35,259 bases of DNA from Muribaculaceae bacterium (GTDB lineage Bacteria; Bacteroidota; Bacteroidia; Bacteroidales; Muribaculaceae). Below are positions 1 through 35,259 of the stretch, in pieces. The stretch is from assembly GCA_016281825.1 (NCBI GenBank), contig JAEEJI010000062.1, forward strand, positions 1-35,259, in the 5' to 3' direction. The stretch's first letter is position 1; each line of letters begins with the position of its first letter. The position numbers and the translations under genes were made by a program. The notes beneath the pieces are model-generated. The model searched no databases. It was given only the letters and a program-made list of their open reading frames with translations, and was not told the origin of the DNA.

Positions 1-790
1 CCTTGGTCTCTCCGCGCTCCTTGAGTGTCTTGACAATCTCGGTACTGGTCATCTCGACGGCATTGACTCCAAAGCGTCGGTCGATATACACGCGCAGGAT
101 ATCGGTCAGGCCGGTGAAATATTCCTTTTCCTGTCCGTTCTGCCACAATTGTCGCTGCTTGAGCGCCTCTAGGTTGAGCATTGCCTCCTCATAGGCCGGC
201 AAGCGCTTCTTCTCTGGTCGTAGCGGGTTGCGGCCATGACGGTACCACTTAAAATAGTAGTAGAGCGCGCCAGCAATCAGCAACAACGCCAGCAGCCACA
301 CCCACCAGTAGTCCGCTATCCAATCAGGTATCCAATCGAGCAGTCTGAATGGCACGCCCTCAACCGGCTTTATGTCGATGATGTCTTGGGTGGTGTCGAC
401 AGGTACCGGGATGACCTTGAGGCTGAGCGGGTCGCTGAGGACGGTGTCGTGTCCCACGATATAGGCAACTGGCGGCAACACATAAAGTCCTGAGTCGAAC
501 GCCTGCAGGATGAGGTCACGACTGATTTGCTCCCGGTTGTTGTCTAACGCGGTGGTGTCGGCCTTGGGTTTGTCGGCAATCTCGACCATTGTAGTGAGTG
601 TGTCGCTCTTCTCCAGCGCCAGCACGCCCTTTGTGCCCTTGTCCTGCACAATCTCGAGATGCAGGGCTGTGGTGCGTCCCATCAGCAGCCGCGCCGAATC
701 GAGCTTCGCCTTGATGGTGACATTGCCGGCCACGGCAACCATTGTCAAGATTACAGCGACCACCAACGCTATATTTCTATTCAATTTCAT
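1..790 (-). CDS. Bat-operon membrane protein, DUF4381/BatD-like, 3' end cut by window edge
   Basis: Open from the ATG at 788-790 to the window edge without a stop, about 263 residues. A hydrophobic N-terminus (MKLNRNIALVVAVILTMVAV) looks like a signal peptide. A periplasmic beta-rich part follows, then one strong membrane segment (around WWVWLLALLLIAGALYYY) and a basic, helical cytoplasmic part. It is third in a minus-strand run after MoxR and DUF58. In Bacteroides-type Bat loci a small membrane protein of this layout sits between the DUF58 gene and the VWA proteins BatA/BatB. The family call rests on layout and position rather than a sharp motif. Function is inferred as part of an envelope-stress or aerotolerance complex; the molecular role is not known. 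Confidence 0.75.
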   Translation of the reverse strand, partial: MKLNRNIALVVAVILTMVAVAGNVTIKAKLDSARLLMGRTTALHLEIVQDKGTKGVLALEKSDTLTTMVEIADKPKADTTALDNNREQISRDLILQAFDSGLYVLPPVAYIVGHDTVLSDPLSLKVIPVPVDTTQDIIDIKPVEGVPFRLLDWIPDWIADYWWVWLLALLLIAGALYYYFKWYRHGRNPLRPEKKRLPAYEEAMLNLEALKQRQLWQNGQEKEYFTGLTDILRVYIDRRFGVNAVEMTSTEIVKTLKERGETK

Positions 791-797
791 TGTGCAA

Positions 798-832
798 TAA
801 GCTATAAGCTGTAAGCTGTGAGCTGTAAGCTT
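798..832. repeat. 7-bp tandem array, five units of taagctg type
   Basis: Five 7-bp units (taagcta, taagctg, taagctg, tgagctg, taagctt) fill most of the gap between the DUF58 gene and the next gene of the operon. Coding sequence stops on both sides of the array. Confidence 0.85.
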
Positions 833-839
833 AAAAAAA

Positions 840-1709
840 TCATCCTCTTTGTTTGAACAATGCCATCAGCGAGCGTACATAGTCCTCGTCGGTGGCTACA
901 GTCGCCAAGTCGACCTTGCATCGCTGCACCGTGTCGTTGAGGGCCTGTTGGCGGTCATACCACCATCGTCCATGGGCCTGCCGCACGCGGCGGCTGCTGG
1001 TGTCAATCCACCGCACGGTGCCTCGTTCGGCATCAAGGACACGCATCAGCCCGACGTCGGGCAGTTGCGCCTCGCGCTTGTCATAAACCTGAATGGCGAT
1101 GAGGTCGTGCTTGTGGTTGGCGATAGACATGGCCTTGTAGTAGTCGTTGGTATCGATGAAGTCGCTGACCAGAAACGTGGTGCAACGCTTCTTCAACGCG
1201 CTGGTCATGTACTCAAGCGCCCGGTTGATGTCGGTACCAGTACTCTGAGGTGTGAAGTCGAGGAGTTCGCGGATGACGAGCAGGATGTGTTTGCGTCCTT
1301 TCTTGGGTGGGATGAACTTTTCGATTCGGTCGGTGAAGAAGATGACCCCCACCTTGTCGTTGTTTTGAATAGCCGAGAATGCCAGTGTCGCAGCGACCTC
1401 TGCCATCACCTCGCGTTTGGTCTCGCCGACGGCACCGAAGTCTCGACTGCCGCTGACATCGACCAGGAGCATCACGGTAAGTTCGCGCTCCTCCTCGTAG
1501 ACTTTGACGTATGGCTTGTTGTATCTTGCGGTGACATTCCAGTCGATGTCGCGCACATCGTCACCATACTGGTACTCACGCACCTCGCTGAACGTCATGC
1601 CACGCCCTTTGAAGGCCGAGTGGTACTCGCCCGCAAAGATATTTTGCGAGAGTCCCTTGGCCTTGATTTCAATCTTGCGTACTTTCTTCAGCAGTTCGTT
1701 ACGCTCCAT
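840..1709 (-). CDS. DUF58 domain protein of the MoxR/Bat operon
   Basis: 289 residues. The DUF58 signature is visible near residues 45-62 (YGDDVRDIDWNVTARYNKP). It is followed by a VWA-like strand LLVDVSGSR, the MIDAS-type metal site of this family. No membrane segment, so it should be cytosolic. DUF58 proteins are habitually paired with MoxR AAA+ ATPases, and here the moxR stop is only about 41 bp upstream. The gap is a 7-bp tandem array. The likely role is substrate or adaptor handling in a MoxR-driven maturation complex at the envelope. Family call is secure; function is inferred from known Bat loci. Start ATG at 1707-1709. Confidence 0.93.
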   Translation of the reverse strand: MERNELLKKVRKIEIKAKGLSQNIFAGEYHSAFKGRGMTFSEVREYQYGDDVRDIDWNVTARYNKPYVKVYEEERELTVMLLVDVSGSRDFGAVGETKREVMAEVAATLAFSAIQNNDKVGVIFFTDRIEKFIPPKKGRKHILLVIRELLDFTPQSTGTDINRALEYMTSALKKRCTTFLVSDFIDTNDYYKAMSIANHKHDLIAIQVYDKREAQLPDVGLMRVLDAERGTVRWIDTSSRRVRQAHGRWWYDRQQALNDTVQRCKVDLATVATDEDYVRSLMALFKQRG

Positions 1710-1712
1710 GGA

Positions 1713-1754
1713 TAGACGTTAGACGTTAGACATTAGACGTTAGACGTTAGTTAG
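1713..1754. repeat. 7-bp tandem array, six units of tagacgt type
   Basis: Units tagacgt x2, tagacat, tagacgt x2, tagttag. The array fills the moxR-DUF58 gap and its last unit includes the TAA stop codon of moxR (1751-1753). Confidence 0.9.
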
Positions 1755-2746
1755 GGGACAGCGATTTTGTCGAGGATATTGCTGATGATTTCGTCGGCGG
1801 TGATATTGTTTGCCTCGGCCTCATAGCTGAGTCCCAGACGGTGACGCATCACATCGTGGCACACGGCGCGTACATCCTCGGGGATGACATATCCTCGTCC
1901 CTTGAGGAAGGCGTAGGCTCGTGCTGCCAAAGCCATACTGATGCTGGCACGTGGCGACGAGCCGAAGGAGATCATGCTTTGCAGGTCCTTCATGCCATAG
2001 TCGACAGGGAATCGGGTGGCGAAGACGATGTCGACAATGTAACGCTCAATCTTCTCGTCGATATAGATTTTCTGCACCACACGGCGTGTGTCGACGATGT
2101 CGGCAGGCGTAACGAGCGCATTGACTTGTCGGGGTTCTGGCGCGATGTTCATCTTGATGATTTCGGCTTCCTCGACCTTGCTGGGATAGCCGATGACCAC
2201 CTTCATGAGGAATCGGTCGACCTGTGCCTCAGGCAAGGGGTATGTACCCTCTTGCTCGATGGGATTCTGCGTTGCCAGGACGAGGAATGGATCATCGAGG
2301 GCAAAGGTCTGCTCTCCGATGGTCACCTGTCGCTCCTGCATGGCCTCGAGCAACGCGCTCTGCACCTTGGCCGGTGCGCGGTTGATCTCGTCGGCGAGGA
2401 TGAAGTTGGCAAAGACGGGGCCTTTCTTGACCTCGAATCGCTCCTTCTGCATGCTGTAGACCATGGTTCCTATGACATCTGCCGGGAGCAGGTCGGGCGT
2501 GAACTGTATGCGGCTGAACCGCGCGTCAATCAGTCCGGCCAGCGTCTTGATGGCGAGGGTTTTGGCCAGTCCTGGGACACCTTCGAGCAGGACATGCCCA
2601 TTTGCAAGCAATGCAATTAGCAGTGAGTCAACGAGATGCTTCTGTCCCACGATGGTGGTGTCCATTCCCTGCTTGATCATGTTCACGAAGTTGCTGCGAC
2701 TGGCAATCAAGTCGTTCAACTCGCGGATATTTACTGTTTCGCTCAT
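1751..2746 (-). CDS. MoxR-family AAA+ ATPase
   Basis: 331 residues from the ATG at 2744-2746 (MSETVNIREL). A longer frame to 2812 exists but would start upstream of the probable transcription start, so I reject it. Walker A GVPGLAKT lies at about residues 56-63, with Walker B ILADEINR and the sensor motif ATQNP downstream. These are diagnostic of MoxR ATPases, chaperone-like AAA+ proteins that mature partner complexes with VWA proteins. First gene of the minus-strand Bat-like operon (moxR, DUF58, membrane protein). Its promoter is well defined, and a 23-bp perfect dyad lies at the predicted transcript 5' end (separate entry). Confidence 0.95.
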   Translation of the reverse strand: MSETVNIRELNDLIASRSNFVNMIKQGMDTTIVGQKHLVDSLLIALLANGHVLLEGVPGLAKTLAIKTLAGLIDARFSRIQFTPDLLPADVIGTMVYSMQKERFEVKKGPVFANFILADEINRAPAKVQSALLEAMQERQVTIGEQTFALDDPFLVLATQNPIEQEGTYPLPEAQVDRFLMKVVIGYPSKVEEAEIIKMNIAPEPRQVNALVTPADIVDTRRVVQKIYIDEKIERYIVDIVFATRFPVDYGMKDLQSMISFGSSPRASISMALAARAYAFLKGRGYVIPEDVRAVCHDVMRHRLGLSYEAEANNITADEIISNILDKIAVP

Positions 2747-2768
2747 GATTCTGTAGCTAAAAGAGTTG

Positions 2769-2791
2769 TTTTCTCGAACCATTCGAGAAAA
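2769..2791. promoter_or_regulatory. Perfect inverted repeat at the moxR transcript 5' end
   Basis: TTTTCTCGAA (2769-2778), spacer CCA, TTCGAGAAAA (2782-2791): 10 of 10 pairs. It lies just downstream of the moxR -7 element, about where transcription should begin. It could be an operator for a dimeric repressor or a 5' stabilising hairpin in the leader. Confidence 0.7.
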
Positions 2792-2797
2792 GTCGTT

Positions 2798-2806
2798 GCA
2801 AAGGTA
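2798..2806 (-). promoter_or_regulatory. Bacteroidetes -7 promoter element of moxR
   Basis: Minus-strand TACCTTTGC, matching TAnnTTTG. A TTG lies 21 nt upstream in a position suitable for the -33 box. Expected transcription start is about 2790. Confidence 0.8.
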
Positions 2807-3019
2807 TGACATTCACCGCCATTCCACCAAGAAACAGCGCGTTAAATAAACAAATATTAAGTTAGAAATGTTAAAACCAACCTTAAATCAAGGCACAATG
2901 CATAATGCATAATGACAACATTGCTACAATTAACCGCGAAACACGCGAATCATGCGAAACCTTTTTGTTTAATTCGTTTCTTTTGTTGTTTTTTTCCGCA
3001 AATTGCGAGAATATTTTTG

Positions 3020-3027
3020 TACCTTTG
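3020..3027 (+). promoter_or_regulatory. -7 promoter element of the esterase gene
   Basis: TACCTTTG, 21 nt before the ATG at 3049. It rules out the longer upstream frame starting at 2905, which would begin before the transcript. Confidence 0.75.
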
Positions 3028-3048
3028 TGGGCACAAACATTCGTTACT

Positions 3049-3981
3049 ATGGTTACAAGCAAGAAGAAAAAATGGCTATGGGCCGTTCTACTCATGACGG
3101 CTGCGGCAATTGTAGTTGCCTGGTGGATGTTGCGTCCATCAAACAAGATTCCAGAGGTAAGCATTGGCAAACTCGAACGCTTTGTTGGGTTTGAGTCCAA
3201 GTTTGTTTCCCCTCGCACCGTGTCGGTTTGGCTGCCCTTAGGATATGCGCCCGGCGACTCGTGCGATGTAATATATATGCATGACGGACAGATGCTGTTT
3301 GACGCAAATGCGACTTGGAACGGCCAGGAGTGGCAAATCGATGAGATTGTCGGCCAACTCGTAGGCGACTCCACCATTCGTCGCTGCATCGTTGTGGGCA
3401 TAGACAACACCGACGACCGACTTGCCGAGTACTTCCCAAACAATTCCATGCTGTTCCTTCCTGCTGAGATTCGCGACAAAGCGCAATCAGACAAATTGCA
3501 AGGCAATGAGTATCTGCAATTTATTGTCGAAGAGGTGAAGCCCTTTATAGAGCGTCGCTATCGTCCGCTGACGGGTCGCGAGCACACCTTTATGATGGGT
3601 TCAAGCATGGGCGGACTTATCTCGCTCTATGCCCTGTGCGAATACCCCCAAGTGTTCGGCGGTGTAGCATGCCTGTCATCGCACTTGTCATTTTCCCATT
3701 TGGGTTTTGGTATCGAGAGCGAACAGTGGGCCGAGGCCTTCCGTGACTATGTTGCCGCCCATTTGCCCGAGGTAAACAGCAGCCTAGTTTATATGGACCA
3801 TGGTACAGAGGACTTTGACGCAGAATATGCCCCCTACCAAAAGCGCATTGACAGTGTCTTCCTAGCGAGCGGATGGGACAAACAACACTATATGAGCCGC
3901 GTCTTCGAAGGGCATGAGCACAAAGAGATTTTTTGGGCCAAGCGGCTGGAATATCCCCTGCTTTTCTTGCTAGGGAGGTGA
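3049..3981 (+). CDS. Membrane-anchored esterase, alpha/beta hydrolase (PF00756-like)
   Basis: 310 residues. An N-terminal membrane anchor (KKKKWLWAVLLMTAAAIVVA) places the enzyme outside the cytoplasmic membrane. The hydrolase domain has the esterase-D/Fes-like strand DVIYMHDGQMLFD. The nucleophile elbow G184-S-S186-M-G188 gives Ser186 as catalytic serine. The acid is probably in DHGTEDFD, and the histidine is H289 or H291 in GHEHKEIFW. Homologues hydrolyse carboxylic esters (siderophore or acetyl/feruloyl esters); the substrate cannot be read here. It appears to be a single transcription unit, with the TACCTTTG promoter upstream and a terminator 33 bp after the stop. The TGA stop is itself part of a repeat copied after the DUF2339 gene. 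Confidence 0.88.
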   Translation: MVTSKKKKWLWAVLLMTAAAIVVAWWMLRPSNKIPEVSIGKLERFVGFESKFVSPRTVSVWLPLGYAPGDSCDVIYMHDGQMLFDANATWNGQEWQIDEIVGQLVGDSTIRRCIVVGIDNTDDRLAEYFPNNSMLFLPAEIRDKAQSDKLQGNEYLQFIVEEVKPFIERRYRPLTGREHTFMMGSSMGGLISLYALCEYPQVFGGVACLSSHLSFSHLGFGIESEQWAEAFRDYVAAHLPEVNSSLVYMDHGTEDFDAEYAPYQKRIDSVFLASGWDKQHYMSRVFEGHEHKEIFWAKRLEYPLLFLLGR

Positions 3982-4052
3982 GCCTGACCGTGACGAGCAA
4001 CATAGACAACTGAGGAGATGCTGCAACCCATTCCGGCATCTCCTTTTGTTGT
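3978..4052. repeat. 75-bp intergenic repeat, copy A (with terminator)
   Basis: Aligns without gaps to 7238-7312. I count 52 identical of 71 positions, and the gtga preceding them is also shared. Both copies directly follow a plus-strand gene and contain the same hairpin. Confidence 0.8.
4014..4047 (+). terminator. Rho-independent terminator after the esterase gene
   Basis: Stem GGAGATGC / GCATCTCC followed by TTTTG. Confidence 0.8.
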
Positions 4053-4181
4053 AAGACAAAAGCGAAGCCTCGGGCGAGCCAAGTTGTGAGCAGAACAATC
4101 ACGATAGCGCACAAATAGTTAAACTTTGTTAAGTGTTGCAGGATTTTATCTTGTAAACTTGTCAGTTTGTAAAGTTTGCTT

Positions 4182-4189
4182 TACCTTTG
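4182..4189 (+). promoter_or_regulatory. -7 promoter element of the small membrane protein/Xre pair
   Basis: TACCTTTG with a TTG 20 nt upstream (4159-4161). It is 40 nt before the ATG at 4230. Confidence 0.75.
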
Positions 4190-4229
4190 TTGCGCTAAAC
4201 TTTACATCGCTCTAAAATCACTAAACAAA

Positions 4230-4718
4230 ATGAAGACAAATTATTTATTCCCGCCCCTGTGCAAAAAGATTGGTTGGGTGCTATTCGTCCCCTTCGCCAT
4301 TCTGGGCCTCCTATTGGTTTTTTCTGACCAATCGCTGCCGCCACTACCTTGCAAGGTCATAGCACTCTTCAACGGCCCCACATGGGTCACCGAGACCGCA
4401 ACTGGCCCGTCGCCCATCGTTCAGTTCATCACCGACAACATCATCGAGGAAATAATCATCATTGGCCTCGTCGTCGCACTGGCCTTGATTGGCTTCTCGC
4501 GCACGAAAGAAGAGGACGAGTTTGTCGAACATCTGCGGGCCAAGTCGCTCGTATGGTCGCTGAAGGTAAACATGCTCCTGCTCATCATCGCCACTCTTTT
4601 CCTCTATGGTAGCAATTTCATTGCCTTTACTTGGATATATATGTTCGGCGTTCCTCTGCTTTACATTATTAAATTTGAAATAGAGTTGTACCTATTCAGA
4701 CACGATAGCCATGACTAA
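4230..4718 (+). CDS. Small integral membrane protein of unknown function
   Basis: 162 residues from the ATG at 4230; the longer frame from 4176 starts upstream of the promoter. About four membrane segments are visible: WVLFVPFAILGLLLVF, the stretch around EIIIIGLVVALALIGF, NMLLLIIATLFLYG and WIYMFGVPLLYII. A charged cytoplasmic loop (SRTKEEDEFVEHLRAKS) lies between the second and third. No family recognised. It overlaps the next gene by 8 bp, so the two are co-translated. A four-helix membrane protein paired with a tiny Xre regulator is a recurring arrangement in which the membrane partner may sequester or signal to the regulator. That role is inference from context only. Confidence 0.8.
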   Translation: MKTNYLFPPLCKKIGWVLFVPFAILGLLLVFSDQSLPPLPCKVIALFNGPTWVTETATGPSPIVQFITDNIIEEIIIIGLVVALALIGFSRTKEEDEFVEHLRAKSLVWSLKVNMLLLIIATLFLYGSNFIAFTWIYMFGVPLLYIIKFEIELYLFRHDSHD

Positions 4719-4911
4719 CACCATCAGAGTAGAACGCGCTATAGCGCGCATGACCCAGCAGCAACTAGCCGAGGCCGTAAGCGTCAGTCGCCAGACTATC
4801 AACGCTATCGAGACATGTAAATATGTTCCTTCAGCTGTATTAGCACTGAAGATTGCGCGCACCTTTGGCAAGCCTGTTGAGAGCATCTTCAGCCTTGAAG
4901 AAAGCGATTGA
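4711..4911 (+). CDS. Small Xre-family helix-turn-helix regulator
   Basis: 66 residues, essentially one HTH_3 domain (MTQQQLAEAVSVSRQTINAI) plus the family's usual C-terminal segment (ALKIARTFGKPVESIF). It belongs to the YozG-like group of very short transcriptional regulators. It has no sensing domain, which fits control by its overlapping membrane neighbour. Start ATG at 4711, inside the last codons of that gene. DUF2339 follows 43 bp later without a visible terminator, so it may be in the same transcript. Confidence 0.93.
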   Translation: MTNTIRVERAIARMTQQQLAEAVSVSRQTINAIETCKYVPSAVLALKIARTFGKPVESIFSLEESD

Positions 4912-4954
4912 GGATAGTTAATAGTTATTGTAGTTCTTTAATAAATAGCTGACG

Positions 4955-7237
4955 ATGGAATTTGTAGGACTGATCATAATGGCTGCGGTAGTCTATCTGA
5001 TTATCGCGGTGAAAGACGTTGATTCGAAGATTGACTATCTGAGCCAGCGGGTTGAAAGCTTGGCCTATTCAATAAATACCAGGGCAAGCCAAGCGCCCAT
5101 ACCTACCCCAGTCTCGCCAGAGAGCGAGGAAGAGATAGTTCCCTCAATCGCTACCGAGCCGGAAATTGCGGCCGAGCCATCACAACCTGTTGCTATGCCC
5201 ACTCCGCCGCCTCTTGAGCCATATGAAACTGAAGCAGTTGCACAACCCATTGTCCTTGGCGAACCGCTTCAGCCCATGGAAGAAGAGGAATACCAAAAAC
5301 CCGCAGAACAAGATGGACGCAATTTCGAGAAGTTTATCGGTGAGAACCTTTTTGGCAAGATTGGTGTCATCGTGTTTATAATCGGCATCGGATTCTTTGT
5401 CAAGTATGCCATCGACAACAACTGGATTAATGAGGTGACACGCACTATCTTAGGCTATTTCGTAAGCGTCGTCATGCTGGGCATTGGCGCGAAACTACAG
5501 CATAAGTATCGCACCTACAGCTCACTAATTGCAGGTGGCGCATTCGGTGTGGCATACGTCACCACAGCTGTTGCCTTCCATTACTATCATTTGTTCAGCT
5601 CGATGGCTGCATTCTGTATTCTGGTGGGTACCACCCTCCTAATGGCTATCCTCGCCTATCGCACCGACAAGCGCGAGTTGGCCATAATAGCCCTTGTTGG
5701 CGGCTTTATCGCCCCATTCATTGCCAGTAACGGCAATAGCAACGAATTGGTATTGTTGACCTATCTGCTCATCCTTGACCTGGGTATGGCTGGCCTTTCG
5801 CTGGTCAAGCGTTGGAGCGAGTTGCCGGTCATTTCGTTCGTCGCCACGTGGTTGATTGTACTGCCGCTTGTCGCCTTGTCACCCAATCCCCATACAGTTA
5901 GATGGCCCCAACTACTCTTCGCTACGGCCTTCTATCTCCTGTTCTTGGCCGTGTCGACCTACGTCATGCTCTCAAGCAATAAGCGTTGGTTCAGCCGACT
6001 GCTCTGCTTGGTGTTGTTGTTTAATAGTTTTTTCTATCTCTTTACCATCACTGGCTGCGTCCCGACGCATCATCTGGTCAGTCTGTGGTGCGTGTTGATT
6101 GCACTGTGCAGCGCGGTAGCCATATTCGTCCTGTATAAGAAAAAGTTATCGACTAGCCTAGCTTTCCATACCCATTTGGCTCTGACAATATCTTTTCTTG
6201 CTATCGCCGTTCCTCTCGAGTTCAGCAATGGCCACATCATCACGCTCATCTGGGCAGTGCAGGCAACCATCGCCTTCTACTTGTTTGCCCGGTCGCGCTA
6301 TCGCTTCTTGGTTTGGAGCAGTTTTGGCTTGATGGCACTCACCTTTATGGCCTACTTCATCAACATACTTGACAGTGAGACAACTGGCCAATTAATGTTT
6401 GCCAACAGCGAGTTTGCCCGTGGCATTGTCTATGCTGGCAGCGCACTGGCAGTGGCTCTGATGTGTGACCGCAATTACAACCAGTTGCGACAAGCCTGGG
6501 ACATCGATTGGCTTCCGGTTACCATCATTTCTTATCTGGTCGCCATCGGCGTTTTCTACCATGCGTTTGTGACCGAATTCTATTGCCACATCAACGCCCC
6601 CTTAGCCGGAGCCGTGATTGCGTTGTTTACCGCCGCACTGCTTCTAGGTTTGTACTACGCTTTCCATAGTCGCATCAAGATGGATGGCAACATGCCACTA
6701 TATCTGATCTGCGCCCTGGTCAGTTCGCTAACACTGGGCATCCCTGCGGTTCTCCAAGTCACGTCCTTCGGCGGCATCACATTCATCATCACGCAATGGA
6801 TTACGATACTGGTTGTTGCCGTCACTTTGGCCCTGATTACGAAGCAATATTTCAGCGAAAAAATGGCTCCAGACCTGTGGGTTATCACCGCATTGAATGT
6901 GCTCATCGCATTGTCAGTCGTGTCTTCGACCCGCTTGATCTTGCTGCAAGCTGGTGTGACCAACTTCAGCGCAGGCCTATCGTTGTCTCTAGCTTTGACT
7001 GGTTTTGCTCAGATGCTCATTGGCATGCGGAAGCACCTCAAGGAAGTGCGCATGATTAGCCTATTCACACTGGGCATTGTGCTGGCCAAGTTGGTGCTGA
7101 ACGACCTGTGGAGCATGCCTGCCGTAGGCAAGATTATAACTTTCATCGTCCTGGGCGTGTTGCTGCTGGTGCTTTCTTTCCTCTATCAGCGGTTGAAAAA
7201 TGTGCTCTTCGACAATGACTATCAAAATAGCGATTAA
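4955..7237 (+). CDS. DUF2339 multispanning membrane protein
   Basis: 760 residues. An N-terminal membrane segment and a short coiled-coil-like piece are followed by a Pro/Glu-rich linker (about 45-115). The DUF2339 signature begins at FEKFIGENLFGKIGVIVFII. More than 20 hydrophobic helices follow to the end. The family is widespread in Bacteroidetes and Proteobacteria and lacks an established activity; predicted location is the inner membrane. No RBS peculiarity. A copy of the 75-bp terminator repeat starts directly after its TAA. Confidence 0.93.
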   Translation: MEFVGLIIMAAVVYLIIAVKDVDSKIDYLSQRVESLAYSINTRASQAPIPTPVSPESEEEIVPSIATEPEIAAEPSQPVAMPTPPPLEPYETEAVAQPIVLGEPLQPMEEEEYQKPAEQDGRNFEKFIGENLFGKIGVIVFIIGIGFFVKYAIDNNWINEVTRTILGYFVSVVMLGIGAKLQHKYRTYSSLIAGGAFGVAYVTTAVAFHYYHLFSSMAAFCILVGTTLLMAILAYRTDKRELAIIALVGGFIAPFIASNGNSNELVLLTYLLILDLGMAGLSLVKRWSELPVISFVATWLIVLPLVALSPNPHTVRWPQLLFATAFYLLFLAVSTYVMLSSNKRWFSRLLCLVLLFNSFFYLFTITGCVPTHHLVSLWCVLIALCSAVAIFVLYKKKLSTSLAFHTHLALTISFLAIAVPLEFSNGHIITLIWAVQATIAFYLFARSRYRFLVWSSFGLMALTFMAYFINILDSETTGQLMFANSEFARGIVYAGSALAVALMCDRNYNQLRQAWDIDWLPVTIISYLVAIGVFYHAFVTEFYCHINAPLAGAVIALFTAALLLGLYYAFHSRIKMDGNMPLYLICALVSSLTLGIPAVLQVTSFGGITFIITQWITILVVAVTLALITKQYFSEKMAPDLWVITALNVLIALSVVSSTRLILLQAGVTNFSAGLSLSLALTGFAQMLIGMRKHLKEVRMISLFTLGIVLAKLVLNDLWSMPAVGKIITFIVLGVLLLVLSFLYQRLKNVLFDNDYQNSD

Positions 7238-7312
7238 GTGACTCTGGCTGTGAGGAGTAACATAGACAAAAAAGGAGATGTCGCGATGAGTTGTGGCATC
7301 TCCTTTTGCTGT
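7238..7312. repeat. 75-bp intergenic repeat, copy B (with terminator)
   Basis: Partner of 3978-4052: same length, no gaps, highest conservation in the aacatagacaa block and the hairpin. Confidence 0.8.
7270..7307 (+). terminator. Rho-independent terminator after the DUF2339 gene
   Basis: Stem AAAAGGAGATG / CATCTCCTTTT, 11 perfect pairs extendable by T-G and C-G. The flanking A and T runs would let it work in both directions. Confidence 0.85.
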
Positions 7313-7464
7313 CGTATATGGCCATTTTTCTCCTTAGTTAACAAAAAAGGCTTGTGTTGCGTGTTATTTGCTGAAAAAGCAGTAACGTTGGATAAATTAG
7401 GCTGCGTTTCGGAAGCAAAAATAAAAAAATTGCTTTTTTATTTTGTACTTCTCTCAACTTGCAC

Positions 7465-7472
7465 TAATTTTG
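7465..7472 (+). promoter_or_regulatory. Promoter of the ileS operon
   Basis: TAATTTTG with TTTG at 7442-7445, a 19-nt spacer. The ATG follows 27 nt downstream. Confidence 0.75.
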
Positions 7473-7499
7473 CGGATTATTTTTGAAGACCTGTTGAAA

Positions 7500-10400
7500 A
7501 TGATGAAAAAATACAACGAATACAGCAAATTTAACCTCTCGGACATCAACAAAGAAGTTCTGGAGATGTGGGACCGCGAGGGCGTGTTCCATGCCAGCGT
7601 CGACGAGCGCGATGGCTCGCCGTCGTTTGTGTTTTATGAGGGTCCTCCCAGCGCCAACGGCATGCCCGGCATCCACCATGTGATGGCCCGCACACTGAAG
7701 GACATCGTCTGCCGCTATAAGACCATGCGCGGCTACCAGGTGTTGCGCAAGGCCGGCTGGGACACCCATGGCCTGCCCGTGGAGTTGGGCGTGGAGAAGT
7801 CCCTAGGCATCACCAAGGAGGACATTGGCAAAAAGATCAGCGTGGACGACTACAACGAAAGTTGTCGCAAAGAGGTGATGAAGTACACCCGTGAGTGGGA
7901 AGACCTGACCCACCGCATGGGTTACTGGGTAGACATGAAAGACCCGTACATCACCTATAAAAACAGCTATATAGAGACCTTGTGGTGGCTACTCAAGCAG
8001 CTTTACAACAAGGGTCTGCTTTATAAGGGCTACACCATCCAGCCCTACTCTCCCGCTGCCGGCACCGGTCTAAGCTCGCATGAGCTGAACATGCCCGGCT
8101 GCTACCGCGATGTCAAGGACCAGACCGTGACCGCCCAGTTTACCGTGGTGAAGAACGACCATCCAGCTGTTCGTGCCATCATGGAAAAAGCCGACGAGGG
8201 TTTTGACCACCTGACCATTCTGGCTTGGACGACAACTCCTTGGACCCTGCCCAGCAACACCGCATTGTGCGTCGGGTCGAAGATTGACTATGTCGCCGTC
8301 GAGAGCTACAACCCCTATAACGGAAGCCCCGCCATCTACCTGCTCGCGAAGGCCCGTCTGAGCGCCTATTTCAAGGCCGAGGGTGCCGAGAAGGCATTGA
8401 GCGATTACACACCTGGTGACAAGGTGATTCCTTGGAAGGTAATCGCTGAGTTCACAGGTGCCGCCCTGCTTGACATCCGCTTTGAGCAGTTGTTCCCGTG
8501 GGTGAAACCCGTCGACAAGGTGGGTGACCAGATTGTGGGCAACGACAATGGCTTCCGCGTTATTCATGGTGACTATGTGACCACCGAAGACGGTACAGGT
8601 ATCGTGCACATCGCGCCCACGTTCGGTGCCGATGATGCCGCAGTAGCCAAGGCCGCCGGCGTGCCTGCGCTCTATATGATCAACAAGAAACTGGAGACCC
8701 GCCCGATGGTGGACTTCAGCGGCAAATACTACAGACTTGAGGACTTGGACGAGGACTTCGTCGCCCGCTTCGTCAATGTCGAGCTCTATAAGGAGTATGC
8801 TGGCGCGTGGGTAAAGAATGCCTACGACCCGCAATACACCGTCGGTGGCAAGTATGACGAAGATGCCGCCAACAAGGCCGAGGACCTGAATGTCTACATC
8901 TGCGTGCGCATGAAACAGGCCGGCACGGCATTCAAGATTGAGAAGCATGTGCACAACTACCCGCACTGCTGGCGTACTGACAAGCCCGTGCTTTACTATC
9001 CGCTCGACAGCTGGTTTATCCGTGCTACAGCCGCTCGCGACCGCATGGTGGAACTGAACAAGACCATCAACTGGAAGCCCGAGTCTACGGGTACCGGCCG
9101 CTTCGGCAAATGGCTCGAGAACCTCAATGACTGGAACCTGAGCCGTTCGCGCTACTGGGGTACTCCGTTGCCCATCTGGCGCAGCGAGGACGGTGAGGAA
9201 CTGTGCATCGGCAGCATTGAAGAACTCTTCAACGAGATTGACAAAGCCGTCGCAGCCGGCATCATGGCGAGCAACCCCTACCGCGACAAAGGCTTTGTAC
9301 CTGGCGACTACAGCGAGGAGAACTACAACAAGATTGACATCCACCGTCCATACGTTGACGACATCGTGCTAGTAAGCCCATCGGGCAAGCCCATGAAACG
9401 CGAGTTGGACCTGATTGACGTGTGGTTTGACAGTGGTGCGATGCCTTACGCCCAGCAGCACTATCCCTTTGAGAACAAGGAGTTGGTGGACAGTGGCCGT
9501 GCCTTCCCCGCCGACTTCATTGCCGAGGGTGTGGACCAAACGCGTGGCTGGTTCTACACGCTGCATGCTATCGCCACGATGGTGTTCGATAGTGTTTCTT
9601 ACAAGAGCGTCATCAGTAACGGCCTCGTGCTAGACAAGAACGGTGCCAAGATGAGCAAGCGCCTGGGTAATGCCGTCGACCCGTTCAAGACCATCGAAGA
9701 TTATGGCAGCGACCCCGTTCGATGGTACATGATCAGCAACTCGTCGCCGTGGGACAACCTGAAGTTTGACACCGACGGTGTGCTCGAGGTGAGCCGCAAG
9801 TTCTTCGGTACGCTTTATAACACTTACTCGTTCTTCGCGCTGTATGCCAACGTCGACGGCTTTGACCGCGATGCCGCTCCGGTGCCAATGAACGAACGCC
9901 CCGAGATTGACCGCTGGATTATCTCGCTGCTGAACACGCTTGTCAAGACTGTTCGCGCCGAGTTTGACGACTACGAGCCCACGCGCGCCACACGCGCCAT
10001 CAGCACCTTTGTCGGTGACCACTTGAGTAACTGGTATGTTCGCCTGAACCGCAAGCGTTTCTGGGGCGGCGAGATGACGACCGACAAGTTGGCTGCCTAT
10101 CAGACACTGCACGAGTGCCTAACGACAGTGTCGTTACTCATGGCTCCCGTGTCGCCATTCTTCGCCGACCGCCTGTACCGTGACCTCACAGGCAGCGAGA
10201 AGTCGGTGCACCTGGCGTTGTATCCCGAGGCCGACGAGTCGCTCATCGACCGTCAGCTCGAAGACCGCATGCAGGTGGCCCAAGACACCACATCGATGGT
10301 ACTTGCCCTGCGTCGCAAGCAAAACATGAAAGTTCGCCAGCCGCTGAAGAGCATCATGGTGCCCGTTGTCGATGAGAAGCAGAAGACCGATATCGAGGCG

Positions 10401-10997
10401 GTGGCCGAACTCATCAAGAACGAGGTCAACGTCAAAGAGATTAAACTCGTGGGCAACGATGCCGGCATTCTGGTCAAGCGCGTGAAGCCCGACTTCAAGG
10501 TGCTGGGCAAAAAGCTCGGTAAGAATATGAAAGCTGTGGCAAACGCCCTGTCGACCATGTCTCAACCCGACATCATCGCCTTTGAGAAAGCTGGACAGGT
10601 GACCTTTGACATCGATGGCACGCCCATCGTAGTCGATTTGGCCGACGTCGAGGTTATTAGCGAGGACATCCCCGGCTGGCTGGTCGCCAACGAGGGGAAC
10701 CTGACTGTCGCGCTCGACATCACGCTGACTGATGAGCTTCGCAACGAGGGTATGGCCCGCGAACTGGTGAACCGCGTGCAGAACATCCGCAAGGCGAAGA
10801 ACTTTGACATCACCGACAAAGTGGTTGTCCGGTTCCAGCCCGACGAGCGGGTGACGGCTGCCGTTGAGGCATACGGCGACTACATCGCCTCGCAGGTGCA
10901 AGCTGTGCAGGTGCTGGTCGAGCCCGTGGACCACGACGACACCGTCGATGCCGAGAAGGATGACCTGAAGGTTCAGATGACGGTAGATAAAGCATAA
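7500..10997 (+). CDS. ileS: Isoleucyl-tRNA synthetase
   Basis: 1165 residues from the ATG at 7500 (a second in-frame ATG follows at 7503). Class I synthetase that charges tRNA-Ile. The HIGH-region is in GPPSANGMPGIHHV (about residue 50). The KMSKR loop lies in NGAKMSKRLGNAVDPF (about residue 717). Editing-domain (CP1) sequence lies between, including the TTPWTLPSNTA stretch typical of IleRS. The length and the extended C-terminal region fit the long IleRS form of Bacteroidetes. First gene of a four-gene operon with the DksA-like regulator, lspA and a DUF4296 lipoprotein. The longer frame from 7443 begins upstream of the promoter and is rejected. Confidence 0.98.
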   Translation: MMKKYNEYSKFNLSDINKEVLEMWDREGVFHASVDERDGSPSFVFYEGPPSANGMPGIHHVMARTLKDIVCRYKTMRGYQVLRKAGWDTHGLPVELGVEKSLGITKEDIGKKISVDDYNESCRKEVMKYTREWEDLTHRMGYWVDMKDPYITYKNSYIETLWWLLKQLYNKGLLYKGYTIQPYSPAAGTGLSSHELNMPGCYRDVKDQTVTAQFTVVKNDHPAVRAIMEKADEGFDHLTILAWTTTPWTLPSNTALCVGSKIDYVAVESYNPYNGSPAIYLLAKARLSAYFKAEGAEKALSDYTPGDKVIPWKVIAEFTGAALLDIRFEQLFPWVKPVDKVGDQIVGNDNGFRVIHGDYVTTEDGTGIVHIAPTFGADDAAVAKAAGVPALYMINKKLETRPMVDFSGKYYRLEDLDEDFVARFVNVELYKEYAGAWVKNAYDPQYTVGGKYDEDAANKAEDLNVYICVRMKQAGTAFKIEKHVHNYPHCWRTDKPVLYYPLDSWFIRATAARDRMVELNKTINWKPESTGTGRFGKWLENLNDWNLSRSRYWGTPLPIWRSEDGEELCIGSIEELFNEIDKAVAAGIMASNPYRDKGFVPGDYSEENYNKIDIHRPYVDDIVLVSPSGKPMKRELDLIDVWFDSGAMPYAQQHYPFENKELVDSGRAFPADFIAEGVDQTRGWFYTLHAIATMVFDSVSYKSVISNGLVLDKNGAKMSKRLGNAVDPFKTIEDYGSDPVRWYMISNSSPWDNLKFDTDGVLEVSRKFFGTLYNTYSFFALYANVDGFDRDAAPVPMNERPEIDRWIISLLNTLVKTVRAEFDDYEPTRATRAISTFVGDHLSNWYVRLNRKRFWGGEMTTDKLAAYQTLHECLTTVSLLMAPVSPFFADRLYRDLTGSEKSVHLALYPEADESLIDRQLEDRMQVAQDTTSMVLALRRKQNMKVRQPLKSIMVPVVDEKQKTDIEAVAELIKNEVNVKEIKLVGNDAGILVKRVKPDFKVLGKKLGKNMKAVANALSTMSQPDIIAFEKAGQVTFDIDGTPIVVDLADVEVISEDIPGWLVANEGNLTVALDITLTDELRNEGMARELVNRVQNIRKAKNFDITDKVVVRFQPDERVTAAVEAYGDYIASQVQAVQVLVEPVDHDDTVDAEKDDLKVQMTVDKA

Positions 10998-10998
10998 T

Positions 10999-11033
10999 CA
11001 ATGCACACAATGCATAATTCATAATTAGAAATT
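10999..11033. repeat. Imperfect 7-bp array before the DksA-like gene
   Basis: Degenerate units caatgca, caatgca, taattca, taattag between ileS and the next gene. Same style as the cleaner arrays elsewhere in the window. Confidence 0.5.
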
Positions 11034-11414
11034 ATGGCTGAAGAAAAAGTAAGATACAGCGACGAGGAGTTGCAGGAATTCAAGGAAATCATTCTGGAAA
11101 AGCTTGAGCAAGCTGAAGCGAACTACGAGCTGCTCAAGGCCAACATCATGGTCGATGAGTCGGATCCCACCTTCAAGGTGATGGAAGAAGGTGCCAACAC
11201 GCTGAGCAAGGAAGAAGCCAGCCAGCGTGCCCAGCGCCAGCTGGAGTTCATCAACAAGCTGCAAGCCGCGCTTCGCCGCATTGAGAATGGCACCTACGGC
11301 ATCTGCCGTGTCACTGGCAAACTCATCCCGAAGGGTCGTCTGCTTGCCGTGCCCCACGCCACCACGTCGATCGAGGGCAAGGAGATTGAGCAACAACGCA
11401 AGAATCGCCGATGA
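11034..11414 (+). CDS. TraR/DksA-family regulator with degenerate zinc finger
   Basis: 126 residues. N-terminal helical coiled-coil (YSDEELQEFKEIILEKLEQA...), then the DksA/TraR C-terminal signature (IENGTYGICRVTGKLIPKGR, followed by LLAVPHAT). Proteins of this family enter the RNA polymerase secondary channel and modulate initiation. Canonical DksA has four zinc cysteines; here only the one in GICR is visible, so metal binding is probably lost or altered. It lies between ileS and lspA, and its TGA overlaps the lspA ATG (ATGA). Family call is firm; regulatory targets unknown. Confidence 0.92.
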   Translation: MAEEKVRYSDEELQEFKEIILEKLEQAEANYELLKANIMVDESDPTFKVMEEGANTLSKEEASQRAQRQLEFINKLQAALRRIENGTYGICRVTGKLIPKGRLLAVPHATTSIEGKEIEQQRKNRR

Positions 11415-12085
11415 GACGACTGACGCATGGATGGCTCGCCGCGATCATCATCGTGGCGGTCATCATTATCGACCAATGCGTGAAGATTTGGGTGAAGACC
11501 CATTTCTATTACGGCGAGGAGCTACAGATCACGTCATGGTTCCGCTTGCTGTTTATCGAGAACAACGGGATGGCATTCGGTATGGAGCTAGGCAGCAAGA
11601 TGCTACTGACGTGGTTCCGCATCATTGCCGTTATTGGGTTTGTCTACTACCTGTTCAAGATTCGCCATCGCAGCGACCTACCTCGCGGGTATGTGACATG
11701 TATCGCACTCATCACCGCTGGTGCCGCAGGCAATGTGATTGACTGCATCCTGTATGGTGTCATCTTTAACGCCCCGGCATTCCCCGATGTAGCGCAGCTT
11801 TTCCCTCCTGACGGCGGCTACGGCACCTTGTTCCATGGGCGCGTGGTAGACATGTTGTACTTCCCGCTGTGCGAGTGGAACTGGCCTCAGTGGATGCCCA
11901 TGGTGGGGGGTGAACACTTCGTGTTTTTCCAGCCCATCTTCAACGTTGCGGATGCCGCCTTGAGCGTGAGCGTGATAGTGCTCATCCTTTTCTATGCCAA
12001 ATATTTGTCGGGTTCTGAAGAACAATCCGAGGAAACCGAATCTCTCCCTTCCGAGACAAGCGACTCAGCGTCGACCAACGAATGA
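11411..12085 (+). CDS. lspA: Lipoprotein signal peptidase (signal peptidase II)
   Basis: 224 residues with four membrane helices. It removes signal peptides from prolipoproteins after lipidation, in the inner membrane. Conserved boxes seen: D21 in IIIDQCVKIWVK, NNGMAFG (51-57), the first catalytic aspartate D111 in AGAAGNVIDC and the second, D181, in FNVADAA. A longer periplasmic loop (about 120-170) than in Proteobacteria is usual for Bacteroidetes. The C-terminal tail is Ser/Glu-rich. It overlaps the preceding gene and the following lipoprotein gene by 4 bp each (ATGA), so translation is coupled. Confidence 0.97.
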   Translation: MRRLTHGWLAAIIIVAVIIIDQCVKIWVKTHFYYGEELQITSWFRLLFIENNGMAFGMELGSKMLLTWFRIIAVIGFVYYLFKIRHRSDLPRGYVTCIALITAGAAGNVIDCILYGVIFNAPAFPDVAQLFPPDGGYGTLFHGRVVDMLYFPLCEWNWPQWMPMVGGEHFVFFQPIFNVADAALSVSVIVLILFYAKYLSGSEEQSEETESLPSETSDSASTNE

Positions 12086-13068
12086 CCCTGCCCCGTGTCA
12101 CATATTGTCTTATATTCGTGACGGCACTGCTTGCGAGCTGCAACAAGGCACCTGACGGTGTCATCAGCGAGAGCAAGATGACGCAGCTCATCGTCGACCT
12201 AAACAAGGCCGAATACTACGTCCAGTCGCATGGTGAGGAGTTTCCTGACGACTCCACTAAGATGGTGCTGAAGCAGTCTATCTTTGCGAAGCACGGTGTT
12301 GACCAAGAGCTATATGACCACTCGTTGGAGTGGTACGGTCACAATATGGATGTGTACACCGATGTGTGCGACCGCGCGATGCGCCAACTTGAGGACGAGA
12401 AGAAGTCACTGTCCAAGCATGAGCCTGATATGCCCATGCGTGACGGGACGATGCTACCTGGCATGCCCACCTATGCTAGTCACGGCGACACGGCGGACGT
12501 ATGGCAAGGCCGTCGCTCATGGCTGCTCACGGCAGGTATGCAGCAAGGCATCTTGCCATGGGACCTGCAACCAGACATGGAAAGCCAGATGGGTGACAAG
12601 TACATGCTTCGCGTAAAGGTGCAGAGCAATGGCCACGGCATGACGGCAACCCTAGCGGCGGACTATAACGACGGCAGTTCGTCAACCATTACCCGACCAT
12701 TGGCAACAAACAACTGGAATGTCATGACACTTCAGACCGACAGTACTCGCCAACTACGTCGCATCTATGGCTACATCCGTTATAACATGCAGCCTCAGAC
12801 AGTGGCGATGATTGACAGTATCGCGTTAGTGCGCACTCACATGGATCGATCATCTTACGGACTGATTGGCTCTCAGATGACGGTGCATCGCAATGGTGAA
12901 GCCGAGCCAGCATCGGCGGTTACCCCTGCCTTACCCGACGCGCACCATCAACGCGACCTGGCCGATGAGCAGGAGCGTGCCTCTTTCCGCCCGAAGCCTG
13001 GCTTAAACAAGTCGAGCCGCACTCGCCACATTGAGCACAGCCCCAATGCCCAACACCTGCCCAAATGA
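12082..13068 (+). CDS. DUF4296-type lipoprotein
   Basis: 328 residues. A lipoprotein signal peptide ends in LLASC, so Cys20 is the lipidated residue. The DUF4296 helical region follows (SESKMTQLIVDLNKAEYYV through the segment ending MRQLED). The second half is a less conserved, beta-rich region ending in a polar tail. It overlaps lspA by 4 bp; the gene order lspA-DUF4296 lipoprotein is conserved in Bacteroidetes. It is probably exposed to the periplasm or outer membrane. No enzymatic motif; function unknown. Confidence 0.85.
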   Translation: MTLPRVTYCLIFVTALLASCNKAPDGVISESKMTQLIVDLNKAEYYVQSHGEEFPDDSTKMVLKQSIFAKHGVDQELYDHSLEWYGHNMDVYTDVCDRAMRQLEDEKKSLSKHEPDMPMRDGTMLPGMPTYASHGDTADVWQGRRSWLLTAGMQQGILPWDLQPDMESQMGDKYMLRVKVQSNGHGMTATLAADYNDGSSSTITRPLATNNWNVMTLQTDSTRQLRRIYGYIRYNMQPQTVAMIDSIALVRTHMDRSSYGLIGSQMTVHRNGEAEPASAVTPALPDAHHQRDLADEQERASFRPKPGLNKSSRTRHIEHSPNAQHLPK

Positions 13069-13069
13069 T

Positions 13070-13111
13070 TAAGAGTTAAGAGTTAAGAGTTGAGAGTTGA
13101 GAGTTAAGAGT
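13070..13111. repeat. 7-bp tandem array, six units of taagagt type
   Basis: Units taagagt x3, tgagagt x2, taagagt, starting 2 bp after the DUF4296 stop codon and ending about 40 bp before the thioredoxin start. Confidence 0.9.
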
Positions 13112-13151
13112 TATCCCGTTATTCGCACTCCACTTTTAAAATATTTAAAGG

Positions 13152-13448
13152 ATGAACAGATTTCAAGAAATCATTGCCCAGGACAAGCCGACACTGGTGG
13201 ACGTATTTGCCACCTGGTGCGGTCCGTGCAAGATGATGCATCCCATCCTCGAGGACATCAAGGCACGCGTAGGTGACCGTGCCACCATCATCAAGGTCGA
13301 TATCGACAAGAACGAAGCATTGGCAGTGCAATATGGCATCCAATCAGTGCCCACCCTACTGATTTTCAAGCAGGGCCAATTGGTGTGGCGGGAGTCCGGC
13401 GTGCATAGCGCCGAAGCCATGGTTGAGACGCTTGAACGGTTCATGTGA
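13152..13448 (+). CDS. Thioredoxin
   Basis: 98 residues, a minimal thioredoxin fold with active site W22-C23-G-P-C26 and the cis-proline loop QSVPTLLIF. No signal peptide, so it is a cytosolic dithiol-disulfide oxidoreductase. The ATG at 13152 follows AAAGG. It is slightly shorter than E. coli TrxA (about 108 residues), mainly at the N-terminus. A separate unit or a distal cistron of the ileS operon; a 7-bp array lies between. More than one thioredoxin is usual in this group, so I give no gene symbol. Confidence 0.95.
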   Translation: MNRFQEIIAQDKPTLVDVFATWCGPCKMMHPILEDIKARVGDRATIIKVDIDKNEALAVQYGIQSVPTLLIFKQGQLVWRESGVHSAEAMVETLERFM

Positions 13449-13483
13449 CCCGCAAAAAAGCAAAAAAATTGTGTCTAAACAAA

Positions 13484-13511
13484 AATTCTTAATTCTTCAT
13501 TCTTAATTCTT
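13484..13511. repeat. 7-bp tandem array, four units of aattctt type
   Basis: aattctt, aattctt, cattctt, aattctt just upstream of the tRNA promoter. The reverse complement of the unit equals that of the array at 20630-20713. Confidence 0.8.
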
Positions 13512-13524
13512 AATTAAAAAGTAT

Positions 13525-13532
13525 TACCTTTG
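13525..13532 (+). promoter_or_regulatory. Promoter element of the tRNA-Arg gene
   Basis: TACCTTTG, 35 nt before the mature tRNA 5' end. Confidence 0.7.
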
Positions 13533-13567
13533 CACCGCTTTTTGTGGCGGCAGCCTCAAAGGGAACT

Positions 13568-13641
13568 GGTTCCGTAGCTCAGTTGGATAGAGCAACAGCC
13601 TTCTAAGCTGTGGGTCTTGGGTTCGAATCCCAACGGAATCA
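13568..13641 (+). tRNA. tRNA-Arg (anticodon TCT)
   Basis: Acceptor stem GGTTCCG / CGGAATC with one G-T pair. D arm GCTC...GAGC. Anticodon stem ACAGC / GCTGT around loop CTTCTAA gives anticodon TCT. T arm TTGGG-TTCGAAT-CCCAA. Discriminator base A at 13641; CCA is not encoded. It reads AGA codons. Confidence 0.96.
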
Positions 13642-13651
13642 CAAAAGAAAA

Positions 13652-13681
13652 GGGTCATCAGGAATTGATGGCTCTTTTTTT
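13652..13681 (+). terminator. Terminator of the tRNA-Arg gene
   Basis: Nine-pair stem gggtcatca / tgatggctc (two G-T pairs), loop ggaat, followed by seven T. Confidence 0.8.
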
Positions 13682-13696
13682 GGCAATTATATATCA

Positions 13697-13779
13697 GTTG
13701 TCCCGGGTTACTCAAATCAGTCGCTTTCAGCGACAAAGCATACCTTGGGGACAACAGGTATATACTTCCCCCTTTTTTT
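13697..13779 (+). other. Possible structured leader upstream of the amylase gene
   Basis: GTTGTCCC (13697-13704) pairs with GGGACAAC (13748-13755) around an inner hairpin GTCGCT-ttc-AGCGAC (13720-13734). A competing pairing ATACCT (13740-13745) / AGGTAT (13756-13761) would use the same bases. A run of seven T follows at 13773-13779. It may be an attenuator or unrelated hairpins between the tRNA and the amylase gene. Confidence 0.3.
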
Positions 13780-13870
13780 GTTGGCAGGGTTTGCAATCGT
13801 TTGCACTGATTCCCTACAGAAAAGTGTTGTTATAATGGTGGTTATTATGAGAAAAATATATAATTTTAGG

Positions 13871-13882
13871 GGTTCTAGAACC
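13871..13882. promoter_or_regulatory. Perfect 12-bp dyad upstream of the amylase gene
   Basis: GGTTCTAGAACC, fully palindromic, 43 bp before the amylase ATG. Possible operator. Confidence 0.4.
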
Positions 13883-13925
13883 AAATGCTAATAAATTAAC
13901 AAACCAACAATAAACTTCAAAGACT

Positions 13926-16900
13926 ATGAAAAAGAAATTACTAACTTTAACATGTGCCTTGGTATTGCCCTTATTGGCATTAGCTCAAGGCTGGCCTGCC
14001 AACTATGGCGGCGTGATGCTCCAGGGTTTCTTCTGGGACTCTTGGACGCAAGATCCTATTAACAGTCCACGAGGTGGCGCGTTAAACTTTTTGGACGCCA
14101 ACACTTTCGGACTTCAGGAGGGTTATACCTGGGCGACGATGTATGGTGCTGGCTGGGGAACAGGTGAAGAATGGCAGGTTCCCTTGACGACCTGGAACAG
14201 TCTTCTTGCTCACAAAGATGAGATAGCCCCCTTCATCGACTTGCTGTGGTTGCCGCAAAGCGGTTCCACCATCTGCCCTCCTACCACAATGTTCAAGAAA
14301 GAAATGGACACCAGTGGTCGCAATGCCTGGCGCGCTTGGCGTAACGGCAGTTATTATGAGTTCACCAATGATATGGAAATCAATCAGCCTGACTGTATGG
14401 GCTTTGTGCCAGTGTTCTATTTCCATCACGGGACCAATGGCACAGATAACCCCTGGACCTACACCTATCGTTGGGGAAGCCAAAGCGATGATGAGACAAA
14501 GACCTTTGTACCCCTCTCCTACTTTGGCACAGAACCAGAGCTGCGTGCCCTGATTAACGCTTATAGGGAAGCAGGTACAGGTGCAGTCGAGGACGTGGTG
14601 GCCAACCATCGCGGCTGCTTCGGCACTTGGGATTTTGTCAACGACAACGGCAACATCTTTTATACACATACAAAGTCCAACCTTGACTTCCCTGAAGAGG
14701 ACTATACCGGTCAATTCGCCAATCTAGGTTGGGATGCCATCATCAGTGGACAAACCAACTATGACACCGAGAGAATAGCTTGGGATGCCTACGACGTGTG
14801 TAGCGATGACGAAAGCGCCAATTTTGGTGGCCACCCACAAGGCGGTCCAGACTGCGGCGGCCAGGGCGAGTGGGCTCGCGACATCCAACATCACAACCCC
14901 AACACGCGCGCCAAGATGGTGAAATACCTCGATTTCTTGAGAAACGATTTGGGCTACCTCGGCTTCCGCTATGACTACGCCATGGGATTCGAAGGTGTAC
15001 ACTATGGCGAGTACAATACCATCCTTCGCCCCCCCTTCAGCGTGGGTGAGTATTGGGGCTCGGCAAGTAATATTACAAGCTGGATTGGCAGCACGTCAAT
15101 GGAAGGCAACTACCAAAGTGCCGCGTTCGACTTCCCGCTGATGAGCAAAATCAACGAGGCTTTCAACGATGGCCATTTCCGTTGGCTGCGCGACGCCGGT
15201 CTCATTGGTGACCATGACATGCGCCGCTATGCGGTGACCTTCGTCGACAACCACGACACCTTCAAGGATCTTCCCACCGACGGCAGCAACTACAACTACC
15301 AGCACCGTACCAATCACAACATCGAGGAAGCCAATGCCTTTATCCTTGCCATGCCTGGTACGCCCTGCTTGTTCTATCCGCATTTCATGCACCCCGATTG
15401 GCATGACCACATCTGCAACATGGTGAAGGCTCGCCGCGCAGCCGGTGTGCACAACATGAGTGAGATTGTGTCGGTAGACGAGACCGGCAACGACGGTATC
15501 ACATGGGTTGTTCAAGGCACCAACGGACAGGTTTGTCTGCAGCTGGGCGACGCAGCCGGCGGAAACATTCCTGATGGTTTCCAGGAGGTGTTCCACACCG
15601 CCATCTGTCGCTATAGCATCACGTCCAGCCTTGACTGGCAGAACAACAGCAAGTCGCCACTCATCACCGGCTATCCCATCATCAGCCGCGGCACATGTGC
15701 CTTTAGCGGCAGTCAAACGGTCCACGTGAAGCCCTCGGCAAGCGATGTCACCCTTGTCTACACCACTGACGGCACCGAGCCCACCGCCAACAGCGAGCGG
15801 ATTACTGGCACAGCAGGGCAGGATTTCACTTTCTACGAGACCACCATTCTTAAAGTAGGTGTCTTGACCGGCAATGTCGTGCAAAGCGTTGTATCGAACA
15901 AGTATGCCAAGACCGACGAAGCCAACACGGTGACCATCTATGTGAAGGCCGACGATGCTCCCAACCTGTATCTTTGGAGCAACACTCACGAATACTATCC
16001 CAACGGCGGTTGGGCCGGCAACAAGACCACCGAGACGCGAACCGTGAAGGGCATCAAATGGCACTGCAAGTCATTCAGTCTGCCTGATTACTCTAACGGC
16101 GAGTACTACAACCTGATTATCAACTGGGACGGTGGCTCTCAGTCGCACACCATCACGGGCATTACTAGCGACCGCTACTTCACCTACGCCAACGGTCAGC
16201 CCATTGATGTGACCGAGGAATACATCGGTTATGAGCTCAAGCTCACCGCTGACAAGAAACCCGGCGTGTATAACAATGACGTGAACATTACTCTCACAGC
16301 CAGTTCACCCGACATCACCATCGTGTACACCACCGATGGTTCTGAGCCCACCGCCAGCAGCTCGCAGCTGACAGGTAGCGGCACGGTGAAGATTATCGGT
16401 GCCGGAACTCATGTGCTGCGTGCCGCCCTGCTCGTCGCTGGCCAGGTCATCAATGAGATTACCAACACCTACATCATTCAATATGCTTCGGGTACACACA
16501 TCTTTGTTCGCAGTCCTCGCGAGGGCGCTCCCGCGCCGTATCTGTACATCTGCGACGGTGTGACAAGCGACCAGACCGCCACCTGGCCCGGCATGCAGCT
16601 TACCGAGACGCTTCAAGACGAAGCTGGCTACACTTGGTATTATTACGAGAATGAGAGCCTTACTTCTTGCGACATCGTGCTCAATGACGGCACTGAGAGC
16701 AAGAGCGAAAGCCATCAGACCGAGGACATCAAGGGGCTGAGCGGAAACGTCTATCTCACCTGGGATGCCAATAACCGCTACATGGATGTCACCGGACTGA
16801 ACGAGCACAAATCGTTCCTCTTCTTCGAGCCCAGCAATAATAACTGGAATACCTGGGTTGTCAGTGACGAATACCAAAACAATCAGGATCCTCCTCATAG

Positions 16901-18188
16901 TGGCCATGTCGATGGAAGAGCATTGCTGAAATTCTACGACAAGACCGTCAGCGATGCCACCAACAACTATTATATGGACTTTACAAAGGTTGGCGGTACT
17001 AACGGTGGAAACAGCATTTACATGTGGAGCAACGACGAGTATACAGCCGTTTCGGGTGAAGCCATCACCTTCAAACGCATGTGTCCGCTAGACTTCGAGA
17101 ATACTCCTCACCAGTGGAACTTCAACAACAACTCTTATACCCTTGGCGGTTACTACTACACGCAGGACGATTGGAGTGGTAATTGGAACGATGCGGTCAA
17201 GATGTCATACGATGTGAACTTCGCCAACTTTAAGTATCCTTCTATCGAAGCGCAAATGTTGGGCGACATCACCAAGGCTCTGCTTACCGAGGTTGTGGAC
17301 AGCGGAAATCTGAACAGTTTCTACACCATCAACGAGAACCTCACTGTGGGTTATGTTGATGCAGCAAACAACGCCATCTACGCCTTCAACGCGCAGGTTG
17401 ATGCCAGCCATCTGCAGTATCCCAACAATGGTCTGGAAGGTGACAGTCTGGAGGAATATATAGACTATGCGCAACTCAATTGGGGAGCCACCAAACAGTG
17501 TAATTGGGTAAAGATTACAGGTGCCGACAACATTGGCGAGTATTCACAAGGTACCGTGTTAAGCAATGTCACCGGTAAGCTAACCGATGAGATCAACACG
17601 ACGATTGACCTGTTGGTCGAGCCTGTGAAGAGCGCCGGCAATGCACCTGAACTGAATACCTACACGCCTTGTAGTTTCCAAGAGAGCCAGACGCAGAGCA
17701 GCAATAGCCAGACCTACTTCTTCTATCTACCACAAGTCAACGAGGTGGCACACATCAAGAACGCCATTTACCGAGGTAATGGAGTATTTGATTTCCCGTC
17801 TCTAGTTCAGGTTCCTTATGATGATCATACCATCAATGTAACAGGACTCACGGGTAGCATTACGGTAGACGTTAGCAGTGTCGACCTCACCGAAGCGGTG
17901 GGCAAGGGTGTTGACTTTGATGCAATCATTACCCGCATCATCGCCAAGAACAATGGCTACAACATCAAGGCCATTAGCGCTTCTGAGCCGTATGAGTTTG
18001 CTACAATCATAGGCGACTTGAATGGCGATGGCGATGTCGATGTGAGCGACATCAACATTATCGTCAACATCATACTCGGCACCGCTCAAGCTAGTTCAGT
18101 GCCCGGGAATGCCGACTTGAACAATGACGGCGACATTGATGTGAGCGATGTGAACATCATCGTCAACATCATCCTTGGGAAAAATTAA
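13926..18188 (+). CDS. Secreted multidomain alpha-amylase (GH13) with CBM26-like repeats and a dockerin-like tail
   Basis: 1420 residues. Signal peptide 1-20 (cleavage ALA-Q). GH13 barrel about 22-560: region I DVVANH (223-228), nucleophile D350 in GFRYD, acid/base E375 in VGEYW, and D444 in VDNHD. It should therefore hydrolyse internal alpha-1,4 links in starch or glycogen. Two units follow, each a chitobiase-C-like module (YTTDGTEPTA near 610; YTTDGSEPTA near 800) plus a CBM26-like starch-binding module (about 666-755 and 856-955). A region of unknown fold covers 960-1355. The end, about 1361-1420, is two EF-hand-like dockerin segments (DLNGDGDVDVSDINIIVNII and DLNNDGDIDVSDVNIIVNII). No SusC/SusD neighbours. 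Monocistronic, with a strong hairpin 20 bp after the stop. Confidence 0.95.
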   Translation: MKKKLLTLTCALVLPLLALAQGWPANYGGVMLQGFFWDSWTQDPINSPRGGALNFLDANTFGLQEGYTWATMYGAGWGTGEEWQVPLTTWNSLLAHKDEIAPFIDLLWLPQSGSTICPPTTMFKKEMDTSGRNAWRAWRNGSYYEFTNDMEINQPDCMGFVPVFYFHHGTNGTDNPWTYTYRWGSQSDDETKTFVPLSYFGTEPELRALINAYREAGTGAVEDVVANHRGCFGTWDFVNDNGNIFYTHTKSNLDFPEEDYTGQFANLGWDAIISGQTNYDTERIAWDAYDVCSDDESANFGGHPQGGPDCGGQGEWARDIQHHNPNTRAKMVKYLDFLRNDLGYLGFRYDYAMGFEGVHYGEYNTILRPPFSVGEYWGSASNITSWIGSTSMEGNYQSAAFDFPLMSKINEAFNDGHFRWLRDAGLIGDHDMRRYAVTFVDNHDTFKDLPTDGSNYNYQHRTNHNIEEANAFILAMPGTPCLFYPHFMHPDWHDHICNMVKARRAAGVHNMSEIVSVDETGNDGITWVVQGTNGQVCLQLGDAAGGNIPDGFQEVFHTAICRYSITSSLDWQNNSKSPLITGYPIISRGTCAFSGSQTVHVKPSASDVTLVYTTDGTEPTANSERITGTAGQDFTFYETTILKVGVLTGNVVQSVVSNKYAKTDEANTVTIYVKADDAPNLYLWSNTHEYYPNGGWAGNKTTETRTVKGIKWHCKSFSLPDYSNGEYYNLIINWDGGSQSHTITGITSDRYFTYANGQPIDVTEEYIGYELKLTADKKPGVYNNDVNITLTASSPDITIVYTTDGSEPTASSSQLTGSGTVKIIGAGTHVLRAALLVAGQVINEITNTYIIQYASGTHIFVRSPREGAPAPYLYICDGVTSDQTATWPGMQLTETLQDEAGYTWYYYENESLTSCDIVLNDGTESKSESHQTEDIKGLSGNVYLTWDANNRYMDVTGLNEHKSFLFFEPSNNNWNTWVVSDEYQNNQDPPHSGHVDGRALLKFYDKTVSDATNNYYMDFTKVGGTNGGNSIYMWSNDEYTAVSGEAITFKRMCPLDFENTPHQWNFNNNSYTLGGYYYTQDDWSGNWNDAVKMSYDVNFANFKYPSIEAQMLGDITKALLTEVVDSGNLNSFYTINENLTVGYVDAANNAIYAFNAQVDASHLQYPNNGLEGDSLEEYIDYAQLNWGATKQCNWVKITGADNIGEYSQGTVLSNVTGKLTDEINTTIDLLVEPVKSAGNAPELNTYTPCSFQESQTQSSNSQTYFFYLPQVNEVAHIKNAIYRGNGVFDFPSLVQVPYDDHTINVTGLTGSITVDVSSVDLTEAVGKGVDFDAIITRIIAKNNGYNIKAISASEPYEFATIIGDLNGDGDVDVSDINIIVNIILGTAQASSVPGNADLNNDGDIDVSDVNIIVNIILGKN

Positions 18189-18207
18189 TTCACAATGCAT
18201 CATGGAT

Positions 18208-18242
18208 AATGACCGCCTGGCCGTAATGGCCAGGCGGTCATT
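18208..18242. terminator. Strong terminator hairpin after the amylase gene
   Basis: Fifteen perfect pairs around loop GTAAT (18223-18227): AATGACCGCCTGGCC against its complement. T-rich sequence follows on the plus strand. It may serve both directions. Confidence 0.85.
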
Positions 18243-18268
18243 GCTTTGTTATTCATGATGCGCTTTTA

Positions 18269-18469
18269 TCAGTGAACCATGGTCTTTTGTCCGTCTTGGA
18301 TGACGATGCCTTGGTAATCTTCGCTGACTGGTTGGCCCAAGACGTTGTAGCGTGTGTCGCTTCGCGGTTTTTCGGGCGGCGTGATGCTGTAAATGCCGCT
18401 CAACGAATTGTTAACCACTTCAGTAGCAGCAAGCCGGAAACCGATATAGTTAAATCGGATATTGGGCAA
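18269..18469 (-). pseudogene. 3' remnant of a secreted SUMF1/FGE-like protein
   Basis: The readable 66 codons start with RFNYIGFRLA, the characteristic end of formylglycine-generating-enzyme-like (SUMF1) domains. A linker then leads to a tail (RYNVLGQPVSEDYQGIVIQDG) that resembles the C-terminal end of secreted Bacteroidales proteins. Directly upstream in frame is a TAA, and no ATG or domain body precedes it; only about 30 bp separate it from the TfoX-like gene. So it is a decayed fragment rather than a functional small gene. The domain identification is from recognisable end motifs only. Confidence 0.6.
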
Positions 18470-18496
18470 TTACCGCCTCAAAAACATATTCTTTCA

Positions 18497-18823
18497 TCAT
18501 TTGGTTCGTTTCTTTTTGGGTTTGGGTTCGGGCAGTGCTCGACAGGTCTCTCTGGCCAGCATCGACATATACTCGTGGTCATCGACATCGGCGATATAGA
18601 AGTAATCTTTTGCTCCCGGGTATGGCGGGCGCAAATCCACGGTTTTAAGCAAAGCTCTGACCTGCTCGGTAGGCTTGATGAAGAAACCGTCATCACAAAC
18701 TAGTCCGAATACTTTGCCATCGCAATAGATGCAATAGTCCCCCATCATCTTGCGAGTCGTTATCTGACCTGCTGCACTGCACTGGTCAGCGATATATTGT
18801 ACGAAATCAGCGTTGCTTGCCAT
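18497..18823 (-). CDS. TfoX N-terminal-domain protein
   Basis: 108 residues from the ATG at 18821-18823. The TfoX-N signature is clear: ITTRKMMGDYCIYCDGKVFG near residues 20-40, then GFFIKPT and PYPGAKDYFYI, and a basic tail (PKPKKKRTK). It lacks the C-terminal TfoX domain, as is usual for Bacteroidetes homologues. TfoX/Sxy proteins co-activate competence genes in Gammaproteobacteria, but the role of this short form is unknown. A promoter TACTTTTG with TTTG 20 nt upstream precedes it and excludes the longer frame from 18979. Monocistronic. Confidence 0.9.
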   Translation of the reverse strand: MASNADFVQYIADQCSAAGQITTRKMMGDYCIYCDGKVFGLVCDDGFFIKPTEQVRALLKTVDLRPPYPGAKDYFYIADVDDHEYMSMLARETCRALPEPKPKKKRTK

Positions 18824-18851
18824 AAAAGATGTGATAGTTAGTTTTTGGCCA

Positions 18852-18859
18852 CAAAAGTA
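18852..18859 (-). promoter_or_regulatory. Promoter element of the TfoX-N gene
   Basis: Minus-strand TACTTTTG with a TTTG exactly 20 nt upstream; 28 nt to the ATG. Confidence 0.75.
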
Positions 18860-19032
18860 GTCTTTTTTTCGCGTAACAGCAAAAGACCAGTTAAACAGGG
18901 CAGCTCTCGGCTGTAAAATCAAGCTTGAGCGGCAGAAATGGGGTGTTGGTCGATTTGTTGGAAAGCATGTTAAACGCAAGAGATGGATGCGAGTCTAATT
19001 CGTAACTTGAAACCTATAACTAGTAACTCTAT

Positions 19033-19743
19033 ATGAAACGTACTGTTACCTTATTATTATTGTGTGTTGTGACACTAGGAGTCTCAGCACAATATTATCG
19101 TGGCCACTCGCCTCGTACGCGCGTGGTAGTTCCCGCACCGCGTGCACCTCGTGCTGAAGTTCGTGGTTTTAATCCGTTTGACTGGCACCGCACTTATTTC
19201 GGTTTGCGTGTGGGCATGAACGTGAGCAATGTGCGCAGCGAGGCCGTTGCGCTGAATGGCACGGGGATGAAGACCGGTCTGAACATCGGTGCTGTCCTGG
19301 GGACCCAGTTGAGCCTCACTACTCCCCTATTCCTGGAGAGCGGCCTGTTTTACTCGCAAAAGGGCGGCAAGAGTGACAATGTTTTGACGCTTAATGGTCC
19401 CAGCAAGTTCACCTACGATTTGAACTACCTGGAGTTGCCGTTGTTGCTCAAGTACCGACACTTCACCTACAGCGGTTTGTCGATTGAGCCATACGCTGGC
19501 GGGTATTTGGCGGTCGGTGTAGGCGGCAACATCAAGGACTATGGTGATCGCAAGGCATTCAGCAGCTACGACGATGGCTACTTCAAGCGGTTTGACGGTG
19601 GCCTGAAGTTGGGTCTTGGACTCGGCTATGGCATTGGCTATGCCGACATCAGCTATGACGTAGGTCTAGCCAATGTAGGCCAAGACTCATTTGATGACAC
19701 GCACACAGGCACGTTCACCGTGAATGTTGGAGTGAACTTCTAG
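19033..19743 (+). CDS. Outer-membrane beta-barrel protein (porin-like, OmpW/PF13568 type)
   Basis: 236 residues. Signal peptide MKRTVTLLLLCVVTLGVSAQ. A short Arg/Pro-rich linker leads to alternating strands typical of small outer-membrane barrels: FGLRVGMNVSNV, GLNIGAVLGTQLSL, LFLESGLFYSQKGG, LNYLELPLLLKY and GLSIEPYAGGYLAVGVGG. It ends with the aromatic-terminated strand GTFTVNVGVNF expected for BAM recognition. The LNYLELPLLLKY strand is characteristic of the PF13568 group. Likely an outer-membrane structural or small-solute protein; no specific substrate. A terminator follows. Confidence 0.9.
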   Translation: MKRTVTLLLLCVVTLGVSAQYYRGHSPRTRVVVPAPRAPRAEVRGFNPFDWHRTYFGLRVGMNVSNVRSEAVALNGTGMKTGLNIGAVLGTQLSLTTPLFLESGLFYSQKGGKSDNVLTLNGPSKFTYDLNYLELPLLLKYRHFTYSGLSIEPYAGGYLAVGVGGNIKDYGDRKAFSSYDDGYFKRFDGGLKLGLGLGYGIGYADISYDVGLANVGQDSFDDTHTGTFTVNVGVNF

Positions 19744-19764
19744 AGCACGGGTAGCCTAAACACT

Positions 19765-19793
19765 CCCCTCCCCTTATTAAAAAAGGAGAGGGG
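19765..19793 (+). terminator. Terminator after the beta-barrel gene
   Basis: CCCCTCCCCTT (19765-19775) against AAGGAGAGGGG (19783-19793) with one mismatch, followed by a weak T-rich stretch. It lies between convergent genes. Confidence 0.6.
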
Positions 19794-19809
19794 ATTATTT
19801 GTTGGGAGG

Positions 19810-20616
19810 TTAAGCGTGCCAATCGAAATTGTTGTCAGCGATGAGCTTCATCATCACAGCGAACATCTGCTGACCGTTGACAGCGAGGTTGCCGTTGAGT
19901 TGGCGGATGTAGTCAAACGACGCATCACGGTCGAGCACTTGGCCATTGTCGAGATGCACCTGGCAGTTGTGGAACAGGATGAGGTTCTTCATCGTGAAAT
20001 AAGCACCGGCTCCCTTGTAGGCATCTAACCATGCAAAGCTCTTCTGCCGATTAGGGATAGCGACCCACTGCATGGGTTTGAGTGCAGCGACCAACGCGTT
20101 AGGATCATTGGCTGTGGCGAGGTTCTGGAGCACCTTGTTTCCGATGTCAAAGCCTTGGCTGACAAGGTCTCTTGCCATCGCTTCGACGACTGCACGATTG
20201 AACCAGCGGTTACGCTCGGCGAACTGTTCGGGGTCATCGCGACTGAGCAGCGCCTGCGCGCGGAGTTCGTCAGAGAGCATACGCCAGGTATAAGTGCAAA
20301 AACGCCTGGCGATAACATCATCATAGTTCTGCTCGCTGATGGGCTTGTCGCTCTTGCGGTGGAGCAACTTGAACATCTGCGCCATGACATGGCGACGCCA
20401 AAGGCGTGATTGCCACACGTAGCCGCCCTCATTGATTTGTTGGACGACTGGGTCGTTGTTCACTTGAGGCGCAGGTGCCTGGTTGGGCTGCTGCGGTTGC
20501 TGGGTCTTGTTACCCATCGCCTCGTTAATCACATCTTTGAGGACCTCACTTGCCGAGGTCTTTTCGCCTCCTAAGAGTTTCTTGAGGAAGCCGGTTACAA
20601 GATTTTCTAGTGCCAT
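19810..20616 (-). CDS. Unrecognised 268-residue protein downstream of the RT locus
   Basis: No known family recognised. The N-terminus (1-35) is an amphipathic helix-rich stretch. A Gln/Pro-rich linker (about 37-55) separates it from a mostly helical body rich in Trp and Arg (YVWQSRLWRRHVMAQMF, then WRMLSDELRAQALLSRDDPE). The distinct motif DAYKGAGAYFTMKNLILFHN lies near residue 205. No signal peptide or membrane segment, so it is likely cytosolic. It is the last of three minus-strand genes (RT, 169-residue protein, this one), but an 84-bp 7-bp array separates it from its neighbour, so operon membership is uncertain. Start ATG at 20614-20616. Confidence 0.75.
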   Translation of the reverse strand: MALENLVTGFLKKLLGGEKTSASEVLKDVINEAMGNKTQQPQQPNQAPAPQVNNDPVVQQINEGGYVWQSRLWRRHVMAQMFKLLHRKSDKPISEQNYDDVIARRFCTYTWRMLSDELRAQALLSRDDPEQFAERNRWFNRAVVEAMARDLVSQGFDIGNKVLQNLATANDPNALVAALKPMQWVAIPNRQKSFAWLDAYKGAGAYFTMKNLILFHNCQVHLDNGQVLDRDASFDYIRQLNGNLAVNGQQMFAVMMKLIADNNFDWHA

Positions 20617-20629
20617 AGTTCTTTATAAA

Positions 20630-20713
20630 TTAAGAATTAAGAATTAAGAATTAAGAATTGAAAATTGAGAATGGAGAATTGAGAATTGAGAATTGAGAAT
20701 TGAGAATTATGAA
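20630..20713. repeat. 7-bp tandem array, twelve units of ttaagaa/ttgagaa
   Basis: Longest array in the window: four ttaagaa units followed by ttgaaaa, ttgagaa, tggagaa, four ttgagaa and ttatgaa. It lies just upstream of the start of the 268-residue protein. Confidence 0.92.
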
Positions 20714-20772
20714 TGATGATTTATCGCTTGGTGACAATTGTGTTGTGAATGTGCCTGGGGGTGCAGCCCTGC

Positions 20773-21282
20773 CTAAGGCTCCAGCCACTGAGTGAGGATG
20801 ACAAGGCGGGGATGGTTGGGGCTTTGCCAAAACCACTTGCCTTGCATCTGCGGGCTGTGCCTTGTCAACGAGCCGTTGAGGATGAGTGCGAGCGTGATGA
20901 CCTCGAGTCGTGTGCGCGCCACGGGACGCTCCATGCCAGTAGCGAGTTCTCGGTCGGTCAACTCGTCATCTGAGCGCGCGTGGAACCATCTGCTCTCGTC
21001 TCGTCCGTCATGCATGGGCACACTGCGCTCATAGTCCACGTAAGCCTGCTCAATCATAGCCAGAGCGGTGTCCTCATCGGTTCGCTCGACGCCCAATTCG
21101 CCCGCCAAGCACCCATTGTCGATGAGTGCACCTCCATTGATGGTAAGGTCATGCTTGACCAGGTCAACGATGACCCTCTCACCTTGCTCGGCTGCCGCAA
21201 GTGCAAGTTGGCAAGCCCCCCTCCCTTCCCCCTGAATGGGGGGAAGCATTGACGTTTTATATTTCAGGTTATCATCGTGCAT
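20773..21282 (-). CDS. Unrecognised 169-residue protein downstream of the reverse transcriptase
   Basis: The body (from about residue 28) is an acidic, soluble protein with segments such as DEDTALAMIEQAYVDYERSV and PVARTRLEVITLALILNGSL, ending KWFWQSPNHPRLVILTQWLE. No family recognised and no membrane segment. The first 25 codons are suspect: the ATG lies in a short aatgcac repeat, and codons 12-22 (MLPPIQGEGRG) are encoded by a C/G-run repeat found again at 35063-35093. No better start exists in frame. No promoter is seen; expression would need read-through from the RT gene, whose possible terminator (21291-21316) lies in between. Confidence 0.6.
   Translation of the reverse strand: MHDDNLKYKTSMLPPIQGEGRGACQLALAAAEQGERVIVDLVKHDLTINGGALIDNGCLAGELGVERTDEDTALAMIEQAYVDYERSVPMHDGRDESRWFHARSDDELTDRELATGMERPVARTRLEVITLALILNGSLTRHSPQMQGKWFWQSPNHPRLVILTQWLEP
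21216..21246. repeat. C/G-run palindromic repeat, copy 1
   Basis: Runs of C, TGAA, then a run of G. It matches, in the opposite orientation, the element at 35063-35093. It lies inside the 5' end of the 169-residue protein's frame. Confidence 0.75.
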
Positions 21283-21290
21283 TGTGCATT

Positions 21291-21316
21291 AAAAAAGGGA
21301 TGCCAAGAGTGTGGCA
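21291..21316 (-). terminator. Possible terminator of the RT transcript
   Basis: On the minus strand TGCCA-cactct-TGGCA (21316-21301), TCCC, then TTTTTT (21296-21291). Short stem but good T run. Confidence 0.5.
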
Positions 21317-21399
21317 CATTTCTTTAGAGCTTTGATTCTTGGTGCTTTGCACCAAGATGAACAACCTCTCCACATCCCATGAGACCGTGTGCGCGGTCA
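21317..21399 (-). ncRNA. Hairpin-rich 3' tail of the RT gene, candidate non-coding RNA
   Basis: Between the RT stop and the possible terminator lie a 5-pair stem GACCG/CGGTC (21383-21398) and a perfect hairpin CTTGGTGC-ttt-GCACCAAG (21338-21356, nine pairs with the flanking T-A). No coding potential. Non-coding RNAs next to stand-alone RTs are often their templates; here that is inference. Confidence 0.35.
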
Positions 21400-22665
21400 T
21401 TACATTTGTCTCACAATCGTCTCGTATGCAGCCCGTGAGGTCTTCAGCGCATTCTGCATGCATCCGATTGAATAATATCCGTCCAGTCGCTGCAGGGTTC
21501 TGTATCTGTTTCTTGCCACATGGCTGCCTCGCCCTCGGACAACGCAGCCATGCTTGCCCTGTCGGTCAAAGCCTAGTCCGCCAATGCGGCGCTTGCCTGT
21601 ATGAGCGGCGCGGATGGCATCCATCACAAAGGCGTTGAGCGTGTCAATGTCCTGCTTGGCATTGACGACCGGCAGGACTTGTGTCGCCCAACTGTATCCG
21701 TCGCGTCCGCGATAGAGGCAGCGGTTGACGCGTGCCGTCGCCTGTGCCATGCTTGTGGTGCGAGCGGTGAGGCGTTCGATGTACTGCTGGAATTTCTTGA
21801 TGCGGCGGGGCGACAAGGAAATAAGGTTGCCACGGATTGAGAAACCCAAGAACGCGAACCACTGGTCACTGCGCAACACCTCATGTTTGTCAGGATTGAT
21901 ACGCAGCCCCATATGGGCGAGTTCTTCAGCAAGCACCCCCTTGGCACGTTGATGGTCAGGACCGACGAAGAGCATGTCGTCGCTATAGCGCACATAGTAG
22001 CCATTCATCTGCGACAGGCAGTCGTCGATGTGATAGAGCAACACGTCGGCTAGCCAGGAAGCCACTGCGCAGCCTTGCCTGAGCGACATGAACTTGTGAG
22101 CCATATTGCCCTGGTTGTCAAGATATCGGTCATCATGGTAATAGTTGCGTAGCAACTGGATGAGCGCCGACTTGCCATATTGTTGTTCAACCGAGTCAAA
22201 GGCCTGGTCGATGTATTGCAGCGGCACCGAGTCAAAGTATTTCGACAGGTCGCTTTTCCAACCCACGACACGATTGTCGCATTGAACAACATGTTTTGAG
22301 ACCTCGCACACCACCTTACCACATCCGATTCCAGAGACATAGGACTTGCAAGCCGGATGAACTCGGTGGGGCGTGAGTTCAAAGAGCAGTTCATTGGCAA
22401 TGGCGAGGATGACGCGGTCGGCTGGCTCGTTGACATAGACTGTGCGCCATTCGCCGCGGGTGTCCTTGGGAATCAATGCGGTGTGTGGAGGCGATATCTC
22501 ATAAGAGCCTTCTTTGATAGCACGATACAATGCTATGCGGGTGTCGGGCGCAGCCAACAGACGCAACAAGGCGCGGTTGATGCCTTTTCCGACACCGCCT
22601 TCCAAGGCCTTCTCCCATCGGTGATGCTCAAAGAACCGTCGCAATATTTCGTCACATTCGCTCAT
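21400..22665 (-). CDS. Reverse transcriptase of an unusual, stand-alone type
   Basis: 421 residues from the ATG at 22663-22665 (MSECDEILRR), chosen because the promoter lies just upstream; the frame runs on to 22776. RT motifs in order: fingers with ALIPKDTRGEWRTVYVNEP (64-81), motif A WKSDLSKYFDSVP (D139), motif B LRQGCAVASWLADVLL (Q197-G198), motif C YVRYSDDMLF (Y227-S-D229-D230), motif D LRINPDK and GFSI. A 120-residue thumb/X-like C-terminal region follows, ending DGYYSIGCMQNALKTSRAAY. All catalytic aspartates are present. No endonuclease or group II intron domain V/VI is visible, and neither the retron VTG box nor the DGR-type motif B is seen. Divergent from an EEP-family gene. Confidence 0.93.
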   Translation of the reverse strand: MSECDEILRRFFEHHRWEKALEGGVGKGINRALLRLLAAPDTRIALYRAIKEGSYEISPPHTALIPKDTRGEWRTVYVNEPADRVILAIANELLFELTPHRVHPACKSYVSGIGCGKVVCEVSKHVVQCDNRVVGWKSDLSKYFDSVPLQYIDQAFDSVEQQYGKSALIQLLRNYYHDDRYLDNQGNMAHKFMSLRQGCAVASWLADVLLYHIDDCLSQMNGYYVRYSDDMLFVGPDHQRAKGVLAEELAHMGLRINPDKHEVLRSDQWFAFLGFSIRGNLISLSPRRIKKFQQYIERLTARTTSMAQATARVNRCLYRGRDGYSWATQVLPVVNAKQDIDTLNAFVMDAIRAAHTGKRRIGGLGFDRQGKHGCVVRGRGSHVARNRYRTLQRLDGYYSIGCMQNALKTSRAAYETIVRQM

Positions 22666-22675
22666 TATACCTTGA

Positions 22676-22683
22676 CAAAGATA
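22676..22683 (-). promoter_or_regulatory. Promoter of the RT gene
   Basis: Minus-strand TATCTTTG with TTTG exactly 20 nt upstream (22704-22707). Only 10 nt separate the element from the ATG, so the mRNA should be almost leaderless. Confidence 0.8.
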
Positions 22684-22708
22684 CACATTATTTTTGAAAT
22701 TACCAAAT

Positions 22709-22902
22709 ATTATCCCGAATCGGTCATTAGGTCGACGAAAAGTGTTTTTAAAGGTCTGTTGATGCCATAACAGCATTTCTTTTGGAATCTTGTTGCTGCT
22801 GTCGGCTCGCCATAGCCCGCTATGCCTTCACCGACAAGCCTTACAATCCGCTCAAAACAAATACTATTCTGACATCAACCCTAATGACCGAATCGGGATT
22901 AT
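22709..22902. repeat. 194-bp element bounded by 23-bp inverted repeats, upstream of the RT
   Basis: Arms 22709-22731 and 22880-22902 match as inverted repeats at 21 of 23 positions. Inside are TGTCGG/CCGACA enclosing CATAGC-cc-GCTATG, and CTGTT/AACAG. CAAAT occurs at the left edge and 2 bp outside the right arm, a possible target duplication. It may be a MITE-like insertion or a structured RNA element of the RT locus. The RT -33 box abuts its left edge. Confidence 0.75.
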
Positions 22903-22942
22903 TTCAAATCGGGGCAGATTTGGTGGTGAGGGCAAAAAGTAG

Positions 22943-22950
22943 TATCTTTG
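22943..22950 (+). promoter_or_regulatory. Promoter of the EEP-family gene
   Basis: TATCTTTG with TTTG at 22919-22922, a 20-nt spacer; 24 nt to the ATG. Confidence 0.8.
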
Positions 22951-22974
22951 TTGCGTAAACTAAAGATTTGTTTT

Positions 22975-23760
22975 ATGAGAGTACGTCAACTGATTTTGCT
23001 GCTGACTATGCTGGTTGGGATGATGGCTGTTGCGAACGAGCATAACGACACCATCCGTGTGATGACGCTGAACCTGCATGCCGGGCATGATGCCAGTTTG
23101 GAGCAGATCGGTGCGTTTATCAAGCAGTATCAGCCCGACTTTGTTGCCTTGCAGGAAGTGGACCACCTCACGCATCGTGCAAACTGCCGCCATCAGAACG
23201 ACCGAGACTTTATTACCGAGCTTGCCTACCACAGTGGCATGCAAGGCCTTTTTGGTCCAACCATCTCGTTTAGCGGCGGGCAGTACGGCATCGGCCTGCT
23301 TACACGCCATCCATTTGTCGAGGTGCATAACCACAAACTCCCGCATCCCACCACCAAGATGGAACAGCGGGGGCTGCTGGAAGGTACCTTCGTGTTGCCA
23401 GACGGCGATACCCTCATCGTGGCCTGCACCCATCTGGAAGCGTTCGACAGTCTCAGCCGGGTGGCGCAAGCACAATTCATTCAAGAACATTTTGCCGAAG
23501 CGCCCTACTCAGTTGTGCTTTCGGGCGACTTCAACGCTTCGCCGCTTGACCCCGTGATTCAAGGTCTTACCACACAATGGCAGGACTGCACTGATAGCGC
23601 CCCCACCTTTAGCGTCGAGAAGCCCAACGAGAAGATTGACTATATCTTCACCCGTCCACAGCACCAGTGGCAGACAGTGGAGTCGCAGGTCATCCCCGTT
23701 GCCCTGAGCGACCATTTCCCAGTTATTGCCACACTCATTGTTAACCATCCTGAACCATAA
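22975..23760 (+). CDS. Secreted endonuclease/exonuclease/phosphatase (EEP) family protein
   Basis: 261 residues. An N-terminal signal sequence (LILLLTMLVGMMAVA) indicates export. EEP-fold catalytic boxes appear in order: MTLNLHAGHD, ALQEVDH (metal-binding Glu), GLLTRHP, ACTHLEA, GDFNASP (Asp/Asn), IDYIFTRP and SDHFPVIATL (catalytic Asp-His). The family includes phosphodiesterases, sphingomyelinase-like enzymes and nucleases; the substrate cannot be read. The start at 22975 is preceded by the promoter; the longer frame begins with TTG inside the -7 box. The peptidase gene follows 9 bp later, so the two form an operon. Confidence 0.93.
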   Translation: MRVRQLILLLTMLVGMMAVANEHNDTIRVMTLNLHAGHDASLEQIGAFIKQYQPDFVALQEVDHLTHRANCRHQNDRDFITELAYHSGMQGLFGPTISFSGGQYGIGLLTRHPFVEVHNHKLPHPTTKMEQRGLLEGTFVLPDGDTLIVACTHLEAFDSLSRVAQAQFIQEHFAEAPYSVVLSGDFNASPLDPVIQGLTTQWQDCTDSAPTFSVEKPNEKIDYIFTRPQHQWQTVESQVIPVALSDHFPVIATLIVNHPEP

Positions 23761-23769
23761 CTATAGATC

Positions 23770-24957
23770 ATGAAAAGATTATTCATCGCATGTGCATTGC
23801 TTTGTGCCACAAGCATTCTGTTGGCTCAAACAACCGAGAGTCTCGTATTCACCACCGTTTTGTCTAACCCCATCACCCCCGTAAAGAACCAGAGTCGCAG
23901 CGGCACCTGTTGGGACTATGCCACCATCGGATTTGTCGAGGCAGAACTTTTGCGCACCACAGGGCGCGTGTATGACTTGAGCGAGATGTTTGTGGCAAAC
24001 AAGAACTATATGGACTGCGCCGAGTACCACGTGCGCATGCATGGCTGCAGCCGGTTTTCGGAAGGCGGCTCGGCTGACGACGTGTTTGCCGTGCTTGAAC
24101 GTCACGGCATCTGCCCTGAGACCGCGATGGCCCGTCCCGGACAGATGATTGGCGACACGCTGGCCAACTTCACCGAGTTTTTCAAGACCCTGACGCCGTA
24201 TGTCGAGGCGATTGCCAAGAGTGAGAGCACCAAACTCACCTCTCAGTGGCGCGTAGGACTGCAAGGTATCCTCGATGCTTATCTAGGTAGTTGTCCCGAG
24301 CGGTTCGCCTATGAGGGCAAGGAATACACCCCGAAGTCTTTCTACCAGAGCCTAGGCATCAACAAGAATGATTATGTGAGCATTACCAGTTTCACACACC
24401 ACCCGTTTTATGAGCAGTTTGTCATTGAGGCTCCTTACAAATGGCGTCCACGCCCCAGTTACAATGTCACGCTCGACGAACTGATGTCAACCATCGACCA
24501 TGCTTTGCGGCAGGGCTACACAGTGGCATGGGGTGGTGACGTGAGCGAGGATGGTTTTACTCGCACTGGCCTTGGCATCGCGTGCGACATAGCGCATGCC
24601 GATGACCTTACAGGCAGCGATGCCGCACGCTGGCTCAAGCTCAGCAAACAAGAGAAGGCCGAGTCGCTGAAGCGCCTGGGCGCAAAGACTCCCGAGCTCG
24701 TCGCAACGCAGGAATTGCGGCAAGAGCGATTTGACAACTGGCAGTCTACCTACGACCATGTGATGCTCATCTACGGTATTGCGAAAGACCAGAACGGACG
24801 GGAGTATTATATGGTAAAAAACTCGTGGGGCGACACGGGCGACTATCACGGCATCTGGTACATGACCAAGACCTACATGGCATTGAACACGACCTACATC
24901 TTTCTAAACAAGGACGCAGTACCCAACGCAGTGAGTAAAAAACTGAAACTGAAATAA
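23770..24957 (+). CDS. Secreted C1B-family cysteine peptidase (bleomycin hydrolase/PepC type)
   Basis: 395 residues with signal peptide MKRLFIACALLCATSILLAQ. Papain-fold catalytic triad: Cys47 in NQSRSGTCWDYA, His330 in TYDHVMLIYG, Asn351 in VKNSWG. The preceding Gln41 fits the oxyanion hole. The long insertions between Cys and His match the C1B aminopeptidase C/bleomycin hydrolase group. Cytosolic in Firmicutes, but Bacteroidales carry exported versions like this one, probably working on peptides in the periplasm. Second gene of an operon with the EEP protein. Confidence 0.94.
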   Translation: MKRLFIACALLCATSILLAQTTESLVFTTVLSNPITPVKNQSRSGTCWDYATIGFVEAELLRTTGRVYDLSEMFVANKNYMDCAEYHVRMHGCSRFSEGGSADDVFAVLERHGICPETAMARPGQMIGDTLANFTEFFKTLTPYVEAIAKSESTKLTSQWRVGLQGILDAYLGSCPERFAYEGKEYTPKSFYQSLGINKNDYVSITSFTHHPFYEQFVIEAPYKWRPRPSYNVTLDELMSTIDHALRQGYTVAWGGDVSEDGFTRTGLGIACDIAHADDLTGSDAARWLKLSKQEKAESLKRLGAKTPELVATQELRQERFDNWQSTYDHVMLIYGIAKDQNGREYYMVKNSWGDTGDYHGIWYMTKTYMALNTTYIFLNKDAVPNAVSKKLKLK

Positions 24958-25011
24958 GAAGCTCGTAACAAGAAACGGGGCTGAATTTTCTCAATTCTGA
25001 AATAAAAGTAG

Positions 25012-25019
25012 TATCTTTG
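25012..25019 (+). promoter_or_regulatory. Promoter element of the GlmU-like gene
   Basis: TATCTTTG in the context aaaagtagTATCTTTG, identical to the EEP promoter core. Only 9 nt lie between it and the ATG. Confidence 0.75.
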
Positions 25020-25028
25020 CCGGCCGAT

Positions 25029-26213
25029 ATGAAAAGGAACATCATCATCTTTGACGACACCGAGGTTCGTCGCCACTTGTTACCGCTGAGCTACACCCGC
25101 CCAGTCGCTCTGCTTCGTGTGGGCATCACCACTATCGATGAGAAATGGCGCTCAATGCTTGGCGAGGCAAACTACAGCTACCTCTCAGTACCTTACCTTA
25201 AGGGCAAATACCCGTTGCGTGCGCGCCGCGACAACCTGTTGGTCGCCGGTCATGTCATCCCCTCTCCCGCCCTGGCTGAGCAAGTGCTGCAGTTGAAGCA
25301 TGGTGAGGCATTGATGGTAGGCGAAGACCTGATTGCATTCAACGGCTCGGCGCAAGATTTCGACAACCGCCATTGGCAGAAGGTGGTCTACCCTGCCGTG
25401 AAACCCGACATGATTACACGCCCCTATCACATCTTCCTGCTCAACGGCAAGGTGCTGAAGGCCGACTATGATCGCCTGACGGCAGGGCGCAAATCGCAGC
25501 CTCTATCGAAGAGCAATACCATAATCGGTGACGCGAGCCGCATCTTCCTTGAGCCTGGAGCTTGGGTTGAAGGAGCATATTTGAACACCCTCGAGGGGCC
25601 CATCTACATTGGCCACGACGTGGAGGTGATGGAAGGGAGCATGATTCGTGGTGCGTTTGCCGCTTGCCCTCACGCTAAGGTAAAACTGGGTGCAAAGATA
25701 TATGGTGCGACGACGCTGGGTCCGTATTGCAAGGTTGGCGGCGAGGTTGAAAATACGGTGATGATAGGCTATAGCAACAAGGCGCATGACGGCTTTATCG
25801 GCGATGCGGTCATCGGCGAATGGTGCAATCTGGGTGGTGGCACCACAGCGAGCGACCTGAAGAACGACTATAGTGAAATCAAGGTATGGGACTATGTCGA
25901 GCAACGATTTGTGCGCACCGGACTGCAGTTCTGCGGCCTCATCATGGGCGACCACAGCAAGACGGGCGTGAATAGCATGTTCAACACTGCCACGGTGGTG
26001 GGTGTTGGTGCCAACGTCCATGGCGCTGGTTTCCCGCGCAACTTTGTGGGGTCGTTCCAGGAAGGCAGTGCAACAGCGGGTTTCAAGGATGTGCCGCTTC
26101 AGGCATTCTTTGCCATCGCAGAGCGTGTGATGGCTCGCCGCAACGTCCAGTTTACCGATGCCGACCGCGACATCTTCACCGCCATCTACAACCTAAAGGA
26201 AAGGTATAAGTAA
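25029..26213 (+). CDS. GlmU-like sugar nucleotidyltransferase/acyltransferase family protein
   Basis: 394 residues from the ATG at 25029. The N-terminal half resembles the truncated nucleotidyltransferase fold of Bacteroidetes GlmU-like proteins (IIIFDDTEVRRHLLPLSYTRP). The C-terminal half (about 180-370) is a left-handed beta-helix of hexapeptide repeats (IYIGHDVEVMEGSMIRGAF, VKLGAKIYGATTLGPYCKVG, VIGEWCNLGGGT). The canonical GlmU pyrophosphorylase motif GxGTRM is absent, so uridylyl transfer is doubtful. Acyltransferase or regulatory activity towards sugar nucleotides is more likely. Its TAA begins a 7-bp tandem array; a strong terminator follows. Confidence 0.88.
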   Translation: MKRNIIIFDDTEVRRHLLPLSYTRPVALLRVGITTIDEKWRSMLGEANYSYLSVPYLKGKYPLRARRDNLLVAGHVIPSPALAEQVLQLKHGEALMVGEDLIAFNGSAQDFDNRHWQKVVYPAVKPDMITRPYHIFLLNGKVLKADYDRLTAGRKSQPLSKSNTIIGDASRIFLEPGAWVEGAYLNTLEGPIYIGHDVEVMEGSMIRGAFAACPHAKVKLGAKIYGATTLGPYCKVGGEVENTVMIGYSNKAHDGFIGDAVIGEWCNLGGGTTASDLKNDYSEIKVWDYVEQRFVRTGLQFCGLIMGDHSKTGVNSMFNTATVVGVGANVHGAGFPRNFVGSFQEGSATAGFKDVPLQAFFAIAERVMARRNVQFTDADRDIFTAIYNLKERYK

Positions 26214-26252
26214 TGAATAATGAATAATGCACAATGCACAATGCACAATGCA
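26211..26252. repeat. 7-bp tandem array, six units of taatgaa/caatgca
   Basis: taatgaa x2, taatgca, caatgca x3, then two 8-bp variants up to 26265. The first unit is the stop codon of the GlmU-like gene. Confidence 0.9.
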
Positions 26253-26264
26253 CAATTGCACAAT

Positions 26265-26299
26265 TGCGGCTGCGCCCTGACGATAAGGACGCAGCCGCA
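26265..26299. terminator. Terminator after the GlmU-like gene
   Basis: Ten perfect pairs TGCGGCTGCG / CGCAGCCGCA followed by ttgttttgtt. Confidence 0.85.
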
Positions 26300-26364
26300 T
26301 TGTTTTGTTAATTACCCTAGCAGATTAACCGCACATGCAATGCTTTTGTTCCCATTTTTGGGGA

Positions 26365-26676
26365 TTAGTCCCAAAGGTTGCGGAAATATTTGCAAAAAAG
26401 ATTCAGCCCTTCTGTGACAATAGTTTCTTCCTCTCTGGACAATGTGCGTACATGTTTCATCAATTCGAATGCATCCACCATCTTTTGGATGGCATTGTTC
26501 CAAGCACGCATGTCCTTGAATTCACCTGGATAGCCGTGCTTGTCAAGAGCCTTGAATGCCAACAAACGAGGCACTATTAGCTGTGACAAAGTGTTATCAG
26601 TGTTCCATACCTCCTCGACGGAAAAGTCATTCTTGTGGCTCCAGTTTTCCGAATTATTTTGTTTGCCTTTTTTCAT
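26365..26676 (-). CDS. Small helical protein paired with the AAA+ ATPase
   Basis: 103 residues, no signal peptide or membrane segment. The central part (NTDNTLSQLIVPRLLAFKAL, then HGYPGEF and WNNAIQKMVDAFELMK) resembles a small protein family of unknown function that I associate with Bacteroidales phages (pattern PRLxxFK...GYP...W...ILDKMxxAFE). This is recognition by eye only. It starts 2 nt after the ATPase stop, so the two are co-transcribed and probably functionally linked. Confidence 0.75.
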   Translation of the reverse strand: MKKGKQNNSENWSHKNDFSVEEVWNTDNTLSQLIVPRLLAFKALDKHGYPGEFKDMRAWNNAIQKMVDAFELMKHVRTLSREEETIVTEGLNLFCKYFRNLWD

Positions 26677-26678
26677 AA

Positions 26679-28319
26679 TCAGAATCCTATTCTGCGTTTC
26701 TCTTTCGTTTCGAGCCTCTCATTGTCACAATAAGACGAGATTTCCTCAACCACATTTGTCGACTCACCATGAAGAATCTTGCCTATTGTATAGTGCCTAG
26801 CAATGTTCTCAATCTGTCCGCCACTGAAATCGTATTTCGAAGCCAACGCGTGACATTGTTCCTTGTTCAGGCTCGGAATCATCTCGTGCCACATACTTAC
26901 CCGGGCTTCGATGGTAGGCTTCTCAAATTTAATCTTATAGAGGAAACGGCGCTCGAAAGCCTTATCCATGTTTTGGGCCAAGTTCGTTGTGGCGATGAGT
27001 ATTCCGTCGAGCGTTTCCATCTCTTGGAGGATGATGTTCTGAATAGAGTTCTCCATTTTATTAACTGCGCTTTTTGCGCCTTCCATACGCTCTCCAATGA
27101 TAGCATCAGCTTCGTTGAAAAGCAGGATTGGCGCAATTGTGCTATCTTTTACCTTAGCTCGATATGTGTCGAACAATTGTTTGATATTCTTTTCGCTCTC
27201 ACCAACCCAGCAACTCTTGATCTGAGAAATGTTCACTTGCATGATGTCACGGCCGGTCTGTCGTGCCAATTGCAATACAGTCTCGGTCTTTCCGGTTCCT
27301 GGAGCGCCATAAAGCAGACAAGTGAAAGCACAGCGGAAACCACTTTCTTTCATACGACTTCGAATTTGGAAATATTGTTCGTTTTCCAAGAGTTTACCAA
27401 GTTCTTCAATCTGGGCACTAATCTTCTCTCCATAGAAGAGCCTTTTGGGTGCAATCTCTTCTGACTTCACAACATCTCCGCATTTGACGTTTTTGTTTAA
27501 AGCAGCCAAATTGAGTTCGCTGAAGAGATCCCTCTTTGCCTTGTCGGTCATTCGGAATGACTCCCTGTCAACAAAGCCATCGGAGTTGATATATTCAATC
27601 ATTTTGTTTTCCATCAACACATGGTCTCCACGGTTAAGCTGAGATTTCACATGATTCCACAACCGTTTCTCATATAGGAAGTCGAGGTCATAAAACCTGA
27701 TGTTGTCGTCGGTATTGTTGACAAACAGGTGAGAAAAAAGAATCAGCAACATTTTGTCATCATCATCCAAACCATAGCTCAACACCTTCTGCACATATAG
27801 CAGTTGTTTGTTGCACTCAAACAAGTGTTGGATTTTTTCAACCATGTTTTCATAGGTTAACTCATTCTCGTTGCGCAACTCAAAGATATCTTCCAGTTCT
27901 CCGAACAATTCCAAGCAAGAAAGCCCTGTGCACTCTTTAGGTTCAAACTTTTCATTTTTTTTGAACGCTTCAAGAACCTCTATGGGAACACGGTATGAGA
28001 TTTGGTGGCTTCTTCGGCTACACCTGACGAGTTCTTTTTTCTCCAACTCATCAATATCTGCCATGTATTTAAGAATTCTTGTAGTCCTGCATTCCAGAAA
28101 TTTCCCCATATCGCGCATAGTGATGCTTGTATTGTCGCTGTTGTCGATGAACAAAGCCATCATGACAGCCTGTTCCCCAGTAAGCTCCATCTTATCAGCC
28201 ACATATTTAATATGTCTAGCCGCCTTGCGATAGAACTCTGGACTCAATCCAGTTCCTTTTGCTTGGTCTACAATCTGCTCTACTGCTGTGAGCAAATCCA
28301 TTTTCTGTTTTGTTGCCAT
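26679..28319 (-). CDS. AAA+ ATPase with N-terminal helical/winged-helix region
   Basis: 546 residues from the ATG at 28317-28319, just below a TACCTTTG promoter. Residues 1-320 are mostly helical, with a winged-helix-like stretch (FLECRTTRILKYMADIDELE). The AAA domain has Walker A YGAPGTGKTE (about 338-345), a Walker B variant PILLFNEADAI in which Asn402 replaces the usual Asp before Glu403, sensor-1 IATTN (443-446) and a double-Arg finger FERRF (457-458). The CDC48-like domain is C-terminal. Substrate unknown; stand-alone ATPases of this build occur in accessory regions. Lower GC than the core genes. Operon with the 103-residue protein. Confidence 0.9.
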   Translation of the reverse strand: MATKQKMDLLTAVEQIVDQAKGTGLSPEFYRKAARHIKYVADKMELTGEQAVMMALFIDNSDNTSITMRDMGKFLECRTTRILKYMADIDELEKKELVRCSRRSHQISYRVPIEVLEAFKKNEKFEPKECTGLSCLELFGELEDIFELRNENELTYENMVEKIQHLFECNKQLLYVQKVLSYGLDDDDKMLLILFSHLFVNNTDDNIRFYDLDFLYEKRLWNHVKSQLNRGDHVLMENKMIEYINSDGFVDRESFRMTDKAKRDLFSELNLAALNKNVKCGDVVKSEEIAPKRLFYGEKISAQIEELGKLLENEQYFQIRSRMKESGFRCAFTCLLYGAPGTGKTETVLQLARQTGRDIMQVNISQIKSCWVGESEKNIKQLFDTYRAKVKDSTIAPILLFNEADAIIGERMEGAKSAVNKMENSIQNIILQEMETLDGILIATTNLAQNMDKAFERRFLYKIKFEKPTIEARVSMWHEMIPSLNKEQCHALASKYDFSGGQIENIARHYTIGKILHGESTNVVEEISSYCDNERLETKEKRRIGF

Positions 28320-28358
28320 TTTCTTATGCCTTTTTATTACATGTGAATTTTCAAGGCA

Positions 28359-28366
28359 CAAAGGTA
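28359..28366 (-). promoter_or_regulatory. Promoter element of the AAA+ ATPase operon
   Basis: Minus-strand TACCTTTG, 39 nt before the ATG. It excludes the longer frame to 28361. Confidence 0.75.
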
Positions 28367-28470
28367 GAAGAGGGGTATGCCGTTTTGGGGCAGAGGTTTG
28401 CTGGGGTGTGTTTTTCTAGGGAAATGAATTTTTTTGGGCGGGTGTGCCCTGGTATGGCATAGGCTGGGTG

Positions 28471-28478
28471 TAGCTTTG
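28471..28478 (+). promoter_or_regulatory. Possible promoter of the 228-residue membrane protein
   Basis: TAGCTTTG, 28 nt before the ATG at 28507. No convincing -33 TTTG at the usual spacing. Confidence 0.5.
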
Positions 28479-28506
28479 TCGGATATTCACCAAATAAAAT
28501 GAAGTT

Positions 28507-29193
28507 ATGACTAGCAAAGCAAACCGTAAGGGCATCTTCCACCGCTTGGTTGAGAAGATTGCCAAGGGCGACGAGACCCGTGAGATGTACCTGTGGGACA
28601 TCTGTTATCGTTACGAGGTGTATTTCTGCCTCTTGATTACAATCCTGTTAATGATTCCGATATTTTTGAGCAAAGACAGAACACCTATTCTCCATCTGGC
28701 ATTGCCCTGTCTACTGGCGATGGCGACCATCATACCGTTGTATGAGGGTTGGGGCGAGCAGGGTGTCATCATTCCGAGCAAACGCGAGGACATCGGCCAA
28801 TTCCGCTTCGGGCTGGCCTGTGTACTAGGCGCGGCGGGCATGGTGGCACTTCTTGCCTTCCCTTTCTTACCTTTTTATCGCCAACGCGACTACAGCGACA
28901 ACAACGTCATCGCTGCTGTGCTGTTGCTGTGTGTGGTACATTACCTGATTGTCGCACTGGTGTATGTGTTTGTTCGCGACTATGTGAAGTGGCGTTTTGA
29001 CTGGGCGGTGAGGAACTACGAACTGCTCTGGTCGCGGCATTACCGCTGGTGGACTACCGGGCTAGACTACGAGGTGCAGAAGACCAACCTAGTCGTGTTC
29101 CGGTCGTACAAAGTCTTTGCCGGGACGCTGCTGCTCGGCGGCCCTCTCTGCATGTTTGTGGGATATTACCTCTGCAAATGGATGGGGGTGTGA
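28507..29193 (+). CDS. Integral membrane protein of unknown function
   Basis: 228 residues. A basic cytosolic N-terminus (1-38) is followed by about five membrane helices: YFCLLITILLMIPIFL, LALPCLLAMATIIPL, FGLACVLGAAGMVALLAF, NVIAAVLLLCVVHYLIVALV and TLLLGGPLCMFVGYYL. A long Trp/Arg/Tyr-rich cytosolic loop (RDYVKWRFDWAVRNYELLW) lies before the last helix. No family recognised. Core-like GC content. A single gene between the divergent ATPase operon and the convergent PLD gene. Confidence 0.8.
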   Translation: MTSKANRKGIFHRLVEKIAKGDETREMYLWDICYRYEVYFCLLITILLMIPIFLSKDRTPILHLALPCLLAMATIIPLYEGWGEQGVIIPSKREDIGQFRFGLACVLGAAGMVALLAFPFLPFYRQRDYSDNNVIAAVLLLCVVHYLIVALVYVFVRDYVKWRFDWAVRNYELLWSRHYRWWTTGLDYEVQKTNLVVFRSYKVFAGTLLLGGPLCMFVGYYLCKWMGV

Positions 29194-29283
29194 TTAGTGC
29201 CCATATTTCAAATACACAAACATGTGGCAAATATTCTTTCATCGTCAATGACCACAATTTTGAGGCATTGTTACGATGGGGTT

Positions 29284-29796
29284 TTAGGCAATGGGGTCTG
29301 GGCAGAGGTGTTTTCGTTGGCAACGCTTGCATTCGCTGCCGCGCCACACCTTGTCGAACTCCTCAATAGCGGCAGCGACGATTGCAGGGTCATCAGTAAG
29401 GATGCCCGCCTCGAAGTTGCGTCGCGTGGGAGCCTTCATGCCCATGCCTGCCCCGGTGAGGTTGGCACTGCCCACATAGCAAATGGCCTGGTCGATGATG
29501 ATGATTTTGAAATGGACCCTCGGGCACATCACGCGCTCCAGTTGGTGTGCCAGCCTCGGGTAGCGGTCGAAGTCCTCGCGGAAGTATGGCCCTGGCTCTT
29601 TCGCGTGAATCAGCCGGACTTGCACCCCGCGCCCCAGCAGTTCCGCCAGCACTCCCAGGAACGGCTTCTCCGCCCCACCCTGCGTCACGTACAGGTCCTT
29701 AATGTCCGCCGTGCCGATCCACAACGTCTCCTTGGCCTTCATCGCAAGGTCAAGGACAGCTGTGTAATGGGCGGTGTCGGAGATGAATTGTAGCAT
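29284..29796 (-). CDS. Phospholipase D-like (HKD) domain protein
   Basis: 170 residues with one HKD motif: H95-x-K97-x4-D102, followed by YVGSANLTGAG (Asn112) and the late Glu129. Single-HKD proteins of this size act as dimers and include nucleases such as Nuc and BfiI-type domains, so a phosphodiesterase/nuclease role is plausible. A C-terminal cysteine cluster (C156, C159, C165) may bind metal. No signal peptide. A decayed copy of its 5' end lies at 30669-30776, on the other side of the next gene, indicating local duplication. It follows that gene by 28 bp. Confidence 0.88.
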   Translation of the reverse strand: MLQFISDTAHYTAVLDLAMKAKETLWIGTADIKDLYVTQGGAEKPFLGVLAELLGRGVQVRLIHAKEPGPYFREDFDRYPRLAHQLERVMCPRVHFKIIIIDQAICYVGSANLTGAGMGMKAPTRRNFEAGILTDDPAIVAAAIEEFDKVWRGSECKRCQRKHLCPDPIA

Positions 29797-29824
29797 TGGT
29801 TTAAAAAACTAATGACATTTCCAT

Positions 29825-30658
29825 TTAAAGCTGAGGAGCGATATACTCCTCAATATACTGGAGTTTATCTGCTTTCCTTTGCCAACAAGAAGGATGATTG
29901 GCCACAACTACTTGGTATTTCTTTTTTAGCCCATCAATATTACAATTCCACAGACCTTGCTTTCCCTGAAATACTATTATTTCAGGTTCAAAAATACTTA
30001 TTTCGTCTGCCAGAAGTTGAGCCTCTCTTTCTGGTTTCAGCCAGATTCGATCTTTTCCCCCACCTCTTTCTTTAATCTTATCTTTTCCTGTTATTTCTTC
30101 TAGATTCTTTTTTATTGCTATTCCGTCCTTTCCGATTATGAAATTATCAAGTTCCCAACCACGTCCAAAAGTAACAAAACGGAAACGATTTTCGTATGCT
30201 ACATATGACATAAGATTAGGCGGCAGATTTGAAGACGACTTTTTAATTGCCTTTTTTATAGTATATTCTCTTTTGCTCCACAAAGCATCCCATGCATCTT
30301 GAAGATGCATCTTGTCTTTAAGGATATACAGTGCAGTAGCATATGTCCCAGCAATATGAGGATTGAGAACAAGTTCATTGTTCTTATCAAAAGCAGTAGG
30401 AATCTTCTTTCTTCGACTCTCAAAATCGTGAAAGGTATTATCTGCAAACTTCTCATCTTCACCAGTATCATATGGTATGAACAAAATTCTAACTGGCGCA
30501 TTAACGTAGTTTACTCCGATGTATGGGTATCCAGAAAATCTATTAAATCTTTTGTAAATCCCCTCAACAATTCCAGTCCGCTTGTCAATTTTCAAATCTT
30601 CGAAAAAAGTTGCATACAATTTTTGAATTTGTTTTTCTAATTGTTTAGTAGTCATCAT
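29825..30658 (-). CDS. Possible uracil-DNA-glycosylase-fold protein
   Basis: 277 residues, AT-rich gene. Start ATG at 30656-30658 with a second ATG next to it. Two segments look like the UDG superfamily: a first strand with VRILFIPYDTGED (compare the ILxxGxxPG motif) and a late strand pair PEIIVFQGKQGLW...VVVANHPSCW (compare the HPS motif). Between them are NPHIAGTYATAL and a basic insertion (KDKIKERGGGKDRIWLK). I cannot confirm catalytic residues, so this is a tentative fold call. It is enclosed by PLD-gene sequences (intact gene downstream, fragment upstream), suggesting insertion or recombination. Confidence 0.35.
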   Translation of the reverse strand: MMTTKQLEKQIQKLYATFFEDLKIDKRTGIVEGIYKRFNRFSGYPYIGVNYVNAPVRILFIPYDTGEDEKFADNTFHDFESRRKKIPTAFDKNNELVLNPHIAGTYATALYILKDKMHLQDAWDALWSKREYTIKKAIKKSSSNLPPNLMSYVAYENRFRFVTFGRGWELDNFIIGKDGIAIKKNLEEITGKDKIKERGGGKDRIWLKPEREAQLLADEISIFEPEIIVFQGKQGLWNCNIDGLKKKYQVVVANHPSCWQRKADKLQYIEEYIAPQL

Positions 30659-30668
30659 AATTGGTTAG

Positions 30669-30776
30669 TTTCATTTGTGTTCTGTAGTCTTTGTGCCAAT
30701 CAACAACAACCGTTTCACCACATCACCACCTCAGCACCGATGAATAATGCTCCCTATCAGATATGAATTGAAACAT
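30669..30776 (-). pseudogene. Decayed 5' fragment of a PLD-like gene
   Basis: ATG at 30774-30776 begins MFQFISDREHYSSVLRW then stop. This aligns with MLQFISDTAHYTAVLDL of the intact PLD gene. After a frameshift LLLIGTKTTE aligns with TLWIGTADIK. About 105 bp remain. Confidence 0.7.
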
Positions 30777-30787
30777 ACATGAGTTTG

Positions 30788-32017
30788 TCACTTCATATTG
30801 TCTATGCCATCCATTATTTCGGCATATTTTTCAATTAATCGATTCTTTCTGATCTTAGTTAGTTCATTATCAATTATTTCCACAATCCTATTTCCTTTAA
30901 CCATGTCAGTTAATGAATCGAATCCATCCCACCATTTTAAATTTCCAGGAAAATAATTGGATCCATACGGCCATTTCGGATTAACCCCATCAGACCAATC
31001 CTCAAATTGTTCCATTACCACCCTCTGGTTTTCTGGATAGCCCACAGCAACAATGCCATAATAAACTGAATTCCCTTCATTTTCTATTTGGAAATAACAC
31101 TTGTCATATCCAGGAAGAACGAAACGGATATTTTTATAATTGCGGCTATGAGTTCCTAGAACAACAAACTCTTTATCATATGACAAAGTCATACCATGAT
31201 TCTTTGCCAATTCCGTCAGATTGTTCTCAATAAAGCGCGTTCTAATTGTATTACCTACATCCTCTGACATTGATATTATTTCAAGAGTTGCGTCAATATT
31301 AGATTTGTTAATCAGCAACTCAACAATTGTTTGTTTGTTCATTTCACTCATAATACTCATTATTTGTTTAAGATTTGTAATGTATTGAGTTAATGTTTCT
31401 CTGACTCTTGGGAATAATGCGGCGATGCCGACGCAATGTTCAAGCCAGTTCAAGATGTCTTCTTTATAACAAATTCGATAATAATTTAGATCCTCATTTC
31501 CTGTAGAATCTTCACTAGCGTCTCTTTTTTCAGGAGTTAAATATAATAGAACATATTGTTCGGCTTTATATTTCTTCTTCGCATAATTGTCATATCTTAG
31601 TAACTGTTTGTGTTGATCCCCAGCATAAATCTTGTTTTCAATAATTATTGTTTGATTATTTTTATCTTGAATAAGCAAATCAATTCTTCCACCTTCAGAA
31701 TAATCTTCTGAAATTTCACCAATGGGATATTCAACATGAACTTTACAAGATCTCGTGTCAATCTCAAAAACAGGCTCAACTCTCTTGATGATTGATTCAA
31801 CAAAAGCGATTAGAAATTTATCACCCAAACCATGATTACCATCAGGATCTAACAATTCAGCCAAAAAAGCGGAATGCAATCGAACCTCATTAGTAGAGAG
31901 TCCGAGAACATCGAAGATATTAAAGATTTCGCCTCGTTTACGTTTCTCTTCTTGATGTATCTTTTCTTTTACAACAATCTTAGAGATCTGTTTTAGTAAT
32001 ATTTCTATATTTGTCAT
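30788..32017 (-). CDS. PD-(D/E)XK nuclease superfamily protein (PF14281-like)
   Basis: 409 residues, strongly AT-rich. Typical PDDEXK_4 sequence: LHSAFLAELLDPDGNHGLGD (48-67), then the catalytic core D113 in GGRIDLLIQD and E127-N-K129 in IIIENKIYAGDQHKQLLRY, with Q136. The N-terminal coil and the C-terminal half (about 230-409) carry no further motif. Proteins of this family are probable nucleases common in defence islands and prophages; no methylase is adjacent, so it is not an obvious restriction-modification system. The promoter is supplied by repeat R1, 80 nt upstream. Confidence 0.88.
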   Translation of the reverse strand: MTNIEILLKQISKIVVKEKIHQEEKRKRGEIFNIFDVLGLSTNEVRLHSAFLAELLDPDGNHGLGDKFLIAFVESIIKRVEPVFEIDTRSCKVHVEYPIGEISEDYSEGGRIDLLIQDKNNQTIIIENKIYAGDQHKQLLRYDNYAKKKYKAEQYVLLYLTPEKRDASEDSTGNEDLNYYRICYKEDILNWLEHCVGIAALFPRVRETLTQYITNLKQIMSIMSEMNKQTIVELLINKSNIDATLEIISMSEDVGNTIRTRFIENNLTELAKNHGMTLSYDKEFVVLGTHSRNYKNIRFVLPGYDKCYFQIENEGNSVYYGIVAVGYPENQRVVMEQFEDWSDGVNPKWPYGSNYFPGNLKWWDGFDSLTDMVKGNRIVEIIDNELTKIRKNRLIEKYAEIMDGIDNMK

Positions 32018-32095
32018 ACCATCTACATTTAATATGCAATTACATTATTAATGTCAAATTCAGATACTTTATTTCTAGTTTATAAGCTTTTGCAT

Positions 32096-32276
32096 GCAAA
32101 TGTAGCTAAATATTTTGAATCTGTCAAATAAAAATGGCTGAAAATTAGGAAGTAAAAGGAATTCGGGCCTTCGGAACGGGGAAATCCTTATAAAGTCCTA
32201 TGTAACGTCTTTAACTCCTTTATGCGGCGTCATATTACCAATTTGCTTCCGGACGTGGCTGGGGCCGCGTCCCTAC
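32096..32276 (-). repeat. Direct repeat R1 (182-bp family), promoter-bearing
   Basis: About 88 percent identical (my count) to R2 at 34874-35055, with one 1-bp gap. Read on the minus strand it starts GTAGGGACGCGGC, contains the stem GGACGCGGC/GCCACGTCC, and ends in a promoter reading into the PDDEXK gene. Confidence 0.9.
32097..32104 (-). promoter_or_regulatory. Promoter of the PDDEXK gene, inside R1
   Basis: Minus-strand TACATTTG with TTTG exactly 20 nt upstream. Confidence 0.75.
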
Positions 32277-32303
32277 TCAATATTAATACGCAATATTGCA
32301 TAT

Positions 32304-32339
32304 GGCGGTTATCGTACTCTCCATAGTACAATAACCGCC
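32304..32339. terminator. Hairpin after the GIY-YIG gene
   Basis: Nine-pair outer and five-pair inner stem. No T run follows on the minus strand, so its role as terminator is uncertain. Confidence 0.45.
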
Positions 32340-32365
32340 GCATGTGATATATGGTATCGAGTTCG

Positions 32366-33208
32366 TCAATTCTTATTATAACCAAATTGGCCTCGCGTTA
32401 GAAGCGCCTCTTTCCAAAAAGCCTCTCGATTAATAATCGTTTCATCATCCGTTTTCATTGGCCAAACTTCAAGTATTGATAGTTGAAAATTTGCTCTTGC
32501 GTATTCTCTCCCCTCTTTTTCAATAAGGTCTACCAACAAGTCATTTCCGCCATGTACAGTACCAGCATAACAGCACCATCTAGACCAAATACCATAGTCT
32601 CCATAAGCTGAACCGACATATTTCTTGCCGTTGCTCTTATCTACAATAACATAGATTCCTTTCTGGTTCTGCAAGGCTACTCGCCAATCTGTCTTCTGAT
32701 TTTGAGCAAGAACTTCTAGAGTAGGGAAATCAATCAGGACATAATCATATCCCGGGAATTCAACTCCCTCGTATGGTTTTTCAGTTATTTCACTTACAAA
32801 CAAATAGTCAATATATGAGTTTAGCAAAAAAGCGCGTCCTCGATGACTGTTGTAAGTTAATTCTACAACAAGTCTGCCAATAAGCTCCTTGAATCTATCA
32901 CACAGCACTACTTTGTAGCCAACATTACCTCGTTCTTTATAATCATCATAACGTTCAACTACTTCAAAAAAACCACCAAAAACATACTTGTTTGGTCTAC
33001 GATAATCCTGAATCAGCGTAAAGATGTACTGACGATTCCAGTCATTATTACCGCCTCGCCATTCATTCCAGCCAACCCATTCATCAAAATCCCGAGCAAA
33101 TACTTCCAAAGGTTGTTCTTCACCATTAAATGATGCTAAATGTAGCTTACAATTGGAGATCATTTCGTCAGAGAAACGAAACAAGTCATTTAATTTTAAA
33201 TTATTCAT
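32366..33208 (-). CDS. GIY-YIG nuclease-family protein with large N-terminal domain
   Basis: 280 residues from the ATG at 33206-33208; an in-frame ATG at 33259 would add 17 hydrophobic residues and cannot be excluded. The C-terminal domain is GIY-YIG: GIYVIVDKSNGKKYVGSAYG (184-203), the Arg in GIWSRWCCYAG and the metal-binding Glu of NREAFWKEAL (about 262). The N-terminal 170 residues form a domain of unknown function seen with this type of GIY-YIG protein. Likely a DNA-cleaving enzyme. AT-rich, own promoter, between the R1 and R2 repeats together with two acidic proteins. Confidence 0.88.
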   Translation of the reverse strand: MNNLKLNDLFRFSDEMISNCKLHLASFNGEEQPLEVFARDFDEWVGWNEWRGGNNDWNRQYIFTLIQDYRRPNKYVFGGFFEVVERYDDYKERGNVGYKVVLCDRFKELIGRLVVELTYNSHRGRAFLLNSYIDYLFVSEITEKPYEGVEFPGYDYVLIDFPTLEVLAQNQKTDWRVALQNQKGIYVIVDKSNGKKYVGSAYGDYGIWSRWCCYAGTVHGGNDLLVDLIEKEGREYARANFQLSILEVWPMKTDDETIINREAFWKEALLTRGQFGYNKN

Positions 33209-33291
33209 AATTATAAATTTTAAAAAACATATTGTGAAACTCAATGAGGACGAATCCATTCATTCCATCATACGGGTTTCATTTTTTGCGG

Positions 33292-33299
33292 CAAAGGTA
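33292..33299 (-). promoter_or_regulatory. Promoter of the GIY-YIG gene
   Basis: Minus-strand TACCTTTG with TTTG 20 nt upstream (33320-33323). Confidence 0.8.
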
Positions 33300-33549
33300 A
33301 ATTGAATTCTTTAAACTGACAAACAAGCGATTGTGTGCATAATTATAAATCAGGGTCTTAAAAACGGTTGAAAACCTTACATTGCTTTCAGGATGCTCTG
33401 AAAACATACAAACCGCTGCATTTCAGTGCATTACAATATTCAAATTATTATAAATTCAACTCTATTCCGATGTAACGAATTTAATAATATTTTATAAATC
33501 TTTGCATCTTTTGACCATAAGGCGTATTTTTGTAACGGTTTAGGCCCCA

Positions 33550-33730
33550 CTTAAGTCAAGCCAAAGGAATAAACACAGGTAACACGATACCATCCAGACA
33601 CAAAAGAATCCATCACTGCAATGCGCTCATTTTCTTCATTTGATAAAAGTGTTACATGGTAGAAGCTGCCGATGCCATCGTCATCGTCATTGAAATCTTC
33701 ACGAAGAACTGATATAAGAAAACTAAATCA
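33550..33730 (-). pseudogene. Remnant related to the acidic 104-residue protein gene
   Basis: Minus-strand EDFNDDDDGIGSF (33711-33673) matches the C-terminus EDFKDDDDGIGSF of the protein ending at 34563. Instead of stopping it runs on for about 36 codons. There is no start codon, and a stop lies 10 codons upstream of the matching block. Confidence 0.6.
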
Positions 33731-33755
33731 TTTCATCGTATCTGCACACTTTGCA

Positions 33756-34484
33756 CTACAAAAACATTGCAATTTGTGAAAGTGCTGCCTCTGCGCCACA
33801 ATGATAATTCTGCAGACTTCCAACTGCTATCTCCAACCCCATTAGCTGCATGTGGCATTTTTCGCGGACTTGTTTACACATATCTGCTATCTTTTCCTTT
33901 GGAATATAATAACCAGTTAACATTACATCCGAGAAAGCTTTTGCGACAGTTAGGCTTTCCTTCTCTTTTGTAAGAATACCAGCGAGGATAATCTCCATAA
34001 CATGCTCTAAAAGATTCATAATTATGGTATCATCACTGCCAACATCAATTTTTTTCAAAGCACTTTTTGCAATTATATTTAGGACAATTGTGTATTGTCC
34101 CTGCTCGCTTTCGTTGTCTTCTGAATTCCAAGGCGAGCATAATTGCCCAATACTATCATCGTCTATTTCTTTATCATCTACATTTTCAGATTCATCTTCG
34201 TCCATATACTCTAATCCAAATTTTTCGCGTATTACACTGATTAGTTCATAAGTCTTATCTTTCATATTCTCTATCTGAGACAAAATCTTTAGCTCAGATT
34301 TGTCAGGTTCTTTACCATCACAAAACTGATCATAGTATTTATCTACCTCCTCTTCTAGCTGCATTAACTCTTCATTTTCAATCTCCTCAATTAGCGTGCT
34401 GAGATTATTTATATCTGGATTTTCGAGATGAAGAATCTCTTCTAATCGCTCAATTAGAGAGTTATATTTGTCAATTAATTCCAT
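33756..34484 (-). CDS. Unrecognised acidic helical protein, 242 residues
   Basis: Very acidic (for example DEDESENVDDKEIDDDSIG near 120) and mostly helical, with no signal peptide, membrane segment or known motif. The first 100 residues look like coiled-coil (YNSLIERLEEILHLEN, LIEEIENEELMQLEEE). The C-terminal half alternates hydrophobic helices (TIIMNLLEHVMEIILAGIL). ATG at 34482-34484. It lies 78 bp after the 104-residue protein gene, probably in one transcript driven by R2. Acidic proteins next to nucleases may be inhibitors or DNA mimics; this is speculation from composition. Confidence 0.7.
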   Translation of the reverse strand: MELIDKYNSLIERLEEILHLENPDINNLSTLIEEIENEELMQLEEEVDKYYDQFCDGKEPDKSELKILSQIENMKDKTYELISVIREKFGLEYMDEDESENVDDKEIDDDSIGQLCSPWNSEDNESEQGQYTIVLNIIAKSALKKIDVGSDDTIIMNLLEHVMEIILAGILTKEKESLTVAKAFSDVMLTGYYIPKEKIADMCKQVREKCHMQLMGLEIAVGSLQNYHCGAEAALSQIAMFL

Positions 34485-34562
34485 GAAAATTTATTGTGAT
34501 CTAGTTTTTGCTACTTTCCTCATTAGTCCCATTTTATATGGAGAACAATTTTTCAAGAGTCA

Positions 34563-34844
34563 TTAACTCAAGAAACTGCCGATGCCGTCGTCATCGTCTT
34601 TGAAGTCTTCGTCACGGTCAAACATGATGTCGAGCATGTAATCCGATGCATCAAAGACTTCTTTCACATCAAAGATTACATCTTCTTCGGTCTCGTATAA
34701 TTCGTCGAGATAGCGGTCTAAGTTGTCTTCGATGTACTCAGCCATATCACTATAATAGCGTCCCTTCTCTTCATCATAGGGTTCATACCGATTACCAAAT
34801 TTGTTATACTTTTTGATAATCTTTTCAAGCTGTTCTTTATCCAT
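34563..34844 (-). CDS. Unrecognised small acidic protein ending in DDDDGIGSF
   Basis: 93 residues from the ATG at 34842-34844. An upstream ATG at 34877 overlaps the -7 element and lies before the expected transcript start, so it is rejected. Acidic, helical, soluble: EQLEKIIKKYNKFGNRYEPY, then DLYETEED-type acidic stretches, ending EDFKDDDDGIGSFLS. No family recognised. The promoter is in repeat R2. A decayed relative of its 3' end lies at 33673-33711, showing that this cassette has been duplicated locally. Confidence 0.75.
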   Translation of the reverse strand: MDKEQLEKIIKKYNKFGNRYEPYDEEKGRYYSDMAEYIEDNLDRYLDELYETEEDVIFDVKEVFDASDYMLDIMFDRDEDFKDDDDGIGSFLS

Positions 34845-34873
34845 ATTTATTATAGTTTGAAATATTTCTGTCT

Positions 34874-35055
34874 GCAAATGGAGCTAAATAATTTGAATCC
34901 ACCAAATAAAAATGGCTGAAAATCAGGGAGAAAAAGGAATTCGGGTCTTCGGAACGTTGGAAATCCTTATAGAGTCCTATGTAACGTCTTTGACCCCTTT
35001 ATGCGGCGGCACATTACCAACTTGCTCCCAGACGTGGCTAGAGCCGCGTCCCTAC
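34874..35055 (-). repeat. Direct repeat R2 (182-bp family), promoter-bearing
   Basis: Partner of R1. It sits between the WYL gene and the 104-codon frame of the acidic protein gene. Its outer end contributes the TAG stop codon of the WYL gene; its inner end carries the promoter of the acidic protein gene. Confidence 0.9.
34875..34882 (-). promoter_or_regulatory. Promoter-like element inside R2
   Basis: Minus-strand TCCATTTG with TTTG 20 nt upstream: same geometry as in R1, but TA has changed to TC, so it is possibly weaker. Confidence 0.5.
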
Positions 35056-35259
35056 ATCGCCTCCCCCTCTTCAGGGGGGACGGAGGGGGGCCTCGTTGTT
35101 GAGGAGACACCATACCTTTCGCACATGGCGCGCGCGATGGCAGCTAGTTCGTCACGAAACCACTTGGGCTCGAGTACCTCAACATCGTCACCCATGGCCA
35201 GAAGGGCCTGTCGAAAGTCATACTCCGGGCTGACATACAGGTTGAAGACGGTGTACTCG
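35052..35259 (-). CDS. WYL-domain regulator, C-terminal part (start beyond window)
   Basis: The last 68 codons are seen. The stretch SPEYDFRQALLAMGDDVEVL followed by EPKWFRDELAAIARAMCERY is the typical WCX/C-terminal end of WYL-domain transcription factors (compare GxxVEVLxPxxLRxxI). Such regulators sense nucleic acids or nucleotides and often control defence loci (BrxR/CapW type). The last 15 codons (TTRPPSVPPEEGEAM) come from a C/G-run repeat and the stop from R2, so the original 3' end has been replaced by repeat sequence. Confidence 0.8.
   Translation of the reverse strand, partial: EYTVFNLYVSPEYDFRQALLAMGDDVEVLEPKWFRDELAAIARAMCERYGVSSTTRPPSVPPEEGEAM
35063..35093. repeat. C/G-run palindromic repeat, copy 2
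   Basis: C run, TTCA, G run, GACGGA, G run. Its reverse complement closely matches 21216-21246. Confidence 0.75.

Follow-up and report, generated by a model that had tools for sequence, protein, structure and literature searches.

The analysed stretch of 35,259 nt (the window) from a Muribaculaceae bacterium carries on its reverse strand a reverse transcriptase (RT) gene, followed by a short structured RNA and two associated genes, as346 and as337. The RT open reading frame spans positions 21400-22776(-), with 458 amino acids counted from the first ATG. Homology sets in only from residue 42, which makes the ATG at 22665 the likely start and places the gene at 21400-22665(-). The RT is real and intact, as had been claimed from its motif A Asp, YSDD and QGCAVAS. 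It matches Pfam RVT_1 (61.6 bits), YxDD is kept in all 92 distinct RT rows, the window included (x is Ser in 88 rows and Cys in 4), and the motif A Asp in all 91 rows with a letter at that position. The stretch SIGCMQNALKTSRAAY, proposed as the end of the protein, is present along with QGCAVAS, but the true C-terminus is ...YETIVRQM. A C-terminal Tyr, the candidate priming residue, is found in 86 of 91 RT rows and is replaced by Phe in 5.

By a wide margin of profile scores, the RT is assigned to the group UG27: the PADLOC profile RT_UG27 matches residues 42-458 with 620.9 bits (E 2.6e-187), while the runner-up, UG26, reaches 119.4 bits. Other profile neighbours include UG17/DRT10 (86.3 bits), DRT9 (UG28; 72.3 bits) and DRT2, the relation to these groups being read from profile scores. 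Besides the best profile by far, the locus shows the RTas346 and RTas337 neighbours and intact catalytic motifs. UG27 is already present in the PADLOC defence library, under DRT, along with both neighbour families, and therefore this is not a new RT group; the proposed defence RT of an unknown group came close, except that the group is known. The name UG27 was not found in the RT literature searched, in which UG/Abi and RNA-motif surveys were incompletely covered, so an earlier description of the partner RNA is possible there.

Two unrecognised proteins had been predicted to follow the RT. Both genes are there, but they do have known families: as346 (20773-21282(-), conserved part approximately residues 27-169) matches RTas346 with E 2.5e-29, and as337 (19810-20616(-)) matches RTas337 with E 7.6e-56. 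Thus, the span 20773-22902 originally given for the locus omits the second associated gene. The structure model of as346 has pLDDT 90.6, that of as337 is all-alpha (pLDDT 85.7), and the window as337 lacks an N-terminal CPxCG stretch present in a number of relatives. Comparison of both models with PDB structures gave no clear match, and PDB sequence searches with as346 and as337 gave weak matches only (E 0.33 and 0.58). A single viral model, A0A8S5PRP3, an uncharacterised phage protein, matches as346 (E 2.3e-12).

An alignment used as the query confirmed relatives, which initial scans of the collection with the RT sequence alone had not. Prior to counting, duplicates by RT or unit sequence were removed. 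Of the 51 genome loci, 11 (L073-L083) were left out as well, being other RTs at 21-37% identity. Among 81 distinct loci, the window included, each with at least 2.5 kb downstream, as346 is present in 79 and as337 in 79, both being in order on the RT strand in 78. Moreover, 11 distinct relatives carry RT and as346 as a fusion. The UG27 RTs of two Oscillospiraceae contigs (L067, L068) are without as346, as337 and clear units.

Structured non-coding sequence had been predicted on both sides of the RT, and the downstream part holds. The region upstream does fold strongly (z -8.6), but it is a MITE-like dispersed repeat (22714-22897) with terminal inverted repeats of approximately 18 bp, having a 95% copy in the genome (G000:C22:2235-2419) and two partial copies at 75% (contigs C88 and C256). 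Between this repeat and the start codon there is a putative RT promoter, TTTG-N20-TATCTTTG (22676-22707(-)), whose end lies 10 nt upstream of the ATG. Sites of the form TTTG-N-TAnnTTTG, which we take to be the Bacteroidetes-type promoter consensus, number seven in the window (0.7 expected), which supports the predicted promoter of the RT's own. As the folded region is a genomic repeat of mobile type, separated from the gene by the promoter match, an upstream RNA partner was rejected and the repeat is not considered part of the system.

The remaining known types of RT loci were also rejected, in agreement with the original prediction. For retrons, the retron_St85 profile scores 36.5 bits (cut-off 235) and the PADLOC retron model 35.1 bits, far below UG27; for group II introns, TIGR04416 scores 81.9 bits (cut-off 300), with no group II Rfam match; for diversity-generating retroelements (DGRs), no direct repeat of at least 40 nt is found in 18400-25000. 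What is borne out is a dedicated RT system with a conserved structured RNA.

This RNA fills the gap between RT and as346, and is a covarying pseudoknotted unit tied to the RT. In the window it is present as a single copy of 121 nt (21282-21402(-)), which overlaps the RT stop codon and terminates at the as346 start. The H1 hairpin (21384-21397(-)) has a 6-nt loop, whose 5-mer GCACA (21388-21392) pairs with the pseudoknot strand UGUGC (21314-21318(-)), located just behind UAAAGAAA. The long-range stem P2 (21297-21378(-)) joins 21373-21378 and 21366-21368 with 21297-21302 and 21307-21309, and is followed by a U6 run (21291-21296). The variable hairpin P3 (21338-21356(-)) has both sides changed in 7/7 counted pairs over six sequences. 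In the six-sequence set A6 the structure of 25 pairs is 96% paired, with double changes in P2 at pairs 27-109, 37-99 and 38-98. The covariation is reached in 0 of 500 shuffles, both in A6 and in A7, the structures having been drawn from the same rows; RNAalifold recovered H1 and P2 in A7 unaided, and further pair types in A7 did not exceed shuffles (19 vs 21.4). The covariance-model score of the window unit, 134.4 bits, is high of necessity, as A6, the training set of the model, contains this unit. Covariance model R1 matches in 6 of 101 relatives, in RT-bearing genomes only, five of the six being training sequences and one (G442) independent. In Rfam, the only match in the window above the gathering score is a tRNA, ten other loci yielded none, and the E-value mode, applied to one array and to 20600-22960, gave sub-threshold matches alone. 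Thus, unlike the UG27 proteins, which have PADLOC profiles, the unit and its tandem arrays are without an Rfam match in the window and the loci tested.

Tandem arrays are not visible from the window alone. In 51 of 74 distinct gaps, many of them in phages, the region between RT and as346 is an array of 4-8 units; relatives carry up to about eight, each with a different hairpin, while in the window clade the unit is single or double. No two hairpins of one array are alike by BLAST (0 intra-array links), most are strongly paired (z < -2 in 245 of 252), and the order of units is mostly kept from species to species. In the fusion clade, units flank as337, lying both in the as346-as337 gap and downstream of as337. 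The frame is constant: an exact 5-nt upstream complement of the pseudoknot is found at 282 of 321 motif sites of the loci set, with 178 matches 35-46 nt behind the previous motif (24-29 when 3' strands are shuffled among sites). Of the 270 units in this set, 209 have H1 in a common register; registers extending the same stem count 172 and 68, and the remaining 13 registers 1-25. The single-stranded stretch AUC[AG]-N6-UANAG between hairpin and pseudoknot has conserved positions, though the uniformity of UANAG and of the alternating R-Y loop is partly built in, as the search pattern requires both. Units are absent from the de-duplicated list in 14 of 81 distinct loci, of which L041 and L055 do carry them (by an analysis whose shuffle control preserved base counts alone), so that 12 remain without a unit; in nine of these 12, parts of the gap are strongly folded (z of the best window at or below -4.7, from 12 shuffles per gap). 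The layout looks like a new arrangement for an RNA-copying system. Comparison of the hairpins of relatives with their flanks, for targets of the DGR or CRISPR type, gave 107 matches vs 79 in shuffles; the one strong match (L154) is an array copy, located directly downstream of the RT on a truncated contig.

The RNA strand was assigned from mismatches. Single mismatches in the pseudoknot (n = 29, related sites each counted) are G-U in 21 cases and A-C in 2, pointing to the RT-sense strand as the RNA. Frame mismatches of cluster representatives show the same tendency (41 G-U, 17 A-C), while those in hairpins are balanced (20 and 20; Fisher p 0.056 vs frame). This balance would weakly fit pairing of the hairpins as DNA; with all units counted the difference has p 0.27 (70:32 vs 47:31). 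An antisense RNA was set aside because of the G-U excess in pseudoknot and frame, despite better antisense folding of whole units (174 vs 76 of 252) and of unit interiors with G-U barred (204 vs 42).

The RNA of retrons consists of a constant frame and a long variable hairpin (msr and msd), which the UG27 unit resembles; unlike in retrons, the RNA is encoded behind the RT, and relatives carry it in several copies. Conserved structured RNA in cis, characteristic of class 2 DRTs, is found at UG27 loci. In DRT2 (UG2), the RT adjoins a pseudoknotted ncRNA whose template is preceded by a stem and followed by a pseudoknot, according to the available part of PMC12039810; UG27 is alike in having a pseudoknotted RNA next to the RT. 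UG27 differs in having one to about eight units downstream of the RT and no stop-free template sign, and the Drt2 profile gives the window RT 46.6 bits (cut-off 390). The same source describes a stem, a single-stranded stretch and a pseudoknot in telomerase RNA, a likeness to the UG27 unit by analogy alone, as the unit has no repeat-alignment sequence. UG17/DRT10, DRT9 and DRT2 use ncRNA templates (PMC12632851, available part), and DRT9 primes from C-terminal tyrosines (PMC12483538, available part). The C-terminal Tyr or Ser priming of DRT9/DRT10 is comparable with the conserved C-terminal Tyr of UG27. The same parts of these two papers describe a single ncRNA, with a SLATT protein in DRT10; unlike these systems, UG27 shows no A-B-A' template repeat.

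The UG27 profile match, the gene order, the covarying pseudoknotted unit, the C-terminal Tyr and the ncRNA templates of the profile neighbours suggest, with a probability of roughly 60%, that the UG27 operon (RT, as346, as337) works as a ribonucleoprotein with the RNA of the RT-as346 gap. In the best reading, the downstream RNAs would be templates or cofactors of this particle. The RT and as346 would hold each unit by its invariant elements (H1, pseudoknot, P2), and the RT may prime DNA synthesis from the conserved Tyr near its own C-terminus. The template for a short structured DNA, which as337 could sense or act on, would be either the variable hairpin or the single-stranded stretch AUCA-N6-UAAAGNNA. 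Against this reading weigh the Phe that takes the place of the candidate priming Tyr in 5 rows, the two negative template tests given below, the better antisense folding of the units, the A7 pair types at shuffle level, the two Oscillospiraceae loci and the many phage carriers.

That the units are structural or sensing cofactors and not templates, the DNA made by the RT being untemplated or templated otherwise, appears unlikely. In such a case, variable hairpins would be baits or scaffolds read by shape by as337 or the ribonucleoprotein, and several units per array would widen sensing or set the stoichiometry. This would agree with hairpins unrelated in sequence yet strongly paired, with a unit order conserved as for parts of fixed role, and with the outcome of two template tests, that for A-B-A' repeats of the telomerase/DRT10 type (3.03 vs 3.01, equalled or exceeded in 53 of 200 permutations) and that for a DRT2-like stop-free, or endless, reading frame (58 vs 52 of 252), neither of which found its sign. 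Templates are favoured by the conserved positions of AUC[AG]-N6-UANAG, even with UANAG imposed by the search pattern, by the placement of this stretch between a stem on its 5' side and a pseudoknot on its 3' side, like the templates of DRT2 and telomerase (PMC12039810, available part), and by the cis RNA serving as template in the class 2 DRTs studied so far (PMC13174585, available part). A role of the units in cis, as attenuators, processing sites or partial terminators of the mRNA that adjust how much RT is made relative to as346 and as337, is quite improbable: the window unit does fill the RT-as346 gap and its P2 with the U6 run is terminator-like, but arrays of up to about eight units far exceed the needs of attenuation, terminators do not usually hold a long-range pseudoknot maintained by covariation, and the place of units relative to the genes is not fixed, given the flanking of as337 in the fusion clade.

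As to the function of the ribonucleoprotein, candidate viral stretches encode UG27 relatives in 100 of 105 cases, one relative sits in the isolate Bacteroides phage BS-TP1, and a near-identical array (99.5%) is shared by L008 and L024, one a phage scaffold from faeces and the other a genome of the same order, hence it travels. With many carriers being phages, a role in host defence is not obvious, and these observations would suit a system serving the phage itself, by maintaining its genome, by anti-defence or by decoy DNA directed at host factors. We consider this somewhat unlikely, since mobile elements often carry defence against competitors, and no phage structural gene was found by Pfam among the 15 tested neighbours of the window copy. 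Defence or inter-phage competition is probably the function; on phages and bacteria alike, the system would act in defence or in the exclusion of other phages.

More tentatively, and with rather low likelihood, UG27 may perform multiplex reverse transcription, one RT-as346 machine making a different hairpin DNA from each pseudoknotted RNA of an array. The products would then form an invariable set of self-paired DNAs acting as decoys, sensors or toxins, often phage-borne and cut down in the window clade to one or two short units. UG groups studied so far yielded unexpected DNA products, namely homopolymers, telomere-like repeats and RNA-derived genes, and the portions of the DRT literature that were searched describe nothing comparable to an array of unlike hairpins on one constant pseudoknotted frame. 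The array layout lends itself to clear tests of the binding unit, of the unit that is copied and of the need for several, and the single-unit window clade represents the smallest version of the system.

The RT of the original prediction is a real gene, with intact catalytic motifs that are kept in relatives, but its group, taken there as possibly unknown, is a known one. PADLOC assigns it to RT_UG27 (2.6e-187, 620.9 bits), with all runners-up far lower (UG26 119.4, UG17 86.3, UG4 81.9, Drt9 72.3), and the first and second genes after it match RTas346 and RTas337 (below, as346 at 20773-21282 and as337 at 19810-20616, both on the reverse strand). Group II, retron and Drt2 identities were rejected, the model scores being far under the cut-offs; the solved structures nearest to the RT profile are those of group II intron RTs (GsI-IIC RT, 4.6e-17), with Drt2 also reached (4.2e-9). 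No second RVT_1 gene is found in the genome assembly (~83% complete). The locus is a chromosomal member of UG27 whose RNA component is undescribed in the sources searched; judging by titles and listings, this literature, which does not include the UG/Abi and RNA-motif surveys, has no account of UG27, nor of any fitting array or multi-RNA RT system.

The longest RT ORF spans 21400-22776(-), but the most likely translation start is at 22665, since homology to the UG27 profile begins only at residue 42. Immediately ahead of this start, at 22676-22707(-), there is a match to the Bacteroidetes-type promoter consensus, in agreement with the predicted promoter of the RT's own. The upstream structured sequence (22665-22950(-), -105.5 kcal/mol, z -8.6) was rejected as a partner RNA: within it, adjoining the promoter match, lies a dispersed MITE-like repeat of ~185 bp (22714-22897, terminal inverted repeats CCCGATTCGGTCATTAGG) with copies in other contigs of the same genome (C22 at 95% identity; C88 and C256, partial, at 75%). 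The prediction of an RNA partner, with structured non-coding sequence on both sides of the RT, was right as to the partner, but as to the side it was wrong upstream and right downstream, where the three-gene operon contains a tightly linked, covarying pseudoknotted RNA.

In relatives this RNA forms tandem arrays. Among 74 distinct RT-as346 gaps longer than 100 nt, 55 measure 700-1500 nt, and the array period is mostly 150-190 nt; motif sites number 4-8 in 51 gaps and one in 13, and six gaps lack them by the pattern used. Each unit consists of a hairpin H1 (3-6 bp, 6-nt loop with the RYRYR end), a 3' motif AUC[AG]-N6-UANAGNNA with the H1 loop's complement right behind it, a stem P2 formed by the strands behind H1 and behind the pseudoknot, and a long hairpin within P2. 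The search pattern fixed the alternating R-Y loop and UANAG and did not impose pairing; the exact loop complement is present at 282 of 321 motif sites, with 178 complement matches 35-46 nt behind the previous motif (24-29 in three shuffles), 24 of the 32 possible loop sequences occurring, and the H1 stem in register in 209/270 cases. The support for P2 is weaker: a helix of at least 7 bp is found in 186/252 units, compared to 76/252 with strands swapped between units. Across the 138 kb of sequence running from RT to as337, the unit descriptor yields 224 units, and in base-count shuffles of it two. Outside this region there are 51 matches in 1.08 Mb, 41 of them from loci with as346 fused to the RT, where units are present behind as337 too. 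In an alignment of 14 orthologous units, 97.6% of cells are paired and double-change cells number 46 (14.4 in shuffles), while further pair types are no more numerous than in shuffles; RNAalifold recovered H1 and P2 in it unaided. One gap (L159:9237-9881) has very long near-perfect hairpins, ~30 bp by eye, with one window at z -25 (only 12 shuffles).

The window itself has a single unit with a 9-bp hairpin (21282-21402(-)). Aligned with five relatives, it gives a 25-pair structure, drawn by hand from the same rows, that is 96% paired, with covariation reached in 0/500 shuffles; all seven counted hairpin pairs are changed on both sides, and the pseudoknot does not vary in this clade. The covariance model built from this alignment finds six units among 101 relatives, every one in an RT-bearing genome; five are training sequences, and the independent one is on a contig that also has as346 and as337. 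Under stricter filters this model finds no stand-alone units in the remaining 95 relatives. In 20 sources it also matches array units of two loci (L044, 5e-8; L088, 1e-5), a link between the single unit and the arrays that does not depend on the descriptor.

Descriptor units are present in 76 of the 88 scanned loci (252 distinct), and their hairpins fold strongly (mean z -6.3, 245/252 under -2). No hairpin sequence common to two units of one array was found by BLAST, while hairpin types recur from one species to another and usually keep the order c9-c0-c4-c7/c8-c16-c1 (apart from c1 in L048 and c12 in L086, at other places). An array therefore combines dissimilar RNAs, in a set that is largely fixed, with one constant frame (H1, pseudoknot and P2), and is no repeat of recent copying. 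Among single mismatches in the pseudoknot (n=29, related sites counted each time), 21 are G-U and two A-C, which places the RNA on the RT strand. Contrary to this, whole-unit folding energies favour the opposite strand; we attribute this bias to loop and stacking terms, as it persists with G-U barred, yet the result remains contrary. The hairpins have as many G-U as A-C mismatches (20 each; compared to the frame, p 0.056 for cluster representatives and 0.27 for all units), a weak hint that the hairpins may matter as DNA too.

At E <= 1e-60, UG27 RTs are carried by 7/101 genomes of the genus, 13/397 of the family and 3/393 of the order, the samples overlapping and the window's own genome being counted in each. 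Genome contigs gave 51 loci, with 11 distant RTs removed; relatives are encoded in 100 of 105 candidate viral contigs, the best 80 being kept. Altogether 123 UG27 loci including the window were used, 90 of them distinct by the last 200 residues. In the 81 of these whose downstream sequence extends to 2.5 kb or more, as346 and as337 are each present 79 times, and 78 times both occur in order; both genes are missing in two Oscillospiraceae contigs (L067 and L068, UG27 RTs, 43% identity), in the former of which a 211-aa ORF comes after the RT. Fusion of as346 to the RT in 11 distinct loci argues that the two act together. One of the carriers with a phage record is an isolate, Bacteroides phage BS-TP1, whose RT (L007:14995-16257) is annotated as 'tail protein' and followed by an array of eight motif sites in a stretch without annotated genes; near the window copy, no phage structural genes are found among 15 neighbouring proteins (Pfam). 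The arrays of a faecal phage scaffold (L008) and a genome of the same order (L024) are 99.5% identical, and several Bacteroides/Phocaeicola contigs (L055, L056, L071) have a common unit layout; recent transfer of arrays is likely.

We infer that the RT would bind the frame of the unit and copy part of the unit, because the cis ncRNA is the template in the class 2 DRTs studied (PMC13174585), and the template of DRT2 and telomerase sits between stem and pseudoknot (PMC12039810), the very place of a conserved single-stranded stretch in the UG27 unit. Likewise, C-terminal priming is described for DRT9 and DRT10 (PMC12483538, PMC12632851), and 86/91 UG27 RTs have a conserved Tyr close to their C-terminus. 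Against this inference, neither a repeat-alignment nor a reading-frame signal is found in the units, and 5/91 RTs have Phe at the candidate priming site.

Comparison of structure models of as346 (pLDDT 90.6) and as337 (pLDDT 85.7, all helical) with solved structures gave no clear match for either; a CPxCG stretch at the as337 start in a number of relatives is perhaps a zinc knuckle. An endonuclease/exonuclease/phosphatase-family gene, divergent from the RT in the window (22972-23760), is the next gene after as337, in the same orientation, in two further carriers (L021 and L022), and may indicate an insertion hot spot or a partner gene. A PD-(D/E)XK_4 nuclease-family protein (30788-32017(-)) and an AAA ATPase (26679-28361(-)) are possibly further defence genes. 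Between as346 and as337, at 20630-20710, inspection by eye shows a short GAGAATT-type tandem repeat in degenerate form.
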